Positions 1 through 51,939 of a stretch of DNA of 51,939 nucleotides are shown one piece after another. The notes under the pieces were generated by a model. It made no database searches. It saw nothing but the letters and a program-made list of their open reading frames with translations, and was not told the DNA's origin. The position numbers and the translations under genes are program-made. Where the stretch lies: assembly GCA_020725555.1 (NCBI GenBank), contig DYEU01000011.1, forward strand, positions 1 through 51,939, read 5' to 3'. The DNA comes from Desulfatibacillum sp. (GTDB lineage: Bacteria; Desulfobacterota; Desulfobacteria; Desulfobacterales; SpSt-501). How positions within the stretch are numbered: position 1 is the stretch's first letter; each line of letters begins with the position of its first letter.

Positions 1-55
1 GAGCACAGCGTTCGGGACGCTGGGGTCGGTGGTTCAAATCCACTCGTCCCGACCA
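1..55 (+). tRNA. tRNA-Pro (CGG anticodon), 3' part only
   Basis: The 5' acceptor strand and most of the D arm lie before the window. Visible parts are the D-stem 3' strand (GAGC), the anticodon stem CAGCG/CGCTG enclosing loop TTCGGGA (anticodon CGG, reading proline CCG codons), variable loop GGGTC, a T arm GGTGG/CCACT with loop TTCAAAT, acceptor 3' strand CGTCCCG, discriminator A, and an encoded CCA at 53-55. The fold is unambiguous for a proline tRNA. Confidence 0.93.
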
Positions 56-68
56 CTTGAAAGAAAGG

Positions 69-96
69 CGCTCCAGCCTCTGGCTGGAGCGTTTTT
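69..96 (+). terminator. Intrinsic terminator of tRNA-Pro
   Basis: A perfect 10-bp stem, CGCTCCAGCC (69-78) and GGCTGGAGCG (82-91), closes a TCT loop and is followed by five T residues (92-96). It begins 13 bases after the tRNA CCA end and separates the tRNA from the MFS gene. Confidence 0.93.
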
Positions 97-148
97 GTTC
101 GCCCTGAAAGCGATCCCCACAGCCCCCGATCCCGCGCAGCGGACCGAC

Positions 149-1291
149 GTGCGCGTGATCTTCGCCCTGTGGCTTGTCCACTTCACGGGCGACCTCTACG
201 CCTCCTTCGTGAGCCCGCTCCTTCCGGCGTTCGCCGACGTCTTTTCCCTCTCCCTCGCCCAGGTCGGGCTGATCGCGGGGTTGAACCGCTTTCTCATGTT
301 CATCGTGCAGCCGCTTGCGGGCTACTACGCCGACCACCACCGCACCCGGCTCTTCATCCTGGGCGGGCCGCTCTTGTCGATCGTCTTCATCCCGCTCGTC
401 GGTGTGGCGCCGAACTACGCGGTCCTGCTTCTTTTCGTCGCCCTGGGCTCGATTGGGCAGTCGATGTTCCACCCGCCCGTGGCGGGCATGATCGCGACCT
501 ACGCGGGCCGCAACTTCAGCCTCTGCATGTCGGTCTTCAACGCCGGCGGGACGATGGCCTTCGGCGTGGGGCCCATCCTGATCACCGCGCTCGTCGCCGC
601 CTTCGGGATGCCGGGCACCGTCTACTCGATGGGCATCGGCCTGCCGCTGATGGCGCTCCTCTATCACATGGTCCCCCGCCCCCAGGGCGAGGGTCTGGCC
701 GGCAAGGGGTTCGCCGAGTCGCTGCGCGTGGCGCTCGGCCCCTCCTGGCGGGCGGTCGCCGACCTCTGGGTCGTGATGGTGCTCCGCGCCTTCGTGAGCC
801 AGGCCTTCATCACCTTTTTCCCCGTCCTCTACGCCCGCGAGGGCTACCCCCTCGTCTCGATCGGGCTTGTGGCCGCGCTCTTTACGCTGGCCGGGGCCTT
901 GAGCGGGCTTATCGCCGGAAGCCTCGCCGACCGCTTCCGCTACCGGCCGGTCTTTCTCGCCAGCCACTTCCTGACGGTCCCTGCGCTTCTCTGCTCGCTC
1001 TGGCTGCGGGGGGACTGGATCTACCCCGCGGCCTTTCTTTCCGGCTTTTTCTCCATGGCCACCCTCCCGCTGGGGGTCACGCTCGGCCAGACCTTGGCGC
1101 CGCAGGGCCGCTCGATGGTCTCGAGCCTTATGATGGGTCTTGCGCTCGGGATCGGCGGCGTTCTGACCCCGGTCATCGGGCGGCTTGCGGACCTCTTCGG
1201 GCTGGAGACGGTCCTGTTCTGGCTCCCGGCGGTTCCTCTCCTCACGATGCTGCTTTGCCTGAGGCTTCCCGAAAGGCCCGCCGCCCGCTGA
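149..1291 (+). CDS. MFS transporter, fosmidomycin-resistance (FSR)-like
   Basis: Predicted polytopic inner-membrane transporter of about 380 residues with alternating hydrophobic segments consistent with 12 helices. The stretch GQSMFHPPVAGM followed by SVFNAGGTMAFGVGP resembles the helix 4-5 signature of the FSR branch of the major facilitator superfamily, whose members export drugs or organic compounds. The open frame extends upstream into the tRNA and its terminator, so the real start must lie after base 96. The first in-frame candidates are GTG at 149 and GTG at 155; neither has a strong ribosome binding site. The gene ends 10 bases before the convergent Usp gene. The substrate cannot be inferred. 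Confidence 0.85.
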   Translation: MRVIFALWLVHFTGDLYASFVSPLLPAFADVFSLSLAQVGLIAGLNRFLMFIVQPLAGYYADHHRTRLFILGGPLLSIVFIPLVGVAPNYAVLLLFVALGSIGQSMFHPPVAGMIATYAGRNFSLCMSVFNAGGTMAFGVGPILITALVAAFGMPGTVYSMGIGLPLMALLYHMVPRPQGEGLAGKGFAESLRVALGPSWRAVADLWVVMVLRAFVSQAFITFFPVLYAREGYPLVSIGLVAALFTLAGALSGLIAGSLADRFRYRPVFLASHFLTVPALLCSLWLRGDWIYPAAFLSGFFSMATLPLGVTLGQTLAPQGRSMVSSLMMGLALGIGGVLTPVIGRLADLFGLETVLFWLPAVPLLTMLLCLRLPERPAAR

Positions 1292-1301
1292 GCCTTCGCC
1301 T

Positions 1302-1745
1302 TCATCCGCCCGATCGCGAGCGGATGATGAGCAGCGGCCGGTCGACGCGGTTGAGGACCCCTGCGGCGACGCTCCCGTAGAAGACCCGCGCCGCCCCGGT
1401 CCGGCCGTGGCTCGCCATGGCGATCAGGTCGACCTGCAGCGCCTCGGCGGTCTCGCAGATCCCGTCCACGACCGCCTTGCTGACGAGATGGACCTCGGCC
1501 GGAATGCCGCGGAGCCTCATCTTGGCCTGGATCGCCTCCAGGTACTCCTTCGCCCGGCTCAGGCGCTCGGAGAGCTGGTCCCCCGAGGGGATATAGACCT
1601 CCGCGCTGCTCACGGGCACAATCGGTTCGACCACCTGGAGGAGCGTGACCGCGGCGCCGAACTTCGCGGCGAGCTCCTCGACGTGCGGTAGAATGCGCTC
1701 GGCGCGCGGCGAGCCGTCAAGCGGAACCAGGATGCGGCGGTACAT
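1302..1745 (-). CDS. Universal stress protein (UspA domain)
   Basis: Single UspA-domain protein of 147 residues, beginning [12 protein letters not shown], the usual first strand and loop. The C-terminal nucleotide-binding stretch is ASHGRTGAARVFYGS, the G-2x-G-9x-GS motif with the first Gly replaced by Ala, which is common in ATP-binding Usps. Start ATG at 1745 has a strong AAAGGAGG ribosome binding site located inside the 3' end of the amidase gene; the two overlap by 29 bases, suggesting translational coupling. It is the last gene of the minus-strand degradative operon. Its precise role is unknown; family members bind ATP and respond to stress or energy state. Confidence 0.9.
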   Translation of the reverse strand: MYRRILVPLDGSPRAERILPHVEELAAKFGAAVTLLQVVEPIVPVSSAEVYIPSGDQLSERLSRAKEYLEAIQAKMRLRGIPAEVHLVSKAVVDGICETAEALQVDLIAMASHGRTGAARVFYGSVAAGVLNRVDRPLLIIRSRSGG

Positions 1746-3294
1746 GGCCAGGGCCTCCTTTCAGACAGGGGATGCGGTTCGCCGAGGCTTCCCGCGGCGG
1801 CGTCCCGGAAAGCGGCGGCCGCCGGTCGAACCAGGGGCGCTCGGCCTCGAGCCGGGCGGCGAGCCGGAACAGGAGGTCTTCGCGGCCGATGGCGGCCGTG
1901 AATTGCACCCCCACGGGGAGCCCCTCGGCGGTGTGGGAGAGGGGCACGGTCATCGCCGGCTGCCCGGTGAAGTTGGCGAGCTGGGTGAACGGGGTCCGCT
2001 CCAGGTTGCGTAAAGCGATGTTCTCGAGCAGGCCCGAGCGGTGAAGGAGCCCCTCCAGCCCGAGGCGGTCGACCGCCCGCAGGCCGAACATTTCGAGGGG
2101 CCCGGGGCGAAGCTCGCCGATGCGCGCGGGGGGGTGCGCCGTCGCGGGCGTCATGTAGACGTCCCAGGTCTCGTGAAAGGCGCCCATGACCCGGCCGGCG
2201 CGGCCCCAGAGGCGCTTGGCCTCGGACAGCGCCGCGGCCGGCACGATGCGGCCGATCTTGCCCAGGATCCAGGTCGGCCGCTCGACATCGCCGCGGCGGA
2301 CCCTGCGGCCGAGGAGCCGTCCCAGCTCCCCCAGGTCGGCCGCCACCTCGGCGTAGAGCAGCGTGAGATAGCTCCGCGCCAGGGCGATGCCGTCGAGCGG
2401 CGGCTCCCGCTCCTCGACCTCGCAGCCGATCGTCGCCAGCAGGCCCGCCGCCTCCCGCACGGCCTTTTCGTGTTCGGGGTGCACGGAGAGGCCGACGGGC
2501 GAGCGGGTGCTGAAGGCGATCCGGAGCCGCCCCGGGTCGCGGCCGAGTTCCTCGCGGTAGGGCCGCTCCGGCGGGGCGACGACATAGGGTGCGCCGGGGT
2601 CCGCGCCGCAGGCGGCATCCAGCGCGGCCGCGCTGTCGCGCACCGAGCGCGAGACCACGTGCTCGACGACGGCCCCCTGCCAGATCTCGCCGAAGTCCGG
2701 GCCGCTCGGGGTCCGGCCGCGGCTGGGTTTCAAGCCGAAGAGCCCGCAGTAGGCCGCGGGGATGCGGATCGAGCCGCCCCCGTCGCCCGCCCCCGCGAGC
2801 GGGACGATCCCGGCGGCGACCGCGGCCGCAGATCCGCCGCTCGAGCCGCCGGGGGTGCGGCCGAGGTCCCAGGGGTTGCGCGCGGGGCCGAAGAGCTCGG
2901 GCTCGGTGTAGGCGACGAGGCCGAACTCGGGAGTGTTCGTCTTTCCGAGAATCACCAGCCCGGCCCGGCGCCAGCGGCGGACGAGCTCACCGTCGTGGTC
3001 GGGGACGAAGTTGCGGAGCGCCCGGCAGCCGAAGGTGAGCGGCGCCCCCTCGCAGACCGAGAGGAGGTCCTTGAGGAGAAAGGGAACCCCCCGGAAGGGT
3101 CCGTCGGGGAGCTCTTCGAGGAAACGGCGCGCGGCGGCCTCCATGCGGGTCACCACGGCGTTGATCCGGGGGTTGACCCGCGCGATGCGCTCGAGGGCGG
3201 CCTCGAGAAGCTCCGCCGCGGAGACCTCGCCGCGGCGGACGAGCTCGGCCAGCCCCAGCCCGTCGTAGCGCTCGTATTCCGGAAAGAAGGCCAT
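1717..3294 (-). CDS. Amidase signature family hydrolase
   Basis: 525-residue amidase-signature enzyme, a cytoplasmic hydrolase of amide bonds. The signature is intact: catalytic Lys75 in FLLKDLL, the Gly/Ser-rich [16 protein letters not shown] block with the cis-Ser at 152, and the nucleophile Ser175 in [11 protein letters not shown]. It is full length for the family (about 460-530). The last 20 residues are low-quality tail overlapping the Usp start. It lies downstream of the dehydratase-like genes in the same direction, so it may release an acid from an amide substrate that feeds the CoA pathway. That link is inference only; GatA is unlikely because gatC and gatB are absent nearby. Confidence 0.9.
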
Positions 3295-3347
3295 CGGCCG
3301 GGCTCACTTGCGGCTCGGGCGGCCGCGCGCGGTCTTTCCCGGCCGCC

Positions 3348-4556
3348 TCAGCCGTCGATCGGTTTCATGGCTTCGAGAAAAGCCTCGAGCGCGGTCACCG
3401 TGCGCGCCTCGGTGAACTGCCGCGGGTCGTTCTGGTCGGCCTCGATCACCACGCCGGGCAACCCGGTCCGCCGGGAGAGCTCCTCGCGCAGCCCGTACAT
3501 GCCGACCGAGTAGGGCTTGCAGGACCGGTTGGAGTGCATGATGAACCCGGTGAGGGCGAATTCCTCGATCAGCCGCTCGAGATAGTCGATGCGCTGCGTG
3601 AAGCCGAAATGAATGTACAGGTTCAGGTAGGAGACGGCAAGGGCCTCGAGGGGATCGTCGGCCTGGAACCCCGGCGGGGGGTCGATCGCCGCCCAGCTGT
3701 TGGGGTAGGTCGCCGCGGCGAGGGTGAGCCCCCGCTCGGCGAAAAAGGTCTCAAACCAGCGCATGCGGTGCCAGATGGGCAGGTTGTCCCAGAGCACGCG
3801 GTAGCGCTCCCGAGGGATCGCCCCTTCGCCCCGCACGACGCGGTCGGCGACCTCCCGGTGGAGCTCCCGGTAGTAGTCCCGGCATTGCGGGGTCCCCCGC
3901 AGGGTCACGATGGGTGCGATGTGGACGAAGGCGTCGAGGGCGGTGATGGGCGAAGGGCGGTGACGGGCGAGATCGAGCGTTTTGCGCCACAGGCCCGTCG
4001 CCTCGCGGCTCAAGGACACGGTCGCCAGCAGCCGCTCGCGGTCGAAGGCGCTTCCGGTCTGCGCGGCGAGGAACCCCTCGAGCGCTCGAAACTGCCCGAG
4101 CACGTAGTTCAGGGCCTCCCGGGTCAGGCCGTCGTGCAGGAAGGGCATGTCCACGACGAAGAGCGGGGCGCGGTTTTTGCGGGCCACGGCCTCGAACCAC
4201 TTGACCACCGTGCGGCAAATGTTCGTTGCGCAAACGAGGGCCTGCGGCGGCGGAAGCCCGCCCGCCGGCCCCCCCCGGAGAAGATCCTGCCCGAAATCGG
4301 TGCGTGCGTAGGCGCAGATGTCGGGCGAGTAGCCTTGCGCCTCGGCGGCCTCGAGCAGGGGGGGCGCCTGGTGGCTCGCCGCGCACATCGCGGCGTAGTT
4401 CTCGGGGTAGACCGGCAGCGCGCCCGCGGCGTAGACGTACTCGACCGGCGCCCCGCTCGTCAGCCAGATGACGGGCTTCTCCCGGGTCGTCTTCGCCTCG
4501 AGGTAATAGCCCGTCATCAGCTCTTTCATGCGGGCGAAACTGGCAAGCCGCGTCAT
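3348..4556 (-). CDS. 2-hydroxyacyl-CoA dehydratase / benzoyl-CoA reductase-type subunit (HgdB/BcrB family)
   Basis: 402-residue subunit of the HgdB/BcrB/FldB superfamily, Fe-S proteins that dehydrate 2-hydroxyacyl-CoA or reduce aromatic thioesters using low-potential electrons. The N-terminal PVIWLTSGAPVEYVYAAGALPVY resembles the family's opening (a Gly turn then AaGalPv). Candidate cluster ligands are Cys in YAAMCAASH, DICAYAR, TNICRTVV and SNRSCKPYS; the last is the family's conserved C-terminal cysteine region, followed by EADQNDPRQFTEARTVTALEAF. It overlaps the upstream partner by 4 bases (ATGA), typical of a stoichiometric complex. No ATP-dependent activator (HgdC/FldI type) is encoded in the window. 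Substrate unknown. Confidence 0.85.
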   Translation of the reverse strand: MTRLASFARMKELMTGYYLEAKTTREKPVIWLTSGAPVEYVYAAGALPVYPENYAAMCAASHQAPPLLEAAEAQGYSPDICAYARTDFGQDLLRGGPAGGLPPPQALVCATNICRTVVKWFEAVARKNRAPLFVVDMPFLHDGLTREALNYVLGQFRALEGFLAAQTGSAFDRERLLATVSLSREATGLWRKTLDLARHRPSPITALDAFVHIAPIVTLRGTPQCRDYYRELHREVADRVVRGEGAIPRERYRVLWDNLPIWHRMRWFETFFAERGLTLAAATYPNSWAAIDPPPGFQADDPLEALAVSYLNLYIHFGFTQRIDYLERLIEEFALTGFIMHSNRSCKPYSVGMYGLREELSRRTGLPGVVIEADQNDPRQFTEARTVTALEAFLEAMKPIDG

Positions 4557-5677
4557 GGGCCCGATTCCTCCAGGAGTTCCCGGAACGCCTCGAGCCGGGT
4601 GCGCAGCGACTCGAGCGGCAGCGACTCACAGTCCATCTCCATCGTGAGGGCGGGGATCCCCGCGGCGGCCAGGCCGGCCCCGATGGCGGGCCGCTCGAAG
4701 GCGTCCGGCTCGCAGCAGCGCACGGGGAGAAGGAGCACGCCCCCCGCCCCGGCCTCCCGGACGAGGCGGGGAAAGACCGCCGCCCGGTCGGTGCCGGGGA
4801 CGTGGAGGCAACAGCAGGGGGTGCCGCCGAAGATCGCCGCCTCGAGGCTGCCCGCGGGGTCCTGCGGGTCGAACACCGGCCGGGAGATCATGCGGCCGCC
4901 GTTTGCGAAATCGTCGTCGGCCGGGTCGAGCCCGAGGTGCTCGAGCAGCCCGAGGACCTCGTCGGGCGGGACGACCATGCCGCTCAGAAAGAGCCGCGGC
5001 CGGCGCCCGGCCGGGGGCTCGGGGGCGGCTTCGAGGCGGGAGAGGAGATCCGCGAGCCGCCCGCGGTACTCCTCGGGCTCCATGAAGAAGCCCGCCCGGA
5101 GTGCGGCGTAGAAATTCCGCACGCCGATCAGCCCCGGCCGGCTGCGGCGGAGGGAATAGAGCCGGCGCTGGAGATTCCGGATTTCGCCGTAGAGGCGTGA
5201 GGCGGAGGCAAGCGAGGCCCCGGTGGCCGCACTTCCCGTGAGCCGGCCGAGATCCTCGAACGCGGCCGGGATCAGCTCCGCGAGGCGGCGGCGTCGGGCG
5301 AAGGGGTCGGTTGCGAGCGGGATCGGAAAGACGAGGGTCGGCCGGGAGGAAAGTCGCCGGAAGATCTCGCGCAGGTTGACCAGGGTGTCGCAAAGCGAGG
5401 TGAAGACCCAGCCCGCGAGCTCCGCGGTCCGGCCGGCGAGCTCCATCTCGAGGATCGAGCGGGCGACCGGGCAGCAGTAGGGCGGAAGCAGGGCATCGGC
5501 CCGGGCGACGGGAAGCGCCGCCCCCCAGAAGGCGACGGGAAGCCCCCCGGCGGCGTGGACCCACTCCGGCGGGAAATAGGCCGGGGCGACCCCGATCAAC
5601 GGCCGGCCGCTTCGGCGCCGCAGCAGGGAAAGCCGGCCGGGCGGATCCGCCAGGGCTTCGTGGAAGGGGGCGAACAT
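4553..5677 (-). CDS. 2-hydroxyacyl-CoA dehydratase family subunit, partner of the following gene
   Basis: Second member of the HgdB/BcrC-like superfamily, about 374 residues from the preferred start. The opening GRPLIGVAPAYFPPEWVHAAGGLPV is the family's first strand-loop. Cysteines suited to a [4Fe-4S] or double-cubane cluster occur in PPYCCPVAR, FTSLCDTL, GTPCCCLH and LPVRCCEPD, and the end EMDCESLPLESLRTRLEAF matches the usual C-terminal tRieaF signature. The open frame begins at a TTG at 5770, but those bases form an AAGGAGG motif and would add a Gly/Arg/Pro tail. ATG at 5677 (or GTG at 5707) fits family length better. It sits between the thiolase and the other subunit, so the substrate is probably an acyl-CoA of the same pathway. 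Confidence 0.8.
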   Translation of the reverse strand: MFAPFHEALADPPGRLSLLRRRSGRPLIGVAPAYFPPEWVHAAGGLPVAFWGAALPVARADALLPPYCCPVARSILEMELAGRTAELAGWVFTSLCDTLVNLREIFRRLSSRPTLVFPIPLATDPFARRRRLAELIPAAFEDLGRLTGSAATGASLASASRLYGEIRNLQRRLYSLRRSRPGLIGVRNFYAALRAGFFMEPEEYRGRLADLLSRLEAAPEPPAGRRPRLFLSGMVVPPDEVLGLLEHLGLDPADDDFANGGRMISRPVFDPQDPAGSLEAAIFGGTPCCCLHVPGTDRAAVFPRLVREAGAGGVLLLPVRCCEPDAFERPAIGAGLAAAGIPALTMEMDCESLPLESLRTRLEAFRELLEESGP

Positions 5678-5744
5678 CGTCCGGGCCGCGCTCCGCGCAG
5701 GGTTCACCGCTTCGGGGTCCCCGGGCGGGGACGCCCCCCCTCCC

Positions 5745-6956
5745 CTACCAGGGGTAGTCCTCCTTTTCAATCACCGTCGCCACCCCCTGCCCTCCGCCGA
5801 CGCAGGCGTTGGCCAGGCCCCAGCGGCCACCCTTCACGTTGAGGATGCGGGCGAGCGTTCCCACCAGGCGGATGCCGGTTGCACCGAGGGCGTGACCGAT
5901 CGCGATCGCCCCGCCCATGACGTTCACCCTTGCGGGGTCGATGCCGAGCTCCCGGATGCAGTTCAGGACCACCACCCCGAAGGCCTCGTTGATTTCCCAG
6001 AAGTCGATGTCCGCGGGCTTCAGCCCCGCCTTGTCGAGGGCCTTGCGGCTCGCCGGCACGGGGCCGGCACCCATGACCGTGGGGTCCACGCCGGCGAACC
6101 CGATGGCGCGCAGGGTCGCCAGCGGCCGGATGCCCCGTTTGCGCGCCGCCTCCTTGGACATGAGCACCATGGCCGAGGCGCCCGCGTTCAGAGGGGAGGC
6201 GTTCCCGGGGGTGATCACCCCGTCCTTCTTGAAGACGGGCTTGAGCTCGCGCAGGCTCTCGAGGGTCGTCTCCTCGCGCACGGACTGGTCGGTTTCCACG
6301 ACGAGCTTGGAGCCGTCCTCCTGCTCGGCCTCGATGGGGAGGATCTCGCCGCGGAAGAAGCCCTCTTTCCGCGCGCGGGCGGCGAGCTCGTGCGAGCGGG
6401 CCCCCCAGCGGTCCATCTCCTCGCGGGGGATGCCCGACTGCTGGGCGAGCTTTTCGGCGGTGAGCCCCATGTTCATCGAGGTCATCATGTCCCAGTGCCG
6501 GTACTCGGGGTTGAGGAAGAGCGTCGTGTTCGGGGTGATCAGGCCGCGCTCCACGTTGGTCAGCCCCATGGGGACGCGGGTCATGTGTTCGTAGCCGGCG
6601 CACAGCACGACGTCGGCGAAGTCCTGGGCGATTTCCATGAACCCGATGTGCACGCCGGCCATCGAGGATCCGCACTGCTGGTCGACGAATTTCGCCGGGA
6701 TGGTCTCGGGCAGGTTGGCGAGAAAGAGGGGGATCCGGCCGCCATAGGACCACTGCTCGCCCACCGCGGTTGCACAGCCGACGAGAAAGTCGTCGATCTC
6801 CCGGGGTTCGAGCGCCGTGCGCCGGATCAGCTCGGGCAGCAGCTTCGCCAGAAGCTCGTCGGCGCGCGTGCGGCAGAACCAGTCCCGCGCCGGCTCGTTG
6901 GGACGGGAGCGCGAAAGGGCGGTGCGGAGATAGCCTGCGATGACGACTTCTTTCAT
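5745..6956 (-). CDS. Thiolase (acetyl-CoA acyltransferase)
   Basis: 403-residue thiolase catalysing the last step of beta-oxidation, cleavage of 3-ketoacyl-CoA with CoA. The nucleophilic cysteine is Cys95 in VDQQCGSSMAG; the NEAFGVVVLNC loop, GGAIAIGHALGATG with the catalytic His, and the C-terminal CVGGGQG with the second Cys are all present. Length and motif order match FadA/FadI-type degradative thiolases. The ATG at 6956 follows an AAGGAGG ribosome binding site. It lies 47 bases downstream of the FadB-like gene, giving the classical beta-oxidation pair. Confidence 0.95.
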   Translation of the reverse strand: MKEVVIAGYLRTALSRSRPNEPARDWFCRTRADELLAKLLPELIRRTALEPREIDDFLVGCATAVGEQWSYGGRIPLFLANLPETIPAKFVDQQCGSSMAGVHIGFMEIAQDFADVVLCAGYEHMTRVPMGLTNVERGLITPNTTLFLNPEYRHWDMMTSMNMGLTAEKLAQQSGIPREEMDRWGARSHELAARARKEGFFRGEILPIEAEQEDGSKLVVETDQSVREETTLESLRELKPVFKKDGVITPGNASPLNAGASAMVLMSKEAARKRGIRPLATLRAIGFAGVDPTVMGAGPVPASRKALDKAGLKPADIDFWEINEAFGVVVLNCIRELGIDPARVNVMGGAIAIGHALGATGIRLVGTLARILNVKGGRWGLANACVGGGQGVATVIEKEDYPW

Positions 6957-7003
6957 GCCTTGCCTCCTTCCGGGGAACGGGCGTCGTTCACGCCCCAGCG
7001 GGT

Positions 7004-9139
7004 TCAGGCGCCTTCGGGGTAAAAGGTTCTCCCCTCCCGGGCCATCTCGGCGAGACGCCGGGCGGGGGTGAATCGCGGTCCGTAGCGCTTCTCGAGTTCG
7101 AGGAGGAGCTCATGGATCGGCCGCGCGCCCCAGCGGTCCGCGCAGCGCAGGATGCCGCCGCGGTAGGGCGGGAAGCCGGTGCCGTAGACCATGGCGAGGT
7201 CCATGTCCTGGGGCCGGTCGCAGATCCCCTCCTCCATCATGTAGGCGGCCTCGTTGACCGCGGCCGCGAGCAGGACGTCGACGATCTCGCGCGGGGGCAT
7301 CTGCCGCGGGGCGACCCCGTGCTGCTTCAGGTAGTCCTGGATCACCGCGGCGACCTTCGGGTTGGGGACCGGCTGCGGCCCGCTGTAATCCATGTAGCCC
7401 GCGCCGGTCTTCCGCCCGTAGCAGCCGGTGCGGTAGATCGCCTCCGTGAGGGGGTGAACCTTCCAGCGGGGGCCGAGGCGCATCTCGAAGGTCTTGTTCA
7501 CGCGGTAGTTGATGTCGATCCCGGTCAGGTCCGAGAGGGCGGCCGGCCCCATCGGCATGCCGAAATCGACCACCGCGGATTCGATCGCCGCCGGGTCGAC
7601 CCCGTCGGCCATGAGAAAGACCGAGGCCCCCATGAACGCGGAAAGCTGGCGCGAGACGTAGAAGCCCGGGCCGTCGTTGACCACGATCGGGATCTTGCGC
7701 ACCGCCCGCGCGAAGGCGACACTGGTCGCGAGCGTCGCATCCGAGGTCTTCCGGGCGCAGATGACCTCCAGGAGCTGCATGCGGTGGGCAGGGTTGAAGA
7801 AATGGAGGCCGATCATGCGGCCGGGGTCCCCGAGCACGGAGGCCATCTCGGTGATCGGCAAGGCCGAGGTGTTCGTCGCGAAGACGGCTTCCGGCCGGCA
7901 AATCCCCTCGAGTTCCTTCCAGAGCTTCTGCTTGACGGCCATGTCCTCGACGACCGCCTCGATGACGAGGTCGGCCTCCTTCAGCCGCGCGAGATCCGTC
8001 GTGCAGGTGAGCCGCTCCCGGAAGAGGGCCTCGAGCCCCTCGGGGGTGATCTTCTTGTTCTTGAGGTGGTAGTCGAAGGTCGCGCGCAGCCCGGCCATGC
8101 CGCGGGCGACCGCCGCGTCGTCGATGTCCCAGAGGACGGCGTTCAGCCCCTCGTTCACAAGCAAATGAACGATCCCGGAGCCCATCACCCCGCCGCCCAG
8201 AACCCCCACGGTGCGGACGGGCGCGGGGGGGATGCCCTCGATGCGCGGCAGCCGCCCGGCGGCGCGCGTGTGGAGGAAAATGCCGATCAGGTTGCGGGCC
8301 ACGTTTGAAAAGAGGCAGTCGGCGAAGAGCTCGGCCTCCATCGCGAGGTCGGGTTCGATGTCGAAATGCAGCCCGCGCTCGAAGGCGTCAAGGGCCTTGA
8401 ACGGGGCGATGTACCCCTTGGCCTTGGCGGCGGTCATGAGCCTCGCGAAATCGAGCAGCGCCTTCTTCTCGGCCGCGCTCGGCAGTCGCTCGTGGCGGGC
8501 GCGAGTTGCGCGCAGGGCGAGGTGGTGACGGCCCTCGAGAAACCCTTTCGCGGCGCGGATCGCGGCCTGGAGCAGCGTCTCGGTGGGGGCGATCTCGTCG
8601 ACGAGCCTTCGCTCGAGCGCCTTTTCGGAGCGGATCGGCTTGCCGGTCGTGATCATGTCGAGGGCGTTCGGCAACCCAATCAGCCGCGGCAAACGCTGGG
8701 TTCCGCCCGCCCCGGGGATGAGCCCGAGCTGGACCTCGGGTTGCCCGAGATCGACCCCGGGGGCGGCCACGCGGTAGTGGCAGGCCATGGCGAGCTCGAG
8801 GCCGCCGCCGAGGCAGGCGCCGTTGATCGCGGCGACCACGGGCTTGGGCCCGGTTTCGATCGCGTTGAGGACCCGGTTGTTCTCGTGCAGGAGCGCGAGC
8901 AGCGCCTCCCGCGAACGGATGTCCTTGATCTGGGTGATGTCGGCGCCGGCGACGAAATTCTTCCCGCTCCCGGTCAGCACGACGGCCTGCACGGCGGCCT
9001 CCCGGAACGCGCCGGCGAAGGCGTCGGCCAGCTCGCGGACCACGTGTTCGGACAGCTGATTGACCGGCGGGTTGTGGATGCGGAACACGGCGATCCCGTC
9101 GGCCGTCTCCACCCGGATGGATCGAAAGTCCGTCCTCAT
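7004..9139 (-). CDS. Enoyl-CoA hydratase / 3-hydroxyacyl-CoA dehydrogenase fusion (FadB/FadJ-like)
   Basis: 711-residue bifunctional beta-oxidation enzyme. Residues 1-200 are a crotonase domain with oxyanion-hole segments AGADI (64-68) and GACLGGGLELA, plus the two acid residues Glu115 and Glu135 expected for hydratase activity. From about 308 follows an NAD-binding Rossmann domain (GGGVMGSG at 315-322), the catalytic His in LHFFNPAHRMQLLEV, and the C-terminal 3-hydroxyacyl-CoA dehydrogenase domains ending in a GTGFPPYRGG motif. It is the first gene of the minus-strand operon. Its promoter carries a perfect inverted repeat and lies in the gap shared with the MerR-like regulator. Confidence 0.95.
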   Translation of the reverse strand: MRTDFRSIRVETADGIAVFRIHNPPVNQLSEHVVRELADAFAGAFREAAVQAVVLTGSGKNFVAGADITQIKDIRSREALLALLHENNRVLNAIETGPKPVVAAINGACLGGGLELAMACHYRVAAPGVDLGQPEVQLGLIPGAGGTQRLPRLIGLPNALDMITTGKPIRSEKALERRLVDEIAPTETLLQAAIRAAKGFLEGRHHLALRATRARHERLPSAAEKKALLDFARLMTAAKAKGYIAPFKALDAFERGLHFDIEPDLAMEAELFADCLFSNVARNLIGIFLHTRAAGRLPRIEGIPPAPVRTVGVLGGGVMGSGIVHLLVNEGLNAVLWDIDDAAVARGMAGLRATFDYHLKNKKITPEGLEALFRERLTCTTDLARLKEADLVIEAVVEDMAVKQKLWKELEGICRPEAVFATNTSALPITEMASVLGDPGRMIGLHFFNPAHRMQLLEVICARKTSDATLATSVAFARAVRKIPIVVNDGPGFYVSRQLSAFMGASVFLMADGVDPAAIESAVVDFGMPMGPAALSDLTGIDINYRVNKTFEMRLGPRWKVHPLTEAIYRTGCYGRKTGAGYMDYSGPQPVPNPKVAAVIQDYLKQHGVAPRQMPPREIVDVLLAAAVNEAAYMMEEGICDRPQDMDLAMVYGTGFPPYRGGILRCADRWGARPIHELLLELEKRYGPRFTPARRLAEMAREGRTFYPEGA

Positions 9140-9186
9140 CGCCCCTCACGCCTCCCTTGCGAGGTTCCCGGAAATCGGTGCGGAAG

Positions 9187-9208
9187 ATCGTGCAACGCAT
9201 TGCACGAT
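9187..9208. promoter_or_regulatory. Perfect inverted repeat, probable operator of the beta-oxidation operon
   Basis: ATCGTGCAA (9187-9195) and TTGCACGAT (9200-9208) are exact inverted repeats around a CGCA spacer. The element begins about 9 bases past the minus-strand -10 candidate (9217-9222), so it overlaps the expected transcription start of the fadB operon, where a bound protein would block initiation. The divergent MerR-like protein is the obvious candidate ligand. Position and symmetry are seen; binding is inferred. Confidence 0.75.
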
Positions 9209-9216
9209 GCACGGCC

Positions 9217-9246
9217 ACTCTATGCCGCTTCGCCCGCCCTTGTCAA
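9217..9246 (-). promoter_or_regulatory. Sigma-70-like promoter of the beta-oxidation/dehydratase operon
   Basis: On the minus strand a perfect -35 TTGACA (9246-9241) is followed after 18 bases by TAGAGT (9222-9217, four of six consensus bases). The start would fall near 9210, at the edge of the 9187-9208 inverted repeat, leaving a leader of about 70 bases before the ATG of the FadB-like gene. Confidence 0.65.
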
Positions 9247-9371
9247 CGACGATTCGATTGACAACCGCGCCCGCCTGCGGCAGGTTATCGCCGGGTTCCG
9301 CCCGGGGCCGCCCCCCGCGGGAGGGACCGCGCCCTGCTCCCGCCCGGGAGAGGGCCGGGAACGGACGATCG

Positions 9372-10109
9372 ATGCGCATCGGCGAGCTGGTCGCAAAAAC
9401 CGGGGTCCCCAAGGAGACGCTCCATTTCTACATCCGGGAGGGGCTTCTCCCCAAGCCCCGGCGCACCCGGGGGCGGATCCCCGACTACACCGAGGCCCAT
9501 CTCCGACGGGTGCTCTGGATCCGCGAGCTCCGGGAGGAGTTCTTTCTCCCCATCCCCGAGATCAAGAAAATCCTCCGCCAGAACCGCCGGCAGTCCCGCT
9601 CCGACCGTGCGGTGTCCGAATTCCACAACCGCTACTTCCGGCCCCTCGACCGCCTGCTCTCCCGCGAGGTGGTCGGCCGCCGGGCCTTCTGCGAGGCGAC
9701 CGGCCTGGGCCGCAAGTGGCTCGAGGTGATGGAGTCCTGGGGGATCATCACCGCGGGATCCCGCGGCGGCCGGCCCGCCTATGCGCGCGACGACGTGATC
9801 CTCGGGCGGCTGATCGTGGACATGGACCGCCTGGGCTTCGGCCCCAAGGACGGCTACAACCCGCGCGAGCTCAAGCGGGTCGCCGACTTCCTGCGGCGCT
9901 TCGTGCGCAGCTCCCACCGCGCCTACTACGAAAAGCGCCTCACGGCGCTCCCCAGCGACGACCACGCCGAAAAGGGGGCGCAGTTCGTGGAAATCATGAG
10001 CCTCTTCTTCTACCACCTCTACCGCAAGCTCGTGCGCGAGGAGTTCGCGCGGCTCCGCGGCCGCGCCGCCCCGCCGCCGGGCGTCGCCGGGAAGGCGAAC
10101 CCGCGATGA
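9372..10109 (+). CDS. MerR-type transcriptional regulator with a second MerR-like HTH
   Basis: 245-residue protein. Residues 1-75 are a canonical MerR DNA-binding domain (MRIGELVAKTGVPKETLHFY start, then REGLLPKPRRT wing and PEIKKIL). Residues about 100-165 look like a second degenerate copy: GRRAFCEATGLGRKWLEVMES, WGIITAGSRGGRPAYARDDV, then a RLIVDMDRLGFGPKDG segment matching the end of the MerR fold. No metal-binding cysteine pattern is seen at the C terminus. The start ATG at 9372 is chosen by the MerR N terminus; the upstream open frame is extension. It is divergent from the fadB operon and overlaps the thioesterase by 4 bases, so it probably controls acyl-CoA degradation in response to a CoA thioester or fatty acid. 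Confidence 0.85.
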   Translation: MRIGELVAKTGVPKETLHFYIREGLLPKPRRTRGRIPDYTEAHLRRVLWIRELREEFFLPIPEIKKILRQNRRQSRSDRAVSEFHNRYFRPLDRLLSREVVGRRAFCEATGLGRKWLEVMESWGIITAGSRGGRPAYARDDVILGRLIVDMDRLGFGPKDGYNPRELKRVADFLRRFVRSSHRAYYEKRLTALPSDDHAEKGAQFVEIMSLFFYHLYRKLVREEFARLRGRAAPPPGVAGKANPR

Positions 10110-10573
10110 GCCCGCCCGCCGCCCGCGGCGCCGCCTCCTGGCTCGAGCGCTACCGGCGCCTCAAGGTGCCTTTCTGGCGCCGGGTCGGGATGCACGTCGA
10201 AGAGGCCTCCCCGGGGGAGGCCGTGATCCGCGTCCCCTACGACGACGGGCTGCTCAACGCCAACGGCGTCGTCCACGGCGGGGTGGTCTTCGCCGCCGCG
10301 GACTCGGCGATCGCCATCGCCCTCCTCGGCCTGATCGAAAACCGCGCCCCGATCGCGACCATCGAGCTCAAGATCAATTTCCTGCGGCCCGTCGACGGCG
10401 AGGATCTGGTCGCCCGTGCGCGCATCGTCCACCGCGGCCGCCGCACGGCCGTCGGCGAGGCGACCGTCTTCGACGGCTCGGGACGCGCCGTGGCCCGCGC
10501 GCTCGCCACCTACGCGATCGCCTCGGCGGCGCGCGCCCGCAAGCGGACGCGCCCCTCCCCCCGGGGCGCCTGA
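10106..10573 (+). CDS. PaaI-type hotdog-fold acyl-CoA thioesterase
   Basis: 155-residue single hotdog domain, predicted to hydrolyse acyl- or aryl-CoA thioesters in the cytoplasm. The central helix signature NANGVVHGGVVFAAADSAIA contains the HGG motif of the PaaI branch, followed by ATIELKINFLRPV, the usual strand lining the CoA site. The start ATG overlaps the stop of the MerR gene (ATGA), so the two are co-translated. Together they suggest regulated removal of stalled CoA intermediates from the divergent operon. Substrate unknown. Confidence 0.88.
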   Translation: MSPPAARGAASWLERYRRLKVPFWRRVGMHVEEASPGEAVIRVPYDDGLLNANGVVHGGVVFAAADSAIAIALLGLIENRAPIATIELKINFLRPVDGEDLVARARIVHRGRRTAVGEATVFDGSGRAVARALATYAIASAARARKRTRPSPRGA

Positions 10574-10604
10574 GGCGCAAGCGCCGCCCCCGGCCCGGCC
10601 GCCC

Positions 10605-12077
10605 TCACCGGGGCCGGCGCCGCCGTCGGCCAAGCCCGCGGGCGATCTCCCCGAGCGCGGCGATCGCCCGGGCGGCGCGCGCATCCACCGGGCCCGCGCA
10701 GCTCAGGAGAAGGAAATTCCGAAACCGCGGCGCGTTCGCGCAGACCACCCCGGGGATCACCGCGATCCTGCGCGCGTGGGCGCGGCGGTAGAGCTCAAGC
10801 CCGTCGATCTCCTCCGGCAACTCGATCCAGAGCAGCGTGCCGCCCTGGGGCAGCGCAAGCCGCGAGCCCTCCGGGAAATGACGGCGGATCAGGTCCGCCG
10901 TCTGGAGCAGCTGGCGGGAGAGCGTGGCGCGCAGCCGCACGAGATGCCGGTCGTAAGCCCCCGAGCCGAGAAAGCGGGCAACGAGCGCCTGGTCGAGGCT
11001 CGAGGTGCAGATCGAGGTCGCGGCCTTGAGCCGCCGGATGCGCTCGCGGAACTCCCCCCGGGCGGCGACCCAGCCGATCCTCAGGCCGGGGGCGATGGTC
11101 TTGGAAAAGGAAGCGCAGTACATGCCCAGCCCCTCGCGGTCGAAGGCCGAGAGCGGAAGCGGTCGCTTTCCCGTGACGTACAGGGGGGCGCTGATGTCGT
11201 CCACGATCACCGGGACCCCGCGGCGGGCGAGGAGATCCATCAGGCGACGCTTCTTTTCCTCGGGCACGAGCGCGCCGGTCGGGTTCTGGAAATGGGGCAT
11301 GAGAAAACAGGCGCGCACCGGGTGGGCCTCGAGGCAGCGGGCGAGGTCCTCGAGGTCGACACCTTCCCGGGGGTCCACGGCCACCTCGGCCGCAAGCAGC
11401 CCAAGCTCCTCGAGCAACTGCAGCACGGCGAAATTCGTCGGGGACTCGACGGCGATCGTGTCCCCCGGTCGGGCCACCGCCTGCAGGGCGAGCGCGATCG
11501 CCTCGGTGCAGCCGCTGGTGACGACGATCTCCTCGGCGGCGAAGCGGCCGGGGACCCCCACGTCGAGAAGGGCGATTTGCCGCCGGAGCTCACCTAAGCC
11601 CTCGGGGGCGACATAGCCGAGCAGCGCGCGCCACTCGGCGCGGTTCATCCCCCGCAGGAGGCGCCCGAAGGCCTTGGCCGGCACGTGCGCGGGGTCCATG
11701 CCCGTGTTGCCCAGGGGGACGAACGCGGGGTCGCTGATCGCCGCAATGACCGAGTGCACGGCCGGCGCGAGCTGGATCGGCTGCGGGGCGGGGTCGCTCC
11801 GCCGAATGGCCGGGGGCTCGAGCGGCGGCCAGGCCGCCGGCTGCACCCGGTAGCCGGAGCGCGGGTGGGATTCGACCAGGCCGCAGGCTTCGAGCTCGAG
11901 GAGGGCCCGGTGGACGGTCGAGATGCTCAGGCCCGTGCCGCGGTGCAGCCGCCGGATCGAGGGCAGCCGCTCCCCCGGGCGGAAATCGCCCGCCCGGATC
12001 CGGCGCTCCAGCTCCGCGGCGAGCCGGCGGTAGCGGAACATGGGGGGGCCGGCCGCCCGCGATCGCCCATCGCCCAT
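10605..12077 (-). CDS. MocR-type (GntR-HTH/aminotransferase) regulator, PdxR-like
   Basis: 490-residue MocR protein: a GntR winged helix (about residues 13-80; ERLPSIRRLHRGTGLSISTVHRAL region) joined to a fold-type I aminotransferase domain with the PLP lysine in ASFSKTIAPGLRIGW. The reading frame stays open far upstream, but ATG at 12077 has a GGAGGAG ribosome binding site and gives the proper N terminus. It is divergent from pdxS-pdxT, the arrangement of PdxR regulators that sense PLP and activate its synthesis. The family assignment is firm; the PdxR role rests on position. Confidence 0.85.
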   Translation of the reverse strand: MGDGRSRAAGPPMFRYRRLAAELERRIRAGDFRPGERLPSIRRLHRGTGLSISTVHRALLELEACGLVESHPRSGYRVQPAAWPPLEPPAIRRSDPAPQPIQLAPAVHSVIAAISDPAFVPLGNTGMDPAHVPAKAFGRLLRGMNRAEWRALLGYVAPEGLGELRRQIALLDVGVPGRFAAEEIVVTSGCTEAIALALQAVARPGDTIAVESPTNFAVLQLLEELGLLAAEVAVDPREGVDLEDLARCLEAHPVRACFLMPHFQNPTGALVPEEKKRRLMDLLARRGVPVIVDDISAPLYVTGKRPLPLSAFDREGLGMYCASFSKTIAPGLRIGWVAARGEFRERIRRLKAATSICTSSLDQALVARFLGSGAYDRHLVRLRATLSRQLLQTADLIRRHFPEGSRLALPQGGTLLWIELPEEIDGLELYRRAHARRIAVIPGVVCANAPRFRNFLLLSCAGPVDARAARAIAALGEIARGLGRRRRRPR

Positions 12078-12114
12078 GAAATCTCCTCCCCGCCGTCCGG
12101 CAATGAGGCCGGGT

Positions 12115-12146
12115 AAACTGTACCGCTCATTTTTTTGAAAAACTGT
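12115..12146. promoter_or_regulatory. Direct repeats in the pdxR-pdxS divergent region
   Basis: The heptamer AAACTGT occurs at 12115-12121 and 12140-12146, 25 bases apart, in an unusually AT-rich patch of the 148-base gap between the MocR gene and pdxS. MocR regulators commonly bind spaced direct repeats. On the plus strand TTGAAA (12135-12140) could serve as a -35 with a poor -10 (TCTTAG, 12158-12163), as expected for an activator-dependent promoter. Function is inferred. Confidence 0.45.
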
Positions 12147-12225
12147 GTCTGTTTTTTTCTTAGCACACCGGGTAGGAACGGTCGAGACGCAGGCGACGAA
12201 CCCTCGTTCCGTCACGGAGGCCGAC

Positions 12226-13134
12226 ATGGACACCGTACCCGGAAGAACCCCGCGGCGCTCCTCCAGCGCGACCGTCAAGACCGGCCTGGCCCGCATGCTC
12301 CAGGGCGGGGTCATCATGGACGTCGTCTCCGCCGAGCAGGCGCGCATCGCCGAGGAGGCGGGGGCGGTCGCCGTGATGGCCCTCGAGCGTGTGCCGGCCG
12401 ACATCCGCGCCCAGGGGGGGGTGGCGCGGATGACCGACCCGCAGCGGATCCGGGAGATCCTGCAGGCGGTCAGCATCCCGGTGATGGCCAAGTGCCGCAT
12501 CGGCCATTTCGTCGAGGCCCGCATCCTCGAGGCGATCGGGGTGGACTACGTCGACGAGAGCGAGGTCCTCACCCCGGCGGACGACTCCCGCCACATCGAC
12601 AAGCACGCCTTCGGCGTGCCCTTCGTCTGCGGCTGCCGCGACCTGGGCGAGGCCCTGCGGCGGATCGCCGAGGGGGCCTCCATGCTCCGCACCAAGGGGG
12701 AGGCCGGCACCGGGGACATCGTGGAGGCGGTGCGCCACGCCCGCGCCGTGAACGACGGCGTCGAGGCCCTGCGGGCGCTTGCCGAGGACGACCTCGCGGA
12801 CTATGCCGCCAAGATGGGCGTCCCGGTCGAGCTGGTGCGGCAGACCCGCGAGCTGGGCCGCCTGCCGGTCGTCAACTTCGCCGCCGGCGGCATCGCGACC
12901 CCGGCGGACGCCGCCCTGATGATGCAGCTCGGGCTGGACGGCGTGTTCGTGGGCTCGGGCATCTTCAAGAGCGCCGACCCCGCCCGCCGCGCCCGGGCGA
13001 TCGTCCTGGCCGTGGCCCACTTCGACGACCCGCTGCGGCTCGCCGAGGTGAGCACGGGGTTGGGGGAGGCGATGCCCGGGATCGCGGCCGGCGCCCTTTC
13101 CCCGGCGGAGCGCCTCGCCGGCCGCGGCCGCTGA
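12226..13134 (+). CDS. pdxS: Pyridoxal 5'-phosphate synthase, lyase subunit PdxS
   Basis: 302-residue PdxS, which condenses ribose 5-phosphate, glyceraldehyde 3-phosphate and ammonia into PLP within a dodecameric complex with PdxT. The catalytic Asp32 (VIMDVVS), Lys89 (VMAKCRIGH, sugar Schiff base) and Lys157 ([10 protein letters not shown]) are present, as are the phosphate-binding segments [18 protein letters not shown] and [14 protein letters not shown] at 12226 is preferred because it follows ACGGAGG; the open frame starts earlier at 12145 in the regulatory region. It is followed 12 bases later by pdxT. Confidence 0.97.
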
Positions 13135-13146
13135 GGAGGGAGCCCC

Positions 13147-13731
13147 TTGCGCATCGGCGTGCTTGCGCTTCAGGGAGGGGTGCCCGAGCATCTCGGGCAT
13201 CTCGAGCGGCTGGGGATCGAGGGCCGCCGCGTGCGCCGCGCCGCGGAGCTCGAGGGCCTGGAGGGGCTCATCCTCCCGGGCGGGGAGAGCACGGCGATCG
13301 GCTCGCTGCTCGCCGCCGACGGGATGGTCGCCGCGCTGCGCGATTTTTCCGCCCGCCGCGCCGTCTGGGGAACCTGCGCCGGCATGATCCTCATGGCCCG
13401 GGAGGTCTCGGGCGGCCGGCCCGTGCTCTCGCTCATGGACATCGCCGTGGAGAGAAACGCCTTCGGCCGCCAGCTCGATAGCTTCGAGGAGCCCCTGGCC
13501 GTCGACGCCTTGCGGGGCGACGGCGGGCAGCCCTTTCCGGGCGTCTTCATCCGGGCCCCCCGGATCGCCCGCGCCGGGCCCTCCGCCCGGGTCCTCGCCA
13601 AGCTCGCCGACGGCACCGCGGTCGCGGCGCGGGAGGGCCGCCTGCTCGCCACGGCCTTTCACCCCGAGCTCACCGGCGACCTGCGCTTCCACGCCTACTT
13701 CGCGGACCTGGCCCGGGGGGAGAGCCCCTGA
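13147..13731 (+). CDS. pdxT: Pyridoxal 5'-phosphate synthase, glutaminase subunit PdxT
   Basis: 194-residue class I glutaminase that hydrolyses glutamine and channels ammonia to PdxS. The signature elements are MRIGVLALQGG, the LPGGESTAIG oxyanion loop, nucleophile Cys77 (WGTCAGM) and the His172/Glu174 pair in FHPELTGD. The start codon is TTG at 13147 with an upstream AGGAGGGAG. The 3' end overlaps the convergent tyrA-like gene by 62 bases. Confidence 0.96.
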   Translation: MRIGVLALQGGVPEHLGHLERLGIEGRRVRRAAELEGLEGLILPGGESTAIGSLLAADGMVAALRDFSARRAVWGTCAGMILMAREVSGGRPVLSLMDIAVERNAFGRQLDSFEEPLAVDALRGDGGQPFPGVFIRAPRIARAGPSARVLAKLADGTAVAAREGRLLATAFHPELTGDLRFHAYFADLARGESP

Positions 13732-14458
13732 GGTCGCCCTCGACCCGGCGCAGCGCCGCGGCGAAGGCCCGCCGCATCTTCGCCGCATGGGGATTGAAGC
13801 GCTGCAGGTCCAGCGAGAGCCCGGGGTCGTCTCGGCGCACGCTGGCCGCGATGCGCACAAGCCGTCTCCAGTTCAGCGTGTCGAGGGACAGGGGCCCGAA
13901 GCCCGCCCGGGCGAGCGCCCGGCCGAGCAGGTGCGGCAGGGCGAGCGAGCAGGCCGTCTGCCGGTCGTGCTCGGCGGGGTCGGCCGGGATCACGGCGAGC
14001 CCCAGGCCCTGCAGGAAGGCGGTCACGGAGGCCAGGCGGCGGCGGGAGATCCGCTCCGGGCAAAGGACGATCTTGCGCCCCGCAAGCCCGCGGGCCGCGC
14101 TGTCCGGCCCGAAGAGGGGATGCGTCCCCAAAAGGTCGACCCCGGCGGGCAGGTGCTTTCGCATCCAGCGGAGCGGGATCTCCTTCACCGCGCAGACGTC
14201 GGCCGCGAGGGCCCCGCCGCGAAAGTGCGGCGCAGCCGCCTGCAGCGCCTCCTCGAGGGCGGAGACCGGGACGGCGAAGACGACGACGGGACAGGAAGCC
14301 GCCCGGGCGAGGTCGGCGGGCACGGCCCCGCAGGCCGCGATGCGCGACGGCGGGGCGGCCGGGTCCCAGGCCCGGATGGCGGCCCGCGGGGAGAGGTGCC
14401 GCGCCAGGAAGGCGCCGAAGCGGCCGACGCCGATCAGGCCGATGGGGCCGCAGCGCAC
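13670..14458 (-). CDS. Prephenate dehydrogenase (TyrA-like)
   Basis: 262-residue NAD(P)-dependent dehydrogenase of tyrosine synthesis. The Rossmann motif is PIGLIGVGRFGAFLAR; ADVCAVKEIP and LLGTHPLFGPDSA match prephenate dehydrogenase landmarks (the GTHPmFGP motif with the substrate-binding His). No ACT or chorismate mutase domain is attached; the mutase is fused to AroE two genes upstream. The start is GTG at 14458 with GAGGAG upstream, overlapping the end of aroA by 25 bases. It is the last gene of the attenuator-controlled aromatic operon and overlaps pdxT tail to tail by 62 bases, so the final 20 residues are Arg/Pro-rich and probably unimportant. Confidence 0.9.
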   Translation of the reverse strand: MRCGPIGLIGVGRFGAFLARHLSPRAAIRAWDPAAPPSRIAACGAVPADLARAASCPVVVFAVPVSALEEALQAAAPHFRGGALAADVCAVKEIPLRWMRKHLPAGVDLLGTHPLFGPDSAARGLAGRKIVLCPERISRRRLASVTAFLQGLGLAVIPADPAEHDRQTACSLALPHLLGRALARAGFGPLSLDTLNWRRLVRIAASVRRDDPGLSLDLQRFNPHAAKMRRAFAAALRRVEGDLRGSPPGPGPRSRRGSAGRR

Positions 14459-15714
14459 CCGTAGAGCTCCTCGAAAACCCCCCAGAAGCCGGGGAAGGAC
14501 TTGGCGACGCAGGCCTCGTCGAGGATGCGCACCCCGGGGGTCCCCAGCCCGGCCACGGCGAAGCTCATGGCGATCCGGTGGTCGTCGTGGCAATCGATCG
14601 CGGCCCCCCGCGGCCGGCCGCCGGTGACCCGGAGCTCGGATCCCTCCACACGCGCCCGGATCCCCATGCGCGAAAGTCCCTCGCACACGGCGGCGAGGCG
14701 GTCGCTTTCCTTGTCCCGCAGGTGCCCCACGTTGCGGATCCGGCTCTCCCCGCGGGCATAGGCGGCGACGACGGCAAGCGTCGGCACGGCGTCGGGCAGA
14801 TCGCCGAGGTCCGCATCCACCGCGTGCAGCTCCCCCCCGGTGACCCGCACCCCGCCCTCCCCGTCCTCGACCCGGCAGCCCATGGCGGCGAGGAGGTCGA
14901 GCAGGCGGACATCGCCCTGGAGCGAGTCCCGCCGGGTGCCGCGCACGGTCACGGCCGACCCGGTGACCGCCGCGGCCGCCCAAAAATAGCCCGCCTGCGA
15001 GCAATCGGCCTCCACCGCGAAGCGGCAGGCGCGGTAGCGGCCGCCGCCTTCGACCCGGAAGCGCTCCCAGCCCTTCCGTTCCACCGCGACCCCGAAGCGC
15101 TTGAGAACGTCGACGGTGATGTCGAGGTAGGGCCGCGAGACCGGCCCGCGGGCGACCTCGATCTCGATGCCCCGCTCGCTGTAAGGCGCCGCCAGCAGGA
15201 GGGCGGAGAGGAACTGACTGCTGCGCGAGCAGTCGAGCCGGACGCGCCCCCCGGGGAGGCGTCCGCCGCACACGCGGACGGGGGGGCAGCCGTTTCCGCG
15301 CAGGCACTCGGCCGCCACGCCGAGCGCGGCCAGGGCGGACACCAACTCCCCCACGGGCCGCGCCTCGAGCCGCGGCGAGCCGACGAGCAGGCTCTCCCCC
15401 GCCACGAGGGCGGCCACGGCGGTGAGAAGCCGCATGGAGGTCCCGGAGTTTCCGAGACGGACGGGGCCGGCGGCGGGGACGAGCCGGCCGGCCGTTCCCG
15501 CGACGGCCCAGGATGGCCCCCGGGCCGTGAAGCGGGCGCCCCAGCCGCAAAGCGCCTCCCGGGTTAACCGCGTATCCTCGCTCCAAAGTGCGCCCTCGAT
15601 CTCCGATGAGCCCTCGGCCAGGGCCGCGGCGATGAACGCGCGGTGGGTGTAGCTTTTCGATCCCGGCACCGAAAGCGCAACCCGCATCGGGCTAAGAGGC
15701 CGGATTTCCTTCAT
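14434..15714 (-). CDS. aroA: 3-phosphoshikimate 1-carboxyvinyltransferase (EPSP synthase)
   Basis: 426-residue EPSP synthase joining shikimate 3-phosphate and PEP. VPGSKSYTHRAFIAAALA is the substrate-binding N-terminal motif, LGNSGTSMRLLT the PEP-site Gly loop, and RLEARPVGELV the second PEP motif. The LGNSGT loop differs from LGNAGTAMRP of the typical class I enzymes, so it is closer to the class II or divergent type. DSLQGDVRLL, RNVGHLRDKESDRL and DCHDDHRIAMSFA complete the fold. ATG at 15714 follows AGGAAAGGA. It lies 49 bases after the chorismate mutase-AroE fusion. Confidence 0.95.
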   Translation of the reverse strand: MKEIRPLSPMRVALSVPGSKSYTHRAFIAAALAEGSSEIEGALWSEDTRLTREALCGWGARFTARGPSWAVAGTAGRLVPAAGPVRLGNSGTSMRLLTAVAALVAGESLLVGSPRLEARPVGELVSALAALGVAAECLRGNGCPPVRVCGGRLPGGRVRLDCSRSSQFLSALLLAAPYSERGIEIEVARGPVSRPYLDITVDVLKRFGVAVERKGWERFRVEGGGRYRACRFAVEADCSQAGYFWAAAAVTGSAVTVRGTRRDSLQGDVRLLDLLAAMGCRVEDGEGGVRVTGGELHAVDADLGDLPDAVPTLAVVAAYARGESRIRNVGHLRDKESDRLAAVCEGLSRMGIRARVEGSELRVTGGRPRGAAIDCHDDHRIAMSFAVAGLGTPGVRILDEACVAKSFPGFWGVFEELYGCAAAPSA

Positions 15715-15763
15715 CGACAGATCCTTTCCTCCCGGCGGAGGCCCCGAACGGCGCCCCCCGGCC

Positions 15764-16924
15764 TCATCCGCGGGCGGTTAGCTCGGTTTCGACCGCAAGG
15801 CGCATGATGTCGAGCGGGGCCTCGAGGCCGGTCCAGAGTTCGAATTGCCGGGCCCCCTGGTAGAGGAACATCGAAAGCCCGTCCACGGTCTGGCATCCTG
15901 CGGCCTCGGCCTCGGCCAGAAGCCGCGTCTTGAGCGGCGTGTAGACGATGTCCATCACCACAAGCCCCGGCCGGAGACGCTCCGCCGGGAGCGGGGTTTC
16001 CGCGGTGCGGGGGCTCATGCCGACGGGGGTGGCCTGGACGAGAATCTCGCAGTCCGCAGGGTCGAATTCCTCGAGCGGCCGGAAGTCGGCCCCCAGCGCG
16101 ACGGCGAGGGCTTCGCCCTTGTCGCGCGTGCGGTTGTAGACGGTGACCCGGGCCCCTGCGTGCCTTGCGCCGAAGACGGCGGCCCGCGCGGCCCCGCCGG
16201 CGCCGAGCACGGCGACCCGCCGGCCGGCGAGGGCGACCCGCTCGCCGAGGGCCCGCACGATCCCCTCCCAATCGGTGTTGAACCCCTTGAGCTCGCCGGC
16301 GTCGTTCACGACGGTGTTCACGGCCCCGATGCGCCGCGCCCGGGGGTCGATGAAGTCGAGGCAGGCGAGCACGGCTTCCTTGTGGGGGATCGTGATGCTC
16401 GCCCCGCGGAAGCCGAGCGCCCGCACCCCGGCCATGGCGGGCCGGATGTCTTTCGCCCGGATCGCGGCGTACATCCCGGGATAGCCGGTCGCGGCGAAGG
16501 CGGCGTTGTGCATGACCGGGCTCAGGCTGTGCACCACGGGGTTTCCGAACACGGCGAAGAGCGCCGGGGTGCCGAAGCCGTCGGCCGGGTGCGCGCCGTC
16601 GGACTGGACCTCGCGCGCGGCGGCCATCAGGGCGGCGAAGACCCGGACGAGGTGGCGGTCGGCGAGGAGGCGTCCGCGGTTCAACTCGGCCAGACGCCGG
16701 AAGATCTCCGCCTCGCGCCGCATGTCGCGCACGGGGAGCCCAAGCCGCCGTTTCACCGCCCCCACGGCGCGTGCCCGCTCCAGCCGCTCGTTGAAAAGCC
16801 GCAGGATCTCGCCGTCCAGCCGGTCGATCTCCGCGCGGAGCTCGGCCAGGCGTCGCTCGTCGGCCCGGCGCTCCGCCTCCCCCTCGCCGGCGGGAGGACT
16901 TCCCCTTTTCACGGATGTTCCCAC
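15764..16924 (-). CDS. Chorismate mutase (AroQ)-shikimate dehydrogenase (AroE) fusion
   Basis: 386-residue fusion. Residues about 22-108 form an all-helical AroQ chorismate mutase (LRAEIDRLDGEILRLFNERL; Arg30, Arg50, Lys58 and Arg69/70 fall where the active-site residues are expected). Residues about 118-386 are shikimate dehydrogenase: FGNPVVHSLSPVMHN with the substrate serines, catalytic Lys182 in ITIPHKEA, GFNTDWEG with Asp218, NADP loop LGAGGAARA and NRTRDK. It therefore catalyses two non-consecutive shikimate/tyrosine steps. The start is GTG at 16924 after GGGAGGAAGG. It overlaps aroB by 16 bases. Confidence 0.92.
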   Translation of the reverse strand: MGTSVKRGSPPAGEGEAERRADERRLAELRAEIDRLDGEILRLFNERLERARAVGAVKRRLGLPVRDMRREAEIFRRLAELNRGRLLADRHLVRVFAALMAAAREVQSDGAHPADGFGTPALFAVFGNPVVHSLSPVMHNAAFAATGYPGMYAAIRAKDIRPAMAGVRALGFRGASITIPHKEAVLACLDFIDPRARRIGAVNTVVNDAGELKGFNTDWEGIVRALGERVALAGRRVAVLGAGGAARAAVFGARHAGARVTVYNRTRDKGEALAVALGADFRPLEEFDPADCEILVQATPVGMSPRTAETPLPAERLRPGLVVMDIVYTPLKTRLLAEAEAAGCQTVDGLSMFLYQGARQFELWTGLEAPLDIMRLAVETELTARG

Positions 16925-18006
16925 GCCTTCCTCCCCTCCGCCGATCGCACCCAGGCCGAAAAAAGCGCCTCCAGGTCGTCCAGCTCGAGCTCCACGGCGA
17001 CCCCCCGCCCGATGCGCTCGAGGAAAATGAAGGCGATCCGGCTCCCGGAACGCTTCTTGTCCTTGCGCAGGCCCGCAAAGAGCGAGGCGGCGTCGGCCTC
17101 CGTCCGCCGCGGAAGCCCCAGGGCGTCGAGGAGGCGGAAGACCCGCTCGGCCTCCGGCCGCGGCAGGAGCCCCCGCTCGACCGAGAGCCCGGCGGCGATC
17201 GCCATGCCGACGCTCACCGCCTCGCCGTGGGAGAGGCCGGTCGCTTTCTCGATGGCGTGGCCGAAGCTGTGCCCGAAGTTGAGCAGGCGGCGCTCGCCCG
17301 CCTCGCGCTCGTCGCGCTCGACGATCGCGGCCTTGACGGCGATCGAGTCCCGCACCAGGCGCCGCGTCACCCCGGGCTCCAGGGCGGATGCGGCCGCGGC
17401 GTTTTCCTCGAGAAAGGTGAAGAGCGCGGGGTCGGCGATGAGCGCGTGCTTCACCACCTCGGCCAGCCCGTTGTTGCGTTCCCGGGGCGGCAGGGTCTCG
17501 AGGAGCCCGAGGTCGCAGAGCACGAATTCCGGCTGGCGGATGGTGCCGACGAGGTTCTTGAAGCCGCGGAGGTTGACCCCGTTTTTCCCGCCGATCGCGG
17601 CATCGACCTGGGCAAGCAGCGTCGTGGGCACGAAACCGACCGGCAGGCCTCGCAGGTAGGTCGCGGCGACGAAGCCCGTGACGTCGCAGACGACGCCGCC
17701 GCCCACGCCCACGAGAAAGGTCCCGCGGTCCGCCTCCAGCCGCAGGAGCTCCTCGTAGAGGCGCTCGGCATTGGCGAGCGTCTTCGCCTGCTCGCCTTCC
17801 CCCACGACCACGACCGGCCCGGCCGGGAGGCGGCCGCCATGGAGCCGGAGCACGGTCTCGTCGGCGAGCACGATCCGCGGCGCACCCCCGGTGAGCTCGT
17901 CCAGCTCCTCGATGCGGCCCCCCACGCGCAGGCGGCAGGCGCGGCCTGAACCGCGCAGGATCCTCTCCTCCGGGCCTGCCGGCTTGGCGTCCACTCTGGT
18001 GCTCAT
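16909..18006 (-). CDS. aroB: 3-dehydroquinate synthase
   Basis: 365-residue AroB converting DAHP to 3-dehydroquinate with NAD and a divalent metal. Motifs visible are GEGEQAKTLANAERLYEEL, the NAD loop GVGGGVVCDVTGFVAATYLRG, PTTLLAQVDAAIGGKNGVN, the metal ligands in LNFGHSFGHAIE and HGEAVSVGM. ATG at 18006 overlaps the aroF stop by four bases (ATGA); the longer open frame upstream runs through the aroF coding region and is not used. Confidence 0.96.
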   Translation of the reverse strand: MSTRVDAKPAGPEERILRGSGRACRLRVGGRIEELDELTGGAPRIVLADETVLRLHGGRLPAGPVVVVGEGEQAKTLANAERLYEELLRLEADRGTFLVGVGGGVVCDVTGFVAATYLRGLPVGFVPTTLLAQVDAAIGGKNGVNLRGFKNLVGTIRQPEFVLCDLGLLETLPPRERNNGLAEVVKHALIADPALFTFLEENAAAASALEPGVTRRLVRDSIAVKAAIVERDEREAGERRLLNFGHSFGHAIEKATGLSHGEAVSVGMAIAAGLSVERGLLPRPEAERVFRLLDALGLPRRTEADAASLFAGLRKDKKRSGSRIAFIFLERIGRGVAVELELDDLEALFSAWVRSAEGRKAWEHP

Positions 18007-19088
18007 GCGGCGGACCCCCCCCCGGCCGCGAGGCGCCGCGGCCCGGCCGCGAGTTCTTCGGCGGCCTCGAGCACCACCCGCTCCGTCGTCTCCCAGGAGA
18101 TGCACTCGTCGGTGATCGACACCCCGTAGGCGAGTCCTTCGGGCTTTCCCCGGAACGGCTGGTTTCCCTCGCGGAGGTGGCTTTCGAGCATGAGCCCGAC
18201 CAGGCTCCCGGTCCCGGCGAGCCGCTGTTCGATCACGCTTTTCCAGGCGATCTCCTGCCCCTGGTGCTTTTTCCAGCTGTTGCCGTGGCTGCAGTCGACG
18301 AGCAAGGTCTCGGGCAGGCCGTGGGCGATCAGGCTCAGCCGCGCCTCGGCGATGCTCAGCGGATCGTAGTTCGGCCTGCGGCCGCCGCGCAGGACCAGGT
18401 GGCAGGCGGGGTTTCCTTTCGTCCGCACGACGGCCGTGTAGCCTTCGGGGTCGACGCCGAGGAAGCTCTGGGGGGTGCGCGCGGCGATGAGCGCATGGAT
18501 CGCGGGCAGGATGTTCCCGTCGGTTCCGTTCTTGATGCCGACGGGCATCGAAAGCCCGCTCGCCAGCGCCCGGTGGGCCGGGCTCTCGGCCGTTCGCGCG
18601 CCGATCGCCCCCCAGCTCACGAGATCGGCGAGGTACTGCGGGGTCACCATCTCGACCATCTCGGTCCCCGCCGGAAGGCCCATCTCCTGAATCCGCAGCA
18701 AAAGCAGCCGGGCGCGCCGCAGCCCCTCGTTCAGGTCGCAGCTGCCGTCGAGGCGGGGGTCGTTGATGAAGCCCTTCCAGCCGACCGTGGTGCGCGGTTT
18801 CTCGAAGTAGACGCGCATCACGACCAGGAAGACCTCCGCGACGCGCTGCTGGAGCCCGCGGAGCCGCTCGGCGTACTCGAGCGCGCTTTGCTCCTCGTGG
18901 ATCGAGCAGGGGCCGACGACGAGCAGAAGCCGCGGGTCGCGGCGCTCGAGGACCCGCTGGATCGCCCGGCGGGATTCGACGACCGTCCGGCCGGCCTGGG
19001 CCGAAACCGGGATGTCCTCCTTCATCCGCCGCGGCGAGACCAGCCTCCCGTAACCCGCGACCCGGAGATCATCGGTGAATGTAGGCAT
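18003..19088 (-). CDS. 3-deoxy-7-phosphoheptulonate synthase (class I, AroFGH type)
   Basis: 361-residue DAHP synthase, the committed step from PEP and erythrose 4-phosphate. It is the E. coli-type (I-alpha) enzyme: LLVVGPCSIHEEQSALEYAE, RVYFEKPRTTVGWKGFINDP, PVGIKNGTDGN, LVLRGGRRPNYD, DCSHGNSWKKH and SLVGLMLESHL are all present. The allosteric specificity (Phe, Tyr or Trp) cannot be read reliably. ATG at 19088 follows AAGGAGG. It is the first structural gene after the attenuator, so leader read-through sets expression of all five aromatic genes. Confidence 0.96.
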   Translation of the reverse strand: MPTFTDDLRVAGYGRLVSPRRMKEDIPVSAQAGRTVVESRRAIQRVLERRDPRLLLVVGPCSIHEEQSALEYAERLRGLQQRVAEVFLVVMRVYFEKPRTTVGWKGFINDPRLDGSCDLNEGLRRARLLLLRIQEMGLPAGTEMVEMVTPQYLADLVSWGAIGARTAESPAHRALASGLSMPVGIKNGTDGNILPAIHALIAARTPQSFLGVDPEGYTAVVRTKGNPACHLVLRGGRRPNYDPLSIAEARLSLIAHGLPETLLVDCSHGNSWKKHQGQEIAWKSVIEQRLAGTGSLVGLMLESHLREGNQPFRGKPEGLAYGVSITDECISWETTERVVLEAAEELAAGPRRLAAGGGSAA

Positions 19089-19144
19089 GGCGGCCCTCCT
19101 TTTCGGAAACCGCCGGGGGTGGAAACCGCCTGCGGCTCCCCCCC

Positions 19145-19180
19145 AAAAAAAACCGCGGGCGGCTTTTTTCCGCCCGCGGT
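19145..19180 (-). terminator. Intrinsic terminator of the aromatic-operon attenuator
   Basis: On the minus strand a perfect 11-bp stem is formed by ACCGCGGGCGG (19180-19170) and CCGCCCGCGGT (19162-19152) with a 7-base loop, followed by a run of eight T (19152-19145). It lies 30 bases after the leader peptide stop codon and 56 bases before the aroF ATG. Its 5' arm can instead pair with an identical copy of the 3' arm inside the leader gene (19228-19218). Confidence 0.95.
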
Positions 19181-19228
19181 CTGAGATTCTTCGTTTGGTG
19201 GGTTAGGGGATCAGCGCACCGCGGGCGG
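19170..19228 (-). promoter_or_regulatory. Antiterminator pairing segments of the attenuator
   Basis: Segment A, CCGCCCGCGGT (19228-19218, within the last leader codons), is exactly complementary over 11 bases to segment B, ACCGCGGGCGG (19180-19170). B is also the 5' arm of the terminator, so the A:B and B:C structures are mutually exclusive. The last of the paired Tyr codons ends at 19244, 15 bases before segment A. A ribosome stalled there would leave A free to form the antiterminator, whereas one reaching the stop at 19211 would cover A and allow termination. Confidence 0.85.
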
Positions 19229-19288
19229 ACCGGCCTTGCGGCGATAATAAAAGAACGTGCTCCAAAAGCCCCGGGGCGCCCGCTTCAT
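19211..19288 (-). CDS. Aromatic amino acid leader peptide (attenuator control peptide)
   Basis: A 25-codon reading frame, too short for routine gene calling. It starts with ATG at 19288 after an AGGAG motif and stops with TGA at 19211-19213. Its middle reads GFWSTFFYYRRK: Phe, Trp, Phe-Phe and Tyr-Tyr codons in a nine-residue span, then basic residues and a Gly-Pro-Pro-Ala-Val-Arg end. That composition is exactly what is expected for a control peptide whose translation measures charged tRNA-Phe, tRNA-Tyr and tRNA-Trp. The last codons contain the antiterminator strand. It precedes a perfect terminator and the aroF-aroB-aroE-aroA-tyrA operon. The role is inferred from the geometry, which is very specific. 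Confidence 0.88.
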   Translation of the reverse strand: MKRAPRGFWSTFFYYRRKAGPPAVR

Positions 19289-19317
19289 CGCCTTTTCTCT
19301 CCTAAGCTTGAGGCTCC

Positions 19318-19346
19318 TTTTCCCCCGTCTGCGGCCCGCTTGTCAA
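19318..19346 (-). promoter_or_regulatory. Possible promoter of the aromatic operon leader
   Basis: A perfect -35 TTGACA lies on the minus strand at 19346-19341, overlapping the 3' end of the HAD gene. The -10 window 17 bases on (GGAAAA, 19323-19318) is poor. A start near 19311 would give a leader of about 23 bases before the control peptide ATG, which suits an attenuator. Transcription could also enter from pgk and the HAD gene. Confidence 0.4.
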
Positions 19347-20002
19347 GCCTTTTTGCGCTCCCCGAGAAGAAGCCCCGCGATGCCCGCGAGGTCGGGGAGG
19401 ACGGCGACGGCGCCGGCCGCGCGCAGCTCCCCGGCGCTCGAGAAGCCGGTGAGCACGCCGTAGCCGCAAACCCCCGCCGCACGGGCCATGGCCATGTCCT
19501 CGACCGCGTCCCCGACGAAGGCCGCACGTTCCGGCCCGGCCCCCAGGCGCGCAAGAAGCGCCTGCAGCGCCTCCGGCGAGGGCTTGGGGCGTGGGGCCTC
19601 CCCGAAAAAGAGGCTCGCCGCGAAAAGCCGCGCGAGCGCCGGGGGGAAAAAGGCCTCGAAGAGCTCGCGGAAGGTGTTGGAAACGAGCCCCAGGCGGAAA
19701 CGCCGCGCAAGGGCCCCGAGAACCTCCCGGGTGTCGGGGAACAGGCGGACCCCGCCCGCGGCGAGCTCGCGGTAGATCCGGCGCCGGCGCCGGAGGATCT
19801 CCTCCCACCGGCTCTCCGTGACCTCCTCGCCGAGCAGCGCCCGCCGCTTGGCCGAGGGCGGAAGCGACACGCAGCGGGCGATCTCCTCGCGGGCGACCGG
19901 GAAGCCCGCCTCGCGCAAGGCCTCGCGGTAGGAATCGACCACCAGCGGGAGATCGTCCACGAGGGTGCCGTCATAGTCGAACACGACGACCTCGAGCCGC
20001 AC
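19343..20002 (-). CDS. HAD-superfamily phosphatase (phosphoglycolate phosphatase-like)
   Basis: 219-residue HAD hydrolase. Motif I is VVFDYDGTLVDD with the nucleophilic and acid Asp, motif II the Ser in GLVSNTF, motif III the Lys in RPKPSPEAL, and motif IV FVGDAVEDMAMARAAG. The helical cap between residues 17 and 85 places it with the Gph/PGP group. The start is GTG at 20002, six bases after the pgk stop, so the pair is likely co-transcribed; removal of 2-phosphoglycolate or a related phosphate would fit but is not proven. Confidence 0.85.
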   Translation of the reverse strand: MRLEVVVFDYDGTLVDDLPLVVDSYREALREAGFPVAREEIARCVSLPPSAKRRALLGEEVTESRWEEILRRRRRIYRELAAGGVRLFPDTREVLGALARRFRLGLVSNTFRELFEAFFPPALARLFAASLFFGEAPRPKPSPEALQALLARLGAGPERAAFVGDAVEDMAMARAAGVCGYGVLTGFSSAGELRAAGAVAVLPDLAGIAGLLLGERKKA

Positions 20003-20008
20003 GGCGCC

Positions 20009-21205
20009 CTACCGATCGGTCAGCGCGGCGACCCCGGGGAGCACCTTGCCCTCGAGGAACTCGAGCGAGGCCCCGCCGCCGGTCGAGACGTGGGAGACCT
20101 TCGCCGCGAGCCCCGCGCGCTCGAGCGCGGCGGCCGAGTCCCCGCCGCCCACGATGGTCGTCGCACCCCGTGCGGTCGCCTCGGCGAGCGCCCGGGCGAT
20201 CCCGAGCGTCCCGCGGGCCGCGGGCTCGATTTCGAAAACGCCCATCGGCCCGTTCCAGAGCACCGTCTTCGCCTCCCGGAGCACGGCGCCGAAGCGTTCC
20301 ACGCTTTGCGGGCCGATGTCCACCCCCGCCCAGCCGGCGGGGATCTCGGTTGCGGCGACGGCCCGGAGCGCGCCCACCCGCCCCGCCTTGAGATCAAGGA
20401 GGTCGGTCACGACCACGTCGGGCGGCAGCATGAGCTTCTCCCCGGCCTCGGCCGTCAATCTCCGGGCGAGCTCGACGCGGTCCTCCTCGACGAGCGAGGA
20501 GCCCGTCTCGAGGCCGGCGGCCTTGTAGAAGGTGAAGGCCATGCCGCCGCCCACGAGGATCCGCTCGACCCGCGGCAGGAGCCGCGCGATGACGTCGATC
20601 TTGCCCGAGATCTTGGCCCCCCCGAGCACGGCGACGAAGGGCCGGCGGGGGTTTTCGAGCGCGCCGCCCAGGTAGTCGAGTTCCTTTTTCATCAAGAGCC
20701 CGGCCGCGCACCGACCGAAGAAACGCGTGACCCCCTCGGTCGAGGCGTGCGCCCGGTGGGCGGTCCCGAAGGCGTCGTTCACGTAGAGCTCCCCCAGGCG
20801 CGCAAGCTTCCTCGCGAACTCGGGGTCGTTGGCCTCCTCCTCCGGGTGGAAGCGCAGGTTCTCGAGCAAGAGCACCTCGCCGTCCCGGAGCGCGGCGGCC
20901 TTCGCCTCGGCCTCCGGGCCCACGCAGTCGGCGGCGAAGAGGACCGGCCGGCCGAGAAGGCCGGCCAGCGCCTCGGCGCAGGGCTTGAGGGAAAACTCCG
21001 GGGAAGGCTTGCCCTTCGGGCGGCCCAGGTGCGACATGAGGATCACGCGCGCCCCGCGCTCGAGGAGCAGCCGCAGCGTCGGCAGCGTGGCGCGCAGGCG
21101 CGTGTCGTCCGCGACCCGCCCCTCCTTGAGGGGGACGTTGAAGTCGACGCGGACCAGGACACGGCGCCCGCGAACCTCCAGGTCTTCGATCGTCAGCTTG
21201 CTCAT
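20009..21205 (-). CDS. pgk: Phosphoglycerate kinase
   Basis: 398-residue PGK of glycolysis/gluconeogenesis, transferring phosphate between 1,3-bisphosphoglycerate and [89 protein letters not shown], and [13 protein letters not shown] with [13 protein letters not shown] are all intact. ATG at 21205 follows AAGGAGG; the open frame upstream of it is read-through of the promoter region. gapA and tpi are not nearby. Confidence 0.97.
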
Positions 21206-21273
21206 CGCCTGCCTCCTTGGAGGTGGGTTCGAGGAGGAAAACGCCCGGCCGCCGCTTCGACCGGTTTCCGACC

Positions 21274-21303
21274 ATTGTAGGCCGCGCCGGGCCCTTCGCG
21301 CAA
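21274..21303 (-). promoter_or_regulatory. Probable pgk promoter
   Basis: On the minus strand TTGCGC (21303-21298) is followed after 18 bases by TACAAT (21279-21274, five of six consensus -10 bases). The start would be near 21267, about 60 bases before the pgk ATG. Confidence 0.6.
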
Positions 21304-21352
21304 GCGGGCGGCACGGATTGACTTCACCGCCCGCCCGTGGTGAAACCGCGCC

Positions 21353-22522
21353 ATGCGCACCCGGCACCGCGTCGTTTTCCAGGATGCCGCCGATCTCTCC
21401 TTTCTCGAGGCGGCAAGCGTGGAACTCGTCCTCACCTCCCCGCCCTACCCGATGATCGCCATGTGGGACCAGGCCTTCAGCCGCCGGGACCGGCGGATCG
21501 CCCCGGCCCTGCGGGAGGGGGATGGCTGGCAGGCCTTCGGGTGGATGCACGAGGCGCTCGACCGCGTCTGGCGCGAGGCCCATCGCGTGCTGCGGCCGGG
21601 CGGCTTCGCCTGCATCGTCGTCGGCGACGCCGTGCGCAGCCTGCGGGGCCGCTTCGCCCTCTACCCCAACCACGCGCGGATCCTCCAGGCGCTGCTCGAG
21701 ATAGGCTTCACCCCGCTGCCCTCGATCCTGTGGCGCAAGCAGACCAACGCGCCCACGAAGTTCATGGGCTCGGGGATGTACCCGGCGGGCGCCTATGTCA
21801 CCCTCGAGCACGAGCACATCCTGATCGCCCGCAAGGGCGGCCCCCGGTCTTTCACGGCGATCGAGGAAAAACGGCGGCGCCGCGAGAGCGCCCTCTTCTG
21901 GGAAGAGCGCAACGGCTGGTATTCCGACGTCTGGTTCGATCTCAAGGGCACCCGGCAGGAACGCCTGTCGGCTTCGGGGCGGGACCGCAGCGGGGCCTTT
22001 CCCTTCGAGCTCGCCTACCGCCTGATCTGCATGCACACGATCCGCGGCGACACCGTGCTCGACCCCTTCCTGGGGACCGGGACGACGCTGCGCGCAGCGG
22101 CCGCGGCCGGCCGGCACTCCGTAGGCTGCGAGATCGAGAAGGACCTGCGGGCCGAGATCTTCGCCGACCCCGCCCGCTGGCTGCCCGCGGCGCGGCACCG
22201 CGCCGCCTCCCGGCTCGAGGAGCATCGGGTCTTTGTCGCAGCGCGCCGCGCATCCGGGAAAACGCTGCTCCACGAAAGCCGCCGCTACGGGTTCCCGGTG
22301 ATCACGCGGCAGGAGAGCGAGCTTTGGATTCCGCTTCCCGCAGCGGCCCGGCGGGAGGCGGAAGACCTCTGGGTCGTCTCCTACGACGAGCCCCCGGCCC
22401 CGCCCGCGGCCGCCGACCCCCCGGCCGGCGGCCCCGCGCCCCCCGGCCGCCTCCCCGGCAGGAGGCGCCGCCGCCATCCCCCGCCGCGGCAGGCGTCCTT
22501 CACTTGGGATGAAAGCGGCTGA
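21353..22522 (+). CDS. Solitary DNA methyltransferase (beta-class N4-cytosine/N6-adenine)
   Basis: 389-residue amino-methyltransferase. Motif IV is LVLTSPPYP near residue 30 and the AdoMet motif [10 protein letters not shown], follows near residue 240, the order of the beta class. The SPPY form of motif IV is usual for N4-cytosine or some N6-adenine enzymes. The target site is unknown. No restriction endonuclease or specificity gene is nearby, so it is an orphan methyltransferase, perhaps regulatory. Its last 50 residues are Pro/Arg-rich and overlap the convergent YSC84-like gene by 23 bases. A weak promoter (TTGACT at 21318, TGAAAC at 21341) precedes the ATG and no clear ribosome binding site is seen. 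Confidence 0.88.
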
Positions 22523-23081
22523 ACTTCGCCCCTTTCAGGGAGATGTCGGCCATCAGCCCTTTCACGTCGAAGACGAAGCCGATGATCGGCTCCTTCATGC
22601 GGGTGAAGTCCACGCGCTCCCCGCCCCCCAGGTTCACGAGGGCGACGTTGCCGTCGATCCCGACCTCCCAGCCTTCGCTTGCCTGGAAGCCGCGCAGCGC
22701 CTCCTCGGTCATGAAGAGGATGACGATGTCCTTGGCCTGGCCGCCGATCTGCAGGCCGATCGACCCCGAGGCGAGGCGGTAATAGCCCGCCGTCTTCCCC
22801 CCGACCCGCAGGGCCCCCTCGCCGTATTCGCCGCCGAGGATGAAGCCCGCCTTGATGACGCCCGGCATGACGAGAATGCCTTTCGCCTGTGCGGTGAGCT
22901 CGCGGCCGCCGCCGACCTGCTTGGCGAACCGCTCCAGGCAGGCCTTCACCGCCGCCTGGATCTCGCTTGCGCTCTTGGCCGCGGCGCTCGGCGCGGCCGC
23001 CGCCAGAAGCCCCAGGGCGAGCAGGGAAAGCCAAAACACCCCTCTCCGGGTCCGGCCGGCCGTCGGCAGATGTCTGCTCAT
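22500..23081 (-). CDS. Secreted YSC84-related lipid-binding-domain protein
   Basis: 193 residues. Residues 1-35 form a signal peptide ([24 protein letters not shown]), so the product is exported to the periplasm or outer envelope. The mature part carries the Ysc84-type features [49 protein letters not shown] and a Gly-rich end ([16 protein letters not shown]). Bacterial members are annotated as lipid-binding but poorly characterised. The gene lies downstream of the divergent Dus homologue on the opposite strand from the methyltransferase it overlaps at the 3' end. Confidence 0.85.
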
Positions 23082-23129
23082 GGTGGCGTTCTCCTTTCCG
23101 CCCGTCCGGCACAGGGACGGGGTCGCGTG

Positions 23130-24188
23130 TCATTGAAAATAATTGCGGTTGGGGACCCGGCAAACCCCGGGGGAGGCAGCGAAAAACCCCTCGATGGCTT
23201 GGCGCGCGGCCCCCATGTCGGCTGCGCCCTGCACGCGGCGGAAGAGCTCGTGGCCGAACGTGAAGTTGGCCGCGTAGTAAAACATGAAGCGCCGCAGGCG
23301 GACAAGCGCGTCGCGGGGGGCGAAGTGGCGCTCGAGAAGGGCGTGCAGCCGCAGGGCCGTCTCGCGCCAGGGCTCCCGCCCGGCCGGGGCGAGCCCGGTC
23401 CATGCGGCGAAGACCCACGGCCGGGCGACGGCGATCCGGCCGAGGGCGACCCCGTCGCAGCCCGTTTCGCGGAGCATGCGCAGGCAGCCCTCGGCGTCGA
23501 CGACCTCGCCGTTGCCGAAGACCGGGATGCGCACCGCGGCTTTCACGCGGCCGATCGCCTCCCAGCGCGCGGGCCGCGCCCGGCGATCCGGGGCCACCCG
23601 CGGGTGGAAGGTGAGCGCATCGGCCCCGGCCGCCTCGAAGGCGCGCGCCATCGCCGCCGCGGCCTCGGGGTCGTCGCCCCGGCCCATGCGGAACTTGACC
23701 GTGACCGGGATGCGCACGGCGCGGCGCACCCGCTCGAGGATCGACAGCGCCGCTTCCGGCCGCCGCAGAAGCTCCGCGCCGCCGCCCCGGCGGCAGATCG
23801 TCGCCGCCGCGCAGCTGAAATTGAGGTCCACGCCGAAAAACCCCTCGGCCTCGATGCGGGCGGCGGCCCGGGCCATGGCCTCGGGCTCCGCGCCCACGAT
23901 CTGGCAGACCAGACGCGGCAGCTCCTGCGGCCGCCAGCGGAAATGGTTCGAGACGCGGGGGTTTTCCGTGGGGATGGTCTTGGCGCTGCACATCTCCGAA
24001 AAAAGGAGCGCGCAGCCGCCGAACTCGTCGAGAAGCTCGCGGAAAGCGACGTGGCCGAGCATGCTCATCGAGGCGAAGACAAGCCGCCCCGGGATGCTCC
24101 GCCCCCCGATCGCAAGCTCCCGCCGGAGAAGCCGGGGAAGGGCTTCCGGCAACGGCGCGGGTGCGCCGGCGGTGGGTTCCGGTTCCAT
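23130..24188 (-). CDS. tRNA-dihydrouridine synthase family protein, divergent
   Basis: 352-residue TIM-barrel flavoprotein of the Dus family (FMN/NADPH-dependent reduction of uridine in tRNA). The catalytic cysteine is kept (Cys126 in VDLNFSCAAATICRRGGGAELL), and FSEMCSAK, VTVKFRMG, VFGNGEVVDAEG and GVALGRIAVARPWVF match the barrel strands. Two features are unusual: the CPxxK active-site motif reads CAAAT, and the N-terminal APMxG motif reads ASMSM. It could be an altered-specificity Dus or a related oxidoreductase. ATG at 24188 is plausible; an extra N-terminal 20 residues precede the barrel. Confidence 0.78.
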   Translation of the reverse strand: MEPEPTAGAPAPLPEALPRLLRRELAIGGRSIPGRLVFASMSMLGHVAFRELLDEFGGCALLFSEMCSAKTIPTENPRVSNHFRWRPQELPRLVCQIVGAEPEAMARAAARIEAEGFFGVDLNFSCAAATICRRGGGAELLRRPEAALSILERVRRAVRIPVTVKFRMGRGDDPEAAAAMARAFEAAGADALTFHPRVAPDRRARPARWEAIGRVKAAVRIPVFGNGEVVDAEGCLRMLRETGCDGVALGRIAVARPWVFAAWTGLAPAGREPWRETALRLHALLERHFAPRDALVRLRRFMFYYAANFTFGHELFRRVQGAADMGAARQAIEGFFAASPGVCRVPNRNYFQ

Positions 24189-24263
24189 GGACGCTCTCTC
24201 GATCTTCGGCTCCTCGCTGCGGGAGGCCGACCCGCCCTCCCCTGGATCGAGGCGGGCGGTTCA

Positions 24264-24272
24264 TGCTATACG
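24264..24272 (+). promoter_or_regulatory. Possible extended -10 promoter for the coiled-coil/PfkB operon
   Basis: TGC followed by TATACG forms an extended -10 element 51 bases before the ATG at 24324. No good -35 is visible upstream, which extended -10 promoters can tolerate. This is the only AT-rich patch in the gap between the Dus-like gene and the next gene. Confidence 0.35.
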
Positions 24273-24323
24273 GCGAAGCAACGCCGTTTGCGACCGCGCC
24301 TCCCGCACCTCCGGGAAAGACCC

Positions 24324-24512
24324 ATGTCCATCCGCCTCCTCGCCCGCGAACTCTACCGCCTGCAGCAGGAGGTCGAGCGGCTGCGCCGCGAACTCGAGGC
24401 CTGCCCGCCCGAAGAGCGGCCGCGGCGCGAAGCCCTCCTGCGCGCAAGCGAGCGCGAGCGCGACCGGCTGCGCGCCGCGCTCGAGGCCGAGAAAGACCGC
24501 TCCCGGCCATGA
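24324..24512 (+). CDS. Small coiled-coil protein coupled to a PfkB kinase gene
   Basis: 62-residue, highly charged helical protein (RLLARELYRLQQEVERLRRE then repeated Glu/Arg heptads) with no recognisable family. The heptads at residues 8-27 and 36-58 suggest two antiparallel helices. The start ATG at 24324 has only a weak GGGAAAG upstream. Its stop overlaps the start of the kinase gene (ATGA), implying that the two are translated together. Similar short helical hypothetical proteins occur beside metabolic genes in related genomes; function unknown. Confidence 0.7.
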   Translation: MSIRLLARELYRLQQEVERLRRELEACPPEERPRREALLRASERERDRLRAALEAEKDRSRP

Positions 24513-25504
24513 GCGCCGGGGCCTCCGCCGCGAGGACGACCTTCCCCCCGGCGGCGCCTCTTCGCCGTGTGGTGGTGGCGGGCGCGGTGACGCTCGACGT
24601 GAACCGGGTCGGCCGCCGCAGGCTTCTCCGGCCGGGCGGGGTCCCCTGCCACGCCGGCCTCACCTACCGCCGGCTCGGCCTCTCCGTCCTCGCGGTGACG
24701 AGCCTCGCCCCGGCCGACCGGGGGCTGCTCGCGCCGCTTGCCGCCTCCGGGATCGATTGCCGCCTTTCGCCGAGCCCCCGCACCACCGTCTTCGTGAACG
24801 AGCACCGGGGGGATGTCTGCCGGCAGCTCGCCCCTGCGCTCGCCGCGCCCCTCGCCGCCGAGGCGATCGTCGCGGCCGGGGCCGGCGCCGATCTCCTGCA
24901 CCTCGGGCCGCTCCACCCCGGGGACATCGACCCCGCCTTTTACCGCGGGAGGAACCCCCTCCCGCCGGTCGTCGCCCTCGACCTCCAAGGGCTCGTGCGC
25001 CGCGTGGACGGCGGGCGCGTTCTCCCCGGCGCCTCCGCCGACCTGGCCGACGCCCTCGCGCTCGCCACGATCGTGAAATCCGGCCGCGGCGAGGCCGATT
25101 GCGCCTGCCGGGCGCTCGGCCTCGGCCTGGAGAGGCTCCTTGAGCGTTTCCGGGTCGCGGAATGGGTCGTGAGCGCGGGGGCCGAAGGGGGCGCAGTCCA
25201 CACGGCAGGCGGCGGCGTCCACCCCTGGGAGGCGCCCGCCGTGGGGAAACCGCTCGACCCGACCGGGGCGGGGGATGTCTTTTTCGCGGCCTACCTCACC
25301 TTCCGCCTGCGCGACCGCGCCTCCCCCGGGCTCTCCGCCTCCCGCGCGGCGAAGATCGCCGCGCGGCATGTGGCCGGGGCGTTTCTTGCGCTTCCGGGCG
25401 CCGCGGGGCTTTTCTCCGCACCGCCCCCGGATGACGCCCGACGGGCGCTACTTGACCGTGACCACGGGGCAGGGGGCGTTCAGGATGACGAACTGGGCCG
25501 TTGA
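24509..25504 (+). CDS. PfkB-family carbohydrate kinase
   Basis: 331-residue ribokinase-like sugar or nucleoside kinase. The N terminus VVVAGAVTLDVN and the substrate GG segment (LRPGGVPCHAGLTYRRLG) are followed by the ATP-site signature DPTGAGDVFFAAYL with the catalytic Asp. The protein is full length for the family, but the substrate cannot be called. It starts at an ATGA overlap with the coiled-coil gene and its 3' end overlaps the convergent Usp gene by 57 bases, so its last 19 residues lack family character. Confidence 0.85.
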   Translation: MSAGASAARTTFPPAAPLRRVVVAGAVTLDVNRVGRRRLLRPGGVPCHAGLTYRRLGLSVLAVTSLAPADRGLLAPLAASGIDCRLSPSPRTTVFVNEHRGDVCRQLAPALAAPLAAEAIVAAGAGADLLHLGPLHPGDIDPAFYRGRNPLPPVVALDLQGLVRRVDGGRVLPGASADLADALALATIVKSGRGEADCACRALGLGLERLLERFRVAEWVVSAGAEGGAVHTAGGGVHPWEAPAVGKPLDPTGAGDVFFAAYLTFRLRDRASPGLSASRAAKIAARHVAGAFLALPGAAGLFSAPPPDDARRALLDRDHGAGGVQDDELGR

Positions 25505-25840
25505 CCCCAGGAGAAGCTTGCTCACCTTGGAGCGGCGTTCGATGCCGACGATGATCTCGTCGCTTCCGTGCTCGCGCGCGAACTCGACAAGGTCCTCGCC
25601 GGGGGTGAGGCCGCGGATGAGCAGGTGGGTCGTGCAGGGGATCCCCTTTTCGGCGAAGAGGCTCTTGGCCCACTCGAGGGCGCGCTCGGCCTCCGCGATG
25701 GCGTTCTGCTCGTTTTCAGAGCCCTTTTCCATCGAGGTGACCACATCGACCGTGGCCCCGAAGGCGCGGGCGTGCTGCAGGGCCGTCTCCAGGGCCTGCT
25801 TGGCGGAGTTGGTGCCATCGTAGCCGACCAGGATCTTCAT
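25448..25840 (-). CDS. Universal stress protein (UspA domain), second copy
   Basis: 130-residue UspA-domain protein starting MKILVGYDGTNSAKQAL. The nucleotide-binding end is VGIERRSKVSKLLLGSTAQ, where the second Gly of the G-2x-G-9x-GS motif is Arg, a variant seen in the UspF/G-like group. The start ATG at 25840 follows GAGGAG; the longer frame to 25909 covers the promoter. A sigma-70-like promoter lies at 25907-25934. It is convergent with the PfkB gene. Confidence 0.9.
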   Translation of the reverse strand: MKILVGYDGTNSAKQALETALQHARAFGATVDVVTSMEKGSENEQNAIAEAERALEWAKSLFAEKGIPCTTHLLIRGLTPGEDLVEFAREHGSDEIIVGIERRSKVSKLLLGSTAQFVILNAPCPVVTVK

Positions 25841-25906
25841 CGCGTTCTCCTCACACGGGTTTGTTGAAGGGGGGAAAAACGAAAGCGGCCGTCTGCGTGC
25901 GCTGAT

Positions 25907-25934
25907 CATCTACCAAAACCCCGGCCTCTGTCAA
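25907..25934 (-). promoter_or_regulatory. Promoter of the second Usp gene
   Basis: On the minus strand a perfect TTGACA (25934-25929) is followed after 16 bases by TAGATG (25912-25907). The start would be near 25900, giving a leader of about 60 bases ahead of the ATG at 25840. Confidence 0.6.
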
Positions 25935-26023
25935 ACCGCCCCGCCTCGCCCCATTCTCGGGAGCGGGGGACGCCGCGCCACGACCCGTGGCGCAGGAAGC
26001 CGCGGACGGGCGCAAGCCGTTGT

Positions 26024-26039
26024 GTTTTCACGTGAAACG
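26024..26039. promoter_or_regulatory. parS: parS-like (ParB-binding) palindrome
   Basis: GTTTTCACGTGAAACG matches the chromosomal parS consensus TGTTTCACGTGAAACA at 13 of 16 positions, with the central TTTCACGTGAAA intact. It lies in a non-coding gap of a very GC-rich genome, where such a stretch is unlikely by chance. rsmG, which neighbours parA/parB in many bacterial chromosomes, is encoded only about 630 bases away, although parAB are not in the window. ParB binding is inferred. Confidence 0.55.
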
Positions 26040-26077
26040 AAAACCAAGGCTGCGCTTTCCCCGCGCCGCAGCCCGCC

Positions 26078-26106
26078 TTGACAGCGCCGGCCGCCGGGCC
26101 TACGCT
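26078..26106 (+). promoter_or_regulatory. Promoter of the YfcE-like phosphoesterase
   Basis: A perfect TTGACA (26078-26083) is followed after 17 bases by TACGCT (26101-26106, matching the T, A and final T of the -10 consensus). The start near 26113 leaves about 75 bases before the ATG at 26190. Confidence 0.55.
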
Positions 26107-26189
26107 GGCGGCGAAATTCCTTGCGGGCCCGAAGCGCCGGCCGCAGCGGACCCCGCGAGGCGCCCCCCGGCAAGGAGACTTTGACCGAT

Positions 26190-26681
26190 ATGGCGGCATC
26201 GCTCGTTCTTCCCCCCCGCCCCTCGTTGCGCATCGGTGTCCTCTCCGACACCCACGGCGTCCTCCCGGCCGGGATCGCCGGCCGGTTTTCCGGCGTCGAT
26301 GCCATCCTCCACGCCGGCGACATCGGCGAACCGGAGGTGCTCGAGACGCTTCGGGCCATCGCCCCGCTGCTTGCCGTGCGCGGGAACATGGATGTCGGCC
26401 CGTGGGCGAGAAATCTGCCCCACCAGGCCGTGCTCGAGGCGGGGGCGGTGCGCATCCTCGTGGTGCACGACCGCATGGATCTGCACCGCGGAGAACCCTC
26501 CGTCGCCCGCGTGGTGGTGAGCGGCCACACCCACCGGCCGCAGATCGCCGAAGAAAACGGGGTTCTCTACCTCAACCCCGGAAGCGCGGGGTTCCCGCGG
26601 CGCGGCGAGCCGGCCACGCTGGGCCTGATCCGCATCCGCGACGGCGGCGCGGAGGCCGAGCTGATCTACCTGCCCGATTGA
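26190..26681 (+). CDS. YfcE/MJ0936-type metallophosphoesterase
   Basis: 163-residue calcineurin-like phosphodiesterase of the YfcE/MJ0936 group. The metal-binding motifs are in order: VLSDTHG, ILHAGDIGEPE, VRGNMD, the His in VVHDRM and SGHTHRPQ, ending with YLNPGSAGFPR. The physiological substrate of this family is uncertain. ATG at 26190 lies 12 bases after AAGGAG; a TTG three codons earlier is an alternative. The 3' end overlaps rsmG by 16 bases in convergent orientation. Confidence 0.92.
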   Translation: MAASLVLPPRPSLRIGVLSDTHGVLPAGIAGRFSGVDAILHAGDIGEPEVLETLRAIAPLLAVRGNMDVGPWARNLPHQAVLEAGAVRILVVHDRMDLHRGEPSVARVVVSGHTHRPQIAEENGVLYLNPGSAGFPRRGEPATLGLIRIRDGGAEAELIYLPD

Positions 26682-27382
26682 GGCCGCAGCGCCCCTCCCT
26701 CCCCGGGAACCCGGGTGACCCGGCAGACGGCGCGCTCCTCCCGCAGCCCGGGGAGGCGGTAGGGAATCCGCTCGACCCGCAGGGGGCCGCACCCGGGGAG
26801 CGCCTGCAGCCGCCGTTCCAGGCCGCGAACCTCCTCCTCGGCGCCGGGGCCCTTGAGGGCGATCAGCCCTCCCCCCTCGCCAAGCAGGGGAAGCGCCCGG
26901 GGGACGAAGCGCTCCAGGCTCGCCACGGCCCGGCAGGTGACCACGTCGAAGGCGCCGCGGTGTTCGGGCGCGGCGGCGAAATCCTCGAGCCGCCCCTGCT
27001 CGGCGCGGATGCCCGCAAGGGGCAGCGCGCGCAGCAGGTGGCGCAGAAAACTCACCTTCTTGCGGGCGGCCTCGAGAAGGACCGTCTCCAGCCCCGGCAG
27101 CGCCACGTGGAGCGGCACCCCCGGGAACCCCGCCCCGCTGCCGACGTCGATCAGCCGCGCCCCGGGCGGAACCCAGGGCGCCGCGGCAAGCGAGTCGAGA
27201 AAGTGGTCGCGGGCGACCGCCGCCGGATCGGTGATCGCCGTCAGGTTGGTGACCGCGTTCCAGCGAAGCATCTCCTGCGCGTGGCGGGCGAAGAGCTCGA
27301 GCTCGCGCTCCCCCACGGCCAGCCCCCAGGCGGAGGCCCCCTCGCGGATCGCACGCCGCCACGGCGCGGAGCCGATCTCCAT
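26666..27382 (-). CDS. rsmG: 16S rRNA (guanine527-N7)-methyltransferase
   Basis: 238-residue RsmG (GidB). The RWNAVTNLTAITDP region, HFLDSLAAAPWVPPG, the AdoMet loop RLIDVGSGAGFPGVPL, LLEAARKKVSFLRHL, and the TCRAVASLERFVP segment are diagnostic. It methylates G527 of 16S rRNA. The ATG at 27382 has no clear ribosome binding site and lies five bases beyond the end of the PilB-like gene, so it is probably translationally coupled at the end of the motility operon. In many bacteria this gene sits beside mnmG or parAB, not here. Confidence 0.95.
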   Translation of the reverse strand: MEIGSAPWRRAIREGASAWGLAVGERELELFARHAQEMLRWNAVTNLTAITDPAAVARDHFLDSLAAAPWVPPGARLIDVGSGAGFPGVPLHVALPGLETVLLEAARKKVSFLRHLLRALPLAGIRAEQGRLEDFAAAPEHRGAFDVVTCRAVASLERFVPRALPLLGEGGGLIALKGPGAEEEVRGLERRLQALPGCGPLRVERIPYRLPGLREERAVCRVTRVPGEGGALRPQSGR

Positions 27383-27387
27383 CGAGG

Positions 27388-29757
27388 TCAGTTGATGCAC
27401 ACGCGGCGCACTTCGGAGATGTCGGTTTCGCCCTGGAACACCTTGAGGATCCCGTCCTGCTTCAGGGTGCTCATCCCCTGGCGCATGGCCATCTGGAAGA
27501 TCTCCTCGGTGTTCGCCTGTTTCTTGATCATGAGCTTGATTTCCGGGGTCCCCTCCATCAGCTCGTGGATCCCCATGCGGCCGCGGTAGCCGGTCTTGGA
27601 GCAGGTGTCGCAGCCGACCGGCTTGTAGAGCTTGAGGGTTTCGGCGTATTCGATCCCCGTGCGGTCGAACCAGGCCGCCCCGTAATCCTGGCGCAGCTCC
27701 TCGAACTCGTCTTTCCCGAGAAAGTACTCCTTGCGGCAATTGGTGCACAGCCGCCGCGTCAGCCGCTGGGCGAGCACCCCGAGAAAGGCGTCCGAAAAGT
27801 TAAGCGCGTTCAGGCCCATGTCCAGCAGGCGGGTCACGGTCTCGGGGGCGCTGTTCGTGTGCAGCGTGGAGAAGACGAGATGGCCGGTGAGCGAGGCCTC
27901 GATGGCGATCGAGGCCGTCTCCTCGTCGCGCATCTCGCCGATCATGATCACGTCGGGGTCGGCGCGCAGGAAGGCGCGCATGACGCGGGCGAAGTCGAGC
28001 CCGATCTTGGGCTTGACCTCCACCTGCCGGAGCCCCTGCTGGGTGATTTCGATCGGGTCCTCGGCGGTCCAGATCTTGATCCCGGGCTTGTTGATGTAGC
28101 CGAGGAGCGCGTGCAGGGTGGTCGTCTTGCCCGAGCCGGTCGGGCCCACGGCGAGGATGAGCCCGTAGGGCTTGAGCACGATCTTCTGGATGATCCGGAA
28201 GTTGCGCTCGGTCAGCCCCATTTCGTCGATCTTCATCGCCCCCGAGGAGGCGAGGATCCGGAGCACGACGTCCTCGAAGCCCCCCGCCGTCGGCAGCGTC
28301 GCCACGCGCATCTCGAAGGCCGGCACCCCCTTGCGCCGGAACTTGATCTTCCCGTCCTGGGGCAGCCGCCGCTCGGCGATGTCGAGGTTGGCCATGATCT
28401 TGATGCGCGAGATCACCGCGCGCACCATGGCGTTGGGGATCTTCATGTACTCCTGGCAGACCCCGTCGAGGCGGAAGCGGATCGTCGTCGCCTTGGTGAC
28501 CACCGAGGGCTCGATGTGGATGTCGGAGGCGTTCTTGCGGTAGGCGGCGATGATCACCTGGTCGACCAGCTTGACGACCTGGCTGGAGCTCTCGTCGACC
28601 TCCTCGACGTGGAGCTCCTCGCGTTCCTCCTCGAAGGTGATGTCGGGGATGTCGATGTCGTCGGTGACCTCCTCCGGGGGCGGGCCGGAGAGTTCCTGCT
28701 GCCGGCCGGGGTCGAAGAACAGGTGGATGAAGGCCTGGATGTCCTCGCGGATCGCGACCGAAACGATGATCTTGCCGGTCTTCAGCAGGGCCTTGATGTT
28801 GTCGGTCTTGTTCAGGTTGCGCGGGTCGTCGACCAGGACCTCGATGCCGTCCTTGTTCCAGCCGATCGGCACCCAGAGCTCGTTCAGGAGAAAGGCCTTC
28901 TTCAGGTTCTGCAGCAGCTCAAGCGGCGGCGGCAGCCCCGGGTCGAAGGCGAGGAAGCGGCAGCCGTAGTGGAGCGAGAAGGACTTGCCGATCGCCTCCT
29001 TGGAGACCTGGAAGGTGTCGATCAGGATCTGCTCCACGCTGCGGTTCGCCTTGCGCGCAAGCACGAAGGCCTTCTGCAGCTGATCGGTCGTGACCAGCTT
29101 TTCGCGCAGCAGGTAATCGTACTTGGAGCCGGAGGCGAAGGTGGCGGCGAGATCCTCGAGCCGCTTGCGGATCTCGGGGTCCTGGGGCAGCCGCTCCGCC
29201 GCCGCGCGGTAGAGATCGTGGGCCTGGGCGCGGTGCTCCCGCTTCTCCATCTCGAGGCCGGCGAGGTAGCGCACGCGGCCTTCGCTTTGGGCCGGAAGCG
29301 ACGCCTTCTCGAGAAGCGCCTCGAGCCCCGGAATCAGCGCCTGCGGGGGCCCCTTCCGCAGCAGGCAGGCGACGATGCCGGGGACCGCCCTCTCGAGCAG
29401 GGAGGGCTCGCCGAGGGCCTTCGCGTATTCGCCGAGCGCCTCCTCGAAGAGCCCCATCTCCTGGAAGGCCGAGGCGCTGTCGAGGACCGCGGACTCGTCG
29501 TCGGAGGCGGAGATGGCCTCGCGGATCCAGGAGATCTCCTCGGCGGAAACGCCGGGTCCCCCCCCCGACTCCTCCTTGGCGATCTCCTGGCGCAACAGGT
29601 CGATGCGGCTGCGGATGCGCTCGTGGAGATCGCCGGCATCGGCGGGGACCAGGGGCAGCACCTTCTCGTAGATGGCGAGCGACTCGAGAAAGAGTCCCAT
29701 GGAGCGGCAGACTTCGGCTTCGTTGATCCGGGTTTCGATATCCGTTTTCGTCTTCAT
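27388..29757 (-). CDS. PilB/GspE-type assembly ATPase with N-terminal TPR region
   Basis: 789-residue secretion/type IV pilus ATPase. Residues 1-205 form a helical region with about three TPR-like repeats (around 5-40, 88-125 and 160-200). A MshEN-like domain follows (about 211-350), then an acidic linker and the PilB/GspE core: SDIHIEP (411-417), Walker A GPTGSGKT (538-545), Walker B VIMIGEMRDEE (603-613), and a zinc site with Cys671/Cys674 and Cys716/Cys719. It heads a minus-strand cluster encoding roadblock proteins, a REC-PATAN regulator and MglA. It probably drives pilus or secretion-type filament assembly under their control. ATG at 29757 follows AAGGG. Pilin and platform genes are not in the window. 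Confidence 0.9.
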   Translation of the reverse strand: MKTKTDIETRINEAEVCRSMGLFLESLAIYEKVLPLVPADAGDLHERIRSRIDLLRQEIAKEESGGGPGVSAEEISWIREAISASDDESAVLDSASAFQEMGLFEEALGEYAKALGEPSLLERAVPGIVACLLRKGPPQALIPGLEALLEKASLPAQSEGRVRYLAGLEMEKREHRAQAHDLYRAAAERLPQDPEIRKRLEDLAATFASGSKYDYLLREKLVTTDQLQKAFVLARKANRSVEQILIDTFQVSKEAIGKSFSLHYGCRFLAFDPGLPPPLELLQNLKKAFLLNELWVPIGWNKDGIEVLVDDPRNLNKTDNIKALLKTGKIIVSVAIREDIQAFIHLFFDPGRQQELSGPPPEEVTDDIDIPDITFEEEREELHVEEVDESSSQVVKLVDQVIIAAYRKNASDIHIEPSVVTKATTIRFRLDGVCQEYMKIPNAMVRAVISRIKIMANLDIAERRLPQDGKIKFRRKGVPAFEMRVATLPTAGGFEDVVLRILASSGAMKIDEMGLTERNFRIIQKIVLKPYGLILAVGPTGSGKTTTLHALLGYINKPGIKIWTAEDPIEITQQGLRQVEVKPKIGLDFARVMRAFLRADPDVIMIGEMRDEETASIAIEASLTGHLVFSTLHTNSAPETVTRLLDMGLNALNFSDAFLGVLAQRLTRRLCTNCRKEYFLGKDEFEELRQDYGAAWFDRTGIEYAETLKLYKPVGCDTCSKTGYRGRMGIHELMEGTPEIKLMIKKQANTEEIFQMAMRQGMSTLKQDGILKVFQGETDISEVRRVCIN

Positions 29758-29820
29758 GGCCAGCCCTTCCCGAGCCCATCGGGCCGGAGGCGTGCGTGCG
29801 GGGCCGCGCGGCCGGTGACG

Positions 29821-30162
29821 CTACGGCCGGCGGCGGCCCCCGCCCGGCTCCCCCGGTCCGGGGTCGACTTCCGCGAGCAGGACCGCGCTGCTCATGCGGA
29901 TCACGGCCGACGGGGCCACGACCCCCGTCAGCACCAGGAGCACGGCGCGCGGCGACCGGAAAAGGTAGACGCGCCCGCGCTCAAAGAGCATCTCCGCCTC
30001 GCGGGTGTTTCCCAGGGCGAGCGCCAGCCCGAACCAGTCGGCCGTCGTCCCGCCGTTCAGGGAGACGCGAAAGCGGTGGAAAAGCACCTCGCCCCCGGCC
30101 CGGAACAGAAGCACGCCGCGCACCCCCTCCAGGCCGAGCAACATCGCCAGCGGATCCTGCAT
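29821..30162 (-). CDS. Small roadblock/LC7-like protein
   Basis: 113-residue protein with the size and strand-helix pattern of a single roadblock domain (LLGLEGVRGVLLFRAGGEVLFHRF, then a helix, then VYLFRSPRAVLLVLTGV). There is no signal peptide. The last 15 residues are a Gly/Pro/Arg tail. It sits between the PilB-like ATPase and the REC-PATAN gene, in the same direction as MglA and the second roadblock gene. Roadblock proteins act as GTPase partners; a role with the MglA homologue is inferred. The family call is by pattern only. Confidence 0.65.
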   Translation of the reverse strand: MQDPLAMLLGLEGVRGVLLFRAGGEVLFHRFRVSLNGGTTADWFGLALALGNTREAEMLFERGRVYLFRSPRAVLLVLTGVVAPSAVIRMSSAVLLAEVDPGPGEPGGGRRRP

Positions 30163-30180
30163 CGCACCTTGCCTCGCCCC

Positions 30181-31203
30181 TCAGCCCTCCGGCACCGGAA
30201 GCAGCGTGTCCCGCGGGGTCCCCTTGGGGATCTCGGCGACCCACGGCTCGGCGCCCCCGCCGAGGAGGAAATCGCGCTCCTCGCCGCGGTCGAGGAAGGC
30301 CCCGATCAGCCCGCCCAAGCCCAGCCGCTCCCCCAGCCGCGAAAGGCGCCGGGCGCGCTCGGCCCACCGGGGGTCGCATCGGAGCGGCCCGGTCTCGGCG
30401 AGCGCCGCGGGCAAGCCCGCGTCCCCGGCCGGGGCCTCCGCCTGCGGCTCCCCGCCCCCGGGCCCCGCCCCCCCCTCGCCCTCGGCTTCCCGCTCGTCGC
30501 GGCGGCAGGCGGCGTCGATCATCAGGCCGTGGAGGTCCCGCCGGATGGCCCGCTCCCGCACGGCGCAGGCGTTTTCGATCTTCAGGACGGCCTGGCCCCA
30601 GGAGAGGATCTCCCGGGCGGCCGCCTCCCCCCGGAGCGACCCCAGGCGCGCGTCGATCAGCGTCCCCTCCCGGAAAAAAAGGACCCCGCGCAGGGCCCCC
30701 GGCCGACCGTCCAGCCGCACGGTGCAGGTCTTCTGCTCCATTTCCACGACCTGCAGGAAAAGCGGCGGGGAAATCCCGCGGACCACCCCGCCCTCGGTTT
30801 CCCGGCCGAGGAGCTCCCGGAGGAGCCGCGCCAGCTCCCCCACGAGAAAGGGCTTGGCGAGCACGGCGGCCGCCCCGCGGCCCCGGAGGACCCCTTCCGT
30901 CTCCGGGGTCGCATATCCCGTGATCACGATCACGGGGACGTCGGGGCAGACCTCCGCCGCCCGCTGCTGGAGCTCCCAGCCGTCCATGCCCGGCATCTTG
31001 AGGTCGGTCACCAGAACCGCAACCGGCGCGGTCGCAAGCAGCCCGAGCGCGGTTTCCCCCTCGGCGGCGACCCGGACGTCGCAGGCGCCGCCGAGCCGCG
31101 ACCGGAGAAGCGCCCCCAGATCGGAGAGCATCTCGCGGTCGTCGTCCACGAGGAGGATCGCGGGCCCGGCCTCGCCGGCGCCGGTGGGCGGCGAGAGGCT
31201 CAT
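30181..31203 (-). CDS. Response regulator, REC-PATAN (DUF4388)
   Basis: 340 residues. Residues about 14-128 are a receiver domain with ILLVDDDREM, phospho-acceptor Asp67 (VLVTDLKMPGMDG), and the Lys of VLAKPF. Residues about 142-225 are a PATAN domain (SPPLFLQVVEMEQKTCTVRL, RGVLFFREGTLIDARLG, GEAAAREILSW). The C-terminal third is Gly/Pro-rich and then helical without a DNA-binding motif. In cyanobacteria, PATAN response regulators bind the PilB motor to steer pilus activity. A PilB-like ATPase is two genes downstream here, so a similar protein-protein output is likely. It overlaps the preceding gene by 4 bases. Confidence 0.88.
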   Translation of the reverse strand: MSLSPPTGAGEAGPAILLVDDDREMLSDLGALLRSRLGGACDVRVAAEGETALGLLATAPVAVLVTDLKMPGMDGWELQQRAAEVCPDVPVIVITGYATPETEGVLRGRGAAAVLAKPFLVGELARLLRELLGRETEGGVVRGISPPLFLQVVEMEQKTCTVRLDGRPGALRGVLFFREGTLIDARLGSLRGEAAAREILSWGQAVLKIENACAVRERAIRRDLHGLMIDAACRRDEREAEGEGGAGPGGGEPQAEAPAGDAGLPAALAETGPLRCDPRWAERARRLSRLGERLGLGGLIGAFLDRGEERDFLLGGGAEPWVAEIPKGTPRDTLLPVPEG

Positions 31204-31835
31204 GGCGTGCGCCCCTTCGTTTCGATCACGCGCAAAATCGCGCGCACCTCGCTGCGGATCAGCTCCTTCAGCTCGGCCACGGCCCGCTCGAGCATCTCGG
31301 CCGTGACCGGCCGCCCGGGTTGCCGGGATTCCGCCCCTTCGGCCGGGGACGCCGCTTTCGGGCGCGGCGCCCGGCCCTGGGCGATCTTGTCGCGCAGCTG
31401 CTGGTAGGCGTTGATTTCGGGCTGGATCCGCCGCCGGCGCTCGGCTTCGGGCTCGCCGGCGAGCGCCGTCACCTCCTCGAGCCGGGCGAAGACCGCGTTC
31501 AGGACGGGGAAGGTCCAGGGGTGCACCTGGCTGCGGCTCGACTGGACGTAGTAGCCCAAGGCCGCGAGCATGTTCAGCAGCACCCCCGCCACGCGGTCCT
31601 CCCGCAGCGCCTCCTTGAGCAGCCGCACCTGGTCCACGAAGGCGGCGACGGCCTCGGGGGTGATCTCCCAGTCGATGGAAAGAACGGTCTTCTTCAATTC
31701 CGCAAGGAGCCCTGGGTCGTGCCCCGCCTGCGGGGGGGCGGGCGCGGCGGGAGGGCTTCGGTCCTCGGGGAAGAGCTGGTCGAGTCGCCGTTCCAGCTCG
31801 TTCTCCAGGGGGTCGCTGCGCATCGCTTCGGCCAT
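31200..31835 (-). CDS. Conserved helical protein of unknown function in the MglA operon
   Basis: 211-residue, soluble and largely helical protein without a recognised family. A proline-rich linker (residues 28-40) is followed by a compact helical core containing VLSIDWEITPEAVAAFVDQV, a region with ALGYYVQSSRSQVHPWTFPV, and a charged helical C terminus. The DWEIT and YYVQS/WTFPV stretches look conserved-type rather than random. ATG at 31835 has a strong GAGGAGG site. It overlaps the REC-PATAN start by 4 bases and follows MglA by 13 bases. It is a candidate adaptor between MglA, the response regulator and the ATPase; this is inference. Confidence 0.7.
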   Translation of the reverse strand: MAEAMRSDPLENELERRLDQLFPEDRSPPAAPAPPQAGHDPGLLAELKKTVLSIDWEITPEAVAAFVDQVRLLKEALREDRVAGVLLNMLAALGYYVQSSRSQVHPWTFPVLNAVFARLEEVTALAGEPEAERRRRIQPEINAYQQLRDKIAQGRAPRPKAASPAEGAESRQPGRPVTAEMLERAVAELKELIRSEVRAILRVIETKGRTP

Positions 31836-31848
31836 CCGCGGCCTCCTC

Positions 31849-32454
31849 TCACATCAATTCCTCGCGGATCGAGGTCACGGCGAGGGAGATGATCTTCTTG
31901 AGCGTCGCCGCCACGTTGATCCCCTTAAGCGCGCTCGCCGGGAAAGCGGGCCGCCCGAAGCCGCGGTTGAGGTCCTGCTCCAGCTGGTCCACGGAGAGCA
32001 CGGGAATGCCCTGCTCGGCGAGATCGATCTTGTTGTACTGCAGCACCCAGGGGAGGGTCGCCAGATTTTTGCGGTAGGCGGCGAGATTCTCCTGGAGGTT
32101 TCTCAGCGACTGGACGTTGCTTTCCCGGCACACGGCCATCGCGTCGGCCACGAAGACGATGCCGTCCACGCCGCGCAGCACGAGCTTGCGGGTTGCGTTG
32201 TATTTCGGCTGGCCGGGGACGGTGTAGAGCTGCACCTTGATCTGGTAGCCGTGGATCAGGCCGAGGTCGAAGGGCATGAAATCGAAAAAGAGCGTCCGGT
32301 CGCCGTGGGTTTTCACCGTCACCATCTCGGCGTGGATCCGGTCGTGGAACCGCCGGTGGATGTATTCCAGGTTGGTCGTCTTCCCGCCCCGCCCCGGGCC
32401 GTAGTAGACGATCTTCACCTGGATCACCTTGTTCTTGAGGTTGATGAACGCCAT
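31849..32454 (-). CDS. MglA-like Ras-superfamily GTPase
   Basis: 201-residue small GTPase of the MglA family, which sets cell polarity and switches motility machinery in Myxococcus. The P loop is GPGRGGKTTN (19-28), followed by the family-specific FFDFMPFDLG, YTVPGQPKYNATRKLVLRG switch 2 region with the MglA-type TVPGQ, and the NKID base-recognition motif. It is cytoplasmic and binds GTP. It lies 34 bases downstream of a roadblock (MglB-type) gene, the classical mglBA order. Confidence 0.93.
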   Translation of the reverse strand: MAFINLKNKVIQVKIVYYGPGRGGKTTNLEYIHRRFHDRIHAEMVTVKTHGDRTLFFDFMPFDLGLIHGYQIKVQLYTVPGQPKYNATRKLVLRGVDGIVFVADAMAVCRESNVQSLRNLQENLAAYRKNLATLPWVLQYNKIDLAEQGIPVLSVDQLEQDLNRGFGRPAFPASALKGINVAATLKKIISLAVTSIREELM

Positions 32455-32488
32455 CGTCCCGCCCGTCGCCCCCGAGACCGCGCCGGCC

Positions 32489-32902
32489 CTACCCGTCCGT
32501 CCCCGGAACGAGGGGTTCGAGAAGCCCTTTGAGCTGCTCCACCGAATCGGCGACCTTCATGCGCAGGAAGCCGAGCGAGATCTCGTTGCCGAAGATCGTG
32601 ATCAGCAGAAATTCCGAGGAGATCTTGTTGAAGTGGATGTTTTCCTTCTTGCCCTTGTGAAAGAGCAGGGAAAACTCGTTCTCCCCGATGATCTTGGCCA
32701 TGGCGCTGACCGCCCCGAAGTTTCCGGCCGCGAGCGCGGCGAGCGAGTAGATGTCGTGCTGCTTCTCGCCGTTGTCCATGTGGGTGATGATGTTCCCCGC
32801 CATGTCGATCAGGAAGACGCAGCGCACGCCGTTGTCGACGAGGTCGGCCTTGAGGATGTCCTCGATGCGGTCGAGCTGCCTCTGGTCCAGGGTGTAGGAC
32901 AC
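32489..32902 (-). CDS. Roadblock/LC7 protein, MglB-like GTPase-activating partner
   Basis: 137-residue roadblock domain protein (VSYTLDQRQLDRIEDIL start, then CVFLIDMAGNIITHMD, LAALAAGNFGAVSAMAKI, and LLITIFGNEISLGFLRMK). It is the expected MglB-type GAP or scaffold for the MglA homologue encoded next. The start is GTG at 32902, preceded by GGAGGGCCGGAG; the TTG farther upstream is not needed. It is the first gene of the minus-strand cluster and is separated from the upstream acyl-CoA hydrolase gene by a terminator. Confidence 0.88.
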   Translation of the reverse strand: MSYTLDQRQLDRIEDILKADLVDNGVRCVFLIDMAGNIITHMDNGEKQHDIYSLAALAAGNFGAVSAMAKIIGENEFSLLFHKGKKENIHFNKISSEFLLITIFGNEISLGFLRMKVADSVEQLKGLLEPLVPGTDG

Positions 32903-32966
32903 GGCTCCGGCCCTCCGTTGCAAGAGTTGGCAATCCTTTCAATACGGTATTTTCGGCGGGAGCCGG

Positions 32967-32992
32967 AAAAAGCTTGAGGGGCGCCCCCCAAG
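32967..32992 (-). terminator. Intrinsic terminator after the acyl-CoA hydrolase-GNAT gene
   Basis: On the minus strand CTTGGGGG (32992-32985) pairs with CCCTCAAG (32980-32973), seven Watson-Crick pairs plus one G-U, around a GCGC loop, followed by CTTTTT. It ends the 33005-34927 transcript before the mglBA cluster. Confidence 0.65.
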
Positions 32993-33004
32993 GGGTGGGC
33001 GGGG

Positions 33005-34927
33005 TCAGGAGCCGGAGGTGGCGGTGGAGGCGGCGGCAGCGGGGGGCCGGGGGGCCTCGCCGGGGCGGGCGTCGGCGAAGTCCATGCGCACCAGGAACTC
33101 GCTTCCGCCGCTGGGGCGGATTTCGCAATGGGGGTAGCGCTTGCGGAAGACCTGGAGCATGGCGCTGTTTTCCTTGAGCACGGTCGCGGAGAACCCCTTG
33201 AAGCCGTTCAGGCGGGCGATGTGTTCCAGCCAGCCGAGCAGGAAGCTTCCGATCCCCTTGCCCTGGTAGTCCTCGCGCACGACGAGGGCGACCTCGGCCC
33301 GCTCCTCGTCTTCCTTGGCGTAGGAGCCGATGGCGATGATCTCCTTGTAGCCGCCCTTCTGCGCGAGCCCGATGATCGAGAGGTTCTGGCGGTAGTCCTG
33401 GCTCGCCCACTGCTTCTGGACGACCTCGTGGGTGAAGTTGCGCATCTTGTAGAAGAAGCGCAGGTAGATGGTCTTGTCCTGGAGCGAGTAGAAGAAATTG
33501 CGGTAGGCGAACTCGTCGGAGGGCAGAAGCGGCCGGAACTCGATCGTCTTGCCGTTCGGCAGCGCAAAGGAGCTCTTGTAGGCCTCGATGAAGATCAGGT
33601 CGTCGGTCGAGGGCGGCAGCTGGTCGGCGAAAATGTAATGGCGGTTGCGGGCGATCTCGATCAGCTCCTCGCGAAACTTGGGATGGGCGATCTGGGCGAG
33701 CTCCATGACCCGCTGGTAGATGCTCTTGCCCGCCAGCTCGGCGATCCCGTACTCGGTGACCACGAAGTTGACGTCCCCGCGGGTGGTCGCCACCCCCGCC
33801 CCCTCGCTCAGGACCGGCACGATGCGCGACACCTTGCCGCCGTGGGCCGTCGAGGGCAGGGCGATGATCGCGAAGCCCCCCTTCGACATGGCGCTGCCGC
33901 GCAGGAAATCGACCTGGTCGCCGATCCCGCTGGTGAACATGTTGCCGATCGAATCGGAGCACACCTGGCCGGTGAGATCGACCTCGAGGGCCGCGCTGAT
34001 CGAGATCAGCCGGTCGTTGCGGGCGATCACGAGGGGGTCGTTCACGAACTCCGAGGAGCGGAAGTAGAAGGCGGGGTTGTTGTCCACGAAGTCGTAGAGG
34101 CGGCGCGAGCCCATGCAGAAGGAGGCCACGGTGCGGTCCGGCAGGAGCGTCTTGCGCTTGTTGGTGATCACCTTCTTTTCGAAGAGGGGCAAAAACCCGT
34201 CGGTCAGCACCTGGGTGTGCAGCCCGAGATCCCTTTTGCCGTCGAGGTACTTGATGATGTGGTAGGGGAGGTTCCCGAACCCGACCTGGAGGGTCGAGCC
34301 GTCGTCGACGAGCTGGGAGATGTAGTGGCCGATGCGGCGGATCACCTCGTTGTCCGGGAGGTTGGGAAACGATTCCACGAGGGGCTCCTCGTGGGGCACG
34401 AGGAAATCGATCTCGTCGACGTGCACGAAGCTGTCGCCCCAGGTGCGGGGCATGCGCGGGTTCACCTGGGCGATCACCAGCCGCGCGTGGTCCAACCCCG
34501 CGCGGGTGATGTCGACCGAGATCCCCAAACTGCAGTAGCCGTATTTGTCCGGGGGGCTCACCTGCACGAGGGCCACGTCGAGCCCGATGCGGTGGCTTTC
34601 GAAAAGCCCCGGGATCTGCGAAAGGTAGGCCGGGATGTAGTCGATCTTGCCCTCGAAGGCGGCCTTGCGCATGAGCCGGCTGATGAAGAAGTTCTTGATC
34701 GAAAAGCGCTTGAGGAACTGCTCGTCGTCGATGAAGCGGGCGAGCGTGAAGGAGAGCATCTGGTAGATCAGGATGTCCTGGAGATTCCAGTCCGCGGCCA
34801 TGGCCCGGATCAGGTGCTGGGGCTCGCCGCAGCCGGTGCCGATGAAGACCCGGCTGCCGCGCTTGATGTGGGATACCGCCTGGGCGGCGTTGAGAATCTT
34901 GGAAGCGTAGGTCTGGGTCCAGTCCAT
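33005..34927 (-). CDS. Acetyl-CoA hydrolase/transferase family protein fused to a GNAT domain
   Basis: 640-residue fusion. Residues 1-450 are a family I CoA-transferase/hydrolase (GSRVFIGTGCGEPQHLIRA, ALVQVSPPDKYGYCSLGISVD, LQVGFGNLPYHIIKYL, the VVTEYGIAELAGKSIYQR segment with the catalytic Glu). Residues about 465-620 are a GNAT acetyltransferase with motif A VREDYQGKGIGSFLLGWLE. The last 20 residues are an Ala/Pro/Ser tail. Such fusions are known in delta-proteobacteria; the GNAT may acetylate the attached enzyme or respond to acetyl-CoA. ATG at 34927 is chosen by family start, with AGGAAAG upstream. A weak extended -10 (TGCTATAGG, 34997-34989) lies upstream. Confidence 0.9.
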   Translation of the reverse strand: MDWTQTYASKILNAAQAVSHIKRGSRVFIGTGCGEPQHLIRAMAADWNLQDILIYQMLSFTLARFIDDEQFLKRFSIKNFFISRLMRKAAFEGKIDYIPAYLSQIPGLFESHRIGLDVALVQVSPPDKYGYCSLGISVDITRAGLDHARLVIAQVNPRMPRTWGDSFVHVDEIDFLVPHEEPLVESFPNLPDNEVIRRIGHYISQLVDDGSTLQVGFGNLPYHIIKYLDGKRDLGLHTQVLTDGFLPLFEKKVITNKRKTLLPDRTVASFCMGSRRLYDFVDNNPAFYFRSSEFVNDPLVIARNDRLISISAALEVDLTGQVCSDSIGNMFTSGIGDQVDFLRGSAMSKGGFAIIALPSTAHGGKVSRIVPVLSEGAGVATTRGDVNFVVTEYGIAELAGKSIYQRVMELAQIAHPKFREELIEIARNRHYIFADQLPPSTDDLIFIEAYKSSFALPNGKTIEFRPLLPSDEFAYRNFFYSLQDKTIYLRFFYKMRNFTHEVVQKQWASQDYRQNLSIIGLAQKGGYKEIIAIGSYAKEDEERAEVALVVREDYQGKGIGSFLLGWLEHIARLNGFKGFSATVLKENSAMLQVFRKRYPHCEIRPSGGSEFLVRMDFADARPGEAPRPPAAAASTATSGS

Positions 34928-34988
34928 GGGCCGGCTTTCCTGGGTTCTCCCGGGGTCGCACCCCCGGGGCTCGGGCGTTGAAGGGGTT

Positions 34989-34997
34989 CCTATAGCA
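34989..34997 (-). promoter_or_regulatory. Possible extended -10 promoter for the acyl-CoA hydrolase-GNAT gene
   Basis: On the minus strand TGCTATAGG gives an extended -10 (TGn then TATAGG) about 60 bases upstream of the ATG at 34927. No clear -35 is visible. Confidence 0.4.
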
Positions 34998-35024
34998 GGA
35001 ATCGCGGCGCATGGCGAGGGGCGG

Positions 35025-35054
35025 TTGACCCGGAACACCCGGGCCGGGTAGGAT
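35025..35054 (+). promoter_or_regulatory. Promoter of the Smr-domain gene
   Basis: TTGACC (35025-35030, five of six) is followed after 18 bases by TAGGAT (35049-35054, four of six). The predicted start near 35061 gives a short leader of about 18 bases ahead of the ATG at 35079. Confidence 0.55.
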
Positions 35055-35078
35055 GGCGGACCGCCGCGGGAAGTGCTC

Positions 35079-35804
35079 ATGAAACCCTTCCGCGATCAAG
35101 GGTTCCACCGGCCCTTCGCCGGACTGGAGCGGCTGCTGCGCGAACGCCGCCTGCCTTCCCTTGCGCCCGCCGCCCCGGCCCCTCCCCCGCCCCGACCGGT
35201 TGACACGCAGGCGGGAGAGCTCACCGAGGAAGAGCTCTTTCGGCGGGCCGTGGCCGACACCCGGCCCATCGCGGCCAACCGCCTGGCCGCCGAGGCGCCC
35301 CCGGCCTCCCCCCGGCCGCCGCTGCGCCTTCCCCCCGCAGACGAGGCGGAGCCCCTGCGGCGGCTGGTGGAACACGGGGAGGGCTTCGAGGTCTGCCTTA
35401 CCTCCGAGTACGTCGCGGGGCCGGCAGGCAGGGCCGCGGCCTGGCTGACCGAGCGGCTGCACCGGGGCGCCTTCGCCGTCCAGGACCACCTCGACCTCCA
35501 CGGGCTGACCCTCGAGGCGGCGCGCCTGCGCTTCGAGGAGTTCCTGAGCCGGGCGCTCCGCGAGGGCAAGCGCGCCGTGCTGATCGTCCACGGCCGCGGG
35601 CTCTCCTCGCCCGGGGAGCCCGTCCTCAAGACGGGGATCCTCCGCTGGCTCGACTCCGGGCCCTGGCGGCGCTGGGTGATCGCCTACGCCAGCGCCCGGC
35701 TCTGCGACGGCGGCGGGGGGGCGACCGCCGTCCTGTTGCGCCGCAAGCCGGCCCGCCGCGCAAGGCGCCGCCCTCCGCCCGCGGGCGGCGGCCGGACGGG
35801 ATAA
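35079..35804 (+). CDS. Smr-domain protein
   Basis: 241-residue protein with a proline-rich, acidic first half (residues 30-90) and a C-terminal Smr domain (about 135-225): DHLDLHGLTLEAARLRFEEF, AVLIVHGRGLSSPGEPVLK and IAYASARLCDGGGGATAVLL. The LDLHG and HGRG motifs are those of the MutS2 C-terminal/SmrB nuclease family, acting on DNA or RNA. No MutS part is present. The ATG at 35079 is preferred over the GTG two codons earlier. Confidence 0.88.
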   Translation: MKPFRDQGFHRPFAGLERLLRERRLPSLAPAAPAPPPPRPVDTQAGELTEEELFRRAVADTRPIAANRLAAEAPPASPRPPLRLPPADEAEPLRRLVEHGEGFEVCLTSEYVAGPAGRAAAWLTERLHRGAFAVQDHLDLHGLTLEAARLRFEEFLSRALREGKRAVLIVHGRGLSSPGEPVLKTGILRWLDSGPWRRWVIAYASARLCDGGGGATAVLLRRKPARRARRRPPPAGGGRTG

Positions 35805-35809
35805 CGTTC

Positions 35810-35837
35810 TTGACTTCCCGGGATTTCTGAATATACT
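35810..35837 (+). promoter_or_regulatory. Strong sigma-70-like promoter of the EF-G gene
   Basis: TTGACT (35810-35815, five of six) and TATACT (35832-35837, five of six) are separated by 16 bases, the best promoter match in the window. Transcription should begin near 35844 and immediately enter a leader containing an intrinsic terminator (35884-35906) before the EF-G start at 35942. Confidence 0.75.
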
Positions 35838-35883
35838 GGTTGTTTACCGGTCTTCTCCTTCTGACCCCCGGAACCCGTTTCGG

Positions 35884-35906
35884 ACCGCCCGAGGCGGTTT
35901 TTTTTT
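35884..35906 (+). terminator. Intrinsic terminator inside the EF-G leader
   Basis: ACCGCC (35884-35889) and GGCGGT (35893-35898) form a six-base-pair stem with a CGA loop, followed by a run of nine T (35898-35906). It lies downstream of the EF-G promoter, so it may attenuate that transcript as well as stop read-through from the Smr gene. Just upstream CCGGAA/TTTCGG can form another small hairpin, and CGGTC near 35847 can pair with GACCG in the terminator 5' side. Confidence 0.8.
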
Positions 35907-35941
35907 CGCTTGGCTTGGATTTTTCCCCGGAGCACGGACCC

Positions 35942-38029
35942 ATGAAAAAGGACATTCGTTTCGTTCGCAACATCGGCATCAGCGCCCACATCGACTCGGG
36001 CAAGACGACCCTCACCGAGCGCATCCTCTTCTACACGCAGCGCATCCACGCGATGCACGACGTCAAGGGCAAGGACGGGGTCGGCGCCTTCATGGACAGC
36101 ATGGAACTCGAGCGCGAGCGGGGCATCACGATCGCCTCGGCAGCCACCTTCTGCGAGTGGAAAGGCCACGAGATCAACATCATCGACACCCCGGGCCACG
36201 TCGATTTCACCATCGAGGTGGAACGCTCGCTGCGCGTCCTCGACGGGGCGATCCTGGTCCTCTGCGGTGTCGGCGGGGTGCAGTCGCAGTCGATCACCGT
36301 CGACCAGCAGATGCGCCGCTACCGGGTCCCCTGCCTCGCCTTCATCAACAAGCTCGACCGCTCGGGGGCGAACCCGCAGCGGGTGCTCGACCAGCTGCGC
36401 CAGCGCCTGGGGCACACGCCCGTCGCGCTTCAGATCCCGATCGGCCTGGAGGCCGATTTCCAGGGGGTCGTGGACCTCGTCCGCATGAAGGCCCTCTACT
36501 TCGACGGGGACAAGGGCCAGGCGGTGCGGGTCGAGGAAATCCCCGAGGCGCTGCGCGAGACGGCCCGCATCCAGCGCGAGGCGCTGATCGACGCCGCCTC
36601 GCTCTTCTCCGACGAGCTGACCGAGGCGATCCTCGAAGAGCGCCCCGTCTCGGAGGAGATGATCCTCGCCGCCCTGCGGCGCGGCACCCTCGAGCGGCGC
36701 ATCACGCCGGTGCTGCTGGGCTCGGCCTACAAGAACAAGGGGGTGCAGCCCCTGCTCGACGCGGTCTGCGCCCTGCTTCCCTGCCCGGCCGACATCGAAA
36801 ACGAGGCGCTTGACATGGACCGCGGCGAGGCGCCCGTCCGGCTCTCGAGCAACGCCGACGACCCCCTCGTCGCCCTGGCCTTCAAGCTCGAGGACCGCAG
36901 CTACGGCCAGCTCACCTACGTGCGGGTCTACCAGGGGACCCTCGCCAAGGGCGAGACGATCGTCAACGTGCGCACCGGCCGCAAGATCAAGGTCGGCCGC
37001 GTCGTGCGCATGCACTCCGACCAGATGGAGGAGATCGACTCCATCCCGGCGGGCTACATCGGAGCGCTCTTCGGGATCGACTGCGCCTCGGGCGACACCT
37101 TCGTCTCCCCCGGCCTGAGCCTCACGATGACCTCCATGTTCGTGCCGGCGCCGGTCATCTCGCTGGCCATCAGCCCCAAAAACCACAAGTCCGAAATCGG
37201 TCTCTCCAAAGCCCTGAACCGCTTCGCCAAGGAGGACCCGACCTTCCGCACGCACACCAACCCCGAAACCGGGGAGACGATCATCTCCGGCATGGGCGAG
37301 CTGCACCTCGAGGTCTACGTCGAGCGCATCCAGCGCGAGTACGGCGCCGAGGTCACCGTGGGGGCGCCCCGCGTCGCCTACCGCGAAACGATCACCCAGC
37401 GGGCCGAGTTCGACTACCTCCACAAGAAACAGACCGGCGGCTCCGGCCAGTACGGCCGGGTGGCCGGCTGGATGGAGCCCTTGGCCGAGGGCGACTTCGT
37501 CTTTGAAAACCAGGTCGTGGGCGGGGCGATTCCGACGCAGTTCATCCCGGCGTGCGAGAAGGGCTTCCGCGAATGCCTGGCCAAAGGGCCCAAAATGGAG
37601 TTTCCCGTGACGGGGATCAAGATCGTGATCCACGACGGCGCCAGCCACCCCGTCGACTCCTCGGACCTCGCCTTCCAGCAGGCCGCGCGCGGCGCCTTCC
37701 ACCAGGGCTATTTCAAGGCCAAACCCGTCATCCAGGAGCCGATCATGAAGGTCGTGGTCGAAACACCGACCGGCTTTCAGGGGGCGGTGATGGGCTCGCT
37801 CAACCAGCGCCGCGGGATGATCGTCGGCTCCCAGGACGAGGGCAGCTTCTGCGTGATCGAGGCCCATGTCCCGCTCGCCGAGATGTTCGGGTACTCGACC
37901 GTGCTGCGCTCCCTCACCCAGGGCCAGGCGCAGTTCACGATGGAATTCCTGGCCTACCGCCAGGTTCCCCAGGCGATCGCCGAGGAGCTCGAGAAAAAGG
38001 CCGCCGCCCAGAAGAAAAACGTCGCCTGA
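35942..38029 (+). CDS. Elongation factor G, spdEFG/mitochondrial EF-G1-like
   Basis: 695-residue translational GTPase. The P loop is [28 protein letters not shown] (not HIDAGKTTT), [23 protein letters not shown] and the text [23 protein letters not shown] resemble the mitochondrial EF-G1 and the bacterial spdEFG group rather than the standard EF-G. Switch and NKLD motifs, domains II-V ([29 protein letters not shown]) are complete, so it should be active. Whether it is the sole EF-G is unknown; spdEFG-bearing genomes often carry two or more. No ribosomal protein genes are adjacent. GGAG lies nine bases before the ATG. Confidence 0.94.
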
Positions 38030-38145
38030 GCCGCCCGATGCAGGAAAACGGGGCATTTCGACGCGAGGCGCCTCCCGCGCCGGCGGGGCCGGCCCCTTTC
38101 GGCCGGCCGCCGCGCCTCATCCGCCTTCGTGAAAGGATGTGGTCC

Positions 38146-38850
38146 ATGCTCAAACGAGATCTGATCCTGCGCAACCCCATCCAGACCCTCGCCGGTGAAG
38201 CCGAATCGATCCTCCACGCCGGCCAGTTCGGGGGCATCCTCGCGCGCGCCGGCGTGGGCAAGACCGCCCTCATCGTGCAGATCGCGCTCCACGCCATGCT
38301 TCACGGCCGCAACGTGGTCCACGTGAGCCTGAACCAGCCCGTCACCCGCACCAACCTCTGGTACCGGGAGATCTTCGGCCACATCGCCCGCGAGCTGCAG
38401 ATCGAGCGGGCGGAGGCGCTCTGGGAGGAGATCCTGCCGCACCGCTTCATCATGACCTTCCGCACCGAGGGCTTCAGCGTGCCCAAGCTCGAGGAGCGCC
38501 TGACGGACCTGATCGAGCAGAACATCTTTCTGCCGCGGATGCTGATCATCGACGGGCTCTCCTTCGAGGAGCCGCCCCGCGAGGCGCTCGCCGGCCTGAA
38601 GCATTACGCCCGCCTGAACGAACTGGGGGTCTGGTTCTCGATCCGCACCCACCGCGACGAGGAACCCGCAACCGGCGGGCTGCCGCGACAGATCGCCGAG
38701 GTGGAGGATCTCTTCGAGGTCGCCTTGAGCCTGGTGCCGGCGGCGGAGGAAGTCCAGGTGAACGTCTTGAAAGGAGCCTCCCTGCCGTCCGCGCGCGACC
38801 GGCTCGCCCTCGACCCGGCCACCATGCTCGTCAAGAGCCGCGTTTCCTGA
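38146..38850 (+). CDS. RecA/KaiC-like P-loop NTPase
   Basis: 234-residue single-domain P-loop ATPase. Walker A is GGILARAGVGKTALIVQ (about residues 28-44) and Walker B RMLIIDGLSF (about 132-141). The order LNQPVTRTNLWYREIFGHI to PSARDRLALDPATMLVKS has no KaiC autokinase or RecA-specific motif, and the protein is a conserved cytoplasmic type of unknown function. The ATG at 38146 follows AAAGGA; upstream codons are open but lack a binding site. It lies 116 bases after EF-G in the same direction. Confidence 0.78.
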   Translation: MLKRDLILRNPIQTLAGEAESILHAGQFGGILARAGVGKTALIVQIALHAMLHGRNVVHVSLNQPVTRTNLWYREIFGHIARELQIERAEALWEEILPHRFIMTFRTEGFSVPKLEERLTDLIEQNIFLPRMLIIDGLSFEEPPREALAGLKHYARLNELGVWFSIRTHRDEEPATGGLPRQIAEVEDLFEVALSLVPAAEEVQVNVLKGASLPSARDRLALDPATMLVKSRVS

Positions 38851-38926
38851 CGGCTCCGCCCCCCTGGCGCCGGGCCCCGCCGGCCCCGGCCGCTGCGGGG
38901 GCCGCACCCTTCCGGAAGGCCCGGCC

Positions 38927-39931
38927 ATGAGCCGCCGCAACTGGATCCAGGCCGTTTTCGGGTTGGTCATCGGGGCGGGCTGCCTTGCGCTCGCCCTGCG
39001 CGGGGTGGAACTCGAGCGCATGCGCGCCGCATGGGCGCAGGTCGAGCCGGGCTGGATCGCCGCCGCGACGGCCGCGCTGCTCTTCGCCCACGTGCTTCGC
39101 GCCCTGCGCTGGCGGCTGCTCCTCGCCCCCCTCACCCCACGCCGCCCCGAGGGGCTCTTCTCCGCCCTCATGGTCGGCTACGCGGCCAACAGCCTGCTTC
39201 CCGCTCACCTGGGGGAGTTCCTGCGGGCCTACGTCGCCTCCCGCCGCAATCCCGGCCTTTCGGCCTCGGCGGCCTTCGCCACGATCGTCGTGGAGCGCAT
39301 TCTCGACGTCATCTTCCTCACCGCGGTCCTGGGGCTTGTGGTGATCGTCCACCCCTTTCCCGACTGGGTGGTGATGAGCGGCTGGATCCTGCTCGGCGCC
39401 TCGGCGGCCCTGTCGGCCCTGCTTGTCTTCGGCAAGCGCCAGGAAGCCCGCACCGCCGCCTTCCTTGGAACGCTGGCCCGGCCGCTGCCGCAGCGGGCGC
39501 GGGAAAAGCTCGCCCAGCTCCCCCGCCGCTTCTTTGCGGGGGTCGTCCCGCTGGGAAAGCCCTCCCGCTACGCCGCCACCGCCGTGCTCTCCTTTGCCGT
39601 CTGGATCGGCTACGCGGCGATGAACCACGCCTGCCTCGAGGCCTTCGGCCTGGTCGCCGCCTACGGCCTCCCCTGGACGGCCGGGCCCGTGGTCCTCGTC
39701 TTCACCACCCTGAGCGTGGTCGTCCCTTCGACGCCGGGCTACGTGGGCACCTACCACGTGCTCTGCCAGCTGGCGCTCGCCTTCTTCGGCGTGCCCCCCT
39801 CCGAGGCGCTCTCCTTCGCCGTCGTCGCCCACCTCGTCAACATCGTGCCCGTGGTCCTGCTGGGCCTCGCCTGCGCCCAGCGCGAGGGGGTTGCGCTTCT
39901 GCGCGCCGCGCAAAACGGAAAGCCCGCCTGA
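38927..39931 (+). CDS. Flippase-like / LPG_synthase_TM family membrane protein
   Basis: 334-residue polytopic inner-membrane protein with about eight hydrophobic segments. It carries the landmarks of the YbhN/lysylphosphatidylglycerol synthetase transmembrane family: LRALRWRLLLAPL, ALMVGYAANSLLPAHLGEFLRAY, ATIVVERILDVIFL, and LSVVVPSTPGYVGTYHVL. The aminoacyl-transferase domain is absent, so it is probably a lipid transporter or flippase. The reading direction is opposite to the chemoreceptor it converges on; a shared hairpin lies at the 3' end. Confidence 0.88.
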   Translation: MSRRNWIQAVFGLVIGAGCLALALRGVELERMRAAWAQVEPGWIAAATAALLFAHVLRALRWRLLLAPLTPRRPEGLFSALMVGYAANSLLPAHLGEFLRAYVASRRNPGLSASAAFATIVVERILDVIFLTAVLGLVVIVHPFPDWVVMSGWILLGASAALSALLVFGKRQEARTAAFLGTLARPLPQRAREKLAQLPRRFFAGVVPLGKPSRYAATAVLSFAVWIGYAAMNHACLEAFGLVAAYGLPWTAGPVVLVFTTLSVVVPSTPGYVGTYHVLCQLALAFFGVPPSEALSFAVVAHLVNIVPVVLLGLACAQREGVALLRAAQNGKPA

Positions 39932-39950
39932 GGAGCGGCGGGCTCCCGTT
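39912..39950 (-). terminator. Terminator of the chemoreceptor gene (overlaps the flippase-like 3' end)
   Basis: AGCCCGCC (39921-39928) and GGCGGGCT (39937-39944) form an eight-base-pair stem extended by AACGG/CCGTT (39914-39918, 39946-39950) across a small internal loop. On the minus strand it is followed by TTTT, 14 bases beyond the chemoreceptor stop. It could also act weakly on the plus strand, but no T run exists there. Confidence 0.6.
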
Positions 39951-39963
39951 GCCCCCAGGCGGC

Positions 39964-41838
39964 TCAGAAGTCGTTGAACTCCTCGTGCTCCAGGGGAATC
40001 CTCTGCTCGGCCCGGCTTGCCGGACGCACCGCCGCCGCCTGCTTCGCCTTCGCTTTCGCGGTGTTCGGCCCGGAAGCCCGTTTTCCCTGCTCCGCCGCGG
40101 CCTCAGGGGCGGCGTTCGCCGCCGGCCCGGCCGCCTTGTTGCCGCCGATCAGGTCGAGCAGCCGGCCGACCATCTCCTGCATGTGCGAGGCCTGGGAGGA
40201 GAGCTCGACGGCCGCCGCCGAGGTCTCCTCGGCGTGGGCCGCGTTCTGCTGAGTCACCTTGTCCATGTCACCCACGGCCTTGTTGATCTGGTCGACACCC
40301 TGGGACTGCTCGCGTGAAGCGGCTGCGATCTCGGCCAGGAGATCGGCGACCTTGCCGGCGCTCTGGACGACCCGCGAGAAGGATTCGCGCGTTTCGGTCA
40401 TCAACTCCGCCCCGCCCTTCACCTTCTTCACCGTGCCCTCGATCAGGGCGGCGGTGTTCCGCGCCGACTCGGCGGCGCGCATGGCGAGGTTGCGCACCTC
40501 GTCGGCGACGACGGCGAAACCCGCGCCCGCCTCCCCGGCCCGGGCCGCCTCCACGGCGGCGTTCAGGGCGAGGAGATTGGTCTGGAAGGCGATCTCGTCG
40601 ATCGTCTTGACGATCTTCTGGGTCTCCTCGCTTGCCTTCTGGATCTCCTCCATCGAGCCGGAGAGCTTTTCCATGGAGCCGTTCGCCTCGCCCACAAGCT
40701 GCGCCACCTGCTTCATCAGGCCGTCGGCCTGGGCGGCGTTCTCGGCGTTGTGCTTCGTCATGGAGGCCATCTCCTCGAGGGAGGAGGAGGTCTCCTCGAT
40801 CGCGGCGGCCTGCTCGGAGGCGCCGTCGGAGAGCATCTTGCTCGTGCCCGAAACCTGCGCCGAAACGCTCGCCACCCGGCCCGTGCTGTCGGCCAAGCCG
40901 CCGCTCACGCGCTGGATGGGCCCGGCGATCGAGCGGGCGATGAAAAAGGCGGCCAGCGTCATGAGCCCGATCACGGCCGCGACCAGGGCGGCGACGGTCA
41001 CGATCATGTCGCGCCGCGCCTGGATGACCGTGTCGCGGTCTTTGCCGATGAAAAACATGCCCACGATCTTTCCCTCCAGGTCGCGGATGGGCCAGTAGCT
41101 CGTGTTGTACTCGCGCTCCAGAATGCGGTTGACGTCCTGGAAGGTTTTTCCCTGGCGGAGCACGGTTTCGATCACCGCGGGGTTGTCCATGCGCGTGCCG
41201 ACGGCCCGCTTGCCCTCGCGGACGATGGTGGTCGAGACCCGCGTGTCCCCGTGGAAGAGCGTGCATTCCACCCCGAGGACCTCCTTCACCCGGTCGACGA
41301 ACCGCGTATCCCCCGAGAGATCGATCCCGGCGGTCACGGAGCCGATGACGGCGTTTGCGCTGCGGACCGGGTGCCCGGCGCGCATCGAGAACTTGACGAC
41401 CGTGCCCTCCTCGATGCCCGCGGTCGCCTCGCCGGCAAGCGCTTTCTTGACGTTCAGCTGATTGAGCACGGAATCGCCCTGTTTCTCCGAATGGCCCCGC
41501 GCCAGCACCTTCCCGTCCGGGCCGGCCACGGTGAGAACCTGGATGCCCCCCGAGGCAAGCGCCGCCTTGGCGATCTTCCGCAGCGACTCGCCGTCCCCGG
41601 CTTTGACGGCCTCCACGACATCGGGCCGGGAGGCGAACTGGAAGGCCGCCTCGCGGCAGCGTTCCCGCTGGGCTTCCATCTGCTCCTGCGCGGCGCGCGA
41701 AAACTTTTGCACATCCTGCTGCGCCTGCCGCTCGAAGCCGCGGAGCAGCATGAACGAGGAAATGACCGCCGCGCTGCTTCCGATCACCACCGAGACAACC
41801 ACCGCCGAAACGATGCGCTTGGACAACGAAACCTTCAT
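39964..41838 (-). CDS. Methyl-accepting chemotaxis protein with Cache-type sensor
   Basis: 624-residue receptor. A first membrane helix (about 9-32: [21 protein letters not shown]), a periplasmic Cache-like domain ([38 protein letters not shown]), a second helix near 270-292, a HAMP-like linker and a complete signalling domain are present. The hairpin tip reads [20 protein letters not shown]. The C terminus ends EHEEFNDF after an Ala/Lys-rich tail, resembling acidic-aromatic tethers for the methylation enzymes. ATG at 41838 follows GGGAGGGAAGG. The ligand is unknown. Confidence 0.92.
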
Positions 41839-41988
41839 GACCTTCCCTCCCAAAAGACGGCCGCAGCCGATTTTTCTCCTGCTCCCTCTCGGCGCCCCCC
41901 CTCCGGGGAGGCGACGGCGAGGCCCCCTAGGTCCGGTATCGGCACCCGGGCGCCAGGACTTGACGGGGGTACGCCGCCGGGCAAGGCC

Positions 41989-42017
41989 CTTGCCCCGAGC
42001 CGCAATCGCCTTTAGGA
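41989..42017 (+). promoter_or_regulatory. Possible lemA promoter
   Basis: TTGCCC (41989-41994) and TAGGAT (42012-42017) are separated by 17 bases, four matches to the consensus in each. The start would fall near 42024, about 58 bases before the lemA ATG. Confidence 0.35.
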
Positions 42018-42081
42018 TCGGCGGCAGCCGGCCGATAGCATGCGGAAAGCCCGCTCCGGCCGGGAACCGGGAGGAGAAGCG

Positions 42082-42642
42082 ATGCTTTGGCCCGTCGTCT
42101 TCGCCGCCGCCTTGGCGGCCGTCCTTGGGATCTACGCGATCGTTCTCTACAACCGCCTCGTCCGGCTGCGGAACACGGGGGATGCGGCCTGGGCGGACAT
42201 CGACGTCCACCTGAAAAAACGGCGCGATCTCGTCCCCAACTTGGTCGAGACGGTGAAGGGCTACGCCGGCCACGAGCGGGCGCTGCTCGAGAAGGTGACC
42301 GCGGCCCGGGCCCAGGCCCTGCAGGCCACCGGACCGGCCGAAACCGCGCGTGCCGAGGGCGGTCTCGCCCGCACCCTGAAGAGCCTCTTCGCCGTGGCCG
42401 AGTCCTACCCGGACCTCAAGGCGAACCGGAACTTTCTCGAGCTCCAGCAGCAGCTCCGGGAGATCGAAGACGGCATCGAGGCGGCCCGGCGCTATTACAA
42501 CGCCGTCGTGCGCGATCTGAACACCGCCATCGAGCAGTTCCCGGCGAACCTCCTCGCCGGCCGGCTGGGTTTCGGCCGCCGCGAGTTCTTCGAGCTCGAG
42601 GCCCCCGCCGAGGAGCGAAAACCCGTCGCCGTGGCATTCTGA
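42082..42642 (+). CDS. lemA: LemA family protein
   Basis: 186-residue LemA protein: an N-terminal transmembrane helix (about 2-22) followed by a long helical cytoplasmic or periplasmic domain. Signature segments are [42 protein letters not shown] and [23 protein letters not shown] at 42082 is chosen because GGGAGGAG lies eight bases upstream; the open frame to 42040 is not needed. It is followed 14 bases later by the DUF2207 protein, a usual partner. Function unclear; membrane-associated. Confidence 0.94.
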
Positions 42643-42656
42643 GGGGGCACCCCGCG

Positions 42657-44636
42657 ATGGACCCCGCGCACCCCTGCTCCTGCCGGGCCCCGTCGGGCCC
42701 CTCGGCCCGCATCGCCCGGAGCCTTGCCGGGATGCTTCTCGCGCTCCTTCTGGCAGGCCCCGCCTGCGCCGTGGAGGAGCGCATCCTCTCCTTCGAAAGC
42801 CGCATCACGGTCGAGACCGGGGGCGGCCTGATTGTGGCCGAGACGATCCGGGTGCACGCCACCGGGGAGAAGATCCGCCGCGGCATCTATCGCGATTTTC
42901 CGACCCGCTACCGCGACCGCGCGGGCGGCCGCCGCACCGTCGCCTTCGAGGTGCTCGAAGCCTCCCGCAACGGGGCGGCCGAAGACTGGCACACCGAGCG
43001 CCTGGCCAACGGCGTGCGCGTCTACCTCGGCCACAAGGACCGCCGCATCCCCCCCGGCGAGCACACCTACCGGCTGGTCTACCGCACCGACCGCCAGCTC
43101 GGGTTTTTCGAAACCCACGATGAGCTCTACTGGAACGTCACCGGCAACGGCTGGGAGTTCCCGATCGACCAGGCCGTCGCCCGGGTCGTCCTGCCCGCGA
43201 CCGTCCCCGAGTTCCTTCTCCTGGAAGCCTACACCGGTCCCCAGGGCGCCCGGGGGACGGATTCCACGAGCACGGTCGGCTCCCGCGGCGAGGCCCTCTT
43301 TCGCACAACGCGGCCGCTCGCCCCCCGCGAGGGGTTGACGATCGTGGTCGGCTGGCCGAAAGGCCACGTCCGGGCGCCCACGGGCACTGACGAGGCCCTG
43401 CGCCTGCTGCAAGACAACCTGGAGCTCCCGGTCGCGGCCGCGGGGCTCGCCGTGATCCTCTTCTTCTACCTTTCCGTCTGGCGCGCCGTCGGCAAGGACC
43501 CGGACAAAGGCGTCATCGTTCCCCGCTACACCCCGCCCGCGGGTCTCTCGCCCGCCGCCGTGCGCTTCATCTCCCGCATGGGCTGGGACGATGGGGTGTT
43601 CGCCTCCGGTCTCCTCAACCTCGCGGTCAAGGGGCACCTGACGATTGAAGAGGGGCGCAGCGGATTCCGCCTGCTCCGCAACGCCGGCGGCAAGGAGCCC
43701 CCGAGCGCCGACGAGGCGATCGTGCTGGCGCAGCTTTTCGGCGGCAAGGCCCAGGCGGTGGAGATCGACCGCGAGCACCGCCCCGCCATCGCCGCGGCCC
43801 GCGGCGCCCTGCAGTCGTCGCTGCGGGGGGCCTTCGAAAAAACGCATTTCGTCATAAACCGCGGCGCCTTTCTCACCGGGGCGGCGATTTCCCTTGCGGC
43901 CGTGGGCGCCTGCTTTCTCACCGCGCTCTCCCAGCCGGAGGTGATCTTCCTTGGGGCCTGGCTCTCCGTCTGGAGCGTGGGGGTCTTCTTCCTCCTCCAG
44001 CGGACGGCGGCCCTCTGGCGGGCCCTCTTCGTCGGCCGCCAGGGCCTGCAACGGGCGATCGGCCACCTGGTCGCGGCGCTTCTCATGACCCTCTTTTCGC
44101 TTCCGTTTCTCGCCGGGGAAGGCTTCGCCCTGTGGATGCTCGCCGAGCACGCGACGGTGCTCGCCGCCTTTCCGGTGCTCGCCGCGGCCGTCAACCTGCT
44201 CTTTTTCCACCTCCTCAAAGCCCCCACCCTCCTCGGCCGCCGCCTCCTCGACCAGATCGAGGGGTTCCGCGCCTTTCTCGCCGCCACCGAGGCCGACCGC
44301 CTCGAGCGGCTCGCCCCCGAAGGCCGCACGCCGGCGCTCTTCGAGAAATACCTGCCTTACGCGCTCGCCCTGGGCGTGGAAAACCGCTGGGCGGAAAAGT
44401 TCACCGACGTTCTCGCCGCGGCCGGCCAAACGGCGGGGAAGCATGCCTATCGCCCCTCGTGGTATTCGGGCGCTTCCTGGGACGGGTCGGCCCCCGGCGA
44501 TTTCGCCGGCGCTCTCGGCGCTTCCCTGAGCGGGGCGATCGCCTCGGCCTCGACCGCCCCCGGCTCGAGCTCGGGCGGGGGCGGCGGGGGCTCCTCGGGT
44601 GGCGGCGGGGGAGGAGGGGGAGGAGGGGGCTGGTAG
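42657..44636 (+). CDS. DUF2207 membrane protein with Gly/Ser-rich C terminus
   Basis: 659 residues. A signal peptide ([17 protein letters not shown], about 24-40) is followed by an extracytoplasmic DUF2207 region ([51 protein letters not shown]), a membrane helix near 265-283, a cytoplasmic part ([20 protein letters not shown]), two or more further helices, and a low-complexity Ser/Gly tail ending in Trp. This tail is typical of the family and probably aids membrane or surface placement. It is co-directional with lemA. Function unknown. Confidence 0.9.
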
Positions 44637-44653
44637 CCTACAGGGGGGGCGGG

Positions 44654-44682
44654 TTGCGCTTTTTTCGTCTTTCTGCTGTTAT
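44654..44682 (+). promoter_or_regulatory. Promoter of the DsrE-like gene and following operon
   Basis: TTGCGC (44654-44659) and TGTTAT (44677-44682) are separated by 17 bases in an AT-rich patch. The start near 44689 gives a leader of about 47 bases and an AAGGAGG ribosome binding site before the ATG at 44736. Confidence 0.5.
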
Positions 44683-44735
44683 CCCCGTCGATCGCCGGGT
44701 GACCGAAACCGGCCGACCCCGAAGGAGGCTTCCCC

Positions 44736-45095
44736 ATGAACCGCCGTGTCCTCGTCGTCCTCTCCTGCGGCACCGACAACCCCAACCGCGCCACCCGCGC
44801 GCTCTTCTTCGCGATGACCGCCCGGAAGAAGGGGCTGGACTGCACGGTCTTTCTCCTGGATGAGGGGGTCTACCTCGCCCAGCGCGGCATCGCCGAGCAC
44901 CTCCAGGCGGCGACCGGCGATTCCGCGGCCGACCACCTGCTCTACCTCCAGGAGTACGAGGTGCCCATCCTCGTCTGCACGCCCTGCGCGGTGACCCGCC
45001 GGATCACCCCTGAAGACCTCGTGCCCGGCGCCCGCATGGCCAAGGGCGAGGAGCTGATCGAGCTTGCGCTCGAGAGCACCGTCCTCAGCTTCTGA
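44736..45095 (+). CDS. DsrE-like small protein
   Basis: 119-residue DsrE/YchN-type alpha-beta protein. VLVVLSCGTDNPNRATRALFFA and KKGLDCTVFLLDEGVYLA are the first strand-helix pairs, and ILVCTPCAVTR with two cysteines is at the later active-site position of the sulfur-relay family. Partner DsrF/DsrH genes are absent, so a sulfur-transfer role is uncertain. AAGGAGG precedes the ATG. It is followed by a YihY-family gene 25 bases later. Confidence 0.88.
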   Translation: MNRRVLVVLSCGTDNPNRATRALFFAMTARKKGLDCTVFLLDEGVYLAQRGIAEHLQAATGDSAADHLLYLQEYEVPILVCTPCAVTRRITPEDLVPGARMAKGEELIELALESTVLSF

Positions 45096-45120
45096 GGCAG
45101 AACACGCTACGGAGGAGGCC

Positions 45121-46503
45121 TTGGCTCTGCAAAAACGGCTGGGGCGCGTAAGGGACTTCTTCGCCGAGGAGATCTGGCGGCCCGGGAGCGGCGACGGGCT
45201 TTCACGCCCCCGGGCCCTTTTCTACCGCCTTCTTCGGATCGTCTCGACCGCCTTGCGCGAGTTTGTCGCCGACCAGGGCACGCTCCGCGCCTCGGCCCTC
45301 ACCTTCTACAGCCTCCTTTCCATCGTGCCCCTCTTCGCCGTGCTCTTCGGGATCGCCAAGGGCTTCGGCCTGGAGAAAACGCTCGAGAAGCGGCTGGTCG
45401 AGCAACTCGCCGGCCAGGAGGAGGCGCTCGAGCGGATCCTCGGCTTCGCCCGCAATCTTCTGGAAAACGTCCGCGGCGGGCTGATCGCGGGGGTGGGGGT
45501 CCTGGTGATGTTCTGGTCGGCGGTCAAGGTGATGCGGCAAATCGAGTCCGCCCTGAACGCCATGTGGGAGGTGAAGAGGCCGCGCCGCCTCGCCCGCCGC
45601 TTCGCCGACTACCTCGCCGTGCTCCTGTGCGCCCCGCTTCTCTTTCTTGCCGCCGGCAGCGCGAGCGTCGTTGCCGGCGCCCAGTTCGAGGCCCTCGCGG
45701 CGCGCTTCGCGGCGCTGGCGGCCTTCGGCCCCCTCGTTCAGGCCGCATTGCGCCTCATGCCGCTGGCGTTGATGTGGGCGCTCTTCGCCTTGTTCTACAA
45801 GGCGATGCCGAACACCCCCGTCCGCCTCTCCTCGGCCTCCTGCGGCGCAGCCGTGGCGGCCGTTCTCTATCTCGCCGTCCAGTGGCTCATCATCGATCTG
45901 CAAGTCGGGGTGGCCGAGAAAAACGCGATCTACGGGAGCTTCGCCGCCGTCCCCCTCTTTCTGGTCTGGATGCAGGCGAGCTGGATGATTTTTCTCTTCG
46001 GTGCCGAAATCACCTATGCCTGCGAGCACAGCGACGGCGGCGGAGGGCTTCCGCGCGGGGGCCGGTTGACGAGCGCCGCCCAGCGAAAAATCGCCGCCTG
46101 CTGCCTCGCCCGCGCCGCGGCCCTGCGCTTTGAGGCGGGGGAAGGCCCCGGCGATCTCCGCGGGCTCGCCGCCGCCGCGGGGCTCCCGCTCCGGGCGGCC
46201 CGCGAGGCAGCCGTCGCCCTGACGGAGGCGGGGATCCTCTGCGAGACGGCCGCGCCCGCAGGCGAGGCCCCGCGTTTGCTCCCGGCCCTCGACCCGCGTC
46301 TGCTCACCCTCGAGCGCGTCTGCACCGCGCTCGACTGCGGCAGCCGCGCCGCGCCGGCGCCTGCCGCCCTGCCGGGCACAGAGGCGGACCGCGTGCACCG
46401 GGCCCTCGAGCGCTTTCGCGCCGCCGCGGCGAATCTGCCGCAGAACCTCCCCCTGACCGCGATCCCATCGCCCCCCGGGGAATCTTTAGGAGAACGACCA
46501 TGA
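45121..46503 (+). CDS. YihY family membrane protein with C-terminal winged-helix-like domain
   Basis: 460 residues from a TTG start at 45121, which has a strong ACGGAGGAGG site; the longer frame overlaps the DsrE-like gene and is rejected. Residues about 45-300 carry six membrane helices with the YihY landmarks LRASALTFYSLLSIVPLFAVLFG and YGSFAAVPLFLVWMQASWMIFLFGAEI. Residues about 315-415 are soluble, resembling a winged helix (DLRGLAAAAGLPLRAAREAAVALTEAGIL). This extension occurs in some bacterial YihY proteins. The family, once thought to contain ribonuclease BN, has no confirmed function. Its stop overlaps the flavin reductase start (ATGA). Confidence 0.88.
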   Translation: MALQKRLGRVRDFFAEEIWRPGSGDGLSRPRALFYRLLRIVSTALREFVADQGTLRASALTFYSLLSIVPLFAVLFGIAKGFGLEKTLEKRLVEQLAGQEEALERILGFARNLLENVRGGLIAGVGVLVMFWSAVKVMRQIESALNAMWEVKRPRRLARRFADYLAVLLCAPLLFLAAGSASVVAGAQFEALAARFAALAAFGPLVQAALRLMPLALMWALFALFYKAMPNTPVRLSSASCGAAVAAVLYLAVQWLIIDLQVGVAEKNAIYGSFAAVPLFLVWMQASWMIFLFGAEITYACEHSDGGGGLPRGGRLTSAAQRKIAACCLARAAALRFEAGEGPGDLRGLAAAAGLPLRAAREAAVALTEAGILCETAAPAGEAPRLLPALDPRLLTLERVCTALDCGSRAAPAPAALPGTEADRVHRALERFRAAAANLPQNLPLTAIPSPPGESLGERP

Positions 46504-47150
46504 CCCGCAAGCCCGCCTCCGGCCCCCGCCGGCGGAAAGCGCCGGCCGCACCCGGCCCACCCCCCAAGCGCGCCTGGAAACCGGGAAACCTCCTGGCCCC
46601 GGTGCCCGTGGTGCTGGTCAGCTGCGGCGGAAGCCGCGGCTTTCCGGCGAACCTCATCACCATCGCCTGGGTCGGCACGGTCTGCTCCGAGCCGCCCATG
46701 CTCGGGATCGCCGTGCGTCCCGAGCGGTTCTCCTACCCCATCCTGCGCAAGACCGGCGAGTTCGTCGTCAACCTGCCGGGCCGGGAGCTGGCCCGCCACG
46801 TGGACTGGTGCGGGGTGAAATCCGGCCGCGACGTCGACAAGTTCCGCGAAACGGGGCTCACCCCACTGCCGGCGACGCGGGTCTCCTGCCCCCTCGTCGC
46901 CGAGTGCCCGGTGAACCTCGAGTGCCGGGTCACGAAAACGCTCGCCCTCGGCTCGCACACCCTCTTTCTCGCCGAAATTCTCGCCGTCCAGGTGAGCGCT
47001 GCGCTGCTCGATGCGAAGGGCCGGCTCGCCCTCGAGAACGCGGGCCTGATGGCTTACGTGCACGGCGAGTATGCGGCCCTGGGGCCGACGATCGGCCGCT
47101 TCGGCTTCTCGGTCCGCAAGGGCACGGCCGCCCGGCGCAAGCGGGGCTGA
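46500..47150 (+). CDS. Flavin reductase family protein (FMN-binding split barrel)
   Basis: 216-residue split-barrel flavoprotein. A basic Pro-rich N terminus (residues 1-28) precedes the domain, beginning NLLAPVPVVLVSCGG, with NLITIAWVGTVCSEPPMLGIAV, SYPILRKTGEFVVNLP and ECRVTKTLALGSHTLFLAEI. Members bind FMN and act as NAD(P)H:flavin oxidoreductases or electron carriers; the electron donor is unknown. AGGAG lies seven bases before the ATG, which overlaps the YihY stop. Confidence 0.9.
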   Translation: MTRKPASGPRRRKAPAAPGPPPKRAWKPGNLLAPVPVVLVSCGGSRGFPANLITIAWVGTVCSEPPMLGIAVRPERFSYPILRKTGEFVVNLPGRELARHVDWCGVKSGRDVDKFRETGLTPLPATRVSCPLVAECPVNLECRVTKTLALGSHTLFLAEILAVQVSAALLDAKGRLALENAGLMAYVHGEYAALGPTIGRFGFSVRKGTAARRKRG

Positions 47151-47175
47151 GCCGCCTCGGAGGAACGGCACCGTG

Positions 47176-49881
47176 ATGGAGGAAACAGGGGAAGAGGCGT
47201 TGGGGCGCTTTTTTGCCGAGGCGCCCGTTCCGATGCTCCTGGTGAACGCGGAGACGGGAACGATCGCGCAGGCGAACGCCGCGGCCTGCCGCCTGTACGG
47301 CTGGAGCGCGGAGGCGCTGAAGGCGATGGCCTTCGAGGAGTTGTCCGCGGATCGGGGAGAGACGGGCAACGCCGCGGGGGGCGGCTTGTCCCCCGGCCGC
47401 GCCACGATCGGCCGCCACCGGCTGGCGGACGGCTCCTCGATCGCGGTCGAGGTCGCCGTCGCCCGCCTCCGGCGGCAGGGAAAAGACTTTCTTTGCGTGA
47501 TCGTCCACGACGCGGGGGGCCGCGTAGCGGCTGAGACCCGGCTCGCCGAGAGCGAGCGCCGGCTCGCCACCCTCATGGCGAATCTGCCGGGCATGGCCTA
47601 CCGTTGCCGCAACGACCCCTCCTGGACCATGGAATTTGTCAGCACGGGATGCCTTCCCCTCACGGGGCATCCCCCGGAGGATCTCCTCGGCAATGCCCGC
47701 GTCAGCTACGCCGAGCTCATCCACCCCGAGGACCGCCGGCACGTCTGGGTCGGCGTGCAGGAGGCGCTCGCGCGGCAAGGCCCCTTTCAGCTCACCTACC
47801 GCATCCGCACCGCGCGGGGCGAGGAAAAGTGGGTCTGGGAGGCCGGCCAGGGGGTCTTCGACCCCTCCGGCCGCTGCCTGGCGATCGAGGGGTTCATCAC
47901 CGACGTCACCCAGCGCCTGAAGGCCGAGGAGGCGCTGCGGCAAAGCGAGGAAAAATTCCGCCTCGCCTTTCGCACGAGCCCCGATGCGATCAACCTGAAC
48001 CGGCTCACCGACGGCCTCTTTCTCGACATCAACGAGGGGTTCACCCGGCTTACGGGATACAGCCGGGAAGAGACCCTCGGGAAGACCTCGCTCGAGCTCG
48101 ACATCTGGAACGACCCCGCCGACCGGCAACGGCTCCTGGAGGGCCTGCGGCGCGAGGGGCACGTGGAAAACCTGGAAGCCCGCTTCCGCCGAAAAGACGG
48201 ATCGACCGGGATCGGGCTCATGTCGGCGCAGGTGTTCAAGCTCCAGGGAGAGGAGGTGATCCTCTCCATCACGCGCGACATCACCCGGCTGCGCGAGATC
48301 GACGCGCAGCTCAAGGAGGCCGAGCGCAAGTACCGCGAGCTCGCGGAGTTTCTCCCCCAGGGGATTTTCGAAATCGACGCCGACGGCAATCTCCTCTACC
48401 TCAACCAGAAGGGACATGCCCTGTTCGGCTACCAGCCGGCCGACCTCGCCTCGGGCTTCCAGGTGTTGGAGGCCTTTTCCCCGGCCGACCGCGAGCGTGT
48501 CCGGGCGGACATCCGCAGGGTTGTCGCCGGCCAAAAGATCGACCCCCCCGAGTACACCGCCCTCCGCAAAGACGGGACCCCGTTTCCGGTGAGGATCCTG
48601 GCCGGAAGCATCCTCCGGGAGGAAATCCCGGTCGGCGTCCGCGGGGTCGTGATCGACCTGACCGACATCCGCCGGGCGGAGGAGGACCGCAAACGCCTGG
48701 AAACGCAGCTTCAGCAGGCGCAGAAGATGGAGGCGATCGGGACGCTGGCCGGCGGGGTGGCCCACGACTTCAACAACATCCTCGCCGTCATCATCGGCAA
48801 CGCCAACCTGCTTGAGCTCTCCGAGAGCCTCTCCGCAGCCGACCGCGGCTGTCTCCGCCAGATCCTCGCCGCATCGGTCCGCGCGCGCGATCTCGTGAGG
48901 CAGATCCTCGCCTTCAGCCGCCGCGGCACCCAGGAAAAGATCCTCGTCAACCTCAAGCCCGTGGTCAAGGAAACCGCCCAGTTCCTCAAATCCACCCTGC
49001 CCTCCGCGATCGAGATCCGCGAGGCCATCGCCGCCGATCTACCGCCGGTCATGGCCGACCCCACCCAGATGCAGCAGGTGCTCATGAACCTCTGCACCAA
49101 CGCCGCCCACGCCATGGAGGGGACGCCGACGCGGCGGCTCGGCATCCGGCTCGATGCGGTCAGACTCTCCGAGGAGGAGTTGCGTTTCGAACCCGACATC
49201 GAGGCCGGGCACTTCGTGCGCCTTGCCGTGTCCGACAGCGGCTGCGGCATCGATCCCCGCATCCGCGAGCGCATCTTCGAGCCCTACTTCACGACCAAGC
49301 CCGCCGGCAAGGGCACCGGACTCGGCCTCTCCGTGGTCCATGGCATCGTGCGCCACCACGGCGGATTCATCCGGGTCGAAAGCGAACCCGGCCTCGGGAC
49401 GGAGATCCAGGTTTTCCTGCCCGCCGCCCGTCCGCTCGCGACCGATGCGCCCCATCCCGCCGCCCCGGTCGCGATCCCGCACGGCGAGGGAGTGGTCCTG
49501 TTCGTGGACGACGAGCCCGCCCTCGCGGAGATGGGCCTGCAGATGCTTTCCTGCATCGGCTACACGCCCGAGATCCGCACAAGCCCCCTCGAGGCCCTGG
49601 AGGCCTTCCGCGCCCATCCCCGGCGCTACTGCGCCGTCGTCACCGACCTGAGCATGCCGCAGATGAACGGCATCCAGCTCGCACGCCGCCTGAGGGAGAT
49701 CCACCCCGGCATCCCCGTCGCTCTCTGCACCGGCTTCAGCGACCCGGGCGCCGAGGTTAGGGCCCGCGCCGCGGGGGTGGCCGCTTTTCTCTACAAACCC
49801 CTCACCCTGGCCGACCTGGCAAACGCCCTGAAAACGCTCCTTGAAGAGGAAAACCGCCGGCTGCCGCCGCAAGGATCGTGA
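47176..49881 (+). CDS. Hybrid sensor histidine kinase with four PAS domains and a receiver
   Basis: 901-residue soluble kinase with no membrane helix. Four PAS/PAC units occupy roughly 8-120, 130-255, 256-385 and 386-510 (NAETGTIAQANAAACRLYGWS; DADGNLLYLNQKGHALFGY). The HisKA phosphoacceptor is His530 in [13 protein letters not shown], followed by HATPase with an N box (NLCTNAAHAM), G1 (SDSGCGI), F box (IFEPYFTTK) and G2 (GTGLGLSVVHGI), and a C-terminal receiver with Asp824 (VVTDLSMPQMNG). The HDFNN form is common in PAS kinases with long phosphorelays. GTG at 47173 is an alternative start; GGAGG precedes both. Confidence 0.92.
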   Translation: MEETGEEALGRFFAEAPVPMLLVNAETGTIAQANAAACRLYGWSAEALKAMAFEELSADRGETGNAAGGGLSPGRATIGRHRLADGSSIAVEVAVARLRRQGKDFLCVIVHDAGGRVAAETRLAESERRLATLMANLPGMAYRCRNDPSWTMEFVSTGCLPLTGHPPEDLLGNARVSYAELIHPEDRRHVWVGVQEALARQGPFQLTYRIRTARGEEKWVWEAGQGVFDPSGRCLAIEGFITDVTQRLKAEEALRQSEEKFRLAFRTSPDAINLNRLTDGLFLDINEGFTRLTGYSREETLGKTSLELDIWNDPADRQRLLEGLRREGHVENLEARFRRKDGSTGIGLMSAQVFKLQGEEVILSITRDITRLREIDAQLKEAERKYRELAEFLPQGIFEIDADGNLLYLNQKGHALFGYQPADLASGFQVLEAFSPADRERVRADIRRVVAGQKIDPPEYTALRKDGTPFPVRILAGSILREEIPVGVRGVVIDLTDIRRAEEDRKRLETQLQQAQKMEAIGTLAGGVAHDFNNILAVIIGNANLLELSESLSAADRGCLRQILAASVRARDLVRQILAFSRRGTQEKILVNLKPVVKETAQFLKSTLPSAIEIREAIAADLPPVMADPTQMQQVLMNLCTNAAHAMEGTPTRRLGIRLDAVRLSEEELRFEPDIEAGHFVRLAVSDSGCGIDPRIRERIFEPYFTTKPAGKGTGLGLSVVHGIVRHHGGFIRVESEPGLGTEIQVFLPAARPLATDAPHPAAPVAIPHGEGVVLFVDDEPALAEMGLQMLSCIGYTPEIRTSPLEALEAFRAHPRRYCAVVTDLSMPQMNGIQLARRLREIHPGIPVALCTGFSDPGAEVRARAAGVAAFLYKPLTLADLANALKTLLEEENRRLPPQGS
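48712..48803 (+). repeat. Near-identical kinase-core repeat, copy 1
   Basis: The 92 bases encoding the HisKA start ([15 protein letters not shown] then [12 protein letters not shown]) recur at 51848-51939 in the next kinase. I count two differences, a G/C and an A/G change. The match extends to the end of the window, so the full repeat may be longer. Confidence 0.85.
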
Positions 49882-50116
49882 GAACCCCGATCCCCCCGGA
49901 AGCCCGCCCCTCTCCTGCCCATCCGCAGAGGCGGCCCGCCTGCCATCCCCCGGTGCCGTTGCCTCCCCCCTCAAGTTTGCCCGCCGGGGGATCGATACCG
50001 CTATCGGAGAGGGCTCGGCCGGCCCGCATCGGCCGGTCGTCTCCCCTGCGTTCCGTCTATCATCCCCTCTGGCCGGGAGTGCGGACGGCAAGCTCCCCGC
50101 AAGGAGGTAACGTGCA

Positions 50117-51939
50117 ATGCCTGACCCTCGAAACCCGCGCCGGTCGCTGGCGGAGAGCCTCCGGCACAGCATGCTTGCGCTTTCGCTCACCCCGCTGTTC
50201 GCCTTTTTCGTCTTCGTCGCCGCCGCGGCCTGGGTTGCCCGGCACCACGTGGCCGAGCTGATCACGGGCTCGCTAAAGCGCCTCGAGGCCATGATCGAGC
50301 AGATGGTCGCCGGTGACGGCGGGTTGCAAATCAAGGCCCGCGCGCAGGACGTCGCCCGGCAGGTCGAGGCCTATCTCCGCGAACACCCCGGCGTGACCCT
50401 GGCGGAACTCCGGCAAAGCGAGCTCTTCGCCCAGATCGCCGTGCAGCGCGTCGGCGTCTCCGGCTACACGGCGCTCTACGAGGCCGGAACCGGCCTCATG
50501 CGCTTTCACCCCGACCCCGCGCTGTTTGACCGCCCGCTTTCGGAACGCGCCGCGACGCTGCCCGACTGGTGGAGCATCTACAACGCCCCGCCGGAAGGGA
50601 AGGAGGACGCGGGCTTCTACGAGTGGATCGAGCCGGACGGATTCCGCACCCGCAAGTACATGGCCGTCTGCCCGGTGCGGGTCCCGCTTGAGGGCCGCAC
50701 CCTGATGGTGGCGGCGACCACCTACCTCGAAGAGTTCATGTGGGCCGCGCGGATCGCAAGCGATCTCGGACGCTCGATCGAACGCGAATACACCCGCTAC
50801 GCCGAAGAGAAAACCCTGCAGGTGCTCTTCGCCCTCGGCCTCGTGGTCGGGGTCACGCTGCTTGCGCTCTATGGCCTCAACCGGCGAGCCCTGCAAACGT
50901 TCGTTTCGCCGATCCGCGACCTCGCGGAGGCGGTGGCGCGGTTCGAGGGGAACCCTTCCCCGCCCGCCGTCGCCGCCGCGGTTCTGGGGCGGCCCGACGA
51001 AATCGGCGAGCTCGCCCGCACCTACGAGACGATGAGGCGGCAGATCGCCGATCAGATCGAGCACCTGGAGCGTGCGCGGCGGGAGCTCGCCCGAAGCGAG
51101 GAGCGGTTCCGCAAGGCCTTCGAGGAGGCCTCGATCGGCATGACGCTCGTATCGCCCGAGGGGACCGTTCTCGACGTCAATCCTGCTCTCTGCTCGATCC
51201 TGGGCTACCGCCGGGAGGAGCTGATCGGGAAGCCCGGCTCCCTGTTTCACCACCCGGATGAAATCGAGAAGAGAACCATGTTCCTTGCCCAATTGCTCGA
51301 TGGGAGGGTGGCATCCGCCCAGCAGGTAAGGCGCCTCATCCGCCGCGACGGGGAGATCGTCTGGGCGCAGATCTCATCGAGCCTCCGGCGCGACGAAAAG
51401 GGCAATCCCCTCCATTTCATCTCGCTCGTCCAGGACATCACCGAAAAGAAAAAGACCGAGGATGAGCTCTTGCTTACCCGCTTCTGCATCGAGAAGGCGG
51501 CGATGAGCATTTACCGCCTGAACGATGAAGGGCGCATCCTGGACGCCAACGAACACGCCTGCCGCATGCTGGGTTACGCAAGGGAGGAGCTGCTGCGGAT
51601 GACGGTCTTCGAGATCGATCCGCAGGTGACCCACGAACGGTGGAAGCGGCTGATCGGGCAGCTGAAATCGGGCGTTTCGCGGATGATCCAGAGCCAGAAC
51701 CGCCGCAAGGACGGGACGATCTTCGCGGTGGAGATCGCAACAAGCCATTTTCAGGTGGAGGGTAAAGACATTCTCTATGCCTTCGTTTCCGATGTGAGCG
51801 AGCGTCTTCAGGCCGAGGCGGCGCGGCGGAAGCTGGAGGCGCAGTTGCAGCAGGCGCAGAAGATGGAGGCGATCGGGACGCTCGCCGGCGGGGTGGCCCA
51901 CGACTTCAACAACATCCTCGCCGTCATCGTCGGCAACGC
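50117..51939 (+). CDS. Membrane sensor histidine kinase, C terminus outside the window
   Basis: The frame is open from ATG 50117 (AAGGAGG nine bases before) to the window end: 607 complete codons without a stop. It holds a membrane helix at about 19-41, an extracytoplasmic Cache-like domain ([43 protein letters not shown]), a second helix at about 234-255, a HAMP linker, two PAS domains (about 330-440 and 447-565) and the start of HisKA with His595 in [13 protein letters not shown]. The catalytic domain lies beyond the window. The last 92 bases are nearly identical to those of the neighbouring kinase (48712-48803), implying tandem duplication. Confidence 0.92.
51848..51939 (+). repeat. Near-identical kinase-core repeat, copy 2 (runs off the window)
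   Basis: Same segment as 48712-48803, with two base differences, in the second kinase. The coding regions upstream of the repeat (PAS and sensor parts) are clearly different, so similarity is concentrated in the catalytic core. Confidence 0.85.

Follow-up and report, generated by a model that had tools for sequence, protein, structure and literature searches.

The trp attenuator of Escherichia coli is built of four RNA segments and a leader open reading frame (ORF) that carries control codons; a ribosome stalled on these codons frees segment 2, while the intrinsic terminator is formed by segments 3 and 4 (3:4). The attenuators of the trp, his, leu, thr, ilv and pheA operons are classical and are listed in PMC1183508. 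In the case of Corynebacterium glutamicum, the available excerpts of PMC4046766 and PMC11802643 describe the aroR-aroF system, in which an aromatic leader (Phe-Tyr-Phe) attenuates the DAHP synthase operon and answers Phe limitation, not Tyr availability. According to the excerpted text of PMC5343134, gammaproteobacteria conserve the regulators TyrR and TrpR, which the other classes analysed there lack.

The window considered here, i.e., the whole stretch of 51,939 nucleotides of Desulfatibacillum sp. DNA that was analysed (contig DYEU01000011.1, assembly GCA_020725555.1), carries a candidate element of this kind ahead of an operon for aromatic amino acid synthesis. A first-pass annotation had proposed leader-peptide attenuation of this aro operon, and the proposal is supported by the parts of the element, by their conservation and by covariation in two sets of leaders. 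These observations, together with the association of the leader with pathway-entry genes, make it very probable that the element is a transcription attenuator of the trp/phe type, operated by a translating ribosome; translation of the leader, ribosome stalling and a response to amino acid supply are what we infer from them.

Organization of the leader and its operon

The ORF, the terminator and the copy of the terminator 3′ arm are real and lie where they had been placed on the minus strand, to which all features given below belong. A -35-like box, TTGACA, can be read at 19341-19346, where it overlaps the stop codon of the upstream gene, a HAD hydrolase by Pfam; TTGACA was also found by eye 5′ of the leader in relatives, and no good -10 was seen when the window sequence was read by eye. 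Downstream lie AGGAG (19299-19303), the probable ribosome-binding site of the leader, and the leader peptide gene itself, 25 codons at 19211-19288 (MKRAPRGFWSTFFYYRRKAGPPAVR, then stop), which was identified from the sequence and from a family of similar leaders. Codons 1-13 read ATG AAG CGG GCG CCC CGG GGC TTT TGG AGC ACG TTC TTT, and codons 14 to stop read TAT TAT CGC CGC AAG GCC GGT CCG CCC GCG GTG CGC TGA. From this list, the control codons are Phe8, Trp9 and Phe12-Phe13-Tyr14-Tyr15 (19244-19267), of which the family conserves Phe and Tyr, not Trp.

Segment 1, the putative protector GCGGGCG (19277-19283), is absent from the first-pass annotation and was assigned from the fold of the untranslated RNA, from duplex pairing and from family evidence; its partner is CGCCCGC at 19227-19221, and in the GC-rich window copy taken alone, this complementarity could be due to chance. 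Segment 2, CCGCCCGCGGT (19218-19228), lies in the last leader codons and forms the 5′ half of the antiterminator, an assignment based on covariation and on its being an exact copy of the terminator 3′ arm; between it and the end of the last Tyr codon (19244) are 15 bases, as had been noted. Segment 3 (19170-19180), read from the sequence, is the 5′ arm of the terminator and is common to antiterminator and terminator, while segment 4 (19145-19162), read from the sequence and from covariation, comprises the terminator 3′ arm (19162-19152) and a run of eight T (19152-19145). The 11-mer CCGCCCGCGGT has four matches in the window on both strands, with 0.37 expected and 1 of 100 shuffles reaching four; one of these matches, located at 5057, has no relation to the leader. 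When the 107-nt leader was shuffled by mononucleotides, 34 of 200,000 shuffles contained the exact 11-mer.

The operon behind the leader begins with a gene for a type I DAHP synthase (DAHPS; aroF/aroG-like, 18003-19088, Pfam PF00793, DAHP_synth_1), followed by genes for 3-dehydroquinate synthase (aroB, 16909-18003 with an approximate start, PF01761 and PF24621), a chorismate mutase (CM)/shikimate dehydrogenase fusion (CM/aroE, 15764-16924, CM_2 and Shikimate_dh_N), EPSP synthase (aroA, 14434-15714, PF00275) and prephenate dehydrogenase (tyrA, 13670-14470 with an approximate start, PDH_N). A second terminator-like hairpin, located between the first one and the operon, was seen in L004, L005, L006, L010, L013 and L022 and is not evident in the window.

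A leader family at DAHP synthase genes

When 58 relatives were searched for DAHP synthase, 19 genomes showed it, at 21 places in all, and at E<=1e-90 DAHPS was found in 90 of the 291 genomes of the order. The upstream regions of 102 DAHPS genes were examined (L001-L022, L025, L102-L120 and the 60 regions L121-L180, a few listed places being left out). An ORF with at least five aromatic residues in eight is present in 85 of them and missing from 17; these leaders often end with GLPGVR before the stop, as in MVSKFSGGFYFYFWYFYFGTGLPGMR and MQTSWGRYYFYFWYYFNTGLPGVR, and a terminator-like hairpin stands behind the ORF in 84 of the 85. The exception, L175, was rejected as a leader, being a chance ORF at a diverged DAHPS copy, without a terminator-like hairpin. 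None of 12 diverged copies (L020, L021, L166, L168 and L173-L180) has the leader, nor are they matched by R1, the RNA model introduced below.

A comparison of upstream regions in related genomes, which the first-pass annotation had recommended, recovered the leader at 84 of 90 first-copy DAHPS genes, whereas the other six (L017, L102, L109, L127, L130 and L136) showed neither the ORF nor an RNA-model match in the stretch examined. The leader family is widespread in its order (Desulfobacterota, Desulfobacterales-like). Within the genus of the window, three of seven genomes (G001, G003 and G006) gave no match to this DAHPS and none to the leader; in G003, prephenate dehydratase (PDT) lies in an open frame of 732 codons and is perhaps part of a fusion enzyme.

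For alignment, L120 was excluded because its leader is identical to that of L011, as were L134, L016, L145 and L105, which have an odd ORF, a weak score or a doubtful automatic terminator; of the remaining 79 leaders, 66 were kept at no more than 85% mutual identity. L134, L016, L105 and L145 were later matched by the RNA model (E 5e-9 to 8e-17) and are family members missing from the 66.

Amino acids probably sensed by the leader

Residues were counted over codons -24 to -5, numbered back from the stop. The 66 DAHPS leaders contain Phe in 64, Tyr in 66 and Trp in 25 cases, and 43 leaders from a second set, found upstream of ADH synthase (ADHS) genes, contain them in 43, 43 and 25 cases, respectively; pooled, Phe occurs in 107 and Tyr in all of the 109 leaders. 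The combined Phe, Tyr and Trp sensing proposed at first is thus backed by near-universal Phe and Tyr codons, while its Trp component is weak, with Trp in 50 of 109 leaders and a separate Trp-only leader at trpE of the same genome.

This trpE leader (L281, G000:C27) reads MERNGLSVSGSPCRWWWRAR, ending CRWWWRAR before the stop, and has a strong terminator. A PDT gene of this genome, the start of which resembles DAHPS (L282, G000:C3; PDT by family), lies behind the leader (V/M)IGRFLGFWRFGIVHPGF and its stop codon; at its end, GRFLGFWRFGIVHPGF and stop, this Phe-rich leader shows 11-base complementarity to a segment further downstream, as judged by eye. Similar leaders in relatives have the form GRFFF..SVHPV. 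The trpE sample comprised the locus of the window genome and, from 68 genomes in the order, the 30 loci with the best scores; 23 of the 31 showed a leader with a terminator, with residue totals of 73 Trp, 20 Phe and 19 Tyr; at least two Trp are present in 22 of these 23, and L294 has none. For PDT, loci were chosen whose frames span 629-673 codons, which are fusions by length; eight such loci stood among the 30 best from 68 genomes, and that of the window genome was added. Six of the nine have a leader (36 Phe, one Tyr, no Trp), the window genome's own being missed by the automatic rule. The control codons therefore follow the downstream product (Phe/Tyr at the pathway entry, Trp at trpE, Phe at PDT), as attenuation predicts.

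One may still ask whether the element is a true sensor of three amino acids, in which shortage of Phe, Tyr or Trp would each open the operon. The window leader does have one Trp codon, 50 of the 109 leaders carry at least one, and mixed-codon leaders exist at ilvGMEDA. Such a sensor nevertheless seems rather unlikely, given that 59 of the 109 leaders lack Trp and that trpE of the same genome is served by Trp codons of its own. In the DAHPS leaders, the 37 NGG codons found between positions -14 and -12, comprising 19 Trp, 13 Arg and five Gly, also argue against it, as if NGG, which can pair in an inner hairpin, mattered there rather than Trp. We therefore prefer to regard the mixed leader as a sensor of Phe and Tyr, to which Trp may make a minor contribution.

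Pairing of the four RNA segments

The first-pass annotation had described only three RNA segments, a count that is not supported: segment 2 has a pairing partner, the protector, on the 5′ side of the control codons, which makes four segments, as in trp. Relatives carry a segment of the GGCAG type ahead of the control codons and its complement, CTGCC, in the final codons, and both change together; co-varying examples are GGGCGG/CCGCCC in L008 and CAGACAG/CTGTCTG in L115. These pairings were assessed by a partner-swap test, which compares the partner belonging to a leader with partners taken from other leaders and so separates true partners from conserved motifs. In the 66 DAHPS leaders, the test gave z -12.0 for 1:2, -7.7 for 2:3 and -15.3 for 3:4, with none of 5000 permutations reaching the observed mean; since the test alone does not remove shared ancestry, non-partner controls serve as the guard, and these gave -2.0 for 2:4 (weak, not quite null), -0.3 for 1:3 and +0.4 for 1:4.

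The ADHS set started from 63 loci, of which 61 have a leader and terminator and 43 are non-redundant; none of the 43 was used for R1. In these, z was -5.9, -6.4 and -10.1 for 1:2, 2:3 and 3:4, and -0.3, 0.6 and -1.1 for the non-partner controls, a replication on other data rather than evolutionary independence, as the ADHS leaders are relatives of the DAHPS set. On the MAFFT alignment A2, where cells count sequences and not events, 79.4% of cells are paired for 1:2, 83.7% for 2:3 and 94.3% for 3:4, with 26, 42 and 48 double-change cells against shuffled means of 8.8, 10.2 and 15.2, respectively; pairing falls to 29-47% when the partner is slid by 1-3 columns. The antiterminator and terminator helices proposed at the outset are thus backed by covariation, which is repeated in the ADHS leaders.

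A possible inner hairpin formed by the control codons themselves (for instance GGTAC..GTACC) was also examined: 46 of 66 leaders fold better than the median of their synonymous shuffles (mean z -0.77), and the partner-swap z values were -3.3 and -2.7. It is a moderate, non-universal feature and not a required part. An inner stem TGCGC:GCGCA beside the stop codon was seen in some relatives, by eye only.

The fold check that had been suggested was run on the window and showed that the stretch folds no better than its shuffles (z -1.07, with 30 of 200 shuffles at least as stable). Folding alone being unremarkable, the weight of the evidence is comparative. The features of a trp-type attenuator found here are a leader ORF with a ribosome-binding site, control codons for the end product, a 3:4 terminator and an exclusive 2:3 antiterminator. 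The 1:2 protector is found for the family; in the window, it is predicted in the full fold, where 19283-19277 pairs with 19227-19221, and is absent from the fold of the shorter transcript.

It is from this shorter transcript that an attenuator of three segments, with no working protector and an untranslated leader that would default to read-through, draws its support: the untranslated window RNA in which segment 3 is made and segment 4 not yet is predicted to form 2:3 and not 1:2, and the exact arm copy of the window needs no further segment. The 1:2 complementarity is, however, partner-specific in both the 66 DAHPS and the 43 ADHS leaders, and we regard a three-segment design as improbable compared with the four segments of trp.

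Proposed mechanism of attenuation

In the proposed four-segment mechanism, a ribosome would translate the 25-codon peptide as RNA polymerase transcribes the leader. With charged Phe and Tyr tRNAs plentiful, the ribosome would reach the stop codon and cover segment 2, so that 3:4 would pair and transcription would stop before the DAHPS gene. With these charged tRNAs in short supply, the ribosome would stall at FFYY (and at F8/W9) and segment 1 would be kept off segment 2; in this stalled state, 2:3 would form as segment 3 emerges, no terminator would arise, and DAHPS-aroB-CM/aroE-aroA-tyrA would be transcribed. Calculated with about 15 nt covered 5′ of the P site, the geometry is such that a ribosome at the stop codon covers 19228-19218, and a stall at Tyr14-15 frees it. 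An untranslated leader would be expected to form 1:2 and hence to terminate, a step that is weakened for the window copy by the 2:3 pairing predicted in its shorter untranslated transcript. In the full stalled stretch of the window, the predicted minimum is still the terminator, so antitermination would have to be kinetic. Kinetic antitermination is assumed for trp as well.

A different use of the leader peptide would be an arrest-peptide sensor similar to TnaC, in which the conserved C-terminal GLP(G/A)VR would stall the ribosome on a free amino acid. The C-terminal residues are indeed conserved, yet their codons encode segment 2, the pairing of which can explain the conservation, and the leaders L133, L137, L141 and L143 end differently, with RGAPV.., which makes such a sensor very unlikely. 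An ordinary terminator of the upstream HAD gene accompanied by a chance ORF, as its position after that gene and the GC-rich sequence might suggest, is contradicted by the fact that many families of the order conserve the leader ORF together with its control codons and its pairing, and is scarcely conceivable. For a large group of anaerobes, ribosome-mediated attenuation would offer a testable account of how aromatic synthesis may be controlled, with leader codons that match the genes behind them.

One leader family and two entry cassettes

The covariance model R1 was built from the 66 DAHPS leaders alone and searched in all 291 genomes. The gene behind its best match is not DAHPS but ADH synthase (2-amino-3,7-dideoxy-D-threo-hept-6-ulosonate synthase); the ADHS of L183 is a TIGR01949 equivalog (373 bits, cut-off 299), with 3-dehydroquinate (DHQ) synthase II behind it. 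Among the 150 best R1 places listed (E up to 2.6e-14), 74 stand before ADHS, 66 before DAHPS and ten before neither of the listed ADHS and DAHPS genes; the 140 are located 28-328 nt upstream of one of the two entry genes. In the group of ten, L246, L247, L267 and L269 precede chorismate mutase-prephenate dehydratase (CM-PDT; by Pfam for L247 and by sequence for the rest), L270 precedes an aroE-like gene and L266 another ADHS (both by sequence), and L265, L271 and L272 are close to a contig end. The last, L268 (G187:C1:2452844-2452981), has a full leader, MADRLSGSYFVYWYYYFTGLPEVR, and a terminator, but in the 2.8 kb that follow no aromatic gene could be recognized.

At E<=0.01, R1 matches in 248 of the 291 genomes of the order and in 219 of 395 of the phylum; both are upper figures, since matches with weak E include bare terminators, and the conclusions rest on the 150 listed places. 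L260, L262, L264 and L273 (R1 E 4.8e-5 to 1.3e-3) were rejected as leaders on this account, being bare terminators with no aromatic leader.

ADHS was found at E<=1e-40 in 159 of the 291 genomes, in nine of them only at 1e-47 to 1e-55, and three genomes (G089, G204 and G235) have both DAHPS and ADHS at E<=1e-90. Both entry types occur under the leader within a single family in f23 (G028 versus G089 and G125) and in f34 (G039 versus G191). By Pfam, the genes behind the leader at L277 are those for ADHS, DHQ synthase II and CM-PDT, then aroE, aroA, aroK, aroC and tyrA; at 37 DAHPS loci, the next gene is aroB in 30 and CM-PDT or CM/aroE in five, with nothing found in two. These gene orders indicate that the first two genes differ, whereas the leader and the later operon genes are common to both. 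Judged from the sequences, one leader family serves two non-homologous entry cassettes, DAHPS with aroB and ADHS with DHQ synthase II. The ADHS route is the archaeal one of Methanocaldococcus.

On balance, it appears probable that an ancestral Phe/Tyr attenuator was kept across the order while the entry enzymes were exchanged, be it in place or through transferred operons, the conserved part being the RNA and not these enzymes, and that it forms an attenuation-based aromatic regulon with its Trp-only and Phe-only sisters. That the leader stays while the entry enzymes change would be its most interesting property, a case in which a regulatory RNA seems to outlast the enzymes it controls and in which non-homologous replacement of the pathway entry can be tested by comparison.

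Related leaders elsewhere

Several other leader-like elements were observed. At L256 and L258, a second ADH synthase is followed by chorismate mutase/prephenate dehydratase, with a Phe-rich leader-like ORF at L256 and a doubtful one at L258. In other parts of the phylum, aroK-aroC is preceded by similar aromatic leaders at L222 (by NCBIfam), L228 and L232 (both by sequence). Tyr/Phe-rich leaders such as MQVYYYYYYYYTKGRNLPAY precede a gene of the ADP-forming acyl-CoA ligase type at L229 and L237, possibly, as a guess, for aryl-acid assimilation. An aromatic leader-like ORF with a terminator precedes a gene with a GNAT acetyltransferase domain at L255 (G038:C175:85-225). In distant phyla, aromatic leader-like ORFs stand before DAHP synthase in Burkholderia sp. 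LMG 13014 (L097, ending MSAKFYFYFFWYLRPLADREG) and in a Chloroflexi MAG (L079).

Comparison with known attenuation systems

A search of open-licence literature brought up no paper on attenuation of aromatic genes in Desulfobacterota, by which absence from print is not claimed, and the accessible portions of PMC4162548, PMC2965389 and PMC1262725 hold nothing on this leader family. The first-pass annotation had likewise known of no attenuator of this design for a DAHPS operon in this lineage; the function has a precedent in another phylum, in C. glutamicum, as described in the excerpts cited above.

The four-segment design is common to the present leader and the E. coli trp attenuator (Rfam RF00513). 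In contrast to trp, the control codons here specify Phe and Tyr and are placed between segments 1 and 2, where many leaders may form an additional small hairpin (moderate support). No match to the Rfam Trp, Phe and His leaders or the T-box at gathering score was obtained for the window and ten relatives: a tRNA was the sole match in the whole window, and E-value scans of 19050-19400 and of the ten relatives gave only matches below gathering scores. The E. coli pheA (pheL) and pheST attenuators, which are named in the available text of PMC11802643, have a Phe leader and follow the same logic, yet the leader described here differs in its genes, in its mixed Phe/Tyr codons and in acting at the pathway entry instead of the Phe branch. 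Several amino acids are covered by one leader at ilvGMEDA too, but these are branched-chain; that attenuator is named in the accessible part of PMC1183508. The C. glutamicum aroR leader, likened to the window leader from its description in the excerpts, is alike in function but belongs to another phylum and has only Phe-Tyr-Phe. The mechanism is therefore that of the textbook, while the leader family is apparently new, and its value lies in the family itself, in its breadth and in the exchange of enzymes behind it.
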